This document shows positions 1 through 64,000 of a stretch of DNA of 64,000 nt, one piece after another. The translations under genes were made by a program, and so were the position numbers. This stretch comes from Candidatus Eisenbacteria bacterium (GTDB taxonomy: Bacteria; Eisenbacteria; RBG-16-71-46; CAIMUX01; JAHJDP01): NCBI GenBank assembly GCA_018831195.1, contig JAHJDP010000109.1:1-64000 (forward strand), in the 5' to 3' direction. The notes beneath the pieces are model-generated. The model did not search any database. It was given only the letters and a program-made list of their open reading frames with translations, and was not told the origin of the DNA. The stretch's first letter is position 1, and every line of letters starts with the position of its first letter.

Positions 1-2
1 CG

Positions 3-173
3 CAGAGGCTGGGACTATTCGATCGAAAGCTGCGGGTTGATGAGATCCTGGCCAAGAGGCTCTTTGCCACACGGACGCGCTTACCGCGCAGGCTCAAACA
101 ATATTACAACCGCACGATTGAGACCCGCTGCATCCCGAAGAACCGCCTTCATGAGCTGAAATACGCCTATTAG
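3..173 (+). CDS. C-terminal end of an unidentified protein (partial)
   Basis: An open frame enters from the left edge and stops at TAG (171-173), giving the last 56 residues of a basic protein (many Arg and Lys) that ends in HELKYAY. The start and most of the protein lie outside the window. I do not recognise a family from this tail. The 13-bp hairpin at 192-226 begins 18 bases after the stop and is well placed to end its transcript, which supports it being a real gene end. Confidence 0.5.
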   Translation, partial: QRLGLFDRKLRVDEILAKRLFATRTRLPRRLKQYYNRTIETRCIPKNRLHELKYAY

Positions 174-191
174 AGCCGCGGCGAGCATGAA

Positions 192-226
192 AAGCGCCCG
201 GCGGCCGCATGGACCGCCGGGCGCTT
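192..226. terminator. Perfect 13-bp hairpin, probable terminator
   Basis: AAGCGCCCGGCGG (192-204) pairs perfectly with CCGCCGGGCGCTT (214-226) around a 9-base loop. Read on the minus strand it is followed by TTTT, and on the plus strand only by TT. It lies just after the partial plus-strand gene and downstream of the HU terminator on the other strand, so it may serve both directions. Confidence 0.6.
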
Positions 227-267
227 GACCCCCACAGATGCAATTTCAGAAGCACAACCTAAAAGTA

Positions 268-296
268 AAGCATCCCGATCATGGACCGGGATGCTT
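268..296 (-). terminator. Rho-independent terminator of the HU gene
   Basis: AAGCATCCCG (268-277) and CGGGATGCTT (287-296) form a perfect 10-bp stem with a 9-base loop, about 35 bases beyond the HU stop codon on the minus strand. On that strand the stem is followed by the T-rich tract TACTTTT. The loop sequence resembles that of the hairpin at 192-226: both carry CATGGA followed by CCG. Confidence 0.7.
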
Positions 297-331
297 ATGG
301 AACCAGAGGATCCAGCCGGATTCACCGGCTA

Positions 332-619
332 TTATTTCTTCTTCGCGGGTGCGATTTGTTCCTTGAGTGCTTTGGCTACGGTGAAAGCAACCTTCTTGCG
401 GGCCGGGATCTTGATGGGCTCACGGGTCATCGGGTTGATTCCCATGCGGGCCTTTGTGCGGCGGACTTTAAATTTGCCGAGCCCCGTTAGGGGAACCTCT
501 CCGCCCTTCTTCAGGGTTTTCTGTACGACATTGGTCAAACCCTCCAACGCCGACTTGACATCTTTCTTCTCGAGTCCGGACTCTTTAACCAACATTACGA
601 CGAGCTCCGTCTTCGTCAT
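332..619 (-). CDS. hup: HU/IHF-family DNA-binding protein
   Basis: This 95-residue protein has the usual length and layout of an HU/IHF-type nucleoid protein. An N-terminal helical dimerisation half begins TKTELVVMLVKESGL. The beta-arm half contains the family signature GLGKFKVRRTKARMGINP (about residues 47-64), followed by the DNA-gripping arm and a short Lys-rich tail. It binds and bends DNA as a dimer in the nucleoid. The start is supported by a consensus ribosome site, AGGAGG at 629-634, nine bases from the ATG. A strong hairpin terminator lies downstream, so the gene is probably monocistronic. Whether it is HU-alpha- or HU-beta-like cannot be told. Confidence 0.95.
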   Translation of the reverse strand: MTKTELVVMLVKESGLEKKDVKSALEGLTNVVQKTLKKGGEVPLTGLGKFKVRRTKARMGINPMTREPIKIPARKKVAFTVAKALKEQIAPAKKK

Positions 620-1000
620 CTCTCAATTCCTCCTATTGCCGCTGATGGCGAATCCAATTTTGGTTCCACCGGACATACTAACTGAAACTGGAAAAAGAAG
701 ACAATAAAAATCTCGCTAGAATTCACTATTAAAGAGAAGTGTGTTCATCAAACCCATCATCATTGCAGGCTGAGAGGACAACAGGGATGGCCCCGAAGAG
801 TGTATGTGAGTACAAGGTTATCGCCCGGAACTCCGATTGGGGAAAGGGGACTCCGGACTTTAAAATCCGGCACTCACGTTGACACTTGCAATCCAGCGAT
901 GATAGCCTTCATCTAGGCCGAAGAGTTTGAGAGAGGGGTTTGAACTCTCACCGTGGACCCTTCGATTTTGAGAACTGAATGATTGGGAAGGAGAGAACAC
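620..1000. other. Divergent intergenic region between HU and the C25 peptidase gene
   Basis: About 380 bases lie between two divergent genes. The HU ribosome site is at the left end. A plus-strand promoter candidate sits at 879-908, and the ribosome site of the peptidase gene (AAGGAGAG, 988-995) is at the right end. A small stem CCGGA/TCCGG lies at about 855-872. I see no convincing gene here. Confidence 0.5.
879..908 (+). promoter_or_regulatory. Possible sigma-70-type promoter for the C25 peptidase gene
   Basis: A perfect -35 box TTGACA (879-884) is followed after 18 bases by TAGCCT (903-908), a weak -10 match that keeps the TA and the last T of TATAAT. It lies about 90 bases upstream of the peptidase start, on the same strand. 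The -10 is poor, so this is only a candidate. Confidence 0.35.
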
Positions 1001-2260
1001 ATGTCTCGGCGGCAAGGTTTGAGTCGTTCCACCATGATGTCATCTTTACCATTAACCCTCCTCATCATGACCTGTTGGGCTGCTTTTAGCATTGGATGGG
1101 GCGGTGAGGCGATAGCTGATGAGGAAGGGGCGCGTCTTCTGTCCAAGGACTTGGAACTCGCCGCTCCGATGATTCATCCGACGGAGGATGGCCAATGGGT
1201 TTGTGTCGAGACGGCGGACGGTTTGGTTGAAGTTCCTCTCGGCGCTCCGGCCCTGCCTTCATCCGACCTTGTTTTTTCGCTACCCAGGGGTTACCGGCCC
1301 GTTTCAGTCCGTCTCGAGGGAGGCCGGTGGGGGGAACTTGACCTTCCGTTGCCGGTCCAACCCTTTGCCGGTGAAAAGCGGGGCGGAGTGGAAGCCCCGT
1401 TATCCGTCGAAGCCAATCCCGATATTTATCAATCGCCCGGTCTTTATCCTCGGGAACCGGTGGAACTCATGGCGACGACCTTGGCCGATCAACAGACATT
1501 AATAGGTGTCAGGGTTTCGGCGATCCGTTATGAGCCTCTCAGCCGGCAGTTGCTCTGGCTGGAGAGCGGCCGGGTTATCCTTGAGGTCGTCCCGGCCGAT
1601 GAGCCGGCGGGTGCCGTCAAACGTCTGCGTCCTTCAATCGAGAGCGATAAACTCCTCAAAAAGGTAGGCGGCCTCGTCTATGCGTCGGACGGATATGCTC
1701 CGGCATTCATGCCGACGCTCGAGGGGAGTCCGGTTGAATATCTTATCATCACCACCGCGGATCAGTCGGCTGCGTGGCAGGAACTCGCCGATTGGAAAAC
1801 CGCTACCGGGACTCCCGCGGCCGTGCGCACGATTGAAAATATTCTCGAAAATTATCATACCGGCGCCGACGATGCCGAGCGCCTCAGGTTCTTCCTCAAG
1901 GATGCTTATACCTATTGGGGACTCAAATATCTTCTTCTCGCCGGTGAGCCCGGCCGTATTCCGATTCGCTACTTCCGCACCTGGTCCTTCAACCAGGACG
2001 GCGGCGGAATGGATATCCTGACCGATCTTTATTTCGCCTGCCTGGACGGAAGTTGGAATGCGGATGGTGACCGTTTCTTTGGCGAGCCGATTCACCCCGA
2101 TCCCACAGATCCGAACCCCGAGCAGAATAATACGATCGGTGACGGTAATGATCTGAACGGGTATATGGATTTCGGTCCCGATATCTTCGTTGGCCGCGTC
2201 ACCACGGTGACAAGTGCCGAGGCGCAAGGTTATATCCATAAGTATTTGACATATTCCTGA
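1001..2260 (+). CDS. Gingipain-like C25 peptidase, N-terminal part (ends at in-frame TGA)
   Basis: The gene starts at ATG 1001, seven bases after AAGGAGAG. An upstream in-frame TTG at 983 overlaps that ribosome site and is unlikely. Residues 1-35 form a signal peptide with a long hydrophobic core. The rest is the exported pro-region and the first half of the C25 catalytic fold, including YLIITTADQSAAWQELADWK, a segment typical of C25 peptidases. The frame stops at TGA 2258-2260 (codon 420). The same frame continues past the TGA with matching C25 sequence and no indel. As it stands this fragment lacks both catalytic residues and should be inactive, unless the TGA is read through or is a sequence error. 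Confidence 0.8.
   Translation: MSRRQGLSRSTMMSSLPLTLLIMTCWAAFSIGWGGEAIADEEGARLLSKDLELAAPMIHPTEDGQWVCVETADGLVEVPLGAPALPSSDLVFSLPRGYRPVSVRLEGGRWGELDLPLPVQPFAGEKRGGVEAPLSVEANPDIYQSPGLYPREPVELMATTLADQQTLIGVRVSAIRYEPLSRQLLWLESGRVILEVVPADEPAGAVKRLRPSIESDKLLKKVGGLVYASDGYAPAFMPTLEGSPVEYLIITTADQSAAWQELADWKTATGTPAAVRTIENILENYHTGADDAERLRFFLKDAYTYWGLKYLLLAGEPGRIPIRYFRTWSFNQDGGGMDILTDLYFACLDGSWNADGDRFFGEPIHPDPTDPNPEQNNTIGDGNDLNGYMDFGPDIFVGRVTTVTSAEAQGYIHKYLTYS
2258..2260 (+). other. In-frame TGA interrupting the C25 peptidase gene
   Basis: The codons read Tyr-Ser-TGA-Ala-Pro-Ala-Thr-Asp, and the frame stays open for another 1,358 codons. A single third-base change (TGG to TGA) would account for it. I saw no clear selenocysteine insertion hairpin just after it. 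The catalytic Cys lies 155 codons downstream, so the TGA does not replace it. Confidence 0.85.
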
Positions 2261-5200
2261 GCGCCCGCCACCGATGGGTATCTCGATCGTGTCATCCTCT
2301 TCGGTGAAGTTCTATTCGATTCCGGATGGAGATACGGCGATCATCGCACCTATGATGATGACGAGGCTTGTCCACAAGACGGAATCCCCTGCGCCACAAG
2401 GGATGGTGCAGAGGATTGTGAAGATCTTGTCAACCTAACAACCTATTCCAGCTGGCAACCTGATTTCCTTCGTTTCTATGAGAGGTATGAGCTCTGGGGG
2501 CCGTTGTATGACAATGTCATCGCGACGCGGCATTGGCAGATTATGGCCGAACTCAACGCGGGTGCGAACATCGTTCATCATGTTGGTCACGGTGATATTG
2601 ATCGTTGGGCTATAGGAAGCGATCCTGCCAGCAAAATCGAGCAACGGATTATCGTTGCGGATGCCCAGGGTTTGAGCAACGGAAACAATGATCACTTCAC
2701 CGGATTGACATACGCCATCAACTGCAATTCGGCGGCGATCGATTTTAACTGCCTCGCGGAGGCGATGGTTGTCAATCCGAACGGCGGGACGATTGTCTAT
2801 ATCGGATCAACAAACCTCGACTTCCCCAATGTCGCCCGGACCTTTCAAAATCCATTCTACGAAGATCTCCTCCGTTACGAAACGCAATATGCCGGCGACG
2901 CCTTCTACGAGACAATGGAAACCCGCGGTGCCGGAATGCGCGACACTGATGATACAACGCGCCGGTTCCTTCTCTATTGTTTAACCTATCTTGGCGATCC
3001 CCAGATGCAGATCTGGTTGGGCAATCCCGGTACGCTTGCGCTTGATTTCCCGGGAACGGTTGAAATCGGTGATGATACGATCGATATTGCCGTGACCAAA
3101 AACGGCAATCCCGCCATTGGGGCGCTGGTGACCCTCTCCAAGGACGGGGAATCGTACGCCTACGGAATAACCAATGTGGATGGCGAGATCTCTCTTCCCC
3201 TTATGGCCAACACGACGGGGACTTTTGATGTTTCCGCCACGGCCTATCAATCCGTGGCCGCTTCCGGGTCCGGACAGGTCGTCACCACCACCGAGACGGT
3301 TCTCTCCCTCGGGGATATTGTGATCATCGATGACGGAACCGCGAACAGCAGGGGCAATGGAAATGGTCTTGCCGAATTGGGCGAGACGGTGGTTATCGAT
3401 CTGAGCGTGATCAACAACGGCGGATTGGCGGCTTCCTCTGTGCAGGCCGACCTCAGTTGGGATGAGACAACCTGGGAATCTTTGGTCGATCTCGAACTGG
3501 CCTCCGCCTCGCTCGGTGGCATCGCAGCCGGATCCGAGGCCAACGAGCCGGCCGCTTTCCGCATCAGGATCCCACGCGTTCTCGACAGCGCGGATGCGGC
3601 AAACCTCGTCGGTGATGATCTGATGCAGATGGCCTTTGAGATCGAGCTGACCTCGCTGGAGGTGACACGGTCTCACAAATGGGTCCTCGAAGCATCGCGC
3701 CCGATCTTAAAAAAATACATCAACCTCGTTGATGATGCCGCCGGCAATGATGATGGGATCGCCGACAATGGTGAAACGATTAATCTTTATGTCGGTTTAT
3801 GGAATCAGGGAATGGGGACCGCAAGCGCCCTGGCGGGCAGTCTAGTGGCGTATCCCACATCAGCGGCGACGATGATCGATAACTCCGCAGATTTGGAGGA
3901 GTTGTTGCCCGGAGAGGCCGGTGCGATCGGGCCTTTCCAGCTGACGCTGAACAATGTGACCCAGCTGACCCTCGGCCTTTTCATCAAGGATATGACGCCG
4001 GCGGATCATCCTCAGGTTCTGAACCGCCGGTTCCATCTGATTCGGCCGCCGGCGCCCGACTCACTGAAAAGCATCGGACAGCGGTCCAGCATCGTCTTGA
4101 TCTGGCAGAATCCGCTGGCGCCTCGCGATCCGATTATTGGGGCACGCGTCTACCGCTCCGAACAGGAAGCAGGACCTTTTGAGGAGGTCTTCCCGGGGAT
4201 GGCGATGAACACGACCTATTTTCGGGATGATGGCCTCAATGCCCTCACCGCTTACTATTACAAAATCGCCGTCATCGATTCATCGGGGAATGAAGGGGCC
4301 TTGAGCGAGATGCTCGAAACGAACACCTCACCCGGTCCGTTGGCCAACTGGCCTCAACTTCTTGGGACAGCGACGCGGTCGTCGCCGACCATTACCGAGT
4401 TGGACGGGTGGGCGCTTCGGGAGATTCTGGCCGGTGGTGAGGTGGTCTATTGTTTCCATGGAGACGGGTCCGAGTTTTACGATGGTGATGGCATTGCATC
4501 GACCAGCGGCATCCTAACACAGCGACCGGGGAGTGAAGACGCCCCGATCTGGGGAAAGGTTGCGGCATGGGATATGGATATGGCTGCAGACAATGACCCG
4601 GAAATCGTGGCGCTCTCCTTCAGCGGATGCCCTGACGGCAGCGACACCGGACTCTCCGTTCTCATGTCGTTCAATCATAAAGGAGAGATGATCTGGCACC
4701 ACTGCCTCGGGCGGTACGGCGTCGCCTCTCCAGCCATCGGGCTTATCGATTCCGATGATGAATATGAGGTGGTCACGGCAACCTCATCCAGGATCTTTGC
4801 CTATAATCATGACGGAACCGCCATGAGTGGGACCAACAACGGTGTCCTCAAGGATATCGTCGATGCGAGAAACCTCTTCCAGACACCGACACTGGCCGAC
4901 ATCGATAATGACGGCACTGATGAGGTCCTCCTCCTCGCTTGGAATGGTAATGACCGGCTCCAGGCGCAAAAGCTCTTTGCGCTCAACGGTGATGGCACTG
5001 ATGTCGCTGGATTTCCGGTCGATTTGGGGACGCTTGGTTACAGCAATCTCATAGGCAACACCGGCTCTGTCGTCGTGGCCGATCTTGATCAGAACTCGGA
5101 GCCGGGCGATCTCGATTTGGAAATCGCCTTCATGACAGCCAAGAGGTTCTGGATCTTTGAGCATGACGGATCCTTGCGGCTCGTCAGCTCGAGCGACGGC

Positions 5201-6337
5201 GCCCTGGCCTTTGGCAATGACGGCGCCGGGCTTCAGACGCCGGCGATCGGTGATGTCGATCTCGATGGTCATCCCGAAGTCGTCTTTGCCCTCAGGACGA
5301 TTTATGGGATGGTCCTTCATGCGCTGAAGGGAACGGCGACAGAGGTGTCGGCTGAGAACGAATTGCCGGGCTTCCCGCTTATCATTGACGAGAACAATGA
5401 TTTTGAGCCGGGTTCGCCGATCATTGCCAATATCAATGATGACATCTTTCCGGAGATCCTCATCGGCGACACCGAAGGCCGCGTTCATGTTTATGACAAA
5501 GATGGAAACGGCGTTCTGGGATTCCCCTATAACATTCCCGGCGCTGATCTCCGTTACGGGGGGTTGGCCGTTTGGGATGTTGATGGGAATGGTTACAACA
5601 ATCTGGTCATCCAAGCTTCGGACAATCGGGATCTCCTCGTTCTGGATCTGACGCAGTCGCTCTTCCCCTCGGATCCCGATGAGAGAATCCGGCAGAACCC
5701 GTGGCCAATGAAGTACCACGATGCCCGGAACTCCGGCTTTTATCAGGCGGATATCATGACGCCGGTCTTCCTCAGCCAGCTTTCCGCCATTGAAGAATCA
5801 CCGGGGAAGATCCGGATCACCTTTACGACGGCGGTGACCGGCGCGGAGATTCTCATCTGGCGGCAGGAAGCGGCGCAGGGGGAGTGGACCCTTCGACACC
5901 GCCTGACCGCCATCGACGGCGAGCTGGGGCATTACGATATTTTGGATGAGACGGAAGCATCGGGCACCTTTGAGTACAAGATTGAGATCGTTGACGACTC
6001 AGGAACTACTTTTGAGGCCGCCCGCTTCCAAGTTGAGGCGACCGGCTCCATCCGGGCCCTGACCCTTGAGCCGAATCGACCGAATCCCTTCCGTCCGGGA
6101 ACGATGCTGAGCTTCCAAATCCCGGGAACGGAGTCGACCCCTGTTGAACTTTGGATCTATGATTCGACGGGCCGGGTCATCCGGCGTCTCATTTCCGGAA
6201 ACCTGCCTCCCGGAACGCATCAGGTTCAATGGAACGGGCGGAACGATAATGACCAGCCTGTAGCGGCCGGACTCTACCTGGTCCGCCTGCGGGCCATGGG
6301 GGAGGAGAAGCAGGGCAAGATGTTGCTGCTCAAATAA
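2261..6337 (+). CDS. Gingipain-like C25 peptidase, catalytic and C-terminal part (continues frame after TGA)
   Basis: This segment has no credible start of its own and is best read as the continuation of the 1001 gene. It carries the C25 catalytic pair: His in HHVGHGDIDRW (residue ~530 counted from 1001) and Cys in YAINCNSAAID (residue ~575). Beta-rich regions follow: an Ig-like segment, two CARDB-like modules (each with DNGE/LGETV-type turns), an FN3-like segment, and several FG-GAP/VCBS-like Asp-rich repeats at about 4,880-5,620. The final ~90 residues are a FlgD-like/type IX-type domain (NRPNPFRPGTMLSFQIPG to KMLLLK). A secreted, probably surface-anchored, large cysteine peptidase is the likely product. 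The total length of about 1,778 codons is long for the family. Confidence 0.85.
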   Translation, partial: APATDGYLDRVILFGEVLFDSGWRYGDHRTYDDDEACPQDGIPCATRDGAEDCEDLVNLTTYSSWQPDFLRFYERYELWGPLYDNVIATRHWQIMAELNAGANIVHHVGHGDIDRWAIGSDPASKIEQRIIVADAQGLSNGNNDHFTGLTYAINCNSAAIDFNCLAEAMVVNPNGGTIVYIGSTNLDFPNVARTFQNPFYEDLLRYETQYAGDAFYETMETRGAGMRDTDDTTRRFLLYCLTYLGDPQMQIWLGNPGTLALDFPGTVEIGDDTIDIAVTKNGNPAIGALVTLSKDGESYAYGITNVDGEISLPLMANTTGTFDVSATAYQSVAASGSGQVVTTTETVLSLGDIVIIDDGTANSRGNGNGLAELGETVVIDLSVINNGGLAASSVQADLSWDETTWESLVDLELASASLGGIAAGSEANEPAAFRIRIPRVLDSADAANLVGDDLMQMAFEIELTSLEVTRSHKWVLEASRPILKKYINLVDDAAGNDDGIADNGETINLYVGLWNQGMGTASALAGSLVAYPTSAATMIDNSADLEELLPGEAGAIGPFQLTLNNVTQLTLGLFIKDMTPADHPQVLNRRFHLIRPPAPDSLKSIGQRSSIVLIWQNPLAPRDPIIGARVYRSEQEAGPFEEVFPGMAMNTTYFRDDGLNALTAYYYKIAVIDSSGNEGALSEMLETNTSPGPLANWPQLLGTATRSSPTITELDGWALREILAGGEVVYCFHGDGSEFYDGDGIASTSGILTQRPGSEDAPIWGKVAAWDMDMAADNDPEIVALSFSGCPDGSDTGLSVLMSFNHKGEMIWHHCLGRYGVASPAIGLIDSDDEYEVVTATSSRIFAYNHDGTAMSGTNNGVLKDIVDARNLFQTPTLADIDNDGTDEVLLLAWNGNDRLQAQKLFALNGDGTDVAGFPVDLGTLGYSNLIGNTGSVVVADLDQNSEPGDLDLEIAFMTAKRFWIFEHDGSLRLVSSSDGALAFGNDGAGLQTPAIGDVDLDGHPEVVFALRTIYGMVLHALKGTATEVSAENELPGFPLIIDENNDFEPGSPIIANINDDIFPEILIGDTEGRVHVYDKDGNGVLGFPYNIPGADLRYGGLAVWDVDGNGYNNLVIQASDNRDLLVLDLTQSLFPSDPDERIRQNPWPMKYHDARNSGFYQADIMTPVFLSQLSAIEESPGKIRITFTTAVTGAEILIWRQEAAQGEWTLRHRLTAIDGELGHYDILDETEASGTFEYKIEIVDDSGTTFEAARFQVEATGSIRALTLEPNRPNPFRPGTMLSFQIPGTESTPVELWIYDSTGRVIRRLISGNLPPGTHQVQWNGRNDNDQPVAAGLYLVRLRAMGEEKQGKMLLLK

Positions 6338-6427
6338 GTCGGGAGACGCGCCGAAAGAACTTATTCTGCGCCCGAAGAAAAAGGGGGTTGAAAGGAAGTT
6401 CAGCGTCCGAATAATAGAGAGCGGTAC

Positions 6428-6498
6428 TGGGGAGTGGTCTAACGGTAAGACACATGACTCTGGATCATGGGATTGGGGTTCGATTCCCTGCTCCCCAG
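6428..6498 (+). tRNA. tRNA-Gln (CTG)
   Basis: A 71-base cloverleaf can be folded: acceptor TGGGGAG/CTCCCCA, anticodon stem CATGA/TCATG with loop CTCTGGA giving anticodon CTG, and T-loop TTCGATT. The T-stem has two wobble pairs. The discriminator base is G and is followed by CAG, so the 3' CCA is not encoded and must be added enzymatically. Confidence 0.9.
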
Positions 6499-6609
6499 CA
6501 GTAGCGCTTCCATCAATGAGTTGCCTGCCAGGATATTGAAGGCTCTTGCCAAAGGCATGGGACTCTTGATAGTGTGGATTTGGGGTTGAGGGGAAAATCT
6601 TCTGCATGT

Positions 6610-6681
6610 GGCGCTATCGTCTAGGGGTTAGGACACATGGTTCTCAGCCATGAAACCGGGGTTCGATTCCCCGTAGCGCTA
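6610..6681 (+). tRNA. tRNA-Glu (CTC)
   Basis: A 72-base cloverleaf can be folded: acceptor GGCGCTA/TAGCGCT (one G-T pair at the end), D-arm TCGTCTAGGGGTTAGGA, anticodon stem CATGG/CCATG with loop TTCTCAG giving anticodon CTC, and T-arm CGGGG TTCGATT CCCCG. Discriminator A is followed by CAG, so CCA is not encoded. It lies 111 bases after tRNA-Gln on the same strand and may be co-transcribed with it. Confidence 0.92.
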
Positions 6682-6746
6682 CAGATTGCGAGGGAGCCGG
6701 GCAGTCTGAGCGAATCGACACCCGGCTCACTGCTTGCAGGTAATCT

Positions 6747-7421
6747 ATGACGAATTCCGATGGGAAAAACGATCGCCAGTCCTGGAGACGCTGGGATGGG
6801 AAATGGGTATGGCCGGGAAAGAAGATCAATCGCGGCGAAACACCCAAAAAAATCCTGTCCAGGTTCTGGTATCTCCTGATTCCCTTCATCGGCCTCATGT
6901 GTTCGCAGGAATCCTATGTGAGGCCTCATCTCGTTCATTTCGAAGATGTCACCAATCGCGAACGAAAATTGTTCCTTGATAACAGGGATGCATTGAAACT
7001 GAATCAAGGGAATCTCGAAACAGAAATCACGAATGTTCAATTCGAGATGGACACGACGGTGATTCCCCAAGCTGCTTTCTACGAGATGATTCTGGATAGT
7101 CTTGTGACAATCCGGCGCACCTTTGATGAATCCCTGCCCGTGACCGAAGCCCTCATTGATTCACTCAGAGGAGTGAATCAAAATCTTGTCGCGGAGAGCC
7201 AGTACAATGCGGGAGTATGGGCTCGCCGAAAGGTCACCCGCGACAGCCTGCGGCAGCAGGTCTTGATATTTGCGGATTCTCTCGTTGCGCTGGCCGATAC
7301 AATTGATGCCAAGGAACATCTAGTTTATCGGGTACTACATCCGGGTGAGTTCAGAAAAGAAACATCTCTCTTCCCCGGGGAAGCGGATTATCCCGATAGA
7401 GACAAACTTCCGAAACGGTGA
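6747..7421 (+). CDS. Membrane-anchored coiled-coil protein of unknown function
   Basis: The protein has 224 residues. The N-terminal ~40 residues are Trp/Lys-rich and probably cytoplasmic. One hydrophobic segment follows (about 41-53, FWYLLIPFIGLMC), then a long charged, helix-prone region (about 60-200) that looks exported. I recognise no family. It ends four bases before the next gene, which has the same layout of one membrane helix plus coiled coil, so the two are probably co-translated and may act together. The ribosome site (GCAGGTAA) is weak. The Cys at the end of the hydrophobic segment might be a lipobox, but the long Lys-rich N-terminus argues against that. Confidence 0.7.
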   Translation: MTNSDGKNDRQSWRRWDGKWVWPGKKINRGETPKKILSRFWYLLIPFIGLMCSQESYVRPHLVHFEDVTNRERKLFLDNRDALKLNQGNLETEITNVQFEMDTTVIPQAAFYEMILDSLVTIRRTFDESLPVTEALIDSLRGVNQNLVAESQYNAGVWARRKVTRDSLRQQVLIFADSLVALADTIDAKEHLVYRVLHPGEFRKETSLFPGEADYPDRDKLPKR

Positions 7422-7425
7422 GGTC

Positions 7426-8370
7426 ATGGCTAGATCGAGTTACAATCCATCTCTGCTACTCCCGATCATTGATGTGATCGTGGGGCTTACTTTGTTGATC
7501 GGGGCCGGATACATCTGGTACAACACCCGCGGTCAGGAACAAATCATCGAAGCCCAGGAACAACTCGATATGACCCGGCGGCAGCAGACCGATGAAATTA
7601 AGACGATCAACCAGATGATCGCCGAACGGGAAGATGAACTGGTTAATATTCGCAACGAGCAGCTGGCCAAGACACAGTATGTACAATTTCTACAAGAACG
7701 TATCGAGATGGAGACGACACAGATCTCCGAGGGGCGTGAAAAGGACAGGCGCTATACCGATGAACTCCTGGAGCTTCGGGACGATATCCGGATCGCTCGA
7801 GATGAGCTGAAAGGAAATCTCGCGGGTGTCGCGGAAGAAGACGGCCGTGTCCGCAGACGCACCAGCGAACTTGATTCTCTCAAGGTTGAGTCCCTTGTCC
7901 GCCAGCAACGTGTCAGCGCATTAGAAAATGAGATTGCCGAAGCCCGGGCCGTCCGCCGGCATGACCCCTGGTCGATCTTCCCTATCCAAACCGGATTTTT
8001 GGCGGCTTATGAGTATGGCGACAAGGATCAGCGTTTTATCGCAGGACTCTCCCAGGATCTGATGGATATTCAGAATCTCAAACTGGGGATACAGGGAGTC
8101 CTCGGGCTTTCTTCATCGGAAAACCGGTCTTTGAAGGAGGGTGGGCTCTACCTCAATGTTCCACTGATCTTCAGGCGGGCCTCCCTTGAATTCGGAGCTG
8201 GAATCCAGGGAACAACAGAGGGGGCGGGGGACACCAATGTCGATCCCTACGCCTCGGCCAACTTCCGACTGGCGCCCATCCGCAGTGAGCGATTCTTCCT
8301 GCTCGGCGGACCTTATTACACGGGATCGAACACAGCGATCCGCCTGGGCCTGGGATTCGGCCGCCGCTAG
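7426..8370 (+). CDS. Inner-membrane coiled-coil protein with C-terminal outer-membrane-like beta domain
   Basis: I chose ATG 7426 because GAGG lies just upstream and the start falls four bases after the previous stop. The frame extends further upstream, but only by overlapping the previous gene. The protein has 314 residues: a hydrophobic helix at about 8-32, an unbroken heptad-like charged region at about 38-178, and a C-terminal ~120 residues of alternating beta strands (for example ASLEFGAGIQG and NTAIRLGLGFGRR) resembling outer-membrane barrel hairpins. I know no named family with this order. It could link inner and outer membranes. Function is unknown. Confidence 0.75.
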   Translation: MARSSYNPSLLLPIIDVIVGLTLLIGAGYIWYNTRGQEQIIEAQEQLDMTRRQQTDEIKTINQMIAEREDELVNIRNEQLAKTQYVQFLQERIEMETTQISEGREKDRRYTDELLELRDDIRIARDELKGNLAGVAEEDGRVRRRTSELDSLKVESLVRQQRVSALENEIAEARAVRRHDPWSIFPIQTGFLAAYEYGDKDQRFIAGLSQDLMDIQNLKLGIQGVLGLSSSENRSLKEGGLYLNVPLIFRRASLEFGAGIQGTTEGAGDTNVDPYASANFRLAPIRSERFFLLGGPYYTGSNTAIRLGLGFGRR

Positions 8371-8408
8371 GCCGCCGCCGCTGAGCCATCCGCCACAGAG
8401 TTTAAAGG

Positions 8409-8435
8409 AACCGGTCTCAGGGCCGGTTTTCTTTT
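8409..8435 (+). terminator. Rho-independent terminator after the coiled-coil pair
   Basis: AACCGG (8409-8414) and CCGGTT (8423-8428) form a stem with an 8-base loop, followed by TTCTTTT. It ends plus-strand transcription 39 bases after the 8370 stop. The stop codon of the convergent MFS gene (8417-8419, minus) lies inside the loop. Confidence 0.7.
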
Positions 8436-9721
8436 ACCAGGATCTGGAGTTCTTCCTCGAGCCGCGCTTCTTTGAGACCGGTGAGTCCCCACAGGCCGGC
8501 CATAAAAAAGAAGACCATACTCAGTACGGCCAAACGCAAGTCGCCGGTCAGCCAGACAACAAGCCCATAGGTGAGGGGGCCGAAAATCGCGGCAAAGCGA
8601 TTGCTGATCGCGAAGAGTGAAAAGACGGATCCCGCGACCGGCGGTGGCGTGGCGCGCCCGAGGAGAGAGCGCCCAAGGTTTTGTGTCGGACCGAGAACAA
8701 ATCCGCCGAGAATACCCAGGATCCAATATTCAGCGCCCGGTTGTCCTGTCCATCCCAGCCGCCAGGTTGACACAACAATGGCGATCCAAACCAACAGGCA
8801 GAACTGCAATATCCGTCGGTCACTGTAACGATCCGCCCAGGCGCCTAAAAGGGGAGAGCCGAAGAGGGCCGCTCCCTGAATGACCAGAAAGTAGAGCACC
8901 AATCTTTCAGGGGGCCACTTTAAAATTGTCGCGGCAAAAATGGAGGCCATGGCCACCACCGTTTGAATGCCGTCCCCATACAAGAGGTTGGCCAGGAGAA
9001 AGCGGCGGAGTTGAGGTGAACGCCAGGCCCCTGCCAACAATTCTCTCACCCGGATAGACTTCCCCTCCACGGGCCGCAGAGGGATTTTATGGGCCGTCAA
9101 AAGGAGGGGGAGGCTAAAGAAAGCCCACCAGACGGCGGTTAGTGGAAAAGCCTGCGTTACCGTGATCTGAAGGATTTTACCATTGGGCAGGGTGACACCC
9201 TTCAAGAGCAAAAGATCGATGGCGAGGACTAGACCGCCTCCAAGGTAACCCAGACCCCATCCCCAGCCCGAGAGCCGCCCCATCGCGCCGGGTGAGCTGA
9301 TACGCGGTAGCAGGGCGTTGTAGACCACGCTGCTGAGGGCGAATCCCAGGACCGCCACGGGAAATATGACGAAGGCCAGGGGCAGATCTCCCGGCTTGAT
9401 CAGTCCCAGCAAGGCGGTGGCCGCGATCCCGGCGCCGGCGAGGCCGGCAAGCCATAGGATGGGCCGGTGAGAACGATCAGATCGCAGGCCGATGGTGGGC
9501 GCCAAGAGGGCGACAAGGAACAGTGTGAAGGAGAGCAGAAAGGTATAAAGCGTGGGGCCCGGTATCCGGTTTCCCAGAATGACCGTCCCTGCCATCCCTC
9601 CGGCCAGGCTGCGGGCGAAATATTCATTGAAAAGAACAGCGAGAATGGTCGTCGCGAAGGCTGAGTTCGCAAAATCATAGAGACACCATGAGGCCCTGAC
9701 TTCCCTCATCCCGGCGTTCAT
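8417..9721 (-). CDS. MFS transporter, UMF1 (Atg22-like) family
   Basis: A 434-residue polytopic membrane protein with about 12 hydrophobic segments. The N-terminus carries the UMF1/Atg22-like hallmark WCLYDFANSAFATTI (about residues 11-25), and a mid-protein loop has the MFS-type LLGAWADRYSDRR. UMF1 proteins are proton-linked exporters or importers of unsettled substrate, in part nucleoside- or sugar-like. The gene starts 28 bases after the NhaC-type gene stop on the same strand and is probably the last gene of the 8.4-13.6 kb operon. The start ATG has only a modest ribosome site. Confidence 0.9.
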   Translation of the reverse strand: MNAGMREVRASWCLYDFANSAFATTILAVLFNEYFARSLAGGMAGTVILGNRIPGPTLYTFLLSFTLFLVALLAPTIGLRSDRSHRPILWLAGLAGAGIAATALLGLIKPGDLPLAFVIFPVAVLGFALSSVVYNALLPRISSPGAMGRLSGWGWGLGYLGGGLVLAIDLLLLKGVTLPNGKILQITVTQAFPLTAVWWAFFSLPLLLTAHKIPLRPVEGKSIRVRELLAGAWRSPQLRRFLLANLLYGDGIQTVVAMASIFAATILKWPPERLVLYFLVIQGAALFGSPLLGAWADRYSDRRILQFCLLVWIAIVVSTWRLGWTGQPGAEYWILGILGGFVLGPTQNLGRSLLGRATPPPVAGSVFSLFAISNRFAAIFGPLTYGLVVWLTGDLRLAVLSMVFFFMAGLWGLTGLKEARLEEELQILVKENRP

Positions 9722-9749
9722 CTCATCCGCTCTCCCCTCTGTGGATGGA

Positions 9750-11744
9750 TCAAGGGGAATCGGCGGGGACCCGGCGCCCCAGGATAAAAACGAATCCGGT
9801 CAACGCAAGGGCCCCCAGCAGGAGGGACCACCAGGGGCTCATCCCAAAGGCGGATGGGAGATCGCCCAGAACGATTCCGGTGAACCCGGCCAGCAGGGCA
9901 TAGGGGAGTTGGGTTCGGACATGATCGACATGGTCGCAGGATGTGGCTAGTGACGAAAGAACGGTGGTGTCGGATATGGGTGAGCAATGATCGCCGAAAA
10001 CGGCTCCCGCAAGGATACTAGAGAGAGATCCCAGAAGGATCCGGTGGGCCGGTCCCGGATCGAACCCATGATAACGACAGGTTTCGATAGCTAGAGGAAT
10101 GGTGACCGGGATGAGAATCGCCATTGTTCCCCAGGAGGTGCCTGTGGCGAAGCTCACGAGGCTGGCCACGATAAAGATGAGAAGGGGCAGGAAATGGGGA
10201 TTCAAGTGTTCGGAAAGCAAGCCCACAAGATAGGGAGAGGTTCCAATCTCGCGGCAGATATCCCCGAGGGACCAGGCCAGGACCAGGATAATCGCCGCCA
10301 GCAGCATCCCACGGAGGCCTCCGACCCAAGCTGAAATTCCTTCACCCAGATCGAGAATCCTCTGACCCCAAGCGAGAACCAAAGCCAAGATGCCGCCCAG
10401 CGCCGAGGCCCAAAGGAGGGCCGAATAGGAATCGGCCGCGCCAAAGATATCCCCCACGAGACGGTGCGGTTGGGGATGGTGGAAGAAGTCGGCGAGGCTT
10501 GGGGATCCAGCCGCGGGGGATCCTGTGTACCAAAGACCGATTAATGTGGCGGCGACGACGGCGAGAATTGGAAGCAAGGCGTTGATAGGCCGGGGGGCGA
10601 CCTCCTTTTTGGGACGGAGGGCGTCGCTCTCGAAGTCGGCGAGGGGTTGCGCGCCGGGCCGCAGCACCTGACCGGTTCGGGCTCTGATCTCGGCCTTCAG
10701 CATGGGGCCCCAATCCCGTCCCGTGGCCGCGACAAGAAAACCCAAAACAAGGGCCAGGATGGGATAGAAGCGATATGGCAGGGTTTCAAGAAAGACCTTA
10801 TAGGCATCCATCTCCGAACCCACATCGTGAAGGGCGTCGCCGATGAGTCCGACTTCCGTTCCGATCCAGGTCGAGATCAGGGCAATGCTCGCGACCGGCG
10901 CCGCGGTCGCATCGACGAGATAGGCCAACTTTTCCCGGCTCAATTTCAGGCGGTCGGTGATGGGGCGGAGGGTCGGCCCGATGATGATCGTGTTGGCATA
11001 ATCGTCGAAGAAGATCAGGAGACCGAGAAACCAAGCGGCGAGGGCGCCGCGCCGCGGTGTGGTCGCCCGGCGGGCGAGACGTTGCACAATTCCCAAGGTG
11101 CCGCCGCTCCGGCTCATCACTCCCACCATACCGCCGAGAAAAAGGGTGAAGAGAAGGACCTTCACATGATCCGAGTTCGCGATGGCCCCCACGATGGTGG
11201 TATCGATGGCGCGCAGGCTGCCGGCAAAAATGTCCGGTCCATTGATAAAGACGGCTCCGACCCAGATGCCGAGAAGCAGGCTGACCAGAACCTGCCGCGT
11301 GATGAGGGCCATTGCAATGGCGATGAAAGGGGGTAGAAGGGTGATGAGACCGGGCCACAATGTAAAACCGATGGCGGCAAGGGGCGATCCCGCGGCATCA
11401 ACGATCACCGCTTCGCAGTGTCCCCAGCCTCCGATTTGAAACTCCGGTGTTGTATAACCTTCATCGCTTGCTTCCAGGGGAAGCTCTTTTACGGTTTCAC
11501 CGCCTCTCTGAATCAGAAGACGGTATTCTCCGCCGGCGCCGGCTCTCTGTTTGTCGGGTGGCGGAGAAAAGACAAATTGAGTGGGAACGCGGCCCAGAAC
11601 GAGACGGGGTGCGATTCGATCCCATCCGTTATGGAATTCGGCCTGCGCCGCCGGAAGACGGCTCAGCTGCGGAAGAAGGAAGAGGACAATAAGAATCCCA
11701 CCTGCGGAAAGCCATCTCCAGGAAGGAAGCGGAGTCCCTCTCAA
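9750..11744 (-). CDS. nhaC: NhaC-family Na+/H+ antiporter
   Basis: A 664-residue polytopic protein. The first ~30 residues are a hydrophobic signal or anchor, followed by a ~90-residue beta-type extracytoplasmic segment, then the NhaC domain (about 125-655). The C-terminal half contains GDHCSPISDTTVLSSL, a strong NhaC-family signature. It should exchange Na+ for H+ in the inner membrane. The start is TTG at 11742-11744, preceded by AGGAGG at a spacing of six. It overlaps the TrmH stop (TTGA), so translation is coupled. The N-terminal beta extension is longer than in classical NhaC. Confidence 0.9.
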   Translation of the reverse strand: MRGTPLPSWRWLSAGGILIVLFLLPQLSRLPAAQAEFHNGWDRIAPRLVLGRVPTQFVFSPPPDKQRAGAGGEYRLLIQRGGETVKELPLEASDEGYTTPEFQIGGWGHCEAVIVDAAGSPLAAIGFTLWPGLITLLPPFIAIAMALITRQVLVSLLLGIWVGAVFINGPDIFAGSLRAIDTTIVGAIANSDHVKVLLFTLFLGGMVGVMSRSGGTLGIVQRLARRATTPRRGALAAWFLGLLIFFDDYANTIIIGPTLRPITDRLKLSREKLAYLVDATAAPVASIALISTWIGTEVGLIGDALHDVGSEMDAYKVFLETLPYRFYPILALVLGFLVAATGRDWGPMLKAEIRARTGQVLRPGAQPLADFESDALRPKKEVAPRPINALLPILAVVAATLIGLWYTGSPAAGSPSLADFFHHPQPHRLVGDIFGAADSYSALLWASALGGILALVLAWGQRILDLGEGISAWVGGLRGMLLAAIILVLAWSLGDICREIGTSPYLVGLLSEHLNPHFLPLLIFIVASLVSFATGTSWGTMAILIPVTIPLAIETCRYHGFDPGPAHRILLGSLSSILAGAVFGDHCSPISDTTVLSSLATSCDHVDHVRTQLPYALLAGFTGIVLGDLPSAFGMSPWWSLLLGALALTGFVFILGRRVPADSP

Positions 11745-12619
11745 CGCCCTCCTCCTTTTTTTATAGACGAACCATTCTTGAAGGCATAGATCGCGACGGC
11801 GCCCGCGGCCGCGACACCGAGCGATTCGACCGTCGGAGCGATGGGGATTTTGAAAGACTCGCGGGAGGCCTCTAGAAGGATCTCCGGAAGGCCGTGTCCC
11901 TCACTCCCGAGAAATAGAATGCGGGCATGAGAGGGCCCCATGCGGGAGGGAATCAGATCCTTGTCGCCACTCGGGGATAGGGCGGTCAGCCGCCAGCCGG
12001 AGGTCGACAGAATCTTGAGGGCGCGGTGCAGCGGTTCTTCGGGGGGGAGTTCCCAGACAGGGAACCGAAGCACCGTCCCGGCCGAGGCGCGAATCACCTT
12101 CGGATGGAAGGGATCGGCCGTACCTTCCAGAATGAGGACACCCTCCGCACCAAAAGCGGCGGCGGAGCGAATGAGGCTGCCGACATTAGCCGGATCCTGA
12201 ATTTGAGCCAGAGCGGGAATCAGACTGCTGGCACTGGAGGGTTTGGGTGGGAAGGGGGCAAGCGCGGGACGATCCCAAACGGTGATCAAACCTTGAGGTG
12301 AAGGATCACTTGAGAGTGTTTCCATAACATTGTCCGCGACATGTAGATGGGATTTCGTCCCGTGACGCAGGGCGGCCAGGAGCTGTGGCGCCCCACTGAC
12401 ATGCTCGATATGGGAGCTGCTGACGACGAGACGCAGCTCCAATCCGGCGGCCCGGGCCTCTTCGGTCGGGTGGCGCCCCTCGACGAGGATCACACCCTCT
12501 TTGCGCGCTCGATCGGGGCGGGAAAACCACTTCCGCAGCTTCAAGATTCTGGGGTTCCGAAGGGAGGAGAGCTTCTCGGCATCGGCGCTCTTTAAATCCG
12601 GTCGAAGATCTTTTGTCAT
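11741..12619 (-). CDS. TrmH/SpoU-family RNA 2'-O-methyltransferase
   Basis: The protein has 292 residues from ATG 12619, which follows GGAAAGGACCCC. An alternative ATG lies at 12643. An N-terminal L7Ae/L30e-like substrate-binding segment (about 15-100) is followed by the SPOUT domain. The SPOUT motifs are present: ALAQIQDPANVGSLIRSAAA (motif 1), ILFLGSEGHGLPEILL (motif 2) and KIPIAPTVESLGVAAAGAVA (motif 3, knot and SAM site). The likely substrate is 23S rRNA or tRNA ribose. The specific target cannot be inferred. The stop overlaps the next gene's start. Confidence 0.93.
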   Translation of the reverse strand: MTKDLRPDLKSADAEKLSSLRNPRILKLRKWFSRPDRARKEGVILVEGRHPTEEARAAGLELRLVVSSSHIEHVSGAPQLLAALRHGTKSHLHVADNVMETLSSDPSPQGLITVWDRPALAPFPPKPSSASSLIPALAQIQDPANVGSLIRSAAAFGAEGVLILEGTADPFHPKVIRASAGTVLRFPVWELPPEEPLHRALKILSTSGWRLTALSPSGDKDLIPSRMGPSHARILFLGSEGHGLPEILLEASRESFKIPIAPTVESLGVAAAGAVAIYAFKNGSSIKKGGGR

Positions 12620-12706
12620 GGGGTCCTTTCCTGAGCTTGGCATGGAGGAAAGATAAGGGACGTTGGAGGATCTGTCCAGGAGCGTGAGCTCTTCCTTGCG
12701 CCGCCG

Positions 12707-13618
12707 TCAATTCCAAATCCGGCTTGGCAGACCGCTCTTTATGAGGATGAGTGTGAGGGGAAGAATGACAATGGCGAAGAGAGTGGTCAGGAAGACCATG
12801 GTCGCCACCAAATCGGCGTCGCGATTGTAACGGCGGGCAAGGACAACGGTCAGTGCGGCTGAAGGCAGCATGCCGTAAAAGAGAATGATATCCCTTGAGA
12901 GGCCCTGCAGCGAAAAAAGAGTCACCGCAATAACGCCGCCCGCCAATCCCAATATAAAACGGAGGAAGACACCCATCAGTGCGAGCCGGATGTGTTGGAG
13001 ACGCACACCCGACAAGGTCTGCCCTAGAATGATCAACAGGACGGGGATCGCGCCCTTCGCGGTGATATGGGCGGTTTCATTGAGAACCGGCGGCAATGTC
13101 AAGTGGAGGGCCTTCATGCAAAGCGCGGTGAGGGTGGCGACAAAGGCTGGTTCGCGCAGGAGCAGATCGGGTCGAAAACGGCCGGAAACCCAGGCGATTG
13201 CCAGTGTGAAGACAATAATGTTCGTCGTGATGTAGCAGAGGATACCCAGGCTCATGCCGGCCGGGCCGAAGTTGGGTTCCAGCAGGGGGAAGGGGATATT
13301 GGCGGAATTGACAATGACGAGCGCCAATAAGAGGCCCCTCTGAGAGCCGATTTTCAGAAATCGTAAACAGACCGCTCCTCCCAGAAAGGAAACGGCCATG
13401 ATGGTCAGGACACCGGCCGGTATTTGCCACGCCGTCGCCAATTCGAGCTTGGCATCGAGGATGACCGTCAGGGCGAGCGCGGGCAAGAAGACCGACATCG
13501 TGACATCGGTGAGAATCGTTGTCTGTGATCCTTTAAACTTCCCGTAAATGAAACCGAGGGCCACGACACCGAATGTCTGTCCGACGGATAAGCATACGGT
13601 CTGAACCGATTCCCACAT
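12707..13618 (-). CDS. AEC-family (auxin efflux carrier-like) transporter
   Basis: A 303-residue membrane protein with about ten hydrophobic segments in the 5+5 pattern of the AEC/BASS superfamily. Conserved features include GFIYGKFKGSQ near the N-terminus, NSANIPFPLLEPNFGPAGM mid-protein, and ARRYNRDADLVATMVFLTTL near the end. Bacterial members transport small organic acids such as malate, malonate or lactate; the substrate here is unknown. The frame lies 63 bases upstream of TrmH, and the four minus-strand transport/TrmH genes look like one operon. TGA is a genuine stop here. Confidence 0.92.
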   Translation of the reverse strand: MWESVQTVCLSVGQTFGVVALGFIYGKFKGSQTTILTDVTMSVFLPALALTVILDAKLELATAWQIPAGVLTIMAVSFLGGAVCLRFLKIGSQRGLLLALVIVNSANIPFPLLEPNFGPAGMSLGILCYITTNIIVFTLAIAWVSGRFRPDLLLREPAFVATLTALCMKALHLTLPPVLNETAHITAKGAIPVLLIILGQTLSGVRLQHIRLALMGVFLRFILGLAGGVIAVTLFSLQGLSRDIILFYGMLPSAALTVVLARRYNRDADLVATMVFLTTLFAIVILPLTLILIKSGLPSRIWN

Positions 13619-13629
13619 CCTTCAAGACC

Positions 13630-13902
13630 TCAATAGAGAATGGTGAAGGGATTGGGCGCCTCATCGCAGGTATCCCAAGTTACTTTGACCGCTTCCACGT
13701 TCGCCAATCGGGGCCCTTCCTGCAGGTAAGTTATAAATTCCTGGAGTCTGCTTTGTTCCCCGCGTGCGACGACCTCCACCGATCCGTCAGGAAGATTTTT
13801 CGCATAACCGGCAAGGTTGAGTTCCAAACCCCGGTCGCGGGTTTCCATCCGGAAACAGACACCCTGGACCCTTCCCGTTACAATGGCGTGAAACTGGCGC
13901 AT
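13630..13902 (-). CDS. acyP: Acylphosphatase
   Basis: The protein has 90 residues starting at ATG 13902, seven bases from AGAGGAG. The frame extends upstream but with no matching sequence. It contains the catalytic-loop motif GRVQGVCFRMETRDRG (the phosphate-binding Arg is in CFR) and the Asn segment GYAKNLPDGSVEVVARG, and ends FTILY*, matching the family's usual end. It hydrolyses acyl phosphates in the cytoplasm. It ends 11 bases before the AEC gene start and probably shares its operon. Confidence 0.95.
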   Translation of the reverse strand: MRQFHAIVTGRVQGVCFRMETRDRGLELNLAGYAKNLPDGSVEVVARGEQSRLQEFITYLQEGPRLANVEAVKVTWDTCDEAPNPFTILY

Positions 13903-14000
13903 AGAAAACTCCTCTGAGAAACCTGGGCCCAACTCTACCACCCCTTGGCATCTTCCCCCAAACCATGGTAGGAAGGGAGCGGAACCTGCATCATAAAAGG

Positions 14001-14723
14001 ATGGTTTTGAAAGGAATGACTGAGGCACGACGCAAAGAGTCCCCATCGGCGGCCGGGCGGCTGCGAAAAGCTATAAAGGGCGCCTTTCCCCGGGCGAAGT
14101 GGAGTGAGCCCGGCCGGGCCTATGGTCTGTTGACCCATGACATGATTCTCAGATCGGAACCTGGATCCTCGGGTCCCTGGCCGGATGAGGCCGGGGGCGG
14201 CACCCTCTTTATTGATTTGGAGACCCTGGGATTCATTGGCCGGCCCCTTTTTCTTATTGGTGTTCTTCGTCCCCTGAGCTCGAAAAAGGCGTGCCTTATT
14301 CAATATCTGGCCCGGGATTATGCCGAGGAAGAATCCATCCTGCGCGCCTTCAGGCACCATCACAAATCCCATAAGATCTGGATTACCTTTAACGGCAAGG
14401 CGTTTGACGCCCCCTTTCTTATGGAAAGGTTCAAGTATCATCGGCTTCATCCTCTCGCACCCGGATATCATTTGGATCTTTTACACGCCGCCAGGCGGGA
14501 GTGGCGGGATGTTCTCCCCGATTGCCGGTTGAAGACATTAGAAAGTCATGTCTGCGGCACCTGGAGGGGAGAGGATCTCGACGGGGGCAAGGTGCCCGAG
14601 GCTTACCATGATTTTGTGCGCACGGGGGATCCCACGGATGTGGTGCGTGTTCTGCAGCACAACCGGCATGATCTTCTGACGTTGGGAAAGCTGTACCGCA
14701 TATTGAAACCGGCCTGCGAGTGA
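14001..14723 (+). CDS. mrfB: YprB/MrfB-like RNase H-fold exonuclease
   Basis: About 240 residues of DEDD-type nuclease fold. Acidic motifs are visible in order: LFIDLETLGF (Exo I), TFNGKAFDAPFLMERF (Exo II), HLDLLHAARREW, and NRHDLLTLGKLYR (Exo III). This matches YprB, called MrfB in Bacillus subtilis, a 3'-5' DNA exonuclease in mitomycin-lesion repair with helicase MrfA. The MrfA-like gene follows 139 bases downstream, which supports the call. The start is uncertain: ATGs at 13965, 14001 and 14016 have only weak ribosome sites. The B. subtilis order is mrfA-mrfB; here it is reversed. Assignment as repair is by family and context. Confidence 0.85.
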   Translation: MVLKGMTEARRKESPSAAGRLRKAIKGAFPRAKWSEPGRAYGLLTHDMILRSEPGSSGPWPDEAGGGTLFIDLETLGFIGRPLFLIGVLRPLSSKKACLIQYLARDYAEEESILRAFRHHHKSHKIWITFNGKAFDAPFLMERFKYHRLHPLAPGYHLDLLHAARREWRDVLPDCRLKTLESHVCGTWRGEDLDGGKVPEAYHDFVRTGDPTDVVRVLQHNRHDLLTLGKLYRILKPACE

Positions 14724-14862
14724 ACGGCCGATGGTTGACCGGCCCGTGATTGACTTCCGGCGGATGCTCTCTAAAATTCCCATGACACCATTTATTCGGG
14801 GAGGCCCGACCGGCCGGTTTGAATGATTCCGCCCCCGGCTTGGCATTGAGGAGGTTTGCACC

Positions 14863-17541
14863 ATGGGGAACCGCGCCCAGGAAATCCGCGAACAGCTGCT
14901 GGCTCAAGGCCGCCAGGTCAAAGAAAAACGTCCCGGCCTCTCACTTCTCGATATTCTTGAGGGGTTCGCTCAGGGAACGGGGAGCCTTGTGCGACTTGAG
15001 ACCATTCCAGCGCGGGAAGCGAGGATGGCGGAACCGGGACGGCCCCTTCCCGAACCCCTCCGCCGGCAGCTGGCCGGATCGGGAATCGAAACCCTCTATC
15101 TTCATCAGGCGCGGTCCCTCGATATTCTGCGAAACCGCCGGAATGTGGTGGTCGTGACGGGGACGGCCAGCGGCAAGACCCTCTGTTATAACCTTCCCGT
15201 CCTGGAATCCCTATTGGAGGATCCCCGCCGCCGGGCCCTCTATCTCTTTCCAACAAAGGCGCTGGCCCAGGATCAGCTGAAAGTCCTGCGGCAATTGGGT
15301 GTTGGGGCGCTGAAACAGGTTAAGGGGGAGGAGGAACCCCTCTTCCGCGCGGCGACCTATGACGGCGATACACCGGGGAATTTGCGAAGCAAAATCAGAG
15401 ATGAAGCCCGCATCGTTTTAACAAATCCCGATATGCTGCATGCCGGAATCCTGCCGAATCACGCGCGCTGGGCCGATTTCTTCAGCCGGTTGGATACGAT
15501 CGTTCTCGATGAGATCCATGTCTATCGGGGTGTCTTTGGTTCGAACGTCGGCAATGTTTTCCGGCGGCTGCTGCGGATCCTGGATCACTACAGGGCGCGG
15601 CCCCGGATTGTCGTTGCCTCCGCGACCATCGCCAATCCGAAAGCTCTGGCGGAGGAGTTGACCGGATGCCCCTTCGAATTGGTCGATGAGGACGGATCCC
15701 CCAGGGGCAAGCGCCATTTTGCGATTTGGAATCCACCGCAGGTGATGCCGGGAGGGATGGAACGCCGGAGTTCGAATATGGAGGCCCGGGACCTGATGGT
15801 GCGTTTGATTGAAGAAGGATATCAGGTCATTACCTTCGTCCGGGCGCGCCAGCTCACCGAAGTTCTTTTGCGCTACTGCCAGGAGGATCTTTCACAAAAG
15901 GGCGGGGGATTGGCCGAAAAGGTCCGCGCCTACCGCGGAGGATATTTACCGAAGGAGAGGCGGGAGATCGAGGCGGCCCTCTTCTCGGGTGAACTGATGG
16001 GGGTGATCTCCACTAATGCCCTGGAATTGGGGATCGATGTCGGGAGTCTGGACGCGTCGATACTCGTCGGTTATCCGGGTACGATCGCCAGCGCCTGGCA
16101 GCAGGCGGGACGGGCCGGACGGCGGGAAGCCGAATCGGTTTCGGTTCTCATCGGACACAACCTGCCCATTGATCAATATCTGATGCGGCACCCCGATTAT
16201 TTCTTTGCGCAAAGCCCGGAGTATGCCGTCGTCGATTCGACGAATCCGCATATTCTGCTGGGACACCTCAAATGTGCGGCTTATGAGCTTCCCCTCGAAG
16301 CGAAGGATAATAGACTTTTCGGCGAATATGCGCCGGCCTTGCGGAAGTTGCTCGAGGAATATCATCAGGTGCGGACGATAAAGAAACGTTCCTATTTCAG
16401 CAGTACCGATTATCCGGCCGGCGCCATCAGCCTCCGGACAACTTCTATCCAGTCTTATACAATTGTTGAGGGAACGGCGGGCGGCAATCGTGTCATCGGC
16501 ACGATGGATGAGGCGAGCGCTTTTCCACAGCTGCATCCACAAGCCGTTTACCTGCATGATGCCGAGACATTTCTTGTCGACGAGTTGAACCTCGAAGAGC
16601 GTGTCGCCTATGTTCATCGGGCGGATACCGACTATTACACACAGGCCGTCAGCGATACCCAAATTATGATCAACGAAATTGAACGCGAGAAGACCTGGAA
16701 CAAGACGCCGGTCTCCTTCGGCAATGTTTCGGTGACCGACACGGTGGTGATGTTCAAGAAGATCAAATTCGGGACACGCGAGTCGATCGGATACGGGGAT
16801 GTCGATTTGCCGGCGCAAGTCCTGCACACATCATCCTGTTGGTTCACGCCTTCAATAGAAGCGATACACGAAGTCCTGAAATGGGGCCGGGCGCCGTCCG
16901 AGGGAATGCTCGGCCTCTCCAATGTTCTCTCAGAAGTCGTCGGGCTTTTTGTCATGTGTGACCGGCAGGATGTGGGGACAACCGTCGACGCGAAGACGAC
17001 CGGGGCGCAGGCGATCTTTATCTACGATAAATATCCCGGTGGATTGGGTTTTGCGTCCAAAGCCTACAAGCTTCTCCCGGAGATCCTCGAGGCCTGCCGG
17101 CTCTTGGTGAGTGAATGCGAGTGCGAGGGGGGGTGTCCCTCCTGTGTTGGATCGCCGATTCCACCCTTTGCGCAGCAGGACCCCGATACGCAGGGGAAGG
17201 GAAAGATCCCCGACAAAGAGGCCGCCCTCATCCTGATTCATGCCCTGCTGGGTCTAAAGGCCTACAAGCCGAAGGGAGGGACGATTCACCCGGTGCCGGT
17301 GGAGAGTCTGCCGATTGAGAGATTGCCGATTGAGAGTCAACCTGGGGAGCGTCTACCTGGGGTCGAAAAGGAGAATCTTGAGAGGAATCTTCGGAAAGGG
17401 GATCTCCCGGACAGTGAAGCCCCGCAGGAGCCGATGAAACGGCTACCGCGCGAGGTGGAACGGCGGCTGCGGGAGTTGCTCGAAGCGGCGTCTAATAGTC
17501 ATCCTCGGCAAAAGGGTGTGGAGCCCGACCCTCTTTCTTGA
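14863..17541 (+). CDS. mrfA: YprA/MrfA-like DEAD/DEAH-box helicase
   Basis: An 892-residue superfamily 2 helicase. The visible motifs are VTGTASGKTLCYNLP (motif I, about residues 99-113), DEIHVYRG (motif II), VASATI (III), and QQAGRAGRREAESV (VI). The C-terminal domain carries the four-cysteine cluster CECEGGCPSC typical of YprA/DUF1998 helicases, probably a zinc site. Partnered with the exonuclease upstream, it likely unwinds DNA at interstrand or bulky lesions. The start has AGGAGG eight bases upstream. The last ~100 residues are family-atypical: a short Pro-Glu-Arg repeat (ESLPIERLPIE units, 17,300-17,360) and a charged tail. The 3' end overlaps the convergent gene by 50 bases. Confidence 0.93.
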   Translation: MGNRAQEIREQLLAQGRQVKEKRPGLSLLDILEGFAQGTGSLVRLETIPAREARMAEPGRPLPEPLRRQLAGSGIETLYLHQARSLDILRNRRNVVVVTGTASGKTLCYNLPVLESLLEDPRRRALYLFPTKALAQDQLKVLRQLGVGALKQVKGEEEPLFRAATYDGDTPGNLRSKIRDEARIVLTNPDMLHAGILPNHARWADFFSRLDTIVLDEIHVYRGVFGSNVGNVFRRLLRILDHYRARPRIVVASATIANPKALAEELTGCPFELVDEDGSPRGKRHFAIWNPPQVMPGGMERRSSNMEARDLMVRLIEEGYQVITFVRARQLTEVLLRYCQEDLSQKGGGLAEKVRAYRGGYLPKERREIEAALFSGELMGVISTNALELGIDVGSLDASILVGYPGTIASAWQQAGRAGRREAESVSVLIGHNLPIDQYLMRHPDYFFAQSPEYAVVDSTNPHILLGHLKCAAYELPLEAKDNRLFGEYAPALRKLLEEYHQVRTIKKRSYFSSTDYPAGAISLRTTSIQSYTIVEGTAGGNRVIGTMDEASAFPQLHPQAVYLHDAETFLVDELNLEERVAYVHRADTDYYTQAVSDTQIMINEIEREKTWNKTPVSFGNVSVTDTVVMFKKIKFGTRESIGYGDVDLPAQVLHTSSCWFTPSIEAIHEVLKWGRAPSEGMLGLSNVLSEVVGLFVMCDRQDVGTTVDAKTTGAQAIFIYDKYPGGLGFASKAYKLLPEILEACRLLVSECECEGGCPSCVGSPIPPFAQQDPDTQGKGKIPDKEAALILIHALLGLKAYKPKGGTIHPVPVESLPIERLPIESQPGERLPGVEKENLERNLRKGDLPDSEAPQEPMKRLPREVERRLRELLEAASNSHPRQKGVEPDPLS

Positions 17542-17971
17542 AATTCCGGAGCTCTTCCTCGAGCTTGGATAACTTCTTCTGCCGCGTCTTCTCGCGCTCA
17601 GGGTCGCCGAACAGCTGTTCCATGGCTTCTTGGCGCTCCCGGAACTTTTCCTGAAATTTGTCGACTTCTTCCCTCAGCTTGGGGCTCTCGTCTTCTTTCT
17701 GGAGCTCCTCCAATTTGAGATAATCGCCGATCTCATACCGGACATCGAAGGGGCTTTCAATCGGCTGGAGAATCTCCCTCTCCGACAATTCATGGAGAAG
17801 CATCGTCACAAGCTCAACCGGGATATCGGTGAGCTCAACCAGATCCCCCGCCGTGGGGGCCTTCTGGTTCTTGTGGCTCAGGATGCGAACCGCGGCCATG
17901 ATCAGATGGCCCTTTTCGTAGCTCAGTATAGTTTTCATCACTTCCATAGCCTGCCATGACTTCGGCATCAT
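17492..17971 (-). CDS. Winged-helix and coiled-coil protein of unknown function
   Basis: About 159 residues. Residues ~10-75 look like a winged helix-turn-helix (KAPTAGDLVELTDIPVELV as helix-turn-helix, then a wing with ESPFDVRYEIGDYLKLEEL). Residues ~80-145 are a strongly charged coiled coil, and the end reads PHPFAEDDY. I do not recognise a named family; a DNA-binding regulator or chromosome-associated protein is possible. The start is uncertain: GTG 17992 sits right on GGAGG, and ATG 17971 is a more normal choice. It converges on the helicase gene with a 50-base overlap. Confidence 0.7.
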   Translation of the reverse strand: MMPKSWQAMEVMKTILSYEKGHLIMAAVRILSHKNQKAPTAGDLVELTDIPVELVTMLLHELSEREILQPIESPFDVRYEIGDYLKLEELQKEDESPKLREEVDKFQEKFRERQEAMEQLFGDPEREKTRQKKLSKLEEELRNFKKEGRAPHPFAEDDY

Positions 17972-18106
17972 CGCAAGGGGCGGCTCCCTCACCCTCCGCA
18001 GAAAGCGGCTCTTTCCGATAGCGGTCTTCTTGAGCCCCGGTCTGAAGATCCTTATGCTTCAGGTGGGTGGGATTCGATTCTGTCGTCACCTATTGGGAGT
18101 GAGGGT

Positions 18107-18817
18107 ATGAAAGAAACGCCTTGTGATGTCGTGGTTTTCGGGCCGCATCCTGATGATGCCGAGATGGTGATGGCCGGGACGATGATCCGAATGGTCCGGT
18201 GCGGCTACAGGGTTCTCAATGTGAGCCTCACGCGCGGGGAGATGGGAACCTACGGGGATGTGGAAACCCGCCGGGAGGAGTTCCTCAAGGCGAATGCCCT
18301 CATGGGGACAGAAGGGGTCCTGCTCGATTTCCCCGATACGGGCGTGGTCAACGACAGGGAAGGGAGATTGAAGATCGCATCCTTCGTCCGGAAACAGAGA
18401 CCCCGTGTCGTCTTTGCGCCGTACCACACCAATCCCTATACGCATCTCGACGGATCGGCCAATGTGGATCATTCCCCCGCCGGTGAGCTCGTGCGCGACG
18501 GGCTCAAACTCGCCCGCTTCCGGCGGCTGCTTCCCGAGTTGACGCCCCACAACGTGCAAAGGATCTTCTATTACATGATCCCCAAGGATCACCGCCCCAC
18601 ATTTGTCGTCGATGTCAGCGACTTGAAGGAAGAGATTCACGCCGCCATCAAGGCCTATGCGACACAAATGAGCATCCACCGCGAGCAAATCAAGATTTTG
18701 GATATGCTGGATGCGATACGCGCTTTTCACGGGCTTCGTATCGACCGTCCGCTGGCGGAGGCCTTCCTCAGTGAAGAGGCTTTGAAACTTGAGGTTGACG
18801 ATTTCTTTCACATTTAA
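18107..18817 (+). CDS. bshB1: PIG-L/LmbE deacetylase, BshB1-like (bacillithiol biosynthesis)
   Basis: A 236-residue PIG-L-fold N-acetylglucosaminyl deacetylase. The zinc motif FGPHPDDAEMVMAGTM lies at residues 11-26, and further conserved blocks are SLTRGEMGTYGDVETRREEF, NPYTHLDGSANVDHSPAGEL (His residues for zinc) and HGLRIDRPLAEAF near the end. The length and the LTRGE-G-T-G-ETR block match BshB1, which deacetylates GlcNAc-malate on the way to bacillithiol. No bshA or bshC is in the window, so the pathway role is inferred from family alone. A good ribosome site (GGGAGTGAGGGT) precedes the ATG. Confidence 0.85.
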   Translation: MKETPCDVVVFGPHPDDAEMVMAGTMIRMVRCGYRVLNVSLTRGEMGTYGDVETRREEFLKANALMGTEGVLLDFPDTGVVNDREGRLKIASFVRKQRPRVVFAPYHTNPYTHLDGSANVDHSPAGELVRDGLKLARFRRLLPELTPHNVQRIFYYMIPKDHRPTFVVDVSDLKEEIHAAIKAYATQMSIHREQIKILDMLDAIRAFHGLRIDRPLAEAFLSEEALKLEVDDFFHI

Positions 18818-18903
18818 GAAACGCTGAGAAGCCTCTGTTCAACCTCTTGCCGGGGGAATGAAGATTAGAAGCGAACCGGCCGAGACGAAGGAGAGATTCA
18901 CGA

Positions 18904-20619
18904 ATGAGACGGTCTATCGGTCTGCTTGAGGCCATTCCCCTTCTCGGCTTAGTCCTCGCCTATCTGATTCTTAAATGCTACTCCCTTCATCCGACCGTGA
19001 CCGACGATTGGATCTATGCTTATCTGGCGCGGCGGATGGGGGAGGGGGCCTGGCCGTACCGCGATTATTTCTTTGCGCATCCTCCCGTTCATTTGCTCGT
19101 CATCGTCCCCATCATGAAAATCTTCGGTTTTAGCATCACGGCGGTCAGGGTCATTCCCGCGCTCGCGAGCCTGGCCTCGGGGTTTTTCCTGTGGGCATTG
19201 ATCCGCCGGGACGGCGGACGAGTGGCCGGGTGGATCGGCATGGCGTCCTTTTTGTTCGCCTATGATGTTCTCCGGTCGAGCAGTCATGTGACAGGGGCGA
19301 ACCTCTCCCTGGTCTTTCTGCTGGGCGGGACCTTGGCATTGCGTAACACCCGCTGGATCACGGCCGGCATTCTCCTCGGTCTGGCTTCCCTTGTCGCGCT
19401 TTATACAATTCCTGTTATCGGTATACTCCTGCTTCTCACAGCCTATCTCCGGAAGCCGGGCTGGAGGCGCAGTTGGATCGCCTTTGGCGTCCTCTTTCTC
19501 GGTCTTCAATTGCTTGTCGCCCTTCCGGCGCCCGGCAACTATCTCGACCAAGTTTATCTTTATCACCAGATGAAAAAAAAGAATATCCGGAGGACGGAAG
19601 AGACAATCTACCGCGCCGCCGCGAATCATGAGATACCGGCATCGGCCCTCCCGATCGCGGTGGGCGGGTTTATCGCCCTCGGCGGAATCGGTTGGCGCGG
19701 CCGATCCAGGAATGAAAAGAAGAAGCTCAAACATTCGAGTGCTCAACAGAAACCGAAGCATCATGGAATCCTGAATCCCGAAGGATTGAACGGCCACCGG
19801 GTTTCAAAATCGCTGGCCGCCGTCTTTCTCGTAGCATTGGCGCAGCTGCTTTTCTTTCTGCGATTACCGGAAGTCTATGCTTACTACCTTCTCATACCCT
19901 ATGCGATCCTGGCCGCGGCCCTCGGACTGGGGATCGCCGCCTGGTGGGAGGTGATGAAGGGTCTCATCTCATGGAAGGACGGTTCCAAACCGGGGAAGAA
20001 GATAAGATTCCACCTCCCGGCGGACCGGCTTCCGATGGTTCTTATGGGAATCCTGGTGACGGTTGGAGGCCTGACGCTGATAAAAATCATCCGCCCGACG
20101 GCGGAAGGAAACCATGCCGACGGGAGGACGATTGAATACAAGTGGCGTGCTTCGGTGCTGCCCTCTTTTCTAGACAACGCCGTTCATAAATATATATGGG
20201 CGGATCAGAGAATCGTCGGACAAAAAGCCTCGGTCGCCCGGCTCTATTTATGGCATGAAGCCCGCGGGTTGGAATATCTCGATGAGATTTCCACCGAACT
20301 CCGGCGCAGGATACCCGAGGATGCATGCCTCATCGGCGATTCGATGTTGGCGCCGCTTGTCGCCTTGGCGGCCGGCCGTCGGATTATCGATGATGAAGCG
20401 GATACGAATACGAAGCGTTTCCGCTCGGGCGCGGAATCGATGGATAGGTTCATATCGAGAATCGATAGAGAGTCCCTGCAGGCGATTGTCTTTATGGAGG
20501 GAGTGTTCCTGGACAGCTTTCCGGCCTTCCGGGCCTGGCGCGAGAAGAATTTCGTGGTCGCCGGTGTTTGGGACGAAGGTCCCGGCAGAAAGATGACCCT
20601 CGCCGTCCGGGGAGGGTAG
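18904..20619 (+). CDS. GT-C-fold membrane glycosyltransferase (ArnT/PMT-like)
   Basis: A 571-residue protein with about ten hydrophobic segments and a C-terminal soluble domain (about 420-571). The first loop has TVTDDWIYAYLARR, an Asp-Asp motif typical of GT-C enzymes that use polyprenyl-phosphate sugars, then YRDYFFAHPPVHLL. Such enzymes add sugars to lipid or protein on the outer face of the inner membrane. Acceptor and donor are unknown. The basic loop at about 270-300 (Lys/His-rich) is cytoplasmic by charge. GAAGGAGAG precedes the start. It is 86 bases after bshB1 and may be co-transcribed. Confidence 0.8.
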   Translation: MRRSIGLLEAIPLLGLVLAYLILKCYSLHPTVTDDWIYAYLARRMGEGAWPYRDYFFAHPPVHLLVIVPIMKIFGFSITAVRVIPALASLASGFFLWALIRRDGGRVAGWIGMASFLFAYDVLRSSSHVTGANLSLVFLLGGTLALRNTRWITAGILLGLASLVALYTIPVIGILLLLTAYLRKPGWRRSWIAFGVLFLGLQLLVALPAPGNYLDQVYLYHQMKKKNIRRTEETIYRAAANHEIPASALPIAVGGFIALGGIGWRGRSRNEKKKLKHSSAQQKPKHHGILNPEGLNGHRVSKSLAAVFLVALAQLLFFLRLPEVYAYYLLIPYAILAAALGLGIAAWWEVMKGLISWKDGSKPGKKIRFHLPADRLPMVLMGILVTVGGLTLIKIIRPTAEGNHADGRTIEYKWRASVLPSFLDNAVHKYIWADQRIVGQKASVARLYLWHEARGLEYLDEISTELRRRIPEDACLIGDSMLAPLVALAAGRRIIDDEADTNTKRFRSGAESMDRFISRIDRESLQAIVFMEGVFLDSFPAFRAWREKNFVVAGVWDEGPGRKMTLAVRGG

Positions 20620-20625
20620 GTTGTT

Positions 20626-22029
20626 TCAGCCGGTAGCCTCCGGGTGTTTATTCCTCGCGTACCATTCCTTCAACTCACGGATCAGTGATTCCGGAGTATT
20701 TAATTCGGGATCCTCAAGTACAAGTTCCAAGAGGTGGTGAAGAGCGTCTCCTATGACCCGGCCCGGAGTGACGCCGAGTTCCCGCATGATATCATTTCCG
20801 TCAATGGCGAGATCCCGCACGCTGAAGGCATTGTCCTTTTCGAGAACTTCCTGAATGCGATCCCAGAGCTCTTGCAGTTTTCGGGACGCATTGGCCCTTC
20901 GCTTGCCGCTTCCGGCCGTATCGGCCTTTCGCAGTTCAAAAAGATCGGGAATGTTCTCCATCCCCACATCCCGCACAAATCTTCGCACCGCCGAGTCGGT
21001 CCACTCCGTTTGGAAGAAGAACATATGGTGCCGGATCAAGTGTTTGACCTTCCGGCGTTCTTCATTGCTGTAACGCAGGCGATTCATGATGGCGCCCGCC
21101 TTTTGGGCGCTGACAAATTGATGCCCGTAAAAATGGACATCCTCTTCAACAGTGCGGGTCGCCGGTTTCCCGATATCATGAAAGAGGGTCGCAAGGCGAA
21201 CGATAAGATGATCCTGGGCTGCGGCGTCGGTTGCCGCCAGGGTGTGTTCAAAAACATCGTAGGCATGGAAGCGGTTCTGCGTGATGCCGTCACACTCGGC
21301 GATCTCGGGGAGAATCCGCCTCAGAACGTCGATCTGTTTCAGCAGAAGAAAACCGGTCGATGGTTTGGGCGACAGCAGAATCTTGTTGAGCTCGTCCCGG
21401 ATTCTTTCTGAGGAGAGGTGATCGACGAGGGCCGCTGATTCCGACATGGCGTTTAATGTACAAGGTTCAATAGAGAAATCCAACTGCACGGCGAAGCGGA
21501 CGGCGCGCAGGATGCGCAGGGCGTCCTCGCGGATACGATCTTTCGGCTCGCCGACCGCGCGAATGACCCGGTGGCTCAGATCGGTTCGGCCGTCGTGAGG
21601 ATCGATCAGGTTTTGAGGCGCGGTGGGATCCCATGCCATGGCGTTCATTGTAAAATCGCGGCGATTGAGATCTTCAGAGAGCTCCATGGTGAACTCGACA
21701 GAATCGGGGTGTCTGAAATCGGAGTAATCGCTCTCACGGCGGAAAGTCGTCACCTCAAAGATCTCTCCATCAGCTGGGATGAGAAGGGTTCCGAAGCGGG
21801 CGCCCACATCAAAAGATTTGGGAACCGCGCGCCGGAGTTGATCAGGGGGCAGATCGGTGGCGAGATCCCAGTCATGAATCGCCCGGTCCAGCAAGAGGTC
21901 CCGGAGGCAACCGCCGACGATAACCATCCGCCCGCCGGCATGTTGGATCCAGCGGCCGATCTTATGCACGCCGGTGGGGAGGGTCTGGCCGAGATTTCCG
22001 GTTTCTATTTTTTTACTGATCTCATCCAT
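20626..22029 (-). CDS. cca: CCA-adding tRNA nucleotidyltransferase with HD domain
   Basis: About 467 residues from ATG 22029, which overlaps the end of the endonuclease V gene by eight bases; the frame extends upstream without homology. The nucleotidyltransferase head shows IVGGCLRDLLLDRAIHDWD (GG-RD and D-W-D metal site) and NRRDFTMNAMAWDP. The central RNA-binding domain follows, and a C-terminal HD domain has LATLFHDIGKPATRT. It builds or repairs the 3' CCA of tRNAs. Both tRNA genes in this window lack encoded CCA, so it is probably essential here. The HD domain suggests an added phosphodiesterase or phosphatase activity. Confidence 0.93.
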   Translation of the reverse strand: MDEISKKIETGNLGQTLPTGVHKIGRWIQHAGGRMVIVGGCLRDLLLDRAIHDWDLATDLPPDQLRRAVPKSFDVGARFGTLLIPADGEIFEVTTFRRESDYSDFRHPDSVEFTMELSEDLNRRDFTMNAMAWDPTAPQNLIDPHDGRTDLSHRVIRAVGEPKDRIREDALRILRAVRFAVQLDFSIEPCTLNAMSESAALVDHLSSERIRDELNKILLSPKPSTGFLLLKQIDVLRRILPEIAECDGITQNRFHAYDVFEHTLAATDAAAQDHLIVRLATLFHDIGKPATRTVEEDVHFYGHQFVSAQKAGAIMNRLRYSNEERRKVKHLIRHHMFFFQTEWTDSAVRRFVRDVGMENIPDLFELRKADTAGSGKRRANASRKLQELWDRIQEVLEKDNAFSVRDLAIDGNDIMRELGVTPGRVIGDALHHLLELVLEDPELNTPESLIRELKEWYARNKHPEATG

Positions 22030-22735
22030 CTCCGGACCTCGGCTGAGAATTTTTAAACTGCTTGACCTTCTGATCCGCAAGACGGGTTGGTCGCGGTATG
22101 CGAAAACCGCCATGAAGGGCAAGGGTCAAACGAAGCGATTCCTGGAGGCTGAGACGATGCCCCGGTGATACATAAACGGGGCGGACATTATCCCGTGTTC
22201 TCACCGCATAACCGACGGTCTCAGTCCCCAGTCGTATCGGGCTGTGGCCGCCTCTCCGGCGGTCCGGTTCTCTAACGGCGCCGCAGAGGAGGCTTTTGGC
22301 GATTCCCAAGGAGGGAATGTCATAGAGGACTCCCAAATGGCAGGCCAGACCGAATCGCCGCGGGTGGGCGATGCCCTGGCCGTCACAAACGATCAGGTCG
22401 GGTATCCTAGAGAGTTGTTCAAGGGCCTGCTGAAGAACGGGTATTTCGCGGAACGAAAGCAGCCCCGGAATATAGGGGAAGCGAGCGCCCAGTGACGCAT
22501 ACACCTCTTCCAGCATCTCACCCGACGGCCAATCCAGCAGAACAACAGCGGCGTACAAGATTTCACCCGCCGCGCTATGAAACCGGTGGCCGTTCGTGGC
22601 GACATCCAAACCGGCGACAAGAAACGAATCACCCTTCAGAGATCCTTCTAATGAAACCTCTTGTCTTAATCGCTCCTGGATTTTCACCGCTTCAGGCGTG
22701 CTGAGATTCCATGGATGGGCGAATCGCGGTTTCAT
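22022..22735 (-). CDS. nfi: Endonuclease V (deoxyinosine endonuclease)
   Basis: About 237 residues. The family motifs are visible in order: VAGLDVA (metal-binding Asp), FPYIPGLLSFREIPVL, LIVCDGQGIAHPRRFGLACH (second catalytic Asp and the His-Pro-Arg core), and SLGIAKSLL. It nicks DNA 3' of deoxyinosine during repair of deaminated adenine. The start is most likely ATG 22735; a TTG at 22765 directly abuts the NAD synthase stop. It lies in a compact group nadE-nfi-cca with overlapping or abutting ends, so translation is probably coupled. Confidence 0.94.
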   Translation of the reverse strand: MKPRFAHPWNLSTPEAVKIQERLRQEVSLEGSLKGDSFLVAGLDVATNGHRFHSAAGEILYAAVVLLDWPSGEMLEEVYASLGARFPYIPGLLSFREIPVLQQALEQLSRIPDLIVCDGQGIAHPRRFGLACHLGVLYDIPSLGIAKSLLCGAVREPDRRRGGHSPIRLGTETVGYAVRTRDNVRPVYVSPGHRLSLQESLRLTLALHGGFRIPRPTRLADQKVKQFKNSQPRSGDG

Positions 22736-22765
22736 GAGGCCATCCCCGTGACGATCGTGTTCCAA

Positions 22766-24538
22766 CTACCTGAATTGCGGCCGGTACCGGTTGGTCAGCG
22801 GGTACCGGCGGTCCTTCCCGAAGGCCCGGGGTGTCAGTTTGACGCCCGGCGGCGCCTGGCGGCGCTTGTATTCATTGCCATCCACCCATCTGAAGACTTT
22901 GGAGACCGTCACAGGATCAAATCCCTTGGCGGAGATCTCTTTGGGGCTGAGATCCTCTTCAACCATCAACTGCAGGATGGCATCAAGCTGACTATAGGCC
23001 GGCAGGGTATCCTGATCGATCTGATCCTTCCGGAGTTCCGCGCTGGGCGGCCGGACCATCGTATTTTCGGGGATGGGCCCATCGTCCGGGCCCAATGAGT
23101 TGCGCCATCTTGAAAGCTCAAAAACCCTCGTTTTGAAAACATCTTTAAGAACCGCAAAACCTCCGGCCATGTCTCCATACAATGTACAATAGCCGACAGC
23201 GAATTCACTTTTGTTTCCGGTGGCAAGGACAAGCGCTGAAAACTTGTTCGAATAGGCCATCAGGAGATTACCCCGGATGCGGGCCTGGATGTTTTCCTCG
23301 GTGACATCTTCAGGAAGACCTTTGAAGGGGATCTCCAGGGTTTCACGATAGGATTGAAATAGGGAGTGGATCGACAAGACATCCAAGCGGATCTTCAGAC
23401 GGCGGCAGAGTTCACGCGCATCCTCGAGACTGGCAGCCGAGGAGTAGGGTGAAGGCATGGCCAAACCGGTCACGGCGCCGGCGCCCAGGGCGTCGACGGC
23501 CAATGTCGCCGTCAGCGCGGAATCGATGCCGCCGCTGAGACCGATCACGACGCGCTCAAAGCCGTTTTTCCGAACGTAATCTCTGAGACCGAGCAGGAGG
23601 GCTTTATAGATGGAAGCGTTGATCGCAGGGAAGGGCTCGATCCTGGGTTTTAAAGCGGCCTTCTGAGCTTTTTGTTGAAGGGAAGTGATGAGGGCGGCCG
23701 GTAGTTCGACGCGATCAAGGTAAAGATGTTCCTCAAGATACTCCAGGCCTTTCCCACCCGGTTCAACAAAATGATCATCCGGTGGGGAGAGCCGTTCCCG
23801 GTCCATGGGCGCTGCGGGGAGATCAATATAGAGAAGATCCTCATCAAATATCCGCGCCCGTGCGAGAACTTCACCCCGTGGTGAGATCACGAGGGAGCTG
23901 CCGTCAAAGACCAACTCGTCCTGGCCGCCGACCTGGTTGGCGCAGATGAGGTAGACGCCGTATTGACTGGCGCGGTGGCGAAGAAGCTGCTCCCGGAATT
24001 CGCTCTTTCCCATGTGGTAGGGGGACGCGGAAATATTGATCAGCATCTGGGCCTCGCCGGTCTCAGCTTGAACCATGGGGACGCCCCCCCGCACCCAAAG
24101 ATCTTCACAGATGTTGATTCCTATCCGCCAGCGTTCCCATTGATAAACCGGACAGCGAACCGACGTGGAAAAATATCTCTTCTCGTCGAAAACGCTGTAA
24201 TTGGGCAGCGTGCATTTGTCATAAAAGTCGAGAAACTCCGCGCCGTAGAAGAGAGCGGCTGAATTGTGGATCCCCTGAGGGGTGGTTCGGGGGAGCCCCA
24301 GGCAGGTGAATAGAGGGGGCGCCGACCGGCGGATCGACTCAAACTCTATCATCGCATCCCGGAGAAAGGAGGGTCTGAGCAGCAGGTCCTCCGGGGGGTA
24401 TCCGGTGAGCACCAGTTCCGGGAAGATAATCAAATCGGCCTGATTGTCATTGGCTAACGTCATATAATGTATTATGTTGCGGGCATTGCCCTCCAAGTCG
24501 CCCACGATCGGATTCAACTGTGCGAGCGCCAGCCGCAT
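22766..24538 (-). CDS. nadE: Glutamine-dependent NAD+ synthase
   Basis: About 590 residues in two domains. The N-terminal nitrilase-fold glutaminase has the catalytic triad segments FPELVLTGYPPEDLLL (Glu), YDKCTLPNYSVFDEKRYF (Lys) and GINICEDLWVRGG (Cys). The C-terminal ATP-pyrophosphatase domain has the P-loop VVIGLSGGIDSALTATLAVD and the NKSEFAVGYCTLYGDMAGGF block. It amidates deamido-NAD+ to NAD+. I prefer the ATG at 24538, six bases after GGAGGG; the ATG at 24544 directly abuts that ribosome site. It is first in the nadE-nfi-cca group. Confidence 0.95.
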   Translation of the reverse strand: MRLALAQLNPIVGDLEGNARNIIHYMTLANDNQADLIIFPELVLTGYPPEDLLLRPSFLRDAMIEFESIRRSAPPLFTCLGLPRTTPQGIHNSAALFYGAEFLDFYDKCTLPNYSVFDEKRYFSTSVRCPVYQWERWRIGINICEDLWVRGGVPMVQAETGEAQMLINISASPYHMGKSEFREQLLRHRASQYGVYLICANQVGGQDELVFDGSSLVISPRGEVLARARIFDEDLLYIDLPAAPMDRERLSPPDDHFVEPGGKGLEYLEEHLYLDRVELPAALITSLQQKAQKAALKPRIEPFPAINASIYKALLLGLRDYVRKNGFERVVIGLSGGIDSALTATLAVDALGAGAVTGLAMPSPYSSAASLEDARELCRRLKIRLDVLSIHSLFQSYRETLEIPFKGLPEDVTEENIQARIRGNLLMAYSNKFSALVLATGNKSEFAVGYCTLYGDMAGGFAVLKDVFKTRVFELSRWRNSLGPDDGPIPENTMVRPPSAELRKDQIDQDTLPAYSQLDAILQLMVEEDLSPKEISAKGFDPVTVSKVFRWVDGNEYKRRQAPPGVKLTPRAFGKDRRYPLTNRYRPQFR

Positions 24539-24544
24539 CCCCAT

Positions 24545-24736
24545 CCCTCCCTCTACTGGAAATCGTTATTCCCTGCCCACTTGAGAGTCCACAAGTCGAA
24601 GGCAAACTTCAAGCTCGGTCTTCTATGCGCCGATGACCATAGGGTAGGGTTTCACCCGCCAAGCGGGTGCAGGACGTCGGGACCGAAAAAGTTCCTAATC
24701 AGCGGTGGCCCGGTTTGGCTCCGGGCGGCATAGACA
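24545..24736. other. Divergent intergenic region with two perfect hairpins
   Basis: This region separates nadE (minus) from the solute-binding protein gene (plus). It holds CACCCGC-CAA-GCGGGTG (24653-24669) and GCCCGG-TTTGGCT-CCGGGC (24708-24726). The second ends 11 bases before the plus-strand ATG at 24737. Neither is followed by a T run, so they are not ordinary terminators. I could not match either strand to a riboswitch class by eye. Confidence 0.4.
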
Positions 24737-26524
24737 ATGCGGGAAAGAATGCAAGCAACACACAAACTTATATTTTCGGCCATCCGTAATCCCGTCCGAG
24801 CCGGGCGCCTGCATCTCTTTGCAGCCCTCCTCATCATTGGCCTGCTGGGGTGTGATTCCCCGGAACAGACAAAGACGGAAGAGACGGCGTCGGTTGTGAA
24901 CTTTCTTCACGGCGGGACCCTTCGCATTATCCACAATGAGCCGGGGAGTCTCGATCCCATGGAAGTGGATGATGTCTACGAGTCGGGAATCACAAACAAT
25001 ATCTACGATGGATTGGTCAGGCTCAATGAGTCCTGCCAGCTTCAGCCGCATCTGGCGGGGACGTGGATTGTTTCGCCGAACGGCAGGGAGTATCAATTCG
25101 AATTGCGGCCGGATGTGCGCTTCTCCGATGGAACGCCGTTCTGTGCCCTCGATGTTGTGGTGACCCTCGCATCCATTCTTTCACCCCTGAAGAGCTGCCA
25201 GCCCTTTGCGGAAACTTATATAGAGATGATTGAGGGAAGCAAAGCGTTCCGCCGCGGGGAGGCGCCGTGGCCCTCCGGGCTTCTGGCCCCCGATTCCTTG
25301 ACGGTCAATATCAGGCTTGAAGAACCCCTGGCGACATTTCTTCTCGCCCTGACGATGGATCAAGTCCGCATTGTTCGCTGGAAAGAGCGGATCGATCTGA
25401 TACCGAACGGACTGAAGTCGTTGACCGGTTATGTCTCCCAGGAGATATTGGACAGCGCTTATACAAATAAGCTGGGGAAGGATCCTGAACGGATGTTCTT
25501 GCCGGGTACCGGTCCTTTCATCCCCGTCGAATGGATCCCATTGGATCATGTTACGCTGATCCGGAACCCGGATTATTGGGGAGGGGAACCGGGCGTTGAC
25601 AGCCTCCTCTTTATCATTCGGCAGAGTTGGAGCGCGGAAGAGATTCTGCGTCTTTTCCGGAATAGAGAAGTCGAGATGACCTTTGTCCCGCGGGGCAAAG
25701 AGGAAGAGATGAGAAGAGATTACGGGGCTCGGATTGATGTGGGACATGAGTTGAGTTTCTCTTTTATTGGATTCCGAATGGATCGGCCGCCTTTTGACCA
25801 GGTTCTTTTCAGAAGGGCGATGGCGCATGCCATCAATGTCGAGAAACTGGCCGCCCTCGATCCGGAATTTGCTCAGGCCGCCAGCGGTATCCTTCCGCCG
25901 GGCATGCCCGGATATAGCCCGGAGATCCAAAGGCTCCCCTTTAATCCGGAAGCGGCGCGGTCGAACCTTGCACAATTAGGATATAGCCCGGCGAATCCCG
26001 TTCCCGCTTGCACCCTCTTTACAACACCTTCATCAGACCCGGAACAGCCGTTTGACCTTTCAATACAAGAAGATTTGGCGGCCGTCGGTATTCCCCTGGT
26101 GATCGAATATGTAGAATGGACGGAACTGGATGAAGGGGCGGTCGATGGGAAGCTGGGATTATTCAGCTTCGGCTGGGTTGCGGATTTGCCTGATCCCGAT
26201 TCTTTCTTCTATTTCCTCTTTCACACCCAGGGCGATAACAATCTTTTCTCCTTCTCCGACCCGGTTGTCGATGAGCTGATCGAGGAGGCCCGGACGAGCC
26301 GGGGGGCCGAGCGTTGGGAGATTTACCGGCGTTTGGAGGGGATTATCCTCGCCAAGGCGCCGATCATTCCTTTGCGAAACACCTCACAGCTCACCGCCTG
26401 GCAACCTTATGTCATGGGTGTGCGCCCCAGTCCGATGGGTCCTCAAATGATGCCGCTCGAACGGATCCATCTGATCCCCAAGGAGCAGGCTTTGGAAGCT
26501 ATTTGTAAAAAGGACCGGCCATGA
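24737..26524 (+). CDS. Family 5 (peptide/nickel-type) ABC solute-binding lipoprotein
   Basis: A 595-residue protein. The signal peptide ends in the lipobox LIIGLLGC (Cys ~ residue 39), so it is a lipoprotein. The SBP family 5 fold is clear: GGTLRIIHNEPGSLDPMEVD, YEFELRPDVRFSDGTPF-like text near residue 120, LPGTGPFIPVEWIPLDHV, and GWVADLPDPDSFFYFLF near residue 480. Such proteins bind oligopeptides or related ligands in the periplasm. No permease or ATPase gene is nearby; instead the 3' end overlaps a sensor kinase gene by four bases (ATGA). That suggests the binding protein feeds ligand information to the kinase. The start is uncertain: ATG 24737 or ATG 24749. Confidence 0.9.
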   Translation: MRERMQATHKLIFSAIRNPVRAGRLHLFAALLIIGLLGCDSPEQTKTEETASVVNFLHGGTLRIIHNEPGSLDPMEVDDVYESGITNNIYDGLVRLNESCQLQPHLAGTWIVSPNGREYQFELRPDVRFSDGTPFCALDVVVTLASILSPLKSCQPFAETYIEMIEGSKAFRRGEAPWPSGLLAPDSLTVNIRLEEPLATFLLALTMDQVRIVRWKERIDLIPNGLKSLTGYVSQEILDSAYTNKLGKDPERMFLPGTGPFIPVEWIPLDHVTLIRNPDYWGGEPGVDSLLFIIRQSWSAEEILRLFRNREVEMTFVPRGKEEEMRRDYGARIDVGHELSFSFIGFRMDRPPFDQVLFRRAMAHAINVEKLAALDPEFAQAASGILPPGMPGYSPEIQRLPFNPEAARSNLAQLGYSPANPVPACTLFTTPSSDPEQPFDLSIQEDLAAVGIPLVIEYVEWTELDEGAVDGKLGLFSFGWVADLPDPDSFFYFLFHTQGDNNLFSFSDPVVDELIEEARTSRGAERWEIYRRLEGIILAKAPIIPLRNTSQLTAWQPYVMGVRPSPMGPQMMPLERIHLIPKEQALEAICKKDRP

Positions 26525-28500
26525 GCGCGCTGAATGGAACATCACGGTCTTTTGTCCCGTTGAACCGGCGCTTCACCATGGCTTTCGCCATGGTCATTCT
26601 CGGCCTCGTCGGTTTGATGGCTCTGCTGATCGAATTCCAACACCGCAGCACGATTCGAAGTGAATCACGGGCCCGAACAATGGCCATCGCGCGATCGATT
26701 GCGGGATCGGCGGCGACATCATTGGTGGCGTACGACTATATCGCTCTTCAACAAATCGCCGACGGCGCGCATCGTCAGGATCCACTCATTCTCTATGTCA
26801 TTATTCATGACAAAGAAGGCCGGGTCGCCGGTCATAGCACCCATCCGGAATCGGTCGGCCGTTTGTTACAGGATTCCCGATCGATCCGGGCGCGGGCCAC
26901 CACCGAACCCCTGATCCAGGAGGGGAAAGGTGAGATCAAGGAGAGCTCCGCCAGCATTCTTGAGGTTGATCTGCCCGTTCGTCCCGACGGCCCGGCCGGG
27001 GTGCGATGGGGTACGGTCCGCGTCGGTCTCAGCTTGGAGTCGTTCCACCGCGAGATCGCCTTTGTCCGACGGTTGTTGATCGCTCAAGCCCTTCTGGGTC
27101 TCCTGCTCGGTGTTTTCGCCGGCCACATTCTATCGAGGCGTATCACAAGACCGATTAAGAAACTTGTTGAGGCGAGCCGGAATCTTGCCGAGGGACGCTG
27201 GGATTCAACGCTGAAAATCGAAACCGGGGATGAGATCGGGATTCTGGCCACTGCTTTCTCTGAGGCGGCCGGCAAACTGACGCAGAAAGAGAAAGAACTT
27301 CTGGATGCGCAGGATGAACTCCAAAAACTCAACGCCGGATTGGAGGAAACGGTCAGCCTGAGGACCGAAGAGTTGATGGCTTCCCGCAAGCTCTACCAGC
27401 TCCTGGTCGAGAACGCGCCGGATTCGTTTGTCTTGGTTCAGGACGAAAAGATCATCTTTGCCAACAAGGCTTTTGAAGAACTCTTCGGGCCATGGGAGCG
27501 GGATACGCCCGTGCATGCAAAACCCATAGCAGATGTCTTCCATCCCAGCCGCCGGGGTGAGATGAGTGGCGTTCTCAAAAAGGCCCTGCAAAGCGATGAG
27601 GCGTTTCTGAGCGAGACGCAGGGCGTCAGCGCATCGGGTGCGCCGCTCGAGTTGGAGATTCGTGGAAGGAAGGTCTCTTATCAGAATGAAACGGCTTTGG
27701 AATTTATCTTAGTCGACATCACGAATCGAAGACGGTTGTTGCGGCAACTGGTTCAGTCGGAAAGATTGCGGGCGATGGGAGAGGTGACGACCATGGTCGC
27801 GCACAACTTTAACAATGTGCTCGCCATCATGCTTGCCCGCTCACAGTTTCTCCGGATGCGGATCAAGGAAGAATCGCTTCAGAAGAGCCTGATCGCCATT
27901 GAACAAGCCGCACAGAAAGGCGCCGAAATTGTTCGCCGGATTCAGGAATTCTATGGCGAGGAGGTCGATCTTAAATTCACGGAAATTAGTGTCAACACGA
28001 CGCTGCGTGATGTTGTCGTTTTTGTTGAAAATTACTGGCAGGTTTCGAGGGGTGAGAGCTGGCATTCCATCCAGGTTGAATTGGATCTGCAGCCGACTCC
28101 TTTTGTTTGGGGCGCCGAGCCGCTGCTTCAAGACGCATTCAAACGTATTCTATTGAACTCCGCCGAAGCGATGCCGGAAGGCGGGCAGATTCGAATCCAC
28201 AGCGGTGCGGTGAACGATCAGGTCATTATCAGGATACAGGATAACGGTTCCGGTATGCCGCCGGAGGTCCTCCGGCGGGCCTTCGATCCCTTCTTTACGA
28301 CCAAAGGCTCCCGTTTGAGAGGTCTTGGCTTGCCCGCGGCGATGGGTGTCGTCCAGCGTCACCGAGGCCGCCTCGAATTGCAGAGCGAACCCAATCAGGG
28401 CACCCTTGTCGTGATTACCCTTCCCGCCGCGCGTCTGCATCAGAATCTGGTCGGACGGACAAACGAGCCACCCGCCGCAGATTCATCAAACGCCGCTTAA
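26521..28500 (+). CDS. Sensor histidine kinase (TM-HAMP-PAS-HK)
   Basis: A 659-residue kinase with a transmembrane helix at about 18-39, a periplasmic sensor of about 140 residues, a second helix at about 182-203 (LLIAQALLGLLLGVFAGHIL), HAMP (about 204-256), a coiled coil, PAS (about 285-405), and a dimerisation helix with phospho-acceptor His428 in MVAHNFNNVLAIML. The ATPase domain has RILLNSAEAMPEGGQI (N box), IQDNGSGMPPEV (G1) and GLGLPAAMGVVQRH (G2). The ATG overlaps the binding-protein stop, with AAAGGA upstream, so translation is coupled. No response regulator is encoded nearby. The likely role is sensing the state of the bound lipoprotein ligand; this is inference. Confidence 0.93.
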   Translation: MSALNGTSRSFVPLNRRFTMAFAMVILGLVGLMALLIEFQHRSTIRSESRARTMAIARSIAGSAATSLVAYDYIALQQIADGAHRQDPLILYVIIHDKEGRVAGHSTHPESVGRLLQDSRSIRARATTEPLIQEGKGEIKESSASILEVDLPVRPDGPAGVRWGTVRVGLSLESFHREIAFVRRLLIAQALLGLLLGVFAGHILSRRITRPIKKLVEASRNLAEGRWDSTLKIETGDEIGILATAFSEAAGKLTQKEKELLDAQDELQKLNAGLEETVSLRTEELMASRKLYQLLVENAPDSFVLVQDEKIIFANKAFEELFGPWERDTPVHAKPIADVFHPSRRGEMSGVLKKALQSDEAFLSETQGVSASGAPLELEIRGRKVSYQNETALEFILVDITNRRRLLRQLVQSERLRAMGEVTTMVAHNFNNVLAIMLARSQFLRMRIKEESLQKSLIAIEQAAQKGAEIVRRIQEFYGEEVDLKFTEISVNTTLRDVVVFVENYWQVSRGESWHSIQVELDLQPTPFVWGAEPLLQDAFKRILLNSAEAMPEGGQIRIHSGAVNDQVIIRIQDNGSGMPPEVLRRAFDPFFTTKGSRLRGLGLPAAMGVVQRHRGRLELQSEPNQGTLVVITLPAARLHQNLVGRTNEPPAADSSNAA

Positions 28501-28540
28501 GCTCCCACGTCAGAGCCCTTCAATGTCTAGTGGATCAAGA

Positions 28541-28558
28541 TATACCTGTTATACCTGT
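28541..28558. repeat. Short tandem repeat TATACCTGT x2
   Basis: Two adjacent exact copies of the 9-base unit TATACCTGT lie in the 68-base gap between the convergent kinase and HD-GYP genes. Two copies are too few to infer function. Confidence 0.4.
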
Positions 28559-28568
28559 TTCTGCTCTC

Positions 28569-29669
28569 TCAGGCCGCTGATTCATTCAGTTGATCACCCC
28601 CAAAATCATCCTGGGAGTCTTCTTGTGCCATTGAGTTTTTGCTCGTCATTAAAAGAATCAATTCGCGTAATAACTGGCAATTAAAGCTTCCCCTCATCTC
28701 CTCTTGCATAATCCTGAAGGCTGGAAATGATTCGATCGCATTCTTGTAAGGTCTCACGGTTGTCAGGGCATCGAAGACGTCAGCGAGTGATGCGATTTTG
28801 GCATACAAGTGAATTTCCGGCTCTCTCAAGCCACCGGGATAACCACGACCTGAGCATTTCTCATGATGTTGCAAGACAGTTGTCAAGACGGTGCGATCAA
28901 ACTGCCCGGTACTCTTTAATATTTCCATCCCCTTGGCTGGGTGCGTTTTGATAATATTCCACTCGCTCTCCGTTAGCGGCCCCTGTTTTTTAAGTATGGC
29001 GGGGTTGATTTCCGATTTCCCGATGTCATGCAGCAGAAGACTTGCGCCCAGGGAATTGAGTTCCAGAGTGCTGAAGCCGAATCTTTTCCCCAAAGCAATG
29101 CCAAAAACACAAACATTCATTGAATGCGTATAAGTCGCATAATCGTAGGCCATAATCCTTATAATGCTGGCCAGGCAAGCGCGCCCCCTTAAAATATGGG
29201 TAACAGTATTCTTTACCATTTTCTTTGTTCGCAACACATTCTCTGAGGAAGTGGGATCTTCGAACATATCTTGCACCAATTTTGTCGCTGATTTGTATAG
29301 AATTGTTGACTTTTTAATTTCCGGTATTTTGGGATCATCAAGAATGTGTCCAAGATAGGTTTCTATGTAACTATTATAGCGGTGGCGCTGACTTGTCGGA
29401 ATAAAAACGGTGGGGATTTTGGCTTTTTTGAATGAAGCTTTTGACGCCTCCGTGAAATTTTCTCCGGCTGAATGTACCTGTACGTATCTGCCGAGTGCGT
29501 GTTTGTTGTAAAGGTCGAATTCAAGCGTCTGATCAATCTGAAGATTACGAACGGGGATATCAAAGTAACTACTTTCAGTATTTTGATGGTTTTTGGGGAG
29601 GGATGGTACGATGTCAGGACCGAGCTGGCGGCCCATTTGAGTCGGCTTTTCTGAACGGATTTGCCCCAT
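28569..29669 (-). CDS. HD-GYP domain protein (cyclic-di-GMP phosphodiesterase)
   Basis: A 366-residue protein. The N-terminal ~100 residues resemble the leader domain found in many HD-GYP proteins (FDIPVRNLQIDQTLEFDLY). The HD-GYP domain spans about 160-330: HSMNVCVFGIALGKRFGF, LLHDIGKSEINPAIL (HD metal site), QHHEKCSGRGYPGGL (GYP motif) and ASLADVFDALTTVRPYK. These enzymes hydrolyse cyclic-di-GMP. There are no membrane segments. The gene and its 5' region are visibly more A+T-rich than the neighbours, suggesting possible transfer. It converges on the kinase gene. Confidence 0.93.
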   Translation of the reverse strand: MGQIRSEKPTQMGRQLGPDIVPSLPKNHQNTESSYFDIPVRNLQIDQTLEFDLYNKHALGRYVQVHSAGENFTEASKASFKKAKIPTVFIPTSQRHRYNSYIETYLGHILDDPKIPEIKKSTILYKSATKLVQDMFEDPTSSENVLRTKKMVKNTVTHILRGRACLASIIRIMAYDYATYTHSMNVCVFGIALGKRFGFSTLELNSLGASLLLHDIGKSEINPAILKKQGPLTESEWNIIKTHPAKGMEILKSTGQFDRTVLTTVLQHHEKCSGRGYPGGLREPEIHLYAKIASLADVFDALTTVRPYKNAIESFPAFRIMQEEMRGSFNCQLLRELILLMTSKNSMAQEDSQDDFGGDQLNESAA

Positions 29670-29966
29670 CTCACCATCTCGCTCTTTAAATTCCTGGTCG
29701 CATTGGTAACAAACATACTAATCGATATCAGAAGACTCATCGGATTTTGTGCCTGAAATGTTGAGTATAACGCGGATAATTTAGAAGGAATTATGTTTAC
29801 TACTGTATGGTTAGTGGCCTATTGTAAATCTTAAAAATAATACTATACCCTGGATTTGATAGGAACCGGAATTCCAAAGCCGCTCAATTCTTCTCTATGA
29901 GGAACTGAATATCTTCCCGTATCATAGTTCTGGACCTCTATTGATTGACCAATGGGGAATATTCAA

Positions 29967-30851
29967 ATGACTCAAGTGCTGGAACGATGCTATCACGATG
30001 AAGGCTATTTCATGGCACATGGCGGGTTTCGGCTTTTTGAGCAGATTTGGCGGGCGGAGAATCAGAGAGGTCTTGTATTGATCGTCCATGGGTATGCAGA
30101 ACACAGCTCCCGCTATCATGCCGCCGCCGCCCACTTCAACAATAGTGGGCTCTCCGTCTACTCATTCGACCTGCGGGGGCATGGCCGGTCACAAGGAGCC
30201 CGGTCTTGCATCCATTCATTTGATGAATATCTTGACGATTTGAAAATAGTCTTTTGCCGGGTACGAAAGCGATGGGGGAGGGCGCCACTCTTTTTGCTGG
30301 GGCATAGCATGGGTGGTCTTATAGCCCCCTTGTATCTCCTCCGTGAAGACCCGAAACTTGACGGCCTCATCCTTAGCGCCCCCCTCATCCAGCTGGGGCG
30401 TGACTATCCCAGCGTTCCCGACCGTATCATTTTCGCCTTGGGGAAATTCCTTCCAAAGTTTCCAACTGCACGGTTGAAAACAGCCTCCCTGTCCCATGAC
30501 CCCGGTGTGGTGGAGCAATACAGGAACGATGCGATGGTCTACCATGGCCGGACACCGGCTCGAACGGCGGCGGAAATGACGCGGGCGATTCGGGTGATTC
30601 GATTGGAAATGAAAAAAATCGAGTGTCCGCTGATGATCCTGCACGGTGATGAGGATTCAATAACGGATATCCGGGGAAGCCGGGAATTATTTTCCTGTGC
30701 CGGTTCCCCGGACAAATCCCTGAAAGTCTATGACGGTCTATATCATGAACTTCTACATGAGCCCGGGAAAGAGCGAATCCTCGATGAGATATCCGGATGG
30801 ATCAATAAGCGCCTCCAATCCTCATCTTGCCAGAACAACTCTCTCGGTTAA
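29967..30851 (+). CDS. Alpha/beta hydrolase, monoacylglycerol-lipase-like (S33 'Hydrolase_4')
   Basis: About 294 residues. The oxyanion region is VLIVHGYAEHSSRYHAAA, the next block is YSFDLRGHGRSQGAR, and the nucleophile elbow is LLGHSMGGLIAPLYL (Ser). The acid lies in LHGDEDSIT and the catalytic His in YHELLHEPGKE. The order and spacing fit the monoglyceride lipase / lysophospholipase group. I prefer ATG 29967 (GGGGAA upstream); ATG 29952 is the alternative. There is no signal peptide, so it is cytoplasmic. Its last 30 bases overlap the convergent secreted-protein gene. Confidence 0.92.
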   Translation: MTQVLERCYHDEGYFMAHGGFRLFEQIWRAENQRGLVLIVHGYAEHSSRYHAAAAHFNNSGLSVYSFDLRGHGRSQGARSCIHSFDEYLDDLKIVFCRVRKRWGRAPLFLLGHSMGGLIAPLYLLREDPKLDGLILSAPLIQLGRDYPSVPDRIIFALGKFLPKFPTARLKTASLSHDPGVVEQYRNDAMVYHGRTPARTAAEMTRAIRVIRLEMKKIECPLMILHGDEDSITDIRGSRELFSCAGSPDKSLKVYDGLYHELLHEPGKERILDEISGWINKRLQSSSCQNNSLG

Positions 30852-33050
30852 GGAGAGATCCCTGGTCTTCAGCTGGTAAAAATATGTACCCGAGACAACA
30901 TGTCGGCCGGCATTATCACGGCCGTTCCACTGCGTCATGAAAGATCCCGCGTTGTGTCTTTCGGATTGAACGAGTTCCCGCACAAGCCTGCCCGATACGC
31001 TATATATTCGCAGAGAAAGGGGGCCGGCCTCCGGCAGTTCATAACGGATCTGACTTCGATCCTTGAAGGGGGCAGGGTAGCTGCTGAGAGCGAGTTCCGA
31101 GGGAATCGACGAAGCAGGCTCTTCAATGCCGGAGACTTCACCTTCCACAATCCCGCCGAACATCAACTCACCCGAGAACATAAAGGACCATGCGCCGCCC
31201 GGGGCCTTGGTGAAACTGTGGCCGTACTGACTCTCATCATGGCCGACCGTATTATTTTCGACACCCTCAACGAGACCGATAAAGAAAGATCCGCCGGTAA
31301 ATGAGGGCTGCATGAACTCGGGGATCTCAAGAATGTTCCAGCCCGCTCGAAGCATGCTCGCCGGGTATTGCGCCTGAGCAAGCGTCGACCCGGGGAACCC
31401 ACCGGCGTCATCGGCCGCGACCTTCATGGTGACAGGGGCATCGCTGAAACCGGAAAAGTAGACAGCCACCTTTGTTAAGGTCAATTCCTCCGCACTGGGC
31501 AAATCCAAGCTTGCCGACAATTCTCCATTCAGGCCGCCGGCCTGGATGCCCGATTCCGCGGTTCCGTCGTCATTGGAGCAACCCGATTCCCCGGGCCCGA
31601 GAGAATAAGCGAGGACTTCATTGGAGTCGATTGATTGATAAACATTAAATCCGTTTTGCAACTCGGCCGTCACGACATAGTAGTTGGACTGGCTGAATCC
31701 CGGCGAAGCGAACTCGATTGAAAGATCTTCCGGCATGGCTTGGGCCTGCAGAGAATAGGGGCCGCCGATAGATGTGGAATGATAAATATTGTAGGCGTTC
31801 AACCAATAGGTACTTGCGGGCGGATCCCAAGAGAGCGTCGTCGTCCCATTATCAAATAAATCGGTGAAAAGATTCTGTGGAGGCTCATTCAGGTTGTAGA
31901 GTGTAATCACAAAGGTTTCCGTGTCGGTACCATTGCCGTTATCGGCCTCGACCGTCACGGTATTTTCTCCGACCTGAACGCTGGTCGGCGTCCAATTAAT
32001 CATCCCGGTGACTTCATCAATCGTCATGCCCTCTGGGGCCGCCAGAAGCGCAAAAGAGGGATCAGGGATACCTGATGATTCAACATCATAAGTATATGCG
32101 GTATATGTTTCGAAGATGGCATGATCCGGAATAGGTGCAATGACCGGGGCCGCGGTAGGATTGCTGTTTTCAAATTGGCGGACAAAAGAAGAGGCGATTG
32201 TGAAGTTGTCCGGCGGCATTCCGGTTTCTGAGACCGTCGAGACGATTTCAACAATGAGGTCGGAATCGACGCCGATCCAATCATAGATGCGGTTGTATTG
32301 CGTGCTCACCGGATACCATTGATCAATCCAGACATAAACGGCGCTTGTCTGCTCTGTATTGATCCGGATGGCATCGATCGGACCGAGATTGGGGAGAATG
32401 ACAGTTCCCCAGGCATCAGCCTCGGCATTGATAGTGAGGTCGATTCTGATGTCCAGGACCATCGTGTCCCACATCTGGAATTGGTAGGTCGTCGATAGAA
32501 GCCAGTTGTCGCCATAGGCCAAGGGATCTGGAAAATCGAGAATGGGAGGCGTGAAGACGGACCAGTCATCTGTCGAAGCATTGCCGTCCGGCCAGAAGTA
32601 CCCGTAATTCGTGCGACCCTGCGCCGCGATCTGATCGAGGTACATCCAAGCCTGGCCGCCGCCGATCTCTTCGGTCATCCTCTGGGAGAAGTCGGCAAGA
32701 GCATAATGGTCACCCGCAAAAAATCCGGCGCCGGGGTCATCGCCGTCATCGGTCGCGACATAATCGAAGCGCTTGATCTCGCCGGTGGGCCCGGTGGTGA
32801 AATCCCACGTCTGAGGTCCGCCGATTGTTCCCAACAACCCCGAAACTGAAGCATTGGAGGTGTTGGAATGAACGCGATAATAGTCGCCGATTTCCTGAAA
32901 GAAGTCGTCTGAGGTAAGGATCGGGGCATCCCGGTCCAACCGGCCTGTCGAAAAATCGGCGCTATTGGCTGATGTGACAAGGAGGGGGATGGCGAAAAAG
33001 ATCGCTAAACCCCACCTCAAGCTTCTTTTGTGATTCTGTCGTTGCGCCAT
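30822..33050 (-). CDS. Secreted modular protein with Ig/FN3-like domains and FlgD-like C-terminal sorting domain
   Basis: A 742-residue exported protein. A signal peptide (about 1-30, WGLAIFFAIPLLVTSANSA) is followed by a ~270-residue beta-rich domain I do not recognise, a putative Ig domain of the PIG type (PAPEGMTIDEVTGMINWTPT-like region at about 335-385), an FN3-like module, and a segment with LDLPSAEELTLTKVAVYFSG. The last ~80 residues form a FlgD-like/type IX-type domain (YSVSGRLVRELVQ to VVLAR). The start has GGAGG six bases upstream. It is probably transported across the outer membrane and attached or released. The substrate is unknown. Confidence 0.85.
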   Translation of the reverse strand: MAQRQNHKRSLRWGLAIFFAIPLLVTSANSADFSTGRLDRDAPILTSDDFFQEIGDYYRVHSNTSNASVSGLLGTIGGPQTWDFTTGPTGEIKRFDYVATDDGDDPGAGFFAGDHYALADFSQRMTEEIGGGQAWMYLDQIAAQGRTNYGYFWPDGNASTDDWSVFTPPILDFPDPLAYGDNWLLSTTYQFQMWDTMVLDIRIDLTINAEADAWGTVILPNLGPIDAIRINTEQTSAVYVWIDQWYPVSTQYNRIYDWIGVDSDLIVEIVSTVSETGMPPDNFTIASSFVRQFENSNPTAAPVIAPIPDHAIFETYTAYTYDVESSGIPDPSFALLAAPEGMTIDEVTGMINWTPTSVQVGENTVTVEADNGNGTDTETFVITLYNLNEPPQNLFTDLFDNGTTTLSWDPPASTYWLNAYNIYHSTSIGGPYSLQAQAMPEDLSIEFASPGFSQSNYYVVTAELQNGFNVYQSIDSNEVLAYSLGPGESGCSNDDGTAESGIQAGGLNGELSASLDLPSAEELTLTKVAVYFSGFSDAPVTMKVAADDAGGFPGSTLAQAQYPASMLRAGWNILEIPEFMQPSFTGGSFFIGLVEGVENNTVGHDESQYGHSFTKAPGGAWSFMFSGELMFGGIVEGEVSGIEEPASSIPSELALSSYPAPFKDRSQIRYELPEAGPLSLRIYSVSGRLVRELVQSERHNAGSFMTQWNGRDNAGRHVVSGTYFYQLKTRDLSLTERVVLAR

Positions 33051-33256
33051 CCCAAACCTCCGTCTCTATCGCGGGTGATGAGGTGATTCCATACATTACT
33101 TCGACAATATCCTACTACATATCATGCTCTTAGGCAAGGGATCCTTGCACGGACGGGGCGGTGCAATCGACAAGCCGATGCCGGAGAGACTTGATCCTGT
33201 GACGCGGTGAATCTAGGATGCAGGGGGGTGACCGGGTGATTTGAGGGGGAGATTAA

Positions 33257-33598
33257 ATGGATTTGAATAAGATAAAGCGCGCCGGCGATGCGGTGATTCT
33301 TCCCTTTCCCAGTGGAAGACCCAATGAAGCGGGGCGGCGTGGTTTCAGTGATGTGTTGATGGCTTTGGCGCGTGAGGGGAAATGCAAACGAATTGTCATT
33401 GATTTGGTGGAAACGACCTGGTTCTCGAGCATTGATCTTGGCGTGCTGGCATTTGCTCTACGAGAGTGCAACCAGCGTAATATTGCTCTTATGCTGGCGC
33501 GGGTCAATAAACAGGCGTTGCGGGTTTTCGAAGTGACAAGGATGAATGCTGTCTTCTCAATGTACGATACCGTGGAAGAGGCGCTGGGGACGGGTTGA
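33257..33598 (+). CDS. STAS-domain protein (anti-sigma-factor-antagonist-like)
   Basis: A 113-residue single STAS domain. The phosphorylatable-Ser region reads TTWFSSIDLGVLAFAL, preceded by the strand RIVIDLVETT, and the last helices fit SpoIIAA-type proteins. STAS proteins bind anti-sigma kinases and switch by Ser phosphorylation. No partner kinase (RsbW-like) is next to it. The GAGGGGGA ribosome site is strong. The upstream gap (33,051-33,256) is shared with the divergent secreted-protein gene and should hold both promoters. Confidence 0.88.
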   Translation: MDLNKIKRAGDAVILPFPSGRPNEAGRRGFSDVLMALAREGKCKRIVIDLVETTWFSSIDLGVLAFALRECNQRNIALMLARVNKQALRVFEVTRMNAVFSMYDTVEEALGTG

Positions 33599-33604
33599 TG
33601 TGTG

Positions 33605-34498
33605 CTATAACCCCCGGAGAAACTCCGGCCTGAGGGACACATCGCCGCGCAGCGCGGCGTCGATCGCGGCGAGGATCTCTGCTTTGTTTCTCGGCAGGGT
33701 GCCGCCGAGCGGCAGGTAGTTCGACGCGTGATTGGCGCGGAGGATGGAGCCATCCAATTCCAGATCTTCTACAATCCAACGGAGTTCCTGAAGCGATTCC
33801 ATCGGGGTCAGTTGGTCAAACTCCCCGGCGCCGGCCTGGTCGTATAATTCGGTTTTATCGATTAAAGTCACGGTAAGGAAGGAGGTGAAGCGGGGGTTCA
33901 TCTGATTGAGAATTTCCGCCGACCTCTTCGCATGACGGTAGCTTAGCCTGGCGCCCCCGAGCCCGAGAAGCGTCATTACGCTTGTTTTCATACCGGCCGC
34001 CTGCATGCGCCGCACAGCCTCCACCATCTGCACCGCTGTGCACCCTTTGTTGATCCGCTCCAGGACTTCTTCATCGCCGCTTTCAAGACCGAGATACCCA
34101 AGAGTGAGTTTGTTCTCGACGAGTTGGCGCAGCTCTTCATCAGATTTGCCGCGAAAGTTGTGTTCATAGGTGTAGATGCCGACCCGGTGGAGATCCGGGA
34201 AAGTTACCTGCAGCTTCTTGAGAATGCGCAAGAGCTTTTCAGTCTTCAGGCAGAGAGCATCGCCGTCGGCCAAAAAGACCCGGCGGACACCCGGTCCCAA
34301 TTGGCACCTGGCCTCGTCAATAAAGGCAAAAACCTCGGCTTCGGGTGTAACGCGAAAATTCTTCTCTCGATACATCCGGCAGAAGGTGCACTTGTTCCAG
34401 CTGCAACCCAGTGTGACCTGGATAATTAAACTGCGGGCCTCGCTGGGGGGCCTGTAAACGCTACCCGTGTACTCCATGGGGGCAGTATACTGACTCAT
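33605..34498 (-). CDS. Radical SAM protein, Elp3/HemN-like
   Basis: About 297 residues. The iron-sulfur site is CSWNKCTFC (residues ~32-40), a C-X4-C-X2-C variant of the usual C-X3-C-X2-C. The next blocks are RRVFLADGDALCL, LGYLGLESGDEEVLERINKG and KTSVMTLLGLGG, all typical of B12-independent Elp3/MiaB-like radical SAM proteins. The reaction is unknown. The start is uncertain: the ATG at 34498 abuts the ATG of the divergent PAP2 gene (CATATG, 34496-34501), and ATG 34477 is an alternative. It converges on the STAS gene with a six-base gap. Confidence 0.9.
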   Translation of the reverse strand: MSQYTAPMEYTGSVYRPPSEARSLIIQVTLGCSWNKCTFCRMYREKNFRVTPEAEVFAFIDEARCQLGPGVRRVFLADGDALCLKTEKLLRILKKLQVTFPDLHRVGIYTYEHNFRGKSDEELRQLVENKLTLGYLGLESGDEEVLERINKGCTAVQMVEAVRRMQAAGMKTSVMTLLGLGGARLSYRHAKRSAEILNQMNPRFTSFLTVTLIDKTELYDQAGAGEFDQLTPMESLQELRWIVEDLELDGSILRANHASNYLPLGGTLPRNKAEILAAIDAALRGDVSLRPEFLRGL

Positions 34499-35287
34499 AT
34501 GTGTTCGAAGCAAACCATGTGGAGACGGGTGGTGCTGCCGGCAGTCCTTCTTTTTGTGGGATCAGGATGCGCCACGCTTCCAAAAGCCCCCGGAAGAAAG
34601 CCGTTCCATGCTGCGGTTATGGATGCGGCGCTTGATCCCCAGACCTGGATCCCAGCCACCGCGGCTCTTCTCATCCAGATCGACGGCACGGACACGCGCA
34701 TCAGTGAGTGGGGCGCTGATGCGACACCCATCTTTGGTTCCCGTCACGCGGCGTCCCGGGCAAGCGACAATCTTCGCCTTGCCACTGTCGGCCTATACGT
34801 TTCCACTTTGCTCGCGACGCCCAGCGGAACGAAGGTCGATCAATGGCTTATGCGCAAGCTTAGGGTGGGCGCCGTGGGAGTGGGTGCGCAGATTCTGACA
34901 TCCGGCGCTGTAGGATTGTTAAAGGAAGGAACGGGGAGGACGCGCCCCGATGACACAGATGACCTGAGCTTCCCCTCCGGGCACGCCGCCAGTTCTTCGC
35001 TGCATGCAACTCTCGCCTCCCGAAATATCGAAAGTCTGAGCCTATCGAACCGATGGCAAGCGGGATTGCAGATCGGATGTATCAGCACGGCGGCCGCCTG
35101 TGGATGGGCCAGGGTTGAGGGTCGCCATCATTATCCCTCGGATGTTCTCACCGGCTTTGCCCTGGGGCATTTTATCGGGGTTTTAATGACGGATGTTTTG
35201 CTTGGATTCTCGGGGATGGAAAATGTGAATTTTGTCGCAACCAAGGCTAAGGATGAGACTTCATTTGGAATAAACCTCCATTTCTAG
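34499..35287 (+). CDS. PAP2-family phosphatase with lipoprotein signal
   Basis: A 262-residue protein (or 256 from ATG 34517). A lipobox-type signal peptide ends VGSGC. The PAP2 motifs are KEGTGRTRPD (motif 1), FPSGHAASSS (motif 2) and ARVEGRHHYPSDV (motif 3), with the catalytic His residues present. The enzyme should dephosphorylate a lipid or undecaprenyl phosphate in the periplasm. Most PAP2 enzymes are multi-pass membrane proteins; this one has weak hydrophobic segments and appears lipid-anchored. No clear ribosome site was found. Confidence 0.88.
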   Translation: MCSKQTMWRRVVLPAVLLFVGSGCATLPKAPGRKPFHAAVMDAALDPQTWIPATAALLIQIDGTDTRISEWGADATPIFGSRHAASRASDNLRLATVGLYVSTLLATPSGTKVDQWLMRKLRVGAVGVGAQILTSGAVGLLKEGTGRTRPDDTDDLSFPSGHAASSSLHATLASRNIESLSLSNRWQAGLQIGCISTAAACGWARVEGRHHYPSDVLTGFALGHFIGVLMTDVLLGFSGMENVNFVATKAKDETSFGINLHF

Positions 35288-35432
35288 ATTCCCTTCATTC
35301 CATGTGAGCTTCGAATGGGTGCAAATATGGAGTATTCGCTTCAGCGTCACGCTTGTCCCCGCGGGGGGTGGGTTGGGAGGGACAAATAATCCGCCCTGCG
35401 AAGCCCCGCAACCCTTTGGCGCCGAACCCCGT

Positions 35433-35479
35433 AAAAAGCTGCAGTCGATAAGAAAGGTTTGAACGATTCGGGCTTTTTT
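35433..35479 (+). terminator. Possible terminator after the PAP2 gene
   Basis: AAAAAGC (35433-35439) can pair with GCTTTTT (35472-35478), giving a stem around a large 32-base loop and ending in a six-T run. The large loop makes this a weak candidate. Confidence 0.25.
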
Positions 35480-35522
35480 ACCGTCTATCTAAAGGTGGCT
35501 GCGGGGTAGAGGAGGAGTCGAT

Positions 35523-37748
35523 GTGAAGTCATTGGCCGCGGTTCTGGGGTCCTTGCTGCTATCTTTTTTGGTTCTAACCATTCTCTTGCAAACCGGGCCG
35601 GTCCTCGCGACCGATGGCGTCGAGAAAACGCCGCATCTCATACCCCGGATCGAAAATACGATCTCAATCGACGGCGCCCTCGATGAGCCGGCCTGGGCTG
35701 AGGCCCTGGTCATGGGGGTGAATACTCAGGTGCGCCCCGGAGACAATACGGAGGCGCCGGTTCGAACCGATATGCTGCTCGCCTTCAGCGATACCCACTT
35801 CTACGTGGCCTTCAGGGCCTTTGATCCCGACCCCTCCCAGATCTACGCCCATCTCTGCGACCACGACAATATGTGGGATGACGAGTGGGTCGTCATTGGA
35901 ATCGATACCTACAATGACCAGCGGGGCGGTTATGAGTTCGCCTGTAATCCCCTTGGGATTCAGGGGGACACGGCCAGCGGAGTGCACGGTGACGGCAACT
36001 CCTGGGATGCCATCTGGGACTCCGCCGGCCAGATCTTTGATTGGGGCTACAGTGTCGAGATGGCGATCCCGTTCTGTGCCATTCGTTTTCAGACAGAGAA
36101 ATCGACGCAAATATGGGGTGTGGACGCTGTTCGGTCGTATCCACGGGATGTTCGCTATCACCTCAGCCTTTATCCACGGGATCGCGACAATAATTGTTAT
36201 TACTGCCAGATGGAGAAGATCATCGGCTTTGAGGGGGCGACCCCGGGCAGGAATATCGAGATCGATCCGACGATTTCCGGTATCGCTACGCAGGAGCGCG
36301 AAAACTTCCCGACCGGCGATTTTGGGGATGCGCAGGATGACGTCAATATCGGTGTAACCGGACGATGGGGTCTAACGCCGAACATCACCGCCGGCGCCGC
36401 TATAAATCCCGATTTCTCGCAGGTTGAGGCGGATGCCTTTCAGCTCGATGTGAATCAGCAGTACGCCCTTTACTATGAAGAGAAACGCCCCTTCTTCCTC
36501 GAGAGCGCGGGGGTCTTTGACAATTTTTATTCACGATCGATCGCCTCTCCGCATTGGGGCGCTAAGCTGACAGGCAAAGCTGGAGCGAATGCCTTTGGAG
36601 CTCTCGTCGCACGGGATGAGATCACGAATCTCATCTTTGCGGGAAGTCAATTTTCGAGGTCCACATCTCTCAATCTGGAAAGCACTGCCATGGTGGCCAG
36701 CTACCAGCGGGATATCGGAGAGCAGTCGACGGTGAATGCTTTTTATAATGGGCGCGAGGCCGACCACTATCACAATCGTGTGGCGGGCGTCGAAGCGGAT
36801 ATTTGGCTGAGTGAGAACACCAAGATTGAAATTGAAGGAAAGAGATCCGATACTCGGTATCCGGATGAATTGGCCGCCGATTATGATCAGCCGGATGGCG
36901 AATTCTCCGATGCGATGTTTGCCACGAGCATCGGCAATTACACAAGTGGGTTGGATGTCTATGCCAACTACTCAATATCCGGAGAGGATTTTCGTTCTGA
37001 TTTGGATTATATGCCGGGAGTGGGTTACTCACATACAGAGGCCGGATGGGGACATACCTGGCGGCGGGGGGCGGGCGGCTGGTGGAACATGCTCAATTTC
37101 GGGAGCAGCTATGTATATCAGGAAAATGAGGATAAATCCCCCCGGCGTCGTGGCGGCAACTTCTGGTTTAATTATGCTGGCCCGAAACAATCATATGGTG
37201 ACCTCAATGGATGGTATGGGAGGCAGACCTACCTCGGGACGGAATTCGACACCTGGAACCTGTCGGCCGATGCCGGCGCCTGGCCCAGTGGATCGGTTTA
37301 CCTCAGGGGAGATGCGGGCTATGGCGAGGCGATGGACTACCGGAATGCTCGAACGGGCCGGCGCCTAAGCCTCGAGCCCCGGATCGAGTTCAAAATGGGG
37401 CGTGGACTCTCTGTCGTTCTGGCGCACACATTTGAGCGCTTTGATATCGATGAGGGCCGGCTCTACACGGCGAATATTTCATATTTAAGGACCATCTACC
37501 AACTTAGCCGCCGCGCTTTTGTGAGGGCGATCTTGCAGTATGAAAATTCCGATGAGACCAGACTCTATTCAGGCGAAAACTCCGAATCGAGTTCACTTGC
37601 CACACAATTCCTGGTATCGTACAAAATCAATCCACAGACTGTCTTTTTCCTCGGTTATTCCGACGGGCATTATGGGGATCATGATGTCAAGTTGACGCAG
37701 GCCGAGCGGACGGTATTTGCGAAGATCGGGTATGCCTGGGTGATGTAG
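35523..37748 (+). CDS. CBM9-like plus DUF5916-type outer-membrane beta-barrel protein
   Basis: A 741-residue exported protein. It starts at GTG 35523 with AGGAGGAG seven bases upstream, and residues 1-30 are a signal peptide. Residues ~35-210 are a CBM9-type carbohydrate-binding-like domain (ENTISIDGALDEPAWAEA, then MWDDEWVVIGIDTYNDQRGG). The rest (~215-741) matches DUF5916: a plug-like GRNIEIDPTISG segment, AINPDFSQVEADAFQLDVNQ, YEEKRPFFLESAGVF and many amphipathic strands, ending VFAKIGYAWVM. Its role is unknown; such proteins occur near peptidases and secreted enzymes. The next gene starts ten bases later. Confidence 0.88.
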   Translation: MKSLAAVLGSLLLSFLVLTILLQTGPVLATDGVEKTPHLIPRIENTISIDGALDEPAWAEALVMGVNTQVRPGDNTEAPVRTDMLLAFSDTHFYVAFRAFDPDPSQIYAHLCDHDNMWDDEWVVIGIDTYNDQRGGYEFACNPLGIQGDTASGVHGDGNSWDAIWDSAGQIFDWGYSVEMAIPFCAIRFQTEKSTQIWGVDAVRSYPRDVRYHLSLYPRDRDNNCYYCQMEKIIGFEGATPGRNIEIDPTISGIATQERENFPTGDFGDAQDDVNIGVTGRWGLTPNITAGAAINPDFSQVEADAFQLDVNQQYALYYEEKRPFFLESAGVFDNFYSRSIASPHWGAKLTGKAGANAFGALVARDEITNLIFAGSQFSRSTSLNLESTAMVASYQRDIGEQSTVNAFYNGREADHYHNRVAGVEADIWLSENTKIEIEGKRSDTRYPDELAADYDQPDGEFSDAMFATSIGNYTSGLDVYANYSISGEDFRSDLDYMPGVGYSHTEAGWGHTWRRGAGGWWNMLNFGSSYVYQENEDKSPRRRGGNFWFNYAGPKQSYGDLNGWYGRQTYLGTEFDTWNLSADAGAWPSGSVYLRGDAGYGEAMDYRNARTGRRLSLEPRIEFKMGRGLSVVLAHTFERFDIDEGRLYTANISYLRTIYQLSRRAFVRAILQYENSDETRLYSGENSESSSLATQFLVSYKINPQTVFFLGYSDGHYGDHDVKLTQAERTVFAKIGYAWVM

Positions 37749-37758
37749 GGAGGCTGTC

Positions 37759-38406
37759 ATGGGATGGATAGGTGATAAACTGGCCCTTTTCTCTAAGAAC
37801 CTGGAGCAGTACGCGGGCGGTTATGTCCGGGATCTTGTAATGAAGGGCAGTGAGGATTTGGAGGGCCGGGCTGATATCGATGATCTCGCGGTTTGGATGA
37901 AGGATGCCATGGATCGACTGACATCCCTGGTCGACGAAGAAACCGCTAAGAAGATCATGACCCAGAATGCCTGCCGCTTTATTGAGGAGACATTTCTTGG
38001 CGATACGGCCGGCGCGCTTGCAAAGTTGCGAGCGGTTTATAGAGAGAATAGAGACATCGATGAGATTATCGATTTGATGAATAAGGATACTTCATTCAAT
38101 AGCGGTTCGATGTTTCCGCGCTATGAGAGAATAGGAAGCACGCTCTTCAATACAAAGAGACCGTGCCGAGCGAAGGAATATGAAGCCGCCGCCAGCCGAT
38201 ACGAGAGGCAGTTGAACTATTGCTACTGCCCCTTCGTGAGGGCTACAAAAGAGAAAATCGCCCCCGTCTACTGCAGCTGTGGCGCGGCCTTCAATAAATT
38301 TATCTGGGAGGAGATTGTTGAAGGCGAGGTCAAGACCGAAGTGGTTGAGTCGGTTATGGCCGGCGGCGAAACCTGCCGTTTCGCGATAATATTGCCGGAA
38401 GCTTAA
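37759..38406 (+). CDS. CxC-motif protein of unknown function (paralogue of the 44.3-kb gene)
   Basis: A 215-residue cytoplasmic protein. The N-terminal half is helical (EETAKKIMTQNACRFIEE). The C-terminal half contains a cysteine pattern: NYCYCPFVR, then VYCSCGAAFNKFIWEE, and finally GGETCRFAI. The same pattern recurs in the protein encoded at 44,320-45,327. It resembles uncharacterised proteins whose C-terminal region recalls V4R/ATC-hydrolase-like folds, but I cannot name a family with confidence. GGGAGG precedes the ATG and it follows the DUF5916 gene closely. The cysteines suggest a metal or iron-sulfur site. Confidence 0.7.
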   Translation: MGWIGDKLALFSKNLEQYAGGYVRDLVMKGSEDLEGRADIDDLAVWMKDAMDRLTSLVDEETAKKIMTQNACRFIEETFLGDTAGALAKLRAVYRENRDIDEIIDLMNKDTSFNSGSMFPRYERIGSTLFNTKRPCRAKEYEAAASRYERQLNYCYCPFVRATKEKIAPVYCSCGAAFNKFIWEEIVEGEVKTEVVESVMAGGETCRFAIILPEA

Positions 38407-38524
38407 ATTTGCTTGTCCCTCCCGCCCGAATTTTGTGGTACCATTCCGCTAAGAAATAGACCTTCCTCTATATTTATAAATATGGATGTTTTCTCTCATC
38501 CTTCACCCGAAAGGAGGCAGAGAA

Positions 38525-39238
38525 ATGTTCAATCGTATCGTATTTCTCCTATGTTGTTCCCTCCTCATCTTGAGCCCACTGGTCATCCCCGGCGCCGGCG
38601 CACAACCGGATCCCGAAGCCGCCGGAGTCATTCCGAAAGCGGCGATTCACGCCGCTCAGCAGGGGCTACAGAGGTTTCTGGATCTCATACCACCCGGCGA
38701 GCTGGGCCACTTCGGGTTTCAAGACCGGGGAGAATTGAGCCTGGCCGCTTTGGGCGAGCCCTTCATGATCTATCCCCTGACCGCCGACGAGATTCTCGCG
38801 GACGCGGAGGATCTTTCTCGGATGGCCGGCATCCATCCCACCGGCGTTTGGCAGTTCCCCGTCGTCGCTGCCGGAAGCCCGCGGACCCTCTTGACCGTGG
38901 ATCAAATGCCGGATGGGTGGGAAGCGGTCGATCTGGGAGGTTTGTCCCCGGCGCCTGAGATGGAGGTGTTGGTGGCCCGGTGGCCCGCCTCAGACGGCTA
39001 CCAATTGAGATACCTCTTCATTTATCAGACCGGGAGCCAGTTCGTGTGGGTCACCGGGAAGGGTGAATCTCAGCTGGTCCCCTTGGAAGCGACAGCCCGT
39101 TCGTTGGGACTACTCGATGAGGGCAGCCGGTTCGAGTATCGGCCGATGCCCCTTTCCGAGGCTGTTGCCATTCTGGCCCCTTATGTCCGGCTCGCGCTGG
39201 TGCGGCGGCAGAATGAGGGAGAGGAGGGACTAAAATGA
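38525..39238 (+). CDS. Secreted protein of unknown function, coupled to a papain-like protease
   Basis: About 237 residues from ATG 38525, eight bases after AGGAGG. A signal peptide spans about 1-27 (VFLLCCSLLILSPLVIPGAG). The mature part has HAAQQGLQRFLDLIPPGELG near the N-terminus, then mixed alpha/beta sequence without cysteines. I do not recognise it. It overlaps the downstream protease gene by four bases (ATGA), so the two are made in step. An inhibitor, chaperone or propeptide-like role for the protease is a reasonable guess from context only. Confidence 0.75.
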   Translation: MFNRIVFLLCCSLLILSPLVIPGAGAQPDPEAAGVIPKAAIHAAQQGLQRFLDLIPPGELGHFGFQDRGELSLAALGEPFMIYPLTADEILADAEDLSRMAGIHPTGVWQFPVVAAGSPRTLLTVDQMPDGWEAVDLGGLSPAPEMEVLVARWPASDGYQLRYLFIYQTGSQFVWVTGKGESQLVPLEATARSLGLLDEGSRFEYRPMPLSEAVAILAPYVRLALVRRQNEGEEGLK

Positions 39239-40197
39239 AGGATTCCAAAAGGGTAGCCCTGCTTCTGACCCTTGCACTGATGGTCTTCGTCTTTATAATT
39301 CTTGCCCCGGGTCGTGGAGCGGCGAAGTTTCTTTCCGTTCCTGTTGTGGGACAAGAACAAACCAATTGGTGCTGGGCCGCCTGTACGGAAGCGGTTCTTG
39401 ATTACTATGCTATTTCAGCGGAGCAATGCGACATCGCCAATGCGGCCTGCAGTGATCACAGCCCGTCATGGTGCTCCTCCTGTGTCTCTGATCCCGACTA
39501 TTGCTGCAACAACCCCGGTCATGCGACCTGCTGTAACAAGAGCAATTGTATGTATGGGGCTCCGGGCTGCCTGGCTGATCTCTTGGCAACCTGGGGTTTG
39601 GGATCCGCCGGATATGCCGGGGTGCTTTCACTGTCGACCATTAGAAATGACATTAATGTTAATTGCCGTCCCATTATCATTAATTGGTACTGGACGGCGG
39701 GGGGCGGGCATTACATCGTCGGGCGCGGCGTGACCAGCGACAATATGATCTATTATATGAACCCTTTGCCCGTGGGATCGGGTGGGTACCATATCGCGAG
39801 CTATAATTGGGTTGTCGATAGCTCCGATCATTCCTGGGAGTTCAGCCTCAGGATGGTCTCGGGCCATTATTGCCCGGGCCCGGATGTCGTCGTCTGCGAA
39901 CCCCAGGGGGGCTCCAACCCGAACCATCCGACGACCTACTGGTACGATGTGACACCCACGACGGGCGGCCGTTGCGATGTGCATCTCGAGACGTTTGATC
40001 CCAACTCGAATAATTATACCAATTGGGTGCTGCCCAATGGCTGGTTCCACTATATTTTCAACTATGATGGAAAGTATTGGATCTGCATGTCGAATCCGGG
40101 ATGCGCCCATCCGATCACGACAACAACCAGGCTCCAGTTTGACAATCCGTATGGAGCCCGCTGGGGGATGTGGGTGACCGGCACCTCCGGTGGCTGA
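39235..40197 (+). CDS. Secreted papain-like cysteine protease (C39/C70-like), ends at in-frame TGA
   Basis: A 320-residue exported protein with a signal peptide at about 1-29. The catalytic segment is QEQTNWCWAACTEAVLDYY (Cys ~ residue 46). The catalytic His lies in GGGHYIVGRG and a following Asn in YYMNPLP. Residues ~65-110 hold a very Cys-rich insert (at least ten Cys), probably disulfide-bonded. A beta domain follows from about residue 220. The frame stops at TGA 40195-40197, apparently inside this beta domain, and stays open after it through a FlgD-like sorting domain. The intact product was therefore probably ~454 residues and exported across the outer membrane. Confidence 0.85.
   Translation: MKDSKRVALLLTLALMVFVFIILAPGRGAAKFLSVPVVGQEQTNWCWAACTEAVLDYYAISAEQCDIANAACSDHSPSWCSSCVSDPDYCCNNPGHATCCNKSNCMYGAPGCLADLLATWGLGSAGYAGVLSLSTIRNDINVNCRPIIINWYWTAGGGHYIVGRGVTSDNMIYYMNPLPVGSGGYHIASYNWVVDSSDHSWEFSLRMVSGHYCPGPDVVVCEPQGGSNPNHPTTYWYDVTPTTGGRCDVHLETFDPNSNNYTNWVLPNGWFHYIFNYDGKYWICMSNPGCAHPITTTTRLQFDNPYGARWGMWVTGTSGG
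40195..40197 (+). other. In-frame TGA between protease and its C-terminal sorting domain
   Basis: The codons read Gly-Gly-TGA-Leu-Phe-Asp-Pro-Gly. The TGA is followed by C (TGAC), a context known to be leaky in some organisms. A TGG (Trp) codon here would join the protease to the FlgD-like domain in one frame without any indel. Confidence 0.8.
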
Positions 40198-40599
40198 CTG
40201 TTTGACCCGGGTCTGGCGGACTGGTCAGACGATCATGCAGGAGAGACGGATGGATATGGTTACCGAGTTCATGTGCCCGATACGAGTCTGGCGTCGGCGG
40301 TCTCTGATCCCACGCCGGGGGAGGCGTTCTATCTGGGCGAGGGGTATCCACTACCCTTCACCGATACCATCGAGATCCATTTCGAGGTGCCGGTGGAATC
40401 CCTTGTTAAGGCTGAAATCTACAATATCCAGGGACGGGTTCTGGCCGTTCTAATAGATCGGAGAATGCCGGTGGGTCTTCACAGGCTCATCTGGGATGGC
40501 CGGGAGGACTCAGGGCATCGCGTTGCCCCCGGCCACTATTATTGCCGCGTCAAAATAGCCGGCGCGAGTCAATTCCGGAAGCTTGTCTATGTCCGGTAG
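40198..40599 (+). CDS. FlgD-like/type IX-type C-terminal domain, separated from the protease by TGA
   Basis: This in-frame continuation begins LFDPGLADWSDDHAGETDG and has no plausible start codon with a ribosome site. It finishes the beta domain (DGYGYRVHVPD) and then gives a ~75-residue FlgD-like domain: VKAEIYNIQGRVLAVLI, HRLIWDGREDSGHRVAPGHY, and the end FRKLVYVR. It resembles the sorting domains of the C25 peptidase and the 30.8-kb protein. Alone it would not be exported, so it makes sense only as part of the protease. Confidence 0.75.
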   Translation: MFDPGLADWSDDHAGETDGYGYRVHVPDTSLASAVSDPTPGEAFYLGEGYPLPFTDTIEIHFEVPVESLVKAEIYNIQGRVLAVLIDRRMPVGLHRLIWDGREDSGHRVAPGHYYCRVKIAGASQFRKLVYVR

Positions 40600-40807
40600 G
40601 TGAATTTAGTGTTGAGAGTCTTCTCGTGTGTCTTGTGAAGCTATCACGCGAACCGACCGCATTGGTAGCGGTTAGCGGATCATGTTATGGTCGCATAGCA
40701 TCTTCTGCCATCGGTTGAGGCTTCGATCTCTCCCCTTTATTACCCCAAGCTGGGGTCACTAACTGTCGATATCTCATGAAGACCACCGTTCCGATGGAGA
40801 CCCTGAT

Positions 40808-41191
40808 ATGCATGGGAGTGCTTCCGAATCCCGGCCGCGCCTGGAGGATGGGGAATTGCTTTGGCAACCGTTTGCCGATGCGTCCCCTGTCGGCTTCATG
40901 CTTTGCGATGCCGAGCTTCGTATCCTCTACGCCAATACCACGATTCTTGAGAATCTGAAGGTAATCCGTCTATCCGACTTGACCGGCACATCGCTTCAAC
41001 AGATCGCGCCGAATGCCGCCCCAGAAGGACGGATTGAAGCCTACAACCGGGTGATAGTGACAGGGGAACCGATAACGATTGACGATGCCATGAGGAATTC
41101 AAAGCATTGTTTGAGGCGTCACCCCTGGGAATCGGGATTGCGGATGCACGGGAACGAATCCTTTACCATAATCCGGCATTTTCTTCGATGA
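40808..41191 (+). CDS. N-terminal PAS part of a hybrid kinase, before a frameshift
   Basis: The frame starts at ATG 40808 with GGAG ten bases upstream. Residues 1-~94 are a PAS domain (PFADASPVGFMLCDAELRIL, ITIDDA). From about 41,088 this frame turns into non-PAS sequence and stops at 41191. The frame one base back continues HEEFKALFEASPLGIG, the normal beginning of the next PAS domain, into the kinase gene. A missing base near 41,088-41,090 explains this. Upstream, the 40,600-40,807 gap contains a small stem ACCCC-AAGCT-GGGGT (40742-40756). Confidence 0.65.
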   Translation: MHGSASESRPRLEDGELLWQPFADASPVGFMLCDAELRILYANTTILENLKVIRLSDLTGTSLQQIAPNAAPEGRIEAYNRVIVTGEPITIDDAMRNSKHCLRRHPWESGLRMHGNESFTIIRHFLR

Positions 41192-43356
41192 TGGGATACA
41201 CGGCGGCGGAGTTTCGCCGGCGCACCCTCAAGGATCTCACCCACCCTGACTATCTCGGGCAGCAAATGAAGCTCCATCAGGAGTTGATGGAAGGCAAACG
41301 CGAGTCGTATCAGTTCCAAACAAAGAATATTCACAAACATGGGCATGATGTGTACCTCTCTGTCCATGTCACGCCGTTGCGGGATCAGGAAGGGAAAATT
41401 AGCCGACTCATAATTATGGCCGAAAATATCACGGATCGCCTGAAATTCGAAAAGGAACTTCGCGATTCGAATGCTTATCTCAAGAGCATCTATGAAGGAT
41501 CGGATATCGGAGTTTTTGTTGTCGATGTTGTCGGCGATGGTGAGTACAGATATATCGGCATTAGTCCTGTCCATGAAAAGCTAATGCAGCTCAAAAATGA
41601 GGATGTCGCCGGAAAGTCACCGGATGATCTAAAATTTCACCTTGGAGAAGAAATCCCAGACTATATCAAAAACGTTTATAATAAATGTGTAAGGAACAAA
41701 ATTGCCATCGAATCTGAGTTTTTCGGCATCATAGAAGGCAAGGGCGACTGGTGGCTCAATAGGGTGACCCCGCTCATCAATGACGAGGGAAATGTTTACC
41801 GGCTTATCGGGACGGGGATTATAATTACCGAACGCAAGATTGCAGAAAAGGCCTTACAGGCAAGCGAACTAAAATTCAGGAACTATGTCAATCATGCTCC
41901 CGATGGGATTGTGGTAATGAATAGGATCGGCAATATTGTCGAAATTAATGATGCTGCCGTGACGATCACCGGCTATACACGATCCGATCTACTGAAGATG
42001 AATATCATGGATTTTCACGCGGAAGACGAAAGGAAAGAATTCCAAAACCTCTTCCATGAACTGCTTGTGACGGGGAAAATGAACGGCGAGGTGACTTTTC
42101 GCCGGAAGAACGGCGGCCTGGGTATGGCGATTATCAGCGCCGTCAGGCTGAGCGATGATAGTTTTCTTAGTTTTATAAGTGACATCACGGAAATGAAACG
42201 GCTGCAGAATCTGGAAGCCCGGGCCGAGAAACTCGAATTGGCGGGAACGATCGCCGGTCAGATCGCGCATGATTTCAACAATCTCTTGGGTCCAATAATG
42301 GGTTACCCGGAACTCATCCATGAGGAATTGCCGAAGGATCACCCCGCCCACGCATATCTTGAGATCATTGAATCCGCCGCGCATAAAATCGCCAATATCA
42401 ATCAAGATCTTCTGACGATGAGCCGGCGGGGGCATTATAGCCAGGAAGTGCTGGATCTAAATCTGTTGGTTAAGCAGGCGGCTGCTGAAATGGAAGCATC
42501 TTACGACAAAGTAACCGTGGAAACCGAACTTTATGATGGATTGATGTATATTAAGGGTGGCAGTGCACAAATCAATCGCATGCTCGGCAATCTTCTAAAT
42601 AATGCCTGCGATGCCATGGAGGGTGCTGGCAAGATATACCTCAAGACGGAAAATTACTATGCTGATGTAGCAAGAGTTGGATATTCACGTCTGCCGAAAG
42701 GTGAGTACGTCAAATTAACAGTCAGAGACAGCGGATGTGGGATTCCAAATGAGATTCTTCAGAAGATATTTGACCCTTTCTTCACAACCAAATCGGCTGA
42801 TAGAAGGCGGGGTTCAGGATTGGGACTCAGCGTGGTCGATGCCGTGGTTAAGGATCATGACGGATATATTGATATCGAGAGCATGATCAATGAGGGAACA
42901 TCCTTCACCATTTATTTGCCGATTACGAGGGAGAATATAAAAGATGATTCTCACGAGGAATTGATCGGAGGCACGGAATCGATGCTGATCGTCGATGACG
43001 ACGAGATCCAACGAAAAGTGTGCGGCAAACTGTTACAGAATTTGGGCTACCAGGTCAGCGCTGTTGCGAGCGGTGAGGAAGCTGTTGAATTTCTCAAAAA
43101 TAACCCGCAGGACCTGGTCATTCTAGACATGATTATGCCCGGAGGGTTGGATGGCGCCCAAACATTTCAGCGGCTGCGAGAGATCAATCCGAAACAGCGG
43201 ACGATTATTATTTCGGGATTTTCAGAATCGGAAAAAGTCCGCAGAGCCCAGCGCCTGGGCGCCGGCGCTTTTGCCGGCAAACCGCTGACAAAGCGAAAAT
43301 TGGCCGCCGTTGTCAGGAACGAACTCGATGACAGTCGTGGTTTAATGAAGGATTGA
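41107..43356 (+). CDS. PAS-rich hybrid histidine kinase with receiver domain
   Basis: A soluble kinase of about 750 residues as read from TTG 41107; the true N-terminus is the PAS fragment at 40,808. Three or four PAS domains come first (ASPLGIGIADARERILYHNP; APDGIVVMNRIGNIVEINDA). The phospho-acceptor helix contains GQIAHDFNNLLGPIMGYPEL. The ATPase domain has LLNNACDAMEGAGKI, VRDSGCGIPNEIL and GSGLGLSVVDAVVKDH. A C-terminal receiver domain has LIVDDDEIQRKV, the phospho-Asp in LVILDMIMPGGLD, and Lys in FAGKPLTK. The PAS set suggests cytoplasmic sensing. No transmembrane segment is seen. Confidence 0.9.
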   Translation: MFEASPLGIGIADARERILYHNPAFSSMMGYTAAEFRRRTLKDLTHPDYLGQQMKLHQELMEGKRESYQFQTKNIHKHGHDVYLSVHVTPLRDQEGKISRLIIMAENITDRLKFEKELRDSNAYLKSIYEGSDIGVFVVDVVGDGEYRYIGISPVHEKLMQLKNEDVAGKSPDDLKFHLGEEIPDYIKNVYNKCVRNKIAIESEFFGIIEGKGDWWLNRVTPLINDEGNVYRLIGTGIIITERKIAEKALQASELKFRNYVNHAPDGIVVMNRIGNIVEINDAAVTITGYTRSDLLKMNIMDFHAEDERKEFQNLFHELLVTGKMNGEVTFRRKNGGLGMAIISAVRLSDDSFLSFISDITEMKRLQNLEARAEKLELAGTIAGQIAHDFNNLLGPIMGYPELIHEELPKDHPAHAYLEIIESAAHKIANINQDLLTMSRRGHYSQEVLDLNLLVKQAAAEMEASYDKVTVETELYDGLMYIKGGSAQINRMLGNLLNNACDAMEGAGKIYLKTENYYADVARVGYSRLPKGEYVKLTVRDSGCGIPNEILQKIFDPFFTTKSADRRRGSGLGLSVVDAVVKDHDGYIDIESMINEGTSFTIYLPITRENIKDDSHEELIGGTESMLIVDDDEIQRKVCGKLLQNLGYQVSAVASGEEAVEFLKNNPQDLVILDMIMPGGLDGAQTFQRLREINPKQRTIIISGFSESEKVRRAQRLGAGAFAGKPLTKRKLAAVVRNELDDSRGLMKD

Positions 43357-43460
43357 GTCAACCCCAGCATTTTGCTTCAGATCGCAACAGACACTCCCAT
43401 CCGCCTCTGGCGACAAATTCCGTGACAGGAAAGCATCGGGCCCCCGGAGGGATCGCTGTA

Positions 43461-44210
43461 TCATAAATTCACATGAATCAGCTCAAGCCGGACAGAGCGC
43501 TGAGTGGCATTGTACGTCAACGACGGATTGTCAAAGGTTCGGCGGGCGGAGGCGTCGTTCTTTTCTCCGCGGCCCAGCACGAACTGCTGCAGGATGAACA
43601 AGCCCAGACAAGCTCCGCCGGCAATGGCATACATCTGCGCGGTGCTATCGAAATCCTCCGCCTCGGCAAATTTCTCATCGGCGGCCGTAAGATCGCCATC
43701 GTTAAAGAGAACCTTATACTCATCGTAGGCATCGTTACCCTTCGACCATTCGGTATAGGCCAAACCGCCCAATGCGACGCCACCGAGGAGACATCCCCAC
43801 TTAAAGATCTTTCCCAAAGCCGATCCGCCGGATGCGCCGGATGAGTTATCAACGCCGACTTCGATCATCGGCGGGGTTACCGGCGGGGTCGTGATCGGGG
43901 GAGGAGGTTCCGTAGGTTGCGGTGGTGCGAGACTCTTTAGATACTTTGAAGCGCACCAGCCGGTGGCGCCATCCACAAGACGGACTTGCGCCCATCCGTC
44001 CCGCACCGCAAGCACGATGACGACCGTTCCCTGGGGAGCCGAATGAATCACCGCATCGCTGGTGCTGGGACCGCTGCGGATGTTGAGGCTGCGGGCTGTA
44101 ACCTCAGCGGTGCCGAGGAGATCGGTATCATCTTGAGCAAAGACCGCGAGCGGAGACAGGCCTTCTGTTAGGAGGAGTAGCACACAAATGACGGATATCT
44201 TCCTACGCAT
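43461..44210 (-). CDS. Exported SH3-domain membrane protein
   Basis: A 249-residue protein with a signal peptide (about 1-25, ending AVFAQ), then a bacterial SH3 domain (about 35-93: VTARSLNIRSGPSTSDAVIH, VRDGWAQVRL, GWCASKYLKSL). A Pro-rich linker (about 94-118) follows, then two hydrophobic segments (about 135-155 and 190-212) around a charged helix. SH3b domains often bind cell-wall peptide or proteins. The order suggests a periplasmic SH3 tethered to a membrane. I do not recognise a named family. Confidence 0.75.
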   Translation of the reverse strand: MRRKISVICVLLLLTEGLSPLAVFAQDDTDLLGTAEVTARSLNIRSGPSTSDAVIHSAPQGTVVIVLAVRDGWAQVRLVDGATGWCASKYLKSLAPPQPTEPPPPITTPPVTPPMIEVGVDNSSGASGGSALGKIFKWGCLLGGVALGGLAYTEWSKGNDAYDEYKVLFNDGDLTAADEKFAEAEDFDSTAQMYAIAGGACLGLFILQQFVLGRGEKNDASARRTFDNPSLTYNATQRSVRLELIHVNL

Positions 44211-44319
44211 GATATTTCAAGCCCCCTTGTCCTGATTTTGCGGATGGGTGCGGTGCCGGCAGCCAGCCGCCGCTGACACAGCATACTCTACAATATTATC
44301 GGTATAAAGGGTAGGGGAA

Positions 44320-45327
44320 TCAAGGCCGGTATTCCTCCATGAATTCCGGCGGGATTGTAATCGCAAACCGGCAACGTTCAGCGCCGCTGAGAACGCACTC
44401 CAACAATTCCACCTCGACATCCTGCTCAAAAATGACATCGAATCGAAGCTTTTCATATCCGGCGGAGCAATGGCACCAGACCGACGGGATCTCTTTTCCC
44501 GGCTCAAGCAGGGATGAACGCGCCATGGGACAGTGGCAGGCAAGATACCGTTTCTTATCCGGATCCTTCTCATCGAGCCAAGCATCGGGATTATAAGGGA
44601 TTTTGGAGAGAGTGATCTTGTTCCCCTTGCGCACACCGGCTTGGATTTCGGGGTTATCCCGGACGAAGGCGACGACCTGCGGCGTAATTATTTGTTCATA
44701 CCAGACTTGTCCTGAATCGGCATGGTCCTGCAGCGTTGCCACCAGACGCGCATGATGGTCGGCGAGATAGGCATCTATTGAAGGCGCTTCCATGAACCGT
44801 TTCCTCGCCTCTGTGAAGGATTCAACGGGAATATCGTGGACATTCGCCGTGAGTGCCCTTTTGCATTGATCTTCCGGAAGTTCCTCGCGCAAGCGTTTTA
44901 CGATTCGCCGCGTGACATCGAGAATCGCCTCCGGGGGAGAACCAGCGGGTGGGATCGCGGCATTTTCAAAAACCCGCTTTCGTATTTCCGGTCCCGCGAC
45001 CCTTTCTGCATGTTCCGCCAAATTATGTACAATGCCTGCGATTCCAAGGATTCCCGTGAAGTATATATAGACATCGGTTTTATCGGTAAGATAGCTATAA
45101 CGGGCGAGGGCAAGGAGCGTTTCTTCGGAATTCAGCGATTGCTCCACCAGCTTGGATAAATAGGTTTTCATTTCCGCGACCGATGAAACATCATATGTGC
45201 AATCGATTCCATCGAGGTAAGACATATAATGCATCATCGCCTGAACAGCCATGCCGGCCTGCTCCTCCGAGAAGCCGCGCTTTTTGTAGTAATCCGTCAA
45301 TAGGGTTGTCTTCACCGTATTGGGCAT
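44320..45327 (-). CDS. CxC-motif protein of unknown function (paralogue of the 37.8-kb gene)
   Basis: A 335-residue protein. The C-terminal ~80 residues share the pattern of the 37,759 protein: LACHCPMARSSLL, VWCHCSAGYEKLRFD, VEVELLECVLSGAERCRFAI. The N-terminal ~90 residues are helical and recall a core-binding (integrase SAM-like) bundle (TDYYKKRGFSEEQAGMAVQA), though no recombinase catalytic domain follows. A good GAGGTGACCC ribosome site precedes the ATG. Function is unknown; paired CxC motifs suggest a metal site. It lies between the SH3 protein and the Ser/Thr kinase on the same strand. Confidence 0.7.
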   Translation of the reverse strand: MPNTVKTTLLTDYYKKRGFSEEQAGMAVQAMMHYMSYLDGIDCTYDVSSVAEMKTYLSKLVEQSLNSEETLLALARYSYLTDKTDVYIYFTGILGIAGIVHNLAEHAERVAGPEIRKRVFENAAIPPAGSPPEAILDVTRRIVKRLREELPEDQCKRALTANVHDIPVESFTEARKRFMEAPSIDAYLADHHARLVATLQDHADSGQVWYEQIITPQVVAFVRDNPEIQAGVRKGNKITLSKIPYNPDAWLDEKDPDKKRYLACHCPMARSSLLEPGKEIPSVWCHCSAGYEKLRFDVIFEQDVEVELLECVLSGAERCRFAITIPPEFMEEYRP

Positions 45328-45400
45328 GGGTCACCTCTATGATGGACAGGCCGGCGCATTCAGGAAAGGGAGCCGGCACGGCAACTCGCGTGTTTAAGAT

Positions 45401-48400
45401 CTAGCTTGTTTCACTCCAACCCCGTTTCAGTTCCCGGGCCTCCTGCGCCGGCGCAAATGATGAATCCGCATCAGCCCAGATTTCAAGAACGCGGTTCAGG
45501 TTCTCAAGGGCTGGGACCCGGCGGCCCATGGCCTCGTTCGTCAATGCCATCTCGAGGAGGGTGAGGGGATGGTAAGGAGCTCTTTTCAGAGCGACCTCCA
45601 ACGCGGCGCCCGCCTCCTTGAATTTGCCCATTTTGCGATAGCAGCGTCCCAAATCGCGATAGGGCGCCACACCCGCGGGCGAGATCTCAATGCGGCGCCG
45701 GAAGAAATCGCTGGCCTCATCGAAGTTACCCTGTTTCTCCCGGATCCTCCCCATAGCTTCCATCCATTTGAAACGGAGGAGTTCTAAATTCATCGCTTTG
45801 ATAATCGTTTCCAGCTCGTCCGCGGCTGCTTCAGCGGATGTCAGATCGCCGAGCTCCGGATAGACCTCCAGCGGACCTAAAAGAACGAGAGTTCTGTAGG
45901 GTAGGGGCGCGTTGGCTTTCATTTTATCCAGCCATTCGATGGACTGTTCCCGCCGGCCCGCCTTGGCCAACTGCCGGGCAAGGTCGATTTGAGTCAGAAG
46001 AATCCAGAGTGTCGAGGCGGATGTCCCCACTGCGTCGAGACCCTCTATGCAGATACCGGCGGCTTTGTTGTTTTGCCCTCTTAGTTCGTAATAGTCGGCC
46101 AATTCCATCGTTGCGCTCAATCGTTCGTCCGGGCTCAACGGCTCGGTGAGAATCGACTGTACAATAGTGGGCCACGCCGTCAGGTTGCCGAGATCATACT
46201 CGCATTTGGCCAGGGCGGCCCGGATATCGGGATCCTGGGGTGTCATGATCTGGGCGCGTTCGATAGTGCGCTTCGCCTCTGCATGTTCGCCGAGCGCCTG
46301 CAGAAGCTCTCCAAGGGCCAACAGGGCCTTGGAATCATCGGGATGCCGTTCAACGTATTTTTCAAAATATCCACGGGCGGATTCATATTTGCCCGTGCGC
46401 TGCAATTCCTCGCCGGTCTGGAGAAGATACTGCGGACTGTCAGGCTCCAATTCGAGGAGTTTCTGCATCGTCGCAATAACCTGATCCGTCTCACCGCGCG
46501 CCCGATGCAGATTGATGAGAATTTCAAGAGGCCGGATGTCGTACGGATAGAGATCCCGCCACATCTGAATGACCGCCATCATCTTGTCGATTTCGTTTTG
46601 ATTCTGGAAGTAGACGGCTTTTACGGCGAATTGAAGTCCTTCGGGAATGCGGCTGATATGAGTCATAAGAGAATTGATAACACCGGCCGTGCGCGCGGGA
46701 GTTCCCTGATTGGAATATTGATAAATGTAAAAGAGGCTCCAGTAAGCCAAAGCACAGGCCGGATCGGCTTCAACGGCTTTTTCGAGGTATTCAGCGGCTC
46801 TATCAAGATCCCCATCGATATCGCGGGTCATTGTGGCGCGGCTGATCCATTCAAGGGCGGTCATGGAATTCGTAGCGATAGCGACAAGCGGCAAATCAGG
46901 CCATTCCTGAAGGTGCGATTCCGGAACCCCAAGATCTCTGCGCAGGCGCAGACTCATCTGATCCATCAGAGCGAAAAAGTCGGTACCGGCAAGATGAAAA
47001 TCCGTCTGAAGCCGCCCGCTTTTAATATTATACAATTCAACGTCCATCCAAAAACTATCCGCGGCCGCGCCGACACGCCCCGCCACAAAGTGGGAGCAGC
47101 TGGAGGCCTTCGCTACCTGCCGCTTGAGGTGAAGGGGCGTCCCAAGCACCTTCGGATATCCGGCCTTCTTGGCCTCCTCCGCGTATTTGGATGATCCCAA
47201 AAGGTCGATCAGGGGATCGATGTGAAGATAATAATCCTGCATGAGATCCCAGCAGAGCAAATCCGAGACGGCGAAGGAAAGCCAAACATCAGTCGAATCA
47301 CTATGGTCGACTTCAAAGGGAAAGATGCCGATACGTTTTCGATTTTCAGCGGTCGGCACTTCGCGCCGGATCTGATGACCTTCTTCGTCTTGAACGCTGA
47401 CGGTCATTGTTTTCGCCCGCGAGAGAAGGCCGAAGGCAAAAAGTATAATCAGGACCGCCGCCAGGGCGCCGGCGATGCCGAGCGGCAAGGCCCATTTCCT
47501 GCGGGGATGCCATCGTGATGATGGGACACCGGGCACGGTCTGCACCTGTGACGGTGAGGAGAGGGCCTCTTTCACATTACTGAGGGCGAATTCCACTGCC
47601 GCGGCGCCGGGGTAGCGATCTTCCGGCCGCTTTTGGAGGCAGCGCTGCAGAACCTCTATGAAGCCGAAGGGGAGGTCGCTGCGCGCGCCGTCCAGTGGTT
47701 CGGGCTCCTTGTGCAGGACGCCATGCAGGACATCCACGATGCTCTCGCCCAAGAAAGGGGCTTTGCCGGAGGCCATCGCATGGAGAATGCAGCCGAGGCT
47801 GAATTGGTCGGATCGATGATCGGCGAGGCCGCCGCGGGCCTGCTCGGGGGACATAAAACCGGGAGTGCCGAGGATCATCCCGGGTTGGGTGTATGAAGCC
47901 GCTATCGTGGCGGCCTCATCCGCGGTATCGGCCGGTGCGGCGCCTCTGGATTCCTGCTGCCGTGCGAGGCCGAAATCGAGGATCTTGACCCGTCCGTCAG
48001 GGGTGATGATGACATTACCCGGCTTGAGATCCCGATGTACAATTCCCGCGGGATGAGCCGCCGCCAATCCCTTCGCCAGCTGAATCCCGATATCCAGGAG
48101 CTCTCTCACCGGCAAGGCGCCGCGCGCTGACAGGATTGAATCCAAGCTCTGCCCTACGACATATTCCATGGCGATGAAGTCGCGGCCCTGATCGGTGCCG
48201 ATCTCGTAAATCGTAATAATATTCGGATGATTCAGGGCGGATGCCGATTGGGCCTCGGTGAGAAAACGCTGCCGGTAGATCGGATCCTGGCTGTACTTGT
48301 CGGATAAGACCTTGACAGCCACGTCGCGCTTCAAGCGTTCATCACGGCAGAGATAGACGACACCCATGCCCCCCTGGCCCAGAGTTTTCAGCACTTTGTA

Positions 48401-48412
48401 GTGAGATATCAT
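45401..48412 (-). CDS. Ser/Thr protein kinase with C-terminal TPR region
   Basis: About 1,003 residues from ATG 48412; the open frame upstream is unrelated sequence. The kinase domain (1-~275) is complete: LGQGGMGVVYL (P-loop), VAVKVL (Lys), IVHRDLKPGNVII (catalytic loop), KILDFGLARQ (DFG) and GTPGFMSPEQARG. A transmembrane helix follows at about 305-327 (LPLGIAGALAAVLIILFAFG). The external part starts with a FlgO/TolB-N-like domain (RIGIFPFEVDHSDSTDVWLS) and continues with about ten TPR-like helical pairs to the end. It is a PknB-type sensor kinase; its targets are unknown. The ribosome site is weak. Confidence 0.93.
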   Translation of the reverse strand: MISHYKVLKTLGQGGMGVVYLCRDERLKRDVAVKVLSDKYSQDPIYRQRFLTEAQSASALNHPNIITIYEIGTDQGRDFIAMEYVVGQSLDSILSARGALPVRELLDIGIQLAKGLAAAHPAGIVHRDLKPGNVIITPDGRVKILDFGLARQQESRGAAPADTADEAATIAASYTQPGMILGTPGFMSPEQARGGLADHRSDQFSLGCILHAMASGKAPFLGESIVDVLHGVLHKEPEPLDGARSDLPFGFIEVLQRCLQKRPEDRYPGAAAVEFALSNVKEALSSPSQVQTVPGVPSSRWHPRRKWALPLGIAGALAAVLIILFAFGLLSRAKTMTVSVQDEEGHQIRREVPTAENRKRIGIFPFEVDHSDSTDVWLSFAVSDLLCWDLMQDYYLHIDPLIDLLGSSKYAEEAKKAGYPKVLGTPLHLKRQVAKASSCSHFVAGRVGAAADSFWMDVELYNIKSGRLQTDFHLAGTDFFALMDQMSLRLRRDLGVPESHLQEWPDLPLVAIATNSMTALEWISRATMTRDIDGDLDRAAEYLEKAVEADPACALAYWSLFYIYQYSNQGTPARTAGVINSLMTHISRIPEGLQFAVKAVYFQNQNEIDKMMAVIQMWRDLYPYDIRPLEILINLHRARGETDQVIATMQKLLELEPDSPQYLLQTGEELQRTGKYESARGYFEKYVERHPDDSKALLALGELLQALGEHAEAKRTIERAQIMTPQDPDIRAALAKCEYDLGNLTAWPTIVQSILTEPLSPDERLSATMELADYYELRGQNNKAAGICIEGLDAVGTSASTLWILLTQIDLARQLAKAGRREQSIEWLDKMKANAPLPYRTLVLLGPLEVYPELGDLTSAEAAADELETIIKAMNLELLRFKWMEAMGRIREKQGNFDEASDFFRRRIEISPAGVAPYRDLGRCYRKMGKFKEAGAALEVALKRAPYHPLTLLEMALTNEAMGRRVPALENLNRVLEIWADADSSFAPAQEARELKRGWSETS

Positions 48413-48434
48413 TTCCGGCACGTCGAGGTCTCCC

Positions 48435-48911
48435 TTAAATGGCTGGCGTAGAACCGAGGGCACTATAACAGGTGATTGGGGGCGGGGGTAGGGAGATCGC
48501 TTTGGATATCTCCACCTTGCCAAAAAAGCCGGGGGCCGCGGCGGCCGGCGGGTCGGGAAGGGTGATCGTCCATGAGGTGTTGTGGTTTGTATTACCCAGT
48601 CGCACAATACGGCGGTAGCCGCAGGCAAGATCCGCCATGGCGGAGCATATCTCGCTTCCGCTGGGGGTATTTGCCGTGCTTCCGTCATTACGATAAACAT
48701 TTGTGAAACCCACCGGATTCGACCGGCCGGTCAGCGCAATGTCCAGATCGCCGTCGTTATCGTAATCACCCCACGCCACCGAGCTGAGGTAGACACCCTC
48801 AAGCCCTGCGCCGATGTCGGTGAAGGTGATGGATGCCTGCGATGGAACAGCCAGGGTCAGAAGAAGGAGACTTACAGCGACGACCAAATGATGCGGCCTG
48901 AGCGGCGGCAT
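48435..48911 (-). CDS. Short exported protein with one FG-GAP/VCBS repeat, probably truncated
   Basis: A 158-residue product from ATG 48911, six bases after AAGGAGG. The signal peptide is HLVVAVSLLLLTLAVPSQAS. One FG-GAP/VCBS unit follows (VAWGDYDNDGDLDIALTG, then FTNVYRNDG). Proteins of this type normally have many such repeats. Here the sequence after NDG changes to text without repeats and ends after ~90 residues. This looks like a decayed or shortened gene. It ends 22 bases before the kinase gene on the same strand. Confidence 0.6.
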   Translation of the reverse strand: MPPLRPHHLVVAVSLLLLTLAVPSQASITFTDIGAGLEGVYLSSVAWGDYDNDGDLDIALTGRSNPVGFTNVYRNDGSTANTPSGSEICSAMADLACGYRRIVRLGNTNHNTSWTITLPDPPAAAAPGFFGKVEISKAISLPPPPITCYSALGSTPAI

Positions 48912-49178
48912 GCCCAACCTCCTTGGTGTAGAGAATCAAATCACATCTTTTCAAGATCAATTTGAACACCAATGGATAAACTTTGAATCGCCTCTAGTAC
49001 ATGATGTTCGGCCCTCATGCCCCCTCAGGCATCCCTCGTGTGCCCCTTATGTACTCCTAATATGCCCCCAATATCCTCCTCATCCGGCCCCAAAATTCTT
49101 GCCCTTGTCATCTTCTTCCTGAACTTCTCATCTCTCTGACCGACAATTCGCTGGATTTGAGCCGGGGGCGGGCGGAAA

Positions 49179-49622
49179 ATGAGAATTATGAATGGCATTG
49201 AACGGTTTAAACCGGCGGTATCAAAAGGCGTCCTCATTTTTCTCGCTGGAACGGCGTGGATGGGTGTCGGGCTCTTGCTCATGGCTTTTGCCCTGACATG
49301 GCTGTCCGCGATCAGCCGGCAGACCGCCCTCATATTTCTTGGTATCGGTCTCCTCATCGCCATCCCGGTTGCACGATTCGGTCTTTCACGGATCGCGGAG
49401 AAGAATCTAAAGCGGATCCTCCCGATGGAGGATAGAAGATGTCTCTTCGCCTTCATGACCTGGAAGAGCTATACAATCATCTTGATCATGGTCGGGATGG
49501 GGATAACACTGCGGCATTCCGCCATCCCAAAACCCTATCTTGCTATCTTCTATTCCGGGATGGGAATGGCGCTTATTCTATCAAGCATGAAATACCTGAG
49601 AAGCCTATCCGGAAGGGTATAA
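49179..49622 (+). CDS. Small integral membrane protein of unknown function
   Basis: A 147-residue protein with four hydrophobic segments (about 16-40, 46-63, 92-108 and 117-135), joined by short basic loops. No recognised motif. An alternative start is ATG 49188. The gap before it (48,912-49,178) is a divergent region; it has a purine-poor stretch of repeated CCCC and TCCTC runs at 49,020-49,110 but no gene I can support. Confidence 0.6.
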   Translation: MRIMNGIERFKPAVSKGVLIFLAGTAWMGVGLLLMAFALTWLSAISRQTALIFLGIGLLIAIPVARFGLSRIAEKNLKRILPMEDRRCLFAFMTWKSYTIILIMVGMGITLRHSAIPKPYLAIFYSGMGMALILSSMKYLRSLSGRV

Positions 49623-49656
49623 TCCACCCGGGTCACCATCAACTATGGACAGGCCG

Positions 49657-49670
49657 GACCGGATCCGGTC
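49657..49670. terminator. Perfect 14-base palindrome between convergent genes
   Basis: GACCGGATCCGGTC is fully self-complementary and is followed by TTT on the plus strand. It sits in the 49-base gap between two convergent genes. It could act as a weak bidirectional terminator, though a perfect palindrome leaves no free loop. Confidence 0.3.
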
Positions 49671-49671
49671 T

Positions 49672-50736
49672 TTATGGAGTCACCGTTTTTACGGTACGAA
49701 ATCCGGCTTGGAAAATCTGGTAGGTCGGCAGACCATACTGCCGGAGGGCACATGCCAAGGAGCCACTCATGGTATTCCACGAGCCGCCGCGCAGCACCCG
49801 GCCGTCGCCGCTGGTCGGTCCCGGCGGGTTGATCAACGGCGTCGTGCCGAGATCGCATACGAACCAATCGTTGCACCACTCGAGGACATTTCCCGCCAAG
49901 TCAAAAATTTCCAGCGATGCCGGGGCGGCGGGATAATTGCCGACGGGGGCGGTCCATCCGACGCAGAAAGATTGACTGCCGGTGCGGTAGTTGGCCCGGG
50001 TGCAATCCGGCGCCTCATTTCCCCACGGATAGATCCGCTCATCGTCATATTGCTCCGCATATTCCTGTTCGGCATTCGTCGGCAGCCGAAATCCCTGGGC
50101 GCCGTACGGATAACCACCATTGCAGGTCCAGTTGCCGCTGTGCTCGTAGGCTCGCGGGTAACCCGCCTGCAAGCTCAACCAATCGCAATAACGCGCGGCG
50201 CCATACCAGGTCACCATGATGACCGGATGAACTGAGGGGTCATATCCGCCCGGGTAGGCGTTCTGAGCCTCGCTTGATGGGGATTCCCGCAAGTAGAAGG
50301 TTCCTGCACTGAACTGTATTTCGCAGGCCGCCTGATCAAGATCCAACAGCTCCACGCTGCTTCCATCGAGATTGTCCAGCACCGCGGAGGCCGTCGTCGT
50401 CACATACCCATTGTTATAGGCCCACTGCAGCGCTTCCATATATTCTTGGTTGGTCACCTCGGTTTGATCCATTAAGAAGTCGTGTGTCAGTGTCACTTGC
50501 AGCTGATCTATACCGCAGTAGGAGACACCATCGCCCATGATAAAGACCCCCGCCGGTACAAGGACCATGCCGGGGATCGGAATATCCGAATCGGTGAATG
50601 TCATACTGTCGATATCCGCCACATTGTATTCATCAACGGTCGCGCCACTGTGGATCTGCATCTTCCACTCACCATGGCCGGCTGCCGCACTCAGAGCCAA
50701 ACCCAAACCCAGTATCACGCAGATACGCCGTTTCAT
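49672..50736 (-). CDS. Exported formylglycine-generating-enzyme-like (SUMF1) protein
   Basis: A 354-residue protein with a signal peptide (about 1-20). A short segment with NVADIDSMTFTDSDI leads into the FGE-sulfatase domain (about 55-350): MVLVPAGVFIMGDG, DQTEVTNQEYMEAL, HPVIMVTWYGAARYCDWL, FRLPTNAEQEYAEQ, NVLEWCNDWF, RVLRGGSWN and AGFRTVK. Only one of the two catalytic cysteines of true formylglycine enzymes has a counterpart (SLACALRQ); the position five residues earlier is Ser. No sulfatase lies nearby. It is probably a ligand-binding or different-activity member. GGAGAGA precedes the start. Confidence 0.88.
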   Translation of the reverse strand: MKRRICVILGLGLALSAAAGHGEWKMQIHSGATVDEYNVADIDSMTFTDSDIPIPGMVLVPAGVFIMGDGVSYCGIDQLQVTLTHDFLMDQTEVTNQEYMEALQWAYNNGYVTTTASAVLDNLDGSSVELLDLDQAACEIQFSAGTFYLRESPSSEAQNAYPGGYDPSVHPVIMVTWYGAARYCDWLSLQAGYPRAYEHSGNWTCNGGYPYGAQGFRLPTNAEQEYAEQYDDERIYPWGNEAPDCTRANYRTGSQSFCVGWTAPVGNYPAAPASLEIFDLAGNVLEWCNDWFVCDLGTTPLINPPGPTSGDGRVLRGGSWNTMSGSLACALRQYGLPTYQIFQAGFRTVKTVTP

Positions 50737-50988
50737 TGTTGTCTCTCCTATTGTGATTCGCTGCCATCAGGAGTGTATCCTACTGTCGTCGTTGGCATTA
50801 TAGCATCCGCCCGCGGTGTGGGCAAGCGGTTGGTTCGATCCCCGAAATCCGGTCCCGGGGCGGAAATCGCGATGACCCTTGAACGATCCCGGCGCATCCC
50901 GCGTTATGAATGACGGATGTCTCCTCGCGGCGGCCGCGGGTGATCGAGGCCGTCCATCCTGATCCGCCTTGTACAATGGGAGGATTCC

Positions 50989-52611
50989 ATGCCACGCCTT
51001 ATCCTTCAGATCCTGATACTGATAGCCTTAGCCTTGACCCTGATCGCGCATGGCACAGCCGCCGCCACCATCGCCGAGCGTGAAGAGCAGATCATCGCCG
51101 GCCGGCCCCTGATCCTTTACGGTGCGGCGGAAACCGGGCAAGAAGCCCAAGCCGTCCAAGCCAGTTACAGACTCGAGGAGCAAATCGATATCCCAACCAT
51201 CCCCGCCATCGAAGCATCCCAAGAACAGCGCGCCGGCCACGACATCCTCGCCTTCGGGACACCGGAAACGAACACCTTTATTGCACAATGTTTGGAGAGA
51301 TTACCCATCCGCCTGACGGACCAGGCTGTCACAATTGGAGACAGCGTGTATGCCGGGAGCGATATCCGACTCGTCGCGGCGCTTCCTAATCCACTGAATC
51401 CGGAACGGGAGTGCATCATCTACACAGCTCAGGATGAGTCGCTCATCCCGGGGATCTTCTTCGGTGTCGGCGCGAGCCATGGCGAAGGCGATTTCCTGGC
51501 CTACCGCAAATCGGACGGCGTCTACTATCAAGAGGACCGGCTGGCGCTGGGGAGTTTCATCCGCACGCCAAAGGGGCTCGAGTTGGGGGAGACACACTAT
51601 TGGAGCAAGCCGCCGCGTGCCCTGCGCCGCATCACGGAGGGGCATGTCGCCATTCACTACGATTCGCTCAGTCCCGCTGAAGCGAGGAGTCTCGCGCGTT
51701 ATGTGAACACGCTGCGCACCATCGCCGATGAGGAGTACGGGATTCCGATGCCGCCGCGGCTTGACCTGTACATTTACTATGCCCCGACGCCGGAGACGCG
51801 CATCAGCATCTTCACCGACGCGTGGAACACATTCTGGGTCAAGATGCGCACGCCGAAGGAGGAGTTTCTCGCAAAGCCGATGGTGCCCGTCGCCTTCGCG
51901 CATGAAGTCGCTCGCATCGTTTTTCAACCGGTCAACAGCGATCCCGAAAAGAGGGGACCGAATCGTTACTATAACGATGATTGGAGCCACTATTTCCAGT
52001 ACACGGTCCTGGTCCCCGAGGTCTATCGCCGGCTGGGGGATGAGGGATGGCCCGTTCCCAACGACTACCATGCGCTTTGGGGCGCTGAGCGGTTCGCGAA
52101 CCTTTATCAGGGGGCGGATGATACCTACGCCAGCCTGATGCGCCGCATCGATCGCGAGTTCGGGCGGGAAGTGATCAGCGCGACGGTGAACCGTGAGACA
52201 GCGCATGGCGTGCGGCGGCTCATTGAAATCGAGGGCTTCATGCGAACGCTGGGTGAAGCGACAGGCGACCCGGAGATGATGCGCTTGGTCGCCGCGGCCG
52301 TTCCCACCTCGCTGGAGTCATCGCTTAATCGGCGGATCGAACCGCTTGGCTTTCATCCGCGGTTGGAGGAGATGTTCGACTCCCATACCTTCGTCATCGA
52401 CTCGGTGACGGTGGGGAGTCCGGCGGATACCCTTGGTCTTCGGGCAGGCGATCGGATCGTGAGCCTTAACGGATTCGAAATGGAGAATGCCAAGGGACAG
52501 GCCCATCGCAGCATCCTGGCAGCCTACCAAAATGACGGATGGGTGGAGGTGGAGGCGCTTCGGGGAGAGGCGCGCATTAGGGGGCGGTTGAAACTGGTCA
52601 ATCGCTTGTAG
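50989..52611 (+). CDS. Exported gluzincin-like protein with C-terminal PDZ domain
   Basis: A 540-residue protein with GGGAGG at a good distance and a signal peptide at about 1-27. The middle (about 225-430) looks like a metallopeptidase of the gluzincin type (M61-like). However, the expected HExxH reads VAFAHEVARIVFQ, so the second His is replaced by Arg. A PDZ domain spans about 455-535 (IDSVTVGSPADTLGLRAGD RIVSLNGF region). M61 enzymes combine a peptidase and a PDZ in this order. The altered motif suggests loss of catalysis, or a different family. The N-terminal ~200 residues are unrecognised beta/alpha sequence. Confidence 0.75.
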   Translation: MPRLILQILILIALALTLIAHGTAAATIAEREEQIIAGRPLILYGAAETGQEAQAVQASYRLEEQIDIPTIPAIEASQEQRAGHDILAFGTPETNTFIAQCLERLPIRLTDQAVTIGDSVYAGSDIRLVAALPNPLNPERECIIYTAQDESLIPGIFFGVGASHGEGDFLAYRKSDGVYYQEDRLALGSFIRTPKGLELGETHYWSKPPRALRRITEGHVAIHYDSLSPAEARSLARYVNTLRTIADEEYGIPMPPRLDLYIYYAPTPETRISIFTDAWNTFWVKMRTPKEEFLAKPMVPVAFAHEVARIVFQPVNSDPEKRGPNRYYNDDWSHYFQYTVLVPEVYRRLGDEGWPVPNDYHALWGAERFANLYQGADDTYASLMRRIDREFGREVISATVNRETAHGVRRLIEIEGFMRTLGEATGDPEMMRLVAAAVPTSLESSLNRRIEPLGFHPRLEEMFDSHTFVIDSVTVGSPADTLGLRAGDRIVSLNGFEMENAKGQAHRSILAAYQNDGWVEVEALRGEARIRGRLKLVNRL

Positions 52612-52699
52612 GCATCGGTTCTTTTGCCTAAGGGCAGAATGCGATGCAACCTCAAGCGGTGGAATTCTCCATTAGCGGGCCCAAGATCCCGACGGAGCG

Positions 52700-53206
52700 C
52701 TAACGATACATCGCCTTTATTGTTCCCCAGCGTGTGCTCATGGGCTCGGGTTCCTGTCCCTCTCCCGGCGCCGACGCCGATTCAAGGCATCCTTCGGTAT
52801 TCTGCAGCGCGACGACCGGCTCGTATCCCTGTCCCACATCGGGAACATCGATTTGTAGAACACGCTCTGTCCAGTCGTCGGCTTCAATGTCAAACCAGCG
52901 GTAGAGCAGATTCCACGGACCGGGGGGAACCTCTTCCAGTGTCACGCTCAGATTGAAACAGCAAAGGCAATAACACATCGACAGGCTGTGTTCTTCGACC
53001 ATGATGGTGGCATCACCCACGGAAACATCGTAGGTAATCGGATCCGGGCAGCAATTGATCAAATCGGACAGATGCTGAATAGTGACCCGGCCGCCATCAA
53101 TTTCCGCCAAAATTTCATCCGCGTCCCAGCACCAGAACTCATCATGAGCCCCGGCCGCAACAGACGACACAACACAGAGAGCCAGAATCAGTAAGAGAGT
53201 GCGCAT
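52700..53206 (-). CDS. Small exported cysteine-rich protein of unknown function
   Basis: A 168-residue protein from ATG 53206, six bases after AGGAGGTGA. The signal peptide is TLLLILALCVVSSVAAGA. The mature part has about seven Cys, some adjacent (LINCCPDP; SLSMCYCLCCFNL). Disulfides are likely in the periplasm or outside. I recognise no family. A 171-base gap to the TonB gene downstream shows nothing clear. It converges on the PDZ gene. Confidence 0.65.
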   Translation of the reverse strand: MRTLLLILALCVVSSVAAGAHDEFWCWDADEILAEIDGGRVTIQHLSDLINCCPDPITYDVSVGDATIMVEEHSLSMCYCLCCFNLSVTLEEVPPGPWNLLYRWFDIEADDWTERVLQIDVPDVGQGYEPVVALQNTEGCLESASAPGEGQEPEPMSTRWGTIKAMYR

Positions 53207-53382
53207 CGGAATCACCTCCTGATTCAGTCATCACTCGGAAAGTGACGCACGTTATTGATTTTCCGCGACCCACAATCGACCTCACCCACGACCGGAAGAA
53301 GTATATCCCCGCTGGGAGATTCTGTCCACACCTAATCAACTCCTCTTATCCTCCATCTTAGTGGGGATGAAACCCCGGCGGA

Positions 53383-55434
53383 TCACCGCAGGCGAAGCTC
53401 CAGACGCACACGTCGTCCCGGATCAGGCAGTCCCCAGGCATCGTAGAGGGCGACGTCTCCCACATTGTCCAGGGCGAGGCGCAGTTCAATGTCTGTGAAA
53501 GCCCCGGCGCCCCACGACATCCGCATCGGCCAGAGCCGGGAGAGCGAGAGGCCGATGACCGCCTGCGCGGCCAGTTGCGCGTCCTCGCCCGTGATAACGT
53601 CGATGGCATACTGCTCTCCGGTGTACCTCACATCCGCCTTGCCCAATAATCCTTTGAAGATGAGGAAAGAAATGTTAAGGCCTCCGAAGAGCTCCGGAAG
53701 ATCCTCCGGGCGGTTCGTCTTGTCCGCTTCCGTATCGGTGAGATCGACCGTTTGGATCGTGACGTCGGCCGCAACGTTCACCGGACCGATGCCGTAGTTC
53801 CCCATGAATTCAAGACCCGTGCTCTTCAGCTCATCGCGATTGACGCGCATAAAGCGGCGGGTTCCATCGTCCAGCGTGATGCGGACGACGGCGTCCTTCA
53901 AATAATTGTGAAAGAGGATCGCTTGAAACTCGCTGCTTCCAAGCCGGGTTGTCGCGCCGGCCTCCATGGTCAGGAGCTTCTCGGACTCGAGGTCCGGGTT
54001 CGGGACGAAGCGATTCAGAGCCCCGGAATAGAGTTCCCGCAGGGCGGGGAATCGTCCCCGGCGACTCACGCCGGCGTGGAGGACGGTGCGCCCGTTCTCG
54101 CCCACCATGGCCGACAGACCCAGACGGCCTCCGAACTCCGAGAGTGGATCCTGCGTCGGCCGCCCACCGGCCTTCGGCGTTTCGGCTCTGTCGTAAGCGC
54201 CGCCCAGGCTCAGGGAAAGGGAACGGATCGTCCCACGGAACTTCAGCAGCTGCCAAACGCTTTCCATGCCGATGCTCATCAACTTCTGCTGGTATTCAAA
54301 TTTCCCATCCGGAATCAATTCGTCGTGGTGGATATCCGACCAAGTGAAAGCCCCGCGGAGCGTGCCACGCGGTCCGAGCGATTGGTCCGCGAGGAGGCGC
54401 AGGGTCGCCGTGCGGTCTTTTCCATCCTCAAATGTGTCGATCTCTTTATAGTCGCGGGATGTGTAAGCGTCGATGTCAGTTCTTCCGCGATCGTACCCAA
54501 TGCTCGCCTCGACGTCGCCAAGACCTCCGAAGGGCGATTTCCGGAAACCGGTGCCGCCCGAGAGCACGGCCAATGTGCGGGAGGTGTGAGGGTATCGCCA
54601 CAGCCGGGCATCCTCATCGGGAATGCCGAGTTCGGCCGCGATGCCGCGCTCTTCCTGAAAGGATGAACCTGAGAAGGAGAGCCAGGTCCCGCCCTTCGCC
54701 CCGTAGCGCAGCGCGACGAATCCGTTGATGTTCTCGGCGTCCGTGTTGAGCCGGAGATGGTCATCTGTATCCAAGGGTTCGTTGACGCCCCCGGCCAGCG
54801 GATCACCCGGCGTCCTGCGAAACCCGACGCCGGCTCTTGCCGACGCCGTGCCTGATCCCATTTTCACAGGGGCGGATGTCGTTACCGTCGTCCCCACGCT
54901 CCCGACATCATCAGCCCCCATCGTGATCTGCAATCTCCGCTCGGTCATTTGATTTGGGAACTGCCCGACACGGACCTCGACGATGCCGCCGAGCACGTTG
55001 GGGCCGAAAAGCATCGAGGAGAGCCCGCGGGTGAAGATCACATCCTGCAGCGCCGTCGCGGGGATCACCGACACATCCGCACGGGCGTCCCAAGCGAGTG
55101 TGATCGGCACGCCGTCCACCAAGACGGCGACCTGGCGCGATTCCGATCCCCGCGCTGAGATCTCGGCCTCTCCCCGGGAGTTGGTGCGCACATGCAGAAA
55201 CGGCAGCTCGCGCAGAACTTCTTCGACCGTCGCGGCGGCCGGCACGGGGAGGGAATCCACTTGAGCCTCGACGGCACTCGATCCACCAGCGGTCGCTATG
55301 GGTCGTAACGCATGAACAGCGATTTCACTTACAGCGTAGACCTTCAGGCTCTCCGGCGACTCCGGCTCCTGTGCCCAAGCAGCGCCGCAGGCTATGAGGG
55401 AAATCCAAATCGTGCAGACAATGAGACGCAACAT
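53383..55434 (-). CDS. TonB-dependent outer-membrane receptor
   Basis: A 683-residue protein with a signal peptide (about 1-22, ending CGAAWAQ). The plug domain (about 50-165) contains VEEVLRELPFLHVRTNSRG, RGSESRQVAVLVDGVPITL and SSMLFGPNVLGGIVEV. The rest is a 22-strand-type barrel ending VRLELRLR; the usual terminal aromatic is absent. A TonB-box candidate is SLKVYAVSEI near residue 30. It imports a ligand such as a metal complex or cobalamin; the substrate cannot be told. No TonB, ExbB or ExbD gene is nearby. Confidence 0.93.
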   Translation of the reverse strand: MLRLIVCTIWISLIACGAAWAQEPESPESLKVYAVSEIAVHALRPIATAGGSSAVEAQVDSLPVPAAATVEEVLRELPFLHVRTNSRGEAEISARGSESRQVAVLVDGVPITLAWDARADVSVIPATALQDVIFTRGLSSMLFGPNVLGGIVEVRVGQFPNQMTERRLQITMGADDVGSVGTTVTTSAPVKMGSGTASARAGVGFRRTPGDPLAGGVNEPLDTDDHLRLNTDAENINGFVALRYGAKGGTWLSFSGSSFQEERGIAAELGIPDEDARLWRYPHTSRTLAVLSGGTGFRKSPFGGLGDVEASIGYDRGRTDIDAYTSRDYKEIDTFEDGKDRTATLRLLADQSLGPRGTLRGAFTWSDIHHDELIPDGKFEYQQKLMSIGMESVWQLLKFRGTIRSLSLSLGGAYDRAETPKAGGRPTQDPLSEFGGRLGLSAMVGENGRTVLHAGVSRRGRFPALRELYSGALNRFVPNPDLESEKLLTMEAGATTRLGSSEFQAILFHNYLKDAVVRITLDDGTRRFMRVNRDELKSTGLEFMGNYGIGPVNVAADVTIQTVDLTDTEADKTNRPEDLPELFGGLNISFLIFKGLLGKADVRYTGEQYAIDVITGEDAQLAAQAVIGLSLSRLWPMRMSWGAGAFTDIELRLALDNVGDVALYDAWGLPDPGRRVRLELRLR

Positions 55435-55606
55435 CGGTGAAAATCCTCCCCTTTCATCATCCCAGCGAGCCTGTACAACCCTCGATGAAGCGGAGGTGGA
55501 GGCGGAGCGTGGGATTCCTACCGTATCGTATCACCTTTTCCAAAACGGTGGAACGTTATTGCAGCAGGGTCAAGGCGGGAAGTGCCTGTCCAACAAAGGG
55601 TAGTGT

Positions 55607-55630
55607 GGATCGCACGGATCGCACGGATCG
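55607..55630. repeat. Short tandem repeat GGATCGCAC x2.7
   Basis: Two full copies and a partial copy of the 9-base unit GGATCGCAC lie in the 285-base gap between the TonB receptor and the lipoprotein gene. Otherwise that gap shows only the TonB ribosome site at the left and the lipoprotein ribosome site at the right. Confidence 0.4.
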
Positions 55631-55719
55631 ATTTCCAGGCTCACGGTTGTTATCTTTTCATAGTCATTACGGGCCAAAGAGTATATCCTGGCCCAATTTT
55701 AACGTGAAAGGGGACTTAG

Positions 55720-56100
55720 ATGGCTATAACAAGCGCGGTATGACGAAGCGGCCTGCTGGCCTTAGCGGTTTTGATCATTTTTCTGGGTTGCTCGAGTGAT
55801 AAGACCACATCAATGGACGACGGGACAGGGGCGCCCGTGGACACCCTCGATCTGTCATTCGAGGAGCCGCCTTTTAACCTGCTGGGGATTGAGGCCTGGG
55901 TCAAAAACAGCATGGAAAACACGGGGATCCCCGTCGATACCGGCGAGTTGTTCCACCACGTTCTGCACGCGGTCGCTTTGTCAGAGAGGGCCGAAGAGGT
56001 CGAATTGGAGTACATGGCCTATATGCCGCCGCTGGAAATCGCGGATCCGTCAGGGGACGGCGTGATCAAGTTTCTTCTGGATCGGCTTGGGGGGAAGTGA
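55720..56100 (+). CDS. Small lipoprotein interrupted in its signal peptide (TGA or frameshift)
   Basis: ATG 55720 has an excellent ribosome site (AAAGGGG, six bases). The frame reads MAITSAV, then TGA (55741-55743), then RSGLLALAVLIIFLGC, a perfect lipobox ending in Cys. It continues SSDKTTSMDDGTGAPVDTLD to the stop at 56100. Read with a Trp at the TGA, this is a 126-residue lipoprotein. Alternatively ATG 55739 gives MTKRPA and a one-base frameshift would join it to LLALAVL. Without either repair the only start is a TTG at 55771 inside the hydrophobic core. The mature part is acidic and unrecognised. Confidence 0.6.
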
Positions 56101-56473
56101 GATATACTTAAAGCGAATCGTGAGAAAATTGCGCTAATACGTTATATTTCAATATGATACAGACTAGACGTATAGATACTTTTCTTTCGGCGCCGATTGG
56201 ATTCTGAGCGAATGCATCTTTTGGGAGCGCTGCTGGAAACGGCCTGAAATGTGCCAATTTTCTGCTCAGGATTTTACTTCTGCCCGCGTGGAATTAAATA
56301 TCCCTCTTGAAATTCCCGATGAACAAGGTAGCGCAGAGCTTTCGATGGGCTCTGACACTTTAGACAGCTTGGGCAGGATGCTCAGAGAATGGAGCCCTCA
56401 TGCCAGGGAAATGGTTTTGGGGTTCTTGGATATGACCGGGTCTAGGGACCTACTCGACCTGGAGGTTCTCCAT
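56101..56473 (+). other. Intergenic region before the fibre-like locus, with a doubtful small ORF
   Basis: The first ~100 bases are A+T-rich and could hold the promoter of the following gene group. An open frame from ATG 56249 runs in phase into the next gene (75 codons, for example LREWSPHAREMVLGFLDMTG). It lacks a ribosome site, while the next ATG has a strong one. I treat 56249-56473 as non-coding or a gene remnant, but it could be a short real ORF. Confidence 0.35.
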
Positions 56474-57010
56474 ATGCGTAGGATTATCTTCATAGGGATG
56501 ATAGCGCTTCTGAGCATGACGCCCGTTTGGGCGGCTGATGATGTGGATACTCAGAACTCAACTGTAGGGGGCACCATCCCTGAACTCTGCCAGATTCTCA
56601 TCGCCGGTGATCTGACGGGACTTCTGACTCTGACCCAGGATGGGACAGGTGAATCAGCCTATGATGCCGGGTTTATTGAATCAGCGGCGGATGCGACGAC
56701 CCTTACTCTGGATGCCAATAAGCAATGGAAGCTGAGCGTTAAGTATAACGCTGAATGGACGTGCCCGGGAGCGTACGACAAGGATGAAACCGACCTGACG
56801 ATTAAGATCACAAATTCGCCCACGGGGACGATTCAGAACAGCTACGACAGCTATCAATCACCGCCGGTGGCCAATGAAGAGATGCTGAGCCATGCGACAG
56901 GCGTTTCCGACAACAGCGTCGAAATTCAAACGAGAGTGGATTTGGATTGGACGACGGATATTCCGGGCGTCTATTCAATCACTCTAGTTTATACAATGGA
57001 GACATATTAG
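56474..57010 (+). CDS. Exported beta-sandwich-type structural protein 1 of a chaperone-usher-like locus
   Basis: A 178-residue protein from ATG 56474, eight bases after GGAGG. Residues 1-21 are a signal peptide ending VWAAD. The mature part is beta-rich with WTCPGAYDKDETDLTIKITN in the middle, and it ends with VDLDWTTDIPGVYSITLVYT. It is strongly similar to the next gene product, pointing to tandem duplication. The terminal DW...G.YS..L.Y motif recurs in all four small exported proteins of this locus. A subunit of a surface fibre or layer is the best guess; no named family is recognised. Confidence 0.75.
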   Translation: MRRIIFIGMIALLSMTPVWAADDVDTQNSTVGGTIPELCQILIAGDLTGLLTLTQDGTGESAYDAGFIESAADATTLTLDANKQWKLSVKYNAEWTCPGAYDKDETDLTIKITNSPTGTIQNSYDSYQSPPVANEEMLSHATGVSDNSVEIQTRVDLDWTTDIPGVYSITLVYTMETY

Positions 57011-57120
57011 AGGGATCCGGTATCACCGGATTTGAGGCCAGCCCTCACTGCACGATCCGCCGCTCCAACGCGGCGGAATGACCCGCCAAGGAAGGCACGG
57101 TAGAGTGCAAGGAGGCACGG

Positions 57121-57669
57121 ATGTGGTCCGTCAAGCCATCAATCCGCCTATTTTTGTCTATCTTTCTCGCTCTCTCCGTATGTCCAATCTCCGCCCAAGA
57201 GATCCAAACAACATCCCTGACAGTCGCTGTTCCGCGTCTTAGCGCGCTGACCATCAGCGGGGATGTGTCGGGACTTCTCACGCTTTCCGTGGATGCCACC
57301 GGCGAAACGGCCTTTGACGCCGGTTTTATTGAATCCGCCGCCGATGCGACGATGCTGACCCTCAGCACGAATGATACATGGGATCTTAATGCCAAGCTGA
57401 ACGGGGAGTGGTCCTGTCCCGGGGCCTATGACAAGCCCGAGGACGATCTCACAATAAAGATCACCAACACACCGACGGGCACGATCCAAAATGGGGCCGG
57501 CGCGTATATCACCCTTTCTGCGACGGATACCGAAATTCTGTCGCATGACAGCGCCGTTACGGGCAACGAGGTGGATATACAAACCAAGGTTTTGCTCGAT
57601 TGGACAAATGATATACCAGGGTCCTATAGCATTTCATTGACTTATACGTTAACGACCCATCTGCCATAG
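57121..57669 (+). CDS. Exported beta-sandwich-type structural protein 2 (paralogue of protein 1)
   Basis: A 182-residue protein with AAGGAGG before its ATG and a signal peptide ending ISAQ (about 1-25). It shares DAGFIESAADAT, EWSCPGAYDKPEDDLTIKIT and TPTGTIQN with protein 1, and ends VLLDWTNDIPGSYSISLTYT. It contains a single mature-chain Cys in the CPGAYDK block. The duplication and strong conservation suggest both copies are expressed, perhaps as major and minor subunits. Confidence 0.75.
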   Translation: MWSVKPSIRLFLSIFLALSVCPISAQEIQTTSLTVAVPRLSALTISGDVSGLLTLSVDATGETAFDAGFIESAADATMLTLSTNDTWDLNAKLNGEWSCPGAYDKPEDDLTIKITNTPTGTIQNGAGAYITLSATDTEILSHDSAVTGNEVDIQTKVLLDWTNDIPGSYSISLTYTLTTHLP

Positions 57670-57752
57670 CGGGGGTTTAGGAAGGGCCCGGGCGACCGGG
57701 TTTAGAACCACGCGGATGAATGGGAAGAGATGTCGAAACCTGGAGGATGGAG

Positions 57753-58637
57753 ATGAAAACCGGTTTGCTTCGGCGTACTGCCGGCGCCCTGTCTTTTGCG
57801 ATCACCTGGCTGCCCTTTCTGCCGTTGTTAGCGCCGGGCGCTTGTTCGGCGGCTTTTGTCGCTTCACCCATGGAACAGCATCTGAACATCGCAGCCGGAT
57901 CCCAAGGGGTCGCCGCGATTACGGTGCAAAATACCGGAAAACTTCCGCTAACGCTGAAACTGTATCTCGCCGACAGCCAGGTTTACCCGAATGGCCAGGA
58001 AGAGGATCGGGATCCAGGTGCCGTTGAGAGAAGCTGCGCTCTGTGGACCTCCATTAGCGACCAGCTAGTGGAACTCGAGCCTGGTGAGACGCAGCAGGCC
58101 ATGCTGAGGATGTCGGTGCCCGCAAATGCGAGAGGAAGTTATTGGACAAAATTGTATATCGAAGAGGTCAGCACGCCGGTGCCAAGCACGCGTCAAACTG
58201 AAGGGCGAAGTTATCAGGTCTTTTTGAAGCAGCGGGTTGGTATTCGAATCTTTCAAAATGTCCGGGGAACAGAGGTGCAGGACGCGGAAGTCACATTTGT
58301 CGGTGTGAGTCCGGCGGAAAACGGCCGGGAAATACGGACCTCCGTAAAGAATGCCGGAAACAGCATCCTACGATGCAATGGCCGGGTTGAGCTGCGGGAT
58401 GCGCAAGGCGAGATCGTCGAATCGCTGAGTTTTAATTCCGGTGGGAAGTTTTGGGTCTTTCCCGGAAATCACCGCGAATTGGTTGTAACGACCGATACAA
58501 AGTTGACGCCGGGAATTTACACAGCTCTCTCGATTATCGATTTCGGCGGGGATCACCTGATCGCGGGGGAGGAGATGTTCCGGGTTGAAGGGGAGAAGGG
58601 GGATCTTCTCTTAGGTCAGGGGACGGCCGGCGAGTGA
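57753..58637 (+). CDS. Exported PapD/DUF916-like chaperone candidate
   Basis: A 294-residue protein from ATG 57753, six bases after GGAGG; upstream ATGs at 57720 and 57747 are less likely. The signal peptide is TWLPFLPLLAPGACSAAF. Residues ~35-150 form an Ig-like domain of the PapD/DUF916 type: SPMEQHLNIAAGSQGVAAIT, VQNTGKLPLTLKLYLADS, WTSISDQLVELEPGE, and MSVPANARGSYWTKLYIEEV. A second Ig-like domain follows (~165-275). This two-domain layout equals that of pilus-assembly chaperones. It lies among four small exported proteins and a large barrel, supporting a periplasmic chaperone role. The stop overlaps the next start (TGATG). Confidence 0.75.
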   Translation: MKTGLLRRTAGALSFAITWLPFLPLLAPGACSAAFVASPMEQHLNIAAGSQGVAAITVQNTGKLPLTLKLYLADSQVYPNGQEEDRDPGAVERSCALWTSISDQLVELEPGETQQAMLRMSVPANARGSYWTKLYIEEVSTPVPSTRQTEGRSYQVFLKQRVGIRIFQNVRGTEVQDAEVTFVGVSPAENGREIRTSVKNAGNSILRCNGRVELRDAQGEIVESLSFNSGGKFWVFPGNHRELVVTTDTKLTPGIYTALSIIDFGGDHLIAGEEMFRVEGEKGDLLLGQGTAGE

Positions 58638-59179
58638 TGACTCCGGTGAAGCGCTCACGAACGAATTTAGGGACCTATCGAAGGGCGCGCGCTTGCGCCT
58701 GTCGGGCGGCGGTCCTTGGCGCAACGGCGATCGTGATACTTGCCCTCGGGTGCCTGTCGATTCCCGCACTGGGGAATGAGGCTCGGGTTGAAGTACAGTT
58801 CTTTGTGCCCCCGCTGCAAAAAATGGAAATGGACCAGGTTGTTTGGACCCTTCCTGCGCCGACGGCTGCGGATTATGTGGCGGGTTATCTAAATGTCCCC
58901 ACACCTTTCAAACTGACCCTCAGCAGCAACACCCCTTGGGAACTGAGCGTCAAGACAGATCGGGATGATATTTCAGTTCTCCAGGACGGCCCCATCCCGC
59001 TGCAGTGGTCACTGGATAAAAGAAAATACAATTTCATCTCGAACGATTGGACGACCATGACATCCGGCGATAGAGCGGTGAACGGTCAGCGCGTGGAGCT
59101 TTCATATCGGATGCTGCTTGACTGGCAAAACTGCACCGCCGGCATCTATAAACCCCGTCTGCAATTCAAACTGAAGTAG
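58637..59179 (+). CDS. Exported beta-sandwich-type structural protein 3
   Basis: A 180-residue protein starting at ATG 58637, overlapping the previous stop by one base, so translation is coupled (GTG 58634 is an alternative). The N-terminus is long and basic before the signal core (GATAIVILALGCLSIPALG). The mature part carries FKLTLSSNTPWELSVKTD, like the corresponding strand of proteins 1 and 2, and ends YRMLLDWQNCTAGIYKPRLQ. It is more divergent than proteins 1 and 2. Role as a minor or adaptor subunit is inferred. Confidence 0.7.
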   Translation: MTPVKRSRTNLGTYRRARACACRAAVLGATAIVILALGCLSIPALGNEARVEVQFFVPPLQKMEMDQVVWTLPAPTAADYVAGYLNVPTPFKLTLSSNTPWELSVKTDRDDISVLQDGPIPLQWSLDKRKYNFISNDWTTMTSGDRAVNGQRVELSYRMLLDWQNCTAGIYKPRLQFKLK

Positions 59180-59191
59180 GAGTCAACAGGC

Positions 59192-59683
59192 ATGACGCGC
59201 CGTAAGTATCCGGTATGGCTTCTTTCGATCCTTTTGCTCATGGGTGCTATGGCTCCGGCGCCCAGCGTCTGGGCCGATGGGCCCGAATTGCGGGCTGAAA
59301 TACAAAAGGTGCGCGCGCCGTTAATCACCGTCGAGTCGATCGATGATGGATATGTGGAGATTGATCAATCAAGAGGGAATGTCGCCGTTTCCTTGGAGAT
59401 CGATCCCGGAGAATCGACCCGCGGCTGGATTTTGACGGTTCGGTCTGATCAGGAAGTGTTTAATCCGGTGGGAACGGGCAAGCCCTGCTCGGATTTAATG
59501 TGGAAGTTGGATAATGACGGCAAGGAGGCATATCGAAGACTCGAAAGCCATGAGACTGTCGTGGTTGAAAATCCTCAAGGAGGAGCGGCGCGGATTACCC
59601 TCGATGCGCTGGTTAAGATCGATTGGGAGACTGATCCGGGCGCCTATAGCTTGGGACTCATCTTCCGCGTTACATACATCTAG
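59192..59683 (+). CDS. Exported beta-sandwich-type structural protein 4
   Basis: A 163-residue protein twelve bases after the previous gene, with TAGGAG upstream. The signal peptide is WLLSILLLMGAMAPAPSVWA. The mature part has a beta pattern with SRGNVAVSLEIDPGES and ends VKIDWETDPGAYSLGLIFRV, the shared terminal motif. It may be a tip or base subunit. No named family is recognised. Confidence 0.7.
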   Translation: MTRRKYPVWLLSILLLMGAMAPAPSVWADGPELRAEIQKVRAPLITVESIDDGYVEIDQSRGNVAVSLEIDPGESTRGWILTVRSDQEVFNPVGTGKPCSDLMWKLDNDGKEAYRRLESHETVVVENPQGGAARITLDALVKIDWETDPGAYSLGLIFRVTYI

Positions 59684-59732
59684 CATTGGCGGGACCAAGC
59701 TTATTAACGGGCGAATCATCGCTTGTCTGGGG

Positions 59733-62700
59733 ATGCTTGCGCTCATTTTGGGGTTTGTGGTCAAACCTGCACAGGGAAGACCCGAATTTATAACAAAGGG
59801 ATTCCATCCGGCATATATCTCAGGAGTTCAAAGGGCGCCGGCGAGGGCCGGAGAATTTTATACCTGCAGTTATAAGATCGAAAACCTGCAAGCAGATTCG
59901 CTGAACCTTCAGCTTGAGATCGATGCCCCCGATGAATGGCTCCCTGTGACCGGCCGAAAGCAGGTCGTGATTCCCGCCCACACTATTAGGACCATTCCTT
60001 TCACCCTTTGGATTCCAGCGCACGCTTCGGCCGATTCGCTGCACAAAATTATCGTCAGCGCGCATACGATTCCCGAGTTTCGCCGGCTTGAGAATGCCGC
60101 ACTCAATGTTGAAGTCGCGCCGCAAAGCGGAATTAGCCTGAACTCACTGACCGATGGCCTTAAGGGCGAGGCGGGGAGCGAGATCAAGCATCTGTTTGAG
60201 ATACAAAATACCGGAAATCAGACGGATGTCTACCATGTCAGCGCTCTGTCAATTCCATTCTGCGAGACGCGGCTATCCGAGACAAAAGTCAGGCTGGGAC
60301 CGGGGGAGCGCCGGCAAATTGCCGCGACGATGACCCCGCCGGATAGCGATCGTGAGAAGACATTATATATTCTCGAGCTCAATGCGGATCAGGAGAATGG
60401 CATGAACGAGTTCCGGCCGATCCATTCCGACAAAGATGTTCTGACCACGGTCTATAAATCGCATCGAGCGCCCAACAGGTACAAACGGCTGCCGTTGAAT
60501 TTAATGATGCGGATGGGGGAGACGCATGGAGATCAGCCATTCTACGGGATTCGATTTGATACCAAGGGCTCTATCAGCCCGAATGCCCAGATTGATCTGG
60601 ATGTTGAGTTCACGACAGAGAGGCGCAATCCCGGGATGACGTCTTGGAAGAACCAGCGGTTTCATCTGGCCTGGCTCGACAAATCGTGGGAAGTGGATAT
60701 CGGCGATATCCACCGGGAATCTCCCGATGTCGCGACAAAAACAATTTCGGGCCGGGGTGTCGCTTTCGAAGGCCAGCGCGGCGAGTGGACCGGTCGGTTC
60801 TTTGCCGGGAAAGAGCGGTCGCCGCAAGTGATTCCGACATGGAGCACCGCTATTGAATATAGGGCGGATCGAAAGCTTGCTTTCGGCGTCGATTATATCC
60901 GGAAGGGCGAGGAAGGCGTTCATCACCGCAGGGATGACCTGACAAGTATCACGACCCGTTTTGATCCGACCGCCGCGCTCAGTATTCGATACGAAACGGG
61001 GTTTTCCAGAACCCGCGCTTACACTGGAAACTCACGGGGGGCGAGCGGGCTGTTTCATCTGGATTATCAGAGTGAGAAGTTGAAGATCAGGGGCCGGACC
61101 TATTATGGGTCGGATGGATATACCGGATGGTCATACAACCGGGATGGTGTGGCTCTTTATACAAGTTTTAATGTCAACCCCTTCGCCAAGCTGTGGATGA
61201 ATGTTGATTCATCCCGCGGCCGGTCGTATCTGTCGAAGGATTCGCCGGAATCATCGACATCGCGCATTCGCTTTGGAGGGCGGCTTCTCACCTCTTCTTG
61301 GCCTGGTTTGGAAATGACGGTGGGGAGCAATTCATGCGAAAGCGATGCTTATGGGAGCCGTTCGCATACCGAAGAGCGCGACATGAGCATCATGGCGTCG
61401 CATCATTTGGGGCCGATTCTCGCCACAGCCATGAGGCAGTGGGGGCGGGCGAAGAATCACCTTACGGGCGGCTCGGGGCGCACCAATGGGCTGGAATGTA
61501 GTTTGGGTGGGCAGGTGCTGGGGTTGCATGTGGCGTTTCACATGAATGATGATCATGGGCGCTCGACCGTCAGCGATGACGCGACGTGGACGACGTCGCT
61601 TTCCGGAGATATCGCTTGGAGCTCATGGAGAAGGGGCGTGACGGCGAGTCTCATGTTCGCGTCGCGATGGATTTCATCCGTCAATGATATCAACGATCGG
61701 TTGCGAGAGGATCGCATCTATCCCAAGTTAAGCCTGCGATTGAGTCCCAAATTGTGGCTTAGCTCCGATGCCGGATTGCGGACTGATCGGGGTGAGTTGA
61801 AATTTGATCAGTGGCAAATTCGGCTGACCTTTTCATCGGCGGAGGCGTTGCCGCTTGTTTGGTCTCCGGTGCGGGGGGGTGTACGCGGCGTTGTCTTTTT
61901 GGATGAGGATATGGACGGGTATCCCGATCTCGATGAGGAGCGCATCGAGGGTGTCATCCTGCTGATGGAGGGGAGTCATCGCGTCACCGATCGAGCGGGG
62001 CAATTGGATTGGGATGCGATGAATCCAGGTATCTATTGGCTGGATATGAATCAAACAACACTGCCCTCCGGGTATTATTTAAAACAAAAGCTTCCGCTGG
62101 AGGTTCATGTATCCGCTGGAAATGAAACGCAGATATATATCCCGCTGACGCGCGGCGGTGAGATTTCCGGTGTCGTATTTAGGGATGAAAACCATAATGG
62201 CGCCCGGGATTCTGATGAGGGTGGTGTCAGCGAGATTAGAATGGTTTTGACGCAGGACGGAACACATGTCGCCGAGTGGCTCACGGATAAGTCAGGAAAG
62301 TACACGGTTCGGGATATTCCAACCGGCCGGTATCAGATTCGTATCGCGGATCACTGGCTTCCGTCGAACTGGGACTTAACAGGGCCGTCGATTGTTGATG
62401 TGGAAGTGGGGGCGGAGTCGTTACCCTATTCGGCTTCGCATGGAATCGCGCCGAAGATTAGACCGATTGTGACGACGTATCGGGGTGGGATTAAGAAGCG
62501 ATTGCTGCAGGCTGAGCAGGAAACCACGCGGGTTGCGCCGGTCGCGCCTGTTACGGCGGCAGCGCCTGCTGCGCCGGTTGTGGCGGCCGCGCCGCCGAAA
62601 GAGAAACAGGTTCCGCACAAGAGTTCTCCCACGCCGCAAAAGAGCCCTCACGTTTCTCTCCGGAAAGCGCAGGCGTCACGTGTAACTCCTCAAGCCGCAA

Positions 62701-62903
62701 AATATCTCGAAGCGCCCGCGAAACTCCCATCCGGAAAGACATCACCCGCCGGCGGGCCGCTTAAACTTACCGAAGTTTATAATTCAATGCTCCGGTCACC
62801 CATCCCGGCACCGGAGCCCACATGGCAGGAAAATCTAATGGTCCAACTCGCCCGCCTTGGCGTTTATTTTATAGATGGACGTTTGAGCTTCAATCTGCGG
62901 TAG
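59733..62903 (+). CDS. Usher-like outer-membrane barrel with Ig-like and SdrD_B-like domains
   Basis: About 1,056 residues. The start is uncertain: ATG 59733 is the first after the previous gene, but the in-frame ATT codons at 59685 or 59703 would give a better signal peptide (KLINGRIIACLGMLALILGF). Two Ig/NEW3-like domains (~15-215) come first (QVVIPAHTIRTIPFTLWIPA). A long barrel-like region of amphipathic strands spans ~250-705. Two SdrD_B/CarboxypepD_reg-like modules follow (GVVFLDEDMDGYPDLDEERI; GVVFRDENHNGARDSDEGG), then a Pro/Ala/Lys-rich linker (~930-1000) and a short end with FIDGRLSFNLR. It fits an outer-membrane secretion or assembly pore for the small proteins upstream. No close match to FimD-type ushers was seen. 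Confidence 0.75.
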   Translation: MLALILGFVVKPAQGRPEFITKGFHPAYISGVQRAPARAGEFYTCSYKIENLQADSLNLQLEIDAPDEWLPVTGRKQVVIPAHTIRTIPFTLWIPAHASADSLHKIIVSAHTIPEFRRLENAALNVEVAPQSGISLNSLTDGLKGEAGSEIKHLFEIQNTGNQTDVYHVSALSIPFCETRLSETKVRLGPGERRQIAATMTPPDSDREKTLYILELNADQENGMNEFRPIHSDKDVLTTVYKSHRAPNRYKRLPLNLMMRMGETHGDQPFYGIRFDTKGSISPNAQIDLDVEFTTERRNPGMTSWKNQRFHLAWLDKSWEVDIGDIHRESPDVATKTISGRGVAFEGQRGEWTGRFFAGKERSPQVIPTWSTAIEYRADRKLAFGVDYIRKGEEGVHHRRDDLTSITTRFDPTAALSIRYETGFSRTRAYTGNSRGASGLFHLDYQSEKLKIRGRTYYGSDGYTGWSYNRDGVALYTSFNVNPFAKLWMNVDSSRGRSYLSKDSPESSTSRIRFGGRLLTSSWPGLEMTVGSNSCESDAYGSRSHTEERDMSIMASHHLGPILATAMRQWGRAKNHLTGGSGRTNGLECSLGGQVLGLHVAFHMNDDHGRSTVSDDATWTTSLSGDIAWSSWRRGVTASLMFASRWISSVNDINDRLREDRIYPKLSLRLSPKLWLSSDAGLRTDRGELKFDQWQIRLTFSSAEALPLVWSPVRGGVRGVVFLDEDMDGYPDLDEERIEGVILLMEGSHRVTDRAGQLDWDAMNPGIYWLDMNQTTLPSGYYLKQKLPLEVHVSAGNETQIYIPLTRGGEISGVVFRDENHNGARDSDEGGVSEIRMVLTQDGTHVAEWLTDKSGKYTVRDIPTGRYQIRIADHWLPSNWDLTGPSIVDVEVGAESLPYSASHGIAPKIRPIVTTYRGGIKKRLLQAEQETTRVAPVAPVTAAAPAAPVVAAAPPKEKQVPHKSSPTPQKSPHVSLRKAQASRVTPQAAKYLEAPAKLPSGKTSPAGGPLKLTEVYNSMLRSPIPAPEPTWQENLMVQLARLGVYFIDGRLSFNLR

Positions 62904-62937
62904 TCATTGATGGCTGTGGTTTCCAAAATCACCTGTT

Positions 62938-64000
62938 TTAGTATGCCAACTGCCGGAACTCATCCCGCATATCTCTAAAAGGACCTGTAACATTTAGGCC
63001 TTCCCGCGCATAGGCCAAGGTATAGAGACTATCGGCGAGAAATGATTGAATAACACTGTCGGCTAAGATGCCTTGAGCCTTAGCCCGAGCATCCAGTATA
63101 CGATAAGCATCTCCCACAATTTCTGTGGAAATCACAAGACTATCCGGTAATACAAAGCGAGAATAAAAAACAGCTGAATTGGATGTTAAGAGATGATATT
63201 CGGGCTCGGCCGATGATTGAACCCGCGAAACACTTGAGATTTTATATTCATATGTATTATTCCAATTAAAACCGTGTTCCTCCAAAACAAAACCCCTTGC
63301 CACTAAGTAAAAGAGCATATCGGCCGGTTTCACATCTCCTTCCGATGCATCCAGAAAATTCTGGTCAGGCTCAATAATAGGAGGGAAATAGTAGGTGCCA
63401 GGATTGACCTCCATACAGGCCAGAAAAAATGTATTATCCAGCACCATATTGCTTTTATCGCGCAATCTTTTGGGCACGCTTGTGCTTCCGCATAGCCAAG
63501 CCAATTCACGATCTTCGTGTATTCCTGGAGTCAAGTAGAGACTGTTGTTTATGTTCCCGAGGTGGAAAAAGCAAAACTCTTGGGATTGAGTTATGGAATT
63601 CCCCGAGTGGTTGAGGTTTATGATTCTAAAGACAGATGGATTATATTGGGAAATTTCTGTCAATAGTATTCTTTTGGCAGCCGATTCATTTGGTAAGGGA
63701 ATTACTTTGATAATCCGCATTTGGCAGTAATTTGGGTCGTCCGTATTGGTCGTTCCCAATCCGGGAAAGCGATCCATAGCCGGTACTGTAAATTGGATTT
63801 TGGAATCTGAATTCCACCCATAGAGATAAGAGGGAGTCGCCATTTCATGGGACCATCCGAGAACTAATCTTTCTGAATCATCAGACGCATCAGAAGAAGC
63901 AGTATCGCCTGTTTTAGCTTCGGCAGGTGGGATATCCACAATCATTGCACCTTCGAGTCTCTGTGGGTGTCCAGATGGCGCCCTGAGTATTTTTGTGGAT
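62938..64000 (-). CDS. Unknown protein, 5' end beyond the window
   Basis: The minus-strand frame is open to the right edge (353 codons visible), reading TKILRAPSGHPQRLEGAM before the first internal ATG at 63945, so the real start lies outside. The product is beta-rich in the first half and helical near the end (DARAKAQGILADSVIQSFLA). I do not recognise it. The gene is more A+T-rich than its neighbours and converges on the barrel gene with a 34-base gap. Confidence 0.6.
   Translation of the reverse strand, partial: STKILRAPSGHPQRLEGAMIVDIPPAEAKTGDTASSDASDDSERLVLGWSHEMATPSYLYGWNSDSKIQFTVPAMDRFPGLGTTNTDDPNYCQMRIIKVIPLPNESAAKRILLTEISQYNPSVFRIINLNHSGNSITQSQEFCFFHLGNINNSLYLTPGIHEDRELAWLCGSTSVPKRLRDKSNMVLDNTFFLACMEVNPGTYYFPPIIEPDQNFLDASEGDVKPADMLFYLVARGFVLEEHGFNWNNTYEYKISSVSRVQSSAEPEYHLLTSNSAVFYSRFVLPDSLVISTEIVGDAYRILDARAKAQGILADSVIQSFLADSLYTLAYAREGLNVTGPFRDMRDEFRQLAY

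Follow-up and report, generated by a model that had tools for sequence, protein, structure and literature searches.

A probable chaperone–usher-like assembly locus bridging PapD systems and monoderm WxL/WxLIP clusters

Organization and conservation of the locus

The window, which is the whole stretch of 64,000 nucleotides analysed here, comes from an uncultured Eisenbacteria-type bacterium and carries six open reading frames on the plus strand between positions 56474 and 62903:

56474..57010, plus strand: subunit A (P0001, 178 aa), predicted pilin-like, exported
57121..57669, plus strand: subunit B (P0002, 182 aa), predicted pilin-like, exported
57753..58637, plus strand: putative chaperone (P0003, 294 aa) of the two-Ig WxLIP/PapD superfamily, without a C-terminal membrane helix
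58634..59179, plus strand: subunit C (P0004, 181 aa), overlapping the chaperone stop by 4 bp, with an ATG at 58637
59192..59683, plus strand: subunit D (P0005, 163 aa), a member of the subunit family
59733..62903, plus strand: pore candidate (P0006, 1056 aa), start uncertain

The intergenic distances are, in order, 110, 83, −4, 12 and 49 bp, and all six proteins display a hydrophobic N-terminus as judged by eye. The start of P0006 is uncertain, as the frame stays open as far back as 59514 and a clear ribosome-binding site is lacking ahead of 59733.

A second complete copy of the six genes, in identical order, is located on another contig (C33) of the same genome. The proteins of the two copies share 76–87% identity, and a comparison of the copies yields dN/dS values of 0.08–0.38 for each of the six genes, all of which are under purifying selection. 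A third copy with the same order, but with different flanks, was found in a genome from a different family within the same taxonomic order, so that the full six-gene order is present in three loci; a contig scan for relatives found only two. The ordered copies and the dN/dS values indicate that the six ORFs represent more than chance, and the original prediction of six plus-strand genes with short gaps or overlaps is thereby confirmed.

The system could not be named directly from Pfam or NCBIfam. The cut-offs were exceeded only by SdrD_B (P0006, 8.9e-16) and a prealbumin-like SpaA domain, which overlap on the same modules, and nothing else in the six proteins scored above them.

The chaperone is related to both WxLIP and archaic PapD proteins

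A profile of the chaperone was built exclusively from diderm sequences. It matches the solved WxLIP structure (DUF916–DUF3324; EfmWxLIP1, 9i25_C/9i1y_A) with an E-value of 2.4e-6 over 235 positions that span both WxLIP domains, the PGBD and the HBD. The same profile matches an archaic PapD_N chaperone encoded in an SCPU/Usher operon (i-E 1e-12, positions 4–231). In hhalign comparisons the chaperone scored 99.6% against monoderm DUF916 and 95.9% against PapD-type proteins, with reversed controls for the parent comparison at or below 1.2%. Judged from these profiles, P0003 is homologous over both of its domains to WxLIP and to archaic PapD chaperones, and is nearer to the former, which bears out the two-Ig, PapD/DUF916-like character originally ascribed to it. 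The P0003 sequence alone stays under the PapD_N cut-off and its match to WxLIP_PGBD is not significant. Elsewhere in the genome, PapD_N gives only a partial match below the cut-off.

The C-terminal transmembrane helix seen in the Arthrobacter, Cohnella and Paenibacillus rows of the alignment is missing from every diderm row. Alignment to the G1 donor strand of FimC points to one candidate equivalent:

58209..58250, plus strand: candidate G1-equivalent stretch of the chaperone, residues 153–166, SYQVFLKQRVGIRI

Arg161, which lies within this stretch, is kept in 27 of 35 relatives. Conservation does not extend to Arg8 and Lys112, the cleft residues of PapD/FimC: the Arg8 column is mixed, and the Lys112 column holds Lys or Arg in 10 of 35 sequences.

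The small exported proteins form one family with a predicted pilin-like fold

The four small proteins P0001, P0002, P0004 and P0005 are mutually homologous members of one family (pairwise profile matches of 89–96%; 55% identity between P0001 and P0002). Counterparts of P0001 occupy the equivalent position in the loci L006 and L015. The AlphaFold2 model of P0002 has a mean pLDDT of 76.4, with a core above 90, and its top Foldseek matches are TLP-1a, CfaB, PapA, FimA, SafA and CsuA/B, at modest scores (best 4.6e-4, TM 0.53). As modelled for this one subunit, the best resemblance of the small proteins is to donor-strand-complemented pilins. Two features of subunit B are relevant here:

57196..57240, plus strand: candidate donor strand in the N-terminal extension, residues 26–40, EIQTTSLTVAVPRLS, mostly of low confidence in the monomer model
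57379..57387, plus strand: W-x-L motif, W87-D-L89, a conserved column

The N-terminal extension is unfolded in the monomer model (pLDDT below 50 at residues 29–37). It displays a hydrophobic alternation ahead of a conserved proline, whose p-value is not independent evidence because the sequences are related and the anchor is misplaced in some of them.

The first W-x-L motif is conserved across the subunits, with W in 28 and L in 36 of 46 sequences; the second of the two motifs that WxL-domain proteins carry is mostly Y/F-x-L here. P0001 combines a W-x-L motif with the C-terminal strand YSITLVYTM. Membership of the WxL family, which the motif suggests, was considered and is not claimed, since the subunit profiles match WxL at a non-significant 5.8–27% and the score dropped from 27% to 5.8% when the subunit set was deepened. 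PF13731 (WxL) has no match in the genome, and the subunit profiles have none to FimA-type or SCPU proteins.

The pore candidate combines a predicted barrel with usher-like C-terminal modules

The following regions were delimited in P0006:

59781..60437, plus strand: two-Ig N-terminal module, residues 17–235, weakly chaperone/WxLIP-like
60450..61862, plus strand: predicted beta-barrel, residues 240–710, 26 strands in a low-confidence model
61866..62447, plus strand: two SdrD_B-like modules, residues 712–905, aligning with the usher C-terminal domain
62448..62900, plus strand: Ala/Pro-rich linker and C-terminal tail, shared by both copies of this genome

The linker and tail are not present in the homologues from two other genomes (G005 and G007). 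The N-terminal module matches WxLIP weakly (9i1y_B, 1.8e-3) and the chaperones at 82% (reversed control, 0.3%).

Structure prediction, from which Deinococcus sequences were excluded, produced a poor AlphaFold2 model of P0006 (four-sequence input, mean pLDDT 43.7). FimD is the top Foldseek match of this model, followed closely in score by LptD and other large barrels. The original description of a barrel of about 1056 residues with N-terminal Ig domains agrees with the predicted secondary structure, which is the sole support, at low confidence, for the two Ig-like domains and the barrel. Because some 26 predicted strands fill about 444 residues, no space is left for an 80-residue plug; both the plug and a PapC_N domain are absent from P0006.

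Alignment of the SdrD_B-like modules to the usher C-terminal domain (CTD) gives 92.1% (E 6.2e-7; reversed control, 0.1%), and by this comparison the C-terminal modules are homologous to usher C-terminal domains. SdrD_B-like modules had been noted in P0006 from the outset; odd as they look, they are not foreign to ushers. The homology to ushers is claimed for these modules only. Full-length comparisons gave 99.5% between barrels of the P0006 type and the DUF4402 type described below, and 95.6% between ushers and a 37-sequence set that included DUF4402-type barrels. Homology of the barrel body to ushers was nevertheless rejected, since the signal was gone once the modules were removed: the barrel-only profile scores a non-significant 3.3% against ushers and 0.5% against DUF4402-type ushers. 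By sequence, the barrel body of the pore candidate shows no relation to FimD, as anticipated, and a search of the genome with PF00577 (Usher) gave nothing at E ≤ 1.

The gene set recurs outside the phylum

Outside the phylum, the chaperone family was found in 52 sampled genomes with 43 family codes. At the best chaperone matches a barrel gene lies at most two genes away in 20 of 20 loci, on the same strand in 19, and recognisable subunits accompany it in 17. The barrels of these 20 closely examined loci are all of the P0006 or the DUF4402 type; of 18 weaker loci, 10 have one. The gene set is not peculiar to this lineage: Deinococcota and many other families, at least, also carry it. In the literature, classical and alternative chaperone–usher systems are assigned to proteobacteria, and archaic ones to Cyanobacteria and Deinococcus-Thermus as well (PMC4654587).

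On Deinococcus plasmids, three loci annotated as hypothetical proteins (L085, L086 and L092) have the order subunit–chaperone–subunit–barrel, as here. Their barrel is homologous to P0006 end to end (99.2%), and their chaperone shares 26–30% identity over 74–79%. They differ in having a single subunit upstream, of about 290 aa and without a profile match, and a single one downstream. In four DUF4402–chaperone–barrel operons (L021, L075, L157 and L164) the chaperone (98.5%) and the C-terminal modules (99.7%) are homologous to those of the window, but the subunits are DUF4402 proteins and the barrel body is recognisable as an usher homologue (94.6%), which that of P0006 is not (3.3%).

Comparison with WxL/WxLIP clusters and archaic chaperone–usher systems

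The monoderm WxL/WxLIP clusters (EfmWxLIP1; PDB 9i1y, 9i25) likewise group a two-Ig chaperone-like protein with small exported beta proteins marked by a W-x-L motif and, at the C-terminus, by a strand of the aromatic-x-aliphatic pattern. In these clusters WxLIP is predicted to supply the strand that completes the WxL sandwich (PMC10599100). The locus could accordingly be a diderm counterpart, a surface complex whose WxLIP-like protein remains attached to the small proteins while the barrel only anchors or displays these on the outer membrane, with no repeated polymerisation. The closer kinship of the chaperone to WxLIP than to PapD, the W-x-L motif of most subunits and the weakly WxLIP-like Ig module of the pore candidate are consistent with such a complex. 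We consider it unlikely, however, since the diderm chaperones lack the membrane helix that retains WxLIP, the subunits have no significant WxL profile match, the predicted fold is pilin-like with a free N-terminal extension, and an outer-membrane barrel gene has been added whose C-terminal modules correspond by alignment to the usher CTD.

With the archaic (sigma) chaperone–usher systems (Csu/CupE/SCPU) the locus shares the subunit–chaperone–pore logic, a homologous two-domain chaperone, an alignment of the C-terminal modules to the usher CTD and a subunit model similar to CsuA/B, CupE and further donor-strand pilins. A highly diverged archaic member, rather than a separate class, would explain the direct match of the chaperone profile to archaic chaperones and the tie of the DUF4402-type relatives to true ushers across the barrel. 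That it is one appears distinctly improbable: the genome offers no Usher match and only the partial, sub-cut-off PapD_N match elsewhere, P0006 has no plug and an Ig module in place of PapC_N, the subunits are neither SCPU nor FimA by profile, and the PapD cleft residues are not kept.

Chance adjacency of exported beta-rich proteins beside a porin, LptD-like or S-layer-type barrel, for which the LptD, SlpA and SDBC matches of the weak P0006 model could speak, is contradicted by the conserved neighbourhood (order kept in three loci despite unrelated flanks, a barrel within two genes of the chaperone in all 20 extra-phylum loci, purifying selection on every gene) and is very hard to credit.

A proposed assembly pathway

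The locus probably encodes a divergent, widespread chaperone–usher-like assembly pathway, which forms a bridge between PapD systems and the WxL/WxLIP of monoderms. The chaperone homology, the pilin-like model and the 20 extra-phylum loci support the subunit–chaperone–pore roles that had been proposed from layout and fold. Subunits A to D would be exported to the periplasm as pilins with an incomplete Ig-like fold, each of which P0003 would cap by lending a beta strand. We infer that P0006 acts as the assembly pore in the outer membrane. Chaperone–subunit complexes may be received or held by its N-terminal Ig module, the barrel of roughly 26 strands may serve as the exit, and the two C-terminal modules would be the counterparts of the usher C-terminal domains. 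Strand exchange, in which the N-terminal extension of the next subunit replaces the chaperone strand, would join the subunits, which may then exit as a thin surface fibre. Whether this amounts to an undescribed, phylum-crossing chaperone–usher class with a WxLIP-type chaperone stands at even chances.

Two lines of study that had been separate, on PapD pili and on WxL/WxLIP, are connected here, and the DUF4402 proteins, so far uncharacterised, are likely to serve as pilins. If the locus does represent such a new class, PapD chaperones and the Gram-positive WxLIP would share one ancestral subunit-capping protein, a single strand-lending trick would cap both WxL domains and pilins, and the pore's own chaperone-like N-terminal module would stand in for the usher N-terminal domain.

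Organization and recurrence of the six-gene set

Six plus-strand genes with short gaps or overlaps had been predicted, and the window indeed holds such a set at 56474–62903, with spacings between adjacent genes of –4 to 110 bp:

56474–57010, plus strand, small exported protein (subunit A)
57121–57669, plus strand, small exported protein (subunit B)
57753–58637, plus strand, two-Ig protein (candidate chaperone)
58634–59179, plus strand, small exported protein (subunit C)
59192–59683, plus strand, small exported protein (subunit D)
59733–62903, plus strand, 1056-residue protein (candidate pore)

In the named collection, the relatives identified for this 5.2-Mb draft genome are MAGs of Candidatus Eisenbacteria, which places it in a diderm, non-proteobacterial lineage. 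The opposite-strand upstream neighbour is a TonB-dependent receptor. Between the receptor and the first subunit (55771–56473) lie two short ORFs in differing frames, one with a lipoprotein-like start and no Pfam match, possibly representing a decayed or frameshifted gene.

A second full copy, with the six genes in the same order, is found on contig C33 of the same genome (L006:1627-8148), flanked by helicase-type genes. The proteins of the two copies are 76–87% identical, dN/dS is 0.08–0.38 for each of the six genes, and both copies are under purifying selection. Silent divergence of subunit A (dS 1.36, versus 0.39–0.53 in the other five genes) hints at recombination or replacement. A third complete copy, with unrelated flanks, occurs in locus L015 (another family, same order). 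Gene-order conservation in related genomes, named as a check in the original prediction, is seen in L015, and the C33 and L015 copies, together with the dN/dS values, argue that the set is not due to chance. In the genome of the window, contig C53 carries a shorter set of two small proteins, the chaperone and the barrel; four further Eisenbacteria loci (L016–L019) contain chaperone and barrel, with small proteins recognisable in most, and genome G007 has the 3' portion of the barrel gene at the edge of a contig.

The candidate subunits

Subunits A–D belong to a single family, with full-length pairwise profile matches of 89–96%; the small proteins of the shorter loci match them at 92–93%. Among 46 relatives, the core motif T/S-N-x-x-W-x-L-x-V-R/K retains its Trp in 28 and its Leu in 36, and the C-terminal strand G-x-Y-x-x-x-L-x-Y-T-L keeps its aromatic residue in all 46. 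As predicted, the subunits are unlike FimA at the profile level: no significant match to FimA-type, SCPU, DUF4402 or WxL profiles was obtained. An AlphaFold2 model of subunit B (19 sequences; mean pLDDT 76.4) has a core above 90 and leaves residues 29–37 unfolded. In Foldseek searches of the PDB it retrieves chiefly donor-strand-complemented pilins (TLP-1a, 4.6e-4; CfaB, PapA, FimA, SafA, CsuA/B and CupE); the scores are modest, and the clustering of this model's matches on one class is informative.

The candidate chaperone

The chaperone has no curated family match by itself. Its tblastn matches include hypothetical proteins of Deinococcus (2e-13) and, from Cohnella (7e-4) and Arthrobacter (1e-3), proteins carrying a DUF916 annotation. 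A profile of 14 sequences, from Eisenbacteria and Deinococcus only, matches two WxLIP chains of known structure, 9i25_C and 9i1y_A, at 2.4e-6, with both domains aligned. Over the distant-locus proteins, the same profile reaches a PapD_N chaperone at 1e-12 along nearly its entire length; this protein (Pfam PapD_N, 5.5e-16) is encoded between SCPU (7.8e-32) and Usher (2.3e-26) genes. Profile–profile comparison gives 99.6% with monoderm DUF916 proteins and 95.9% with PapD-type chaperones (reversed sequences, 0.3–1.2%), so that both halves of the predicted PapD/DUF916 likeness hold. Simple PapD membership is disfavoured, because the classical Arg8/Lys112 cleft pair is not kept; 27 of 35 relatives do share an Arg located four residues ahead of the Lys112 column. 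Unlike the monoderm WxLIPs, the diderm chaperones have no C-terminal membrane helix.

The large protein

The model of the large protein is poor (mean pLDDT 43.7); its predicted secondary structure suggests two Ig-like domains, 26 strands at residues 257–700 and sandwich modules. Some 26 strands in about 444 residues would leave no space for an usher plug. In Foldseek this weak model places FimD at the top (2.6e-6), with LptD and other large barrels close behind. The Deinococcus barrel is homologous over the full span (99.2%), and the N-terminal Ig module bears a weak likeness to chaperones (82%; reversed, 0.3%). The predicted SdrD_B-like modules are present as a C-terminal pair, which matches the C-terminal domain of ushers (92.1%, E 6.2e-7; reversed, 0.1%) and also the modules of barrels from DUF4402-type operons (99.7%). 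The barrel body alone matches neither these barrels (0.5%) nor ushers (3.3%), in agreement with a pore unlike FimD; homology to ushers is therefore claimed for the C-terminal modules and not for the whole pore.

The two barrels of this genome alone carry an Ala/Pro-rich linker and a short, conserved tail at the C-terminus (PTWQENLMVQLARLGVYFIDGRLSFNLR; 62448–62900). In other Eisenbacteria, small proteins encoded by genes of their own after the chaperone or barrel end in a somewhat similar way (L018:8715-9320, L020:3254-3796).

Distribution across bacteria

Of 385 genomes, 63 were matched by the chaperone profile, and 52 of these lie outside the phylum. Each of the best 20 extra-phylum loci (204 genes) has exactly one barrel-profile match, at most two genes from the chaperone and, in 19, on the same strand; at least one subunit is recognised in 17. 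Occurrence in Deinococcota was established from plasmid records, where these genes are labelled hypothetical, DUF916, FimB/Mfa2 or carboxypeptidase-like regulatory.

Ten of 18 weaker chaperone matches have a barrel match, three being of the DUF4402 type. Among the remainder, L149 and L158 are monoderm-type loci that have a membrane tail and lack a barrel; L151, L154 and L155 have long or tandem chaperone genes, without a barrel-profile match beside them in the scanned stretches; and L163 is a genuine archaic chaperone–usher locus, with another in part of L160. Chaperone-profile proteins of ~500–540 residues occur at L074:1602-3194, L151:3705-5336, L154:5511-7001 and L155:5390-7018; in L074, L151 and L155 two chaperone units are fused in tandem. 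Single genes with three tandem subunit domains each lie beside chaperone and barrel at L133:6893-8251 and L134:6674-8008.

In four operons (L021:225-5097, L075:2193-6687, L157:2809-7182, L164:1957-6443), DUF4402 proteins are encoded together with a chaperone resembling PapD/WxLIP and with a barrel in whose body usher homology is detectable. Because of these partners, DUF4402 is probably a pilin subunit family.

Proposed mechanism

The most economical reading of the six genes is a chaperone–usher-like pathway. A chaperone strand would cap each subunit, the capped subunits would be handed to the barrel protein, and exchange with a subunit N-terminal extension would drive polymerisation, followed by export. 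The same principle underlies a prediction for the related WxL system, in which a hairpin of the WxLIP completes the WxL sandwich (PMC10599100). The alternative we take most seriously is a static surface complex, anchored in the outer membrane, that does not polymerise.

In the open literature, no paper with DUF4402 or linking DUF916 with Deinococcus was found, and titles and abstracts yielded no matching 'chaperone-usher-like' system; by this literature, which leaves aside subscription papers and preprints, the system is provisionally undescribed. It differs from chaperone–usher systems in that defining features of their ushers and, by profile, of their subunits were sought and not found. The chaperone–usher-like pathway is proposed to work as those systems do, with a homologous chaperone and homologous C-terminal modules. 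Since the surveyed loci span archaic, DUF4402-type, window-type and monoderm-type arrangements, the chaperone family appears to form a continuum with PapD systems at one end and WxLIP at the other, DUF4402 systems and then the window type lying between them.
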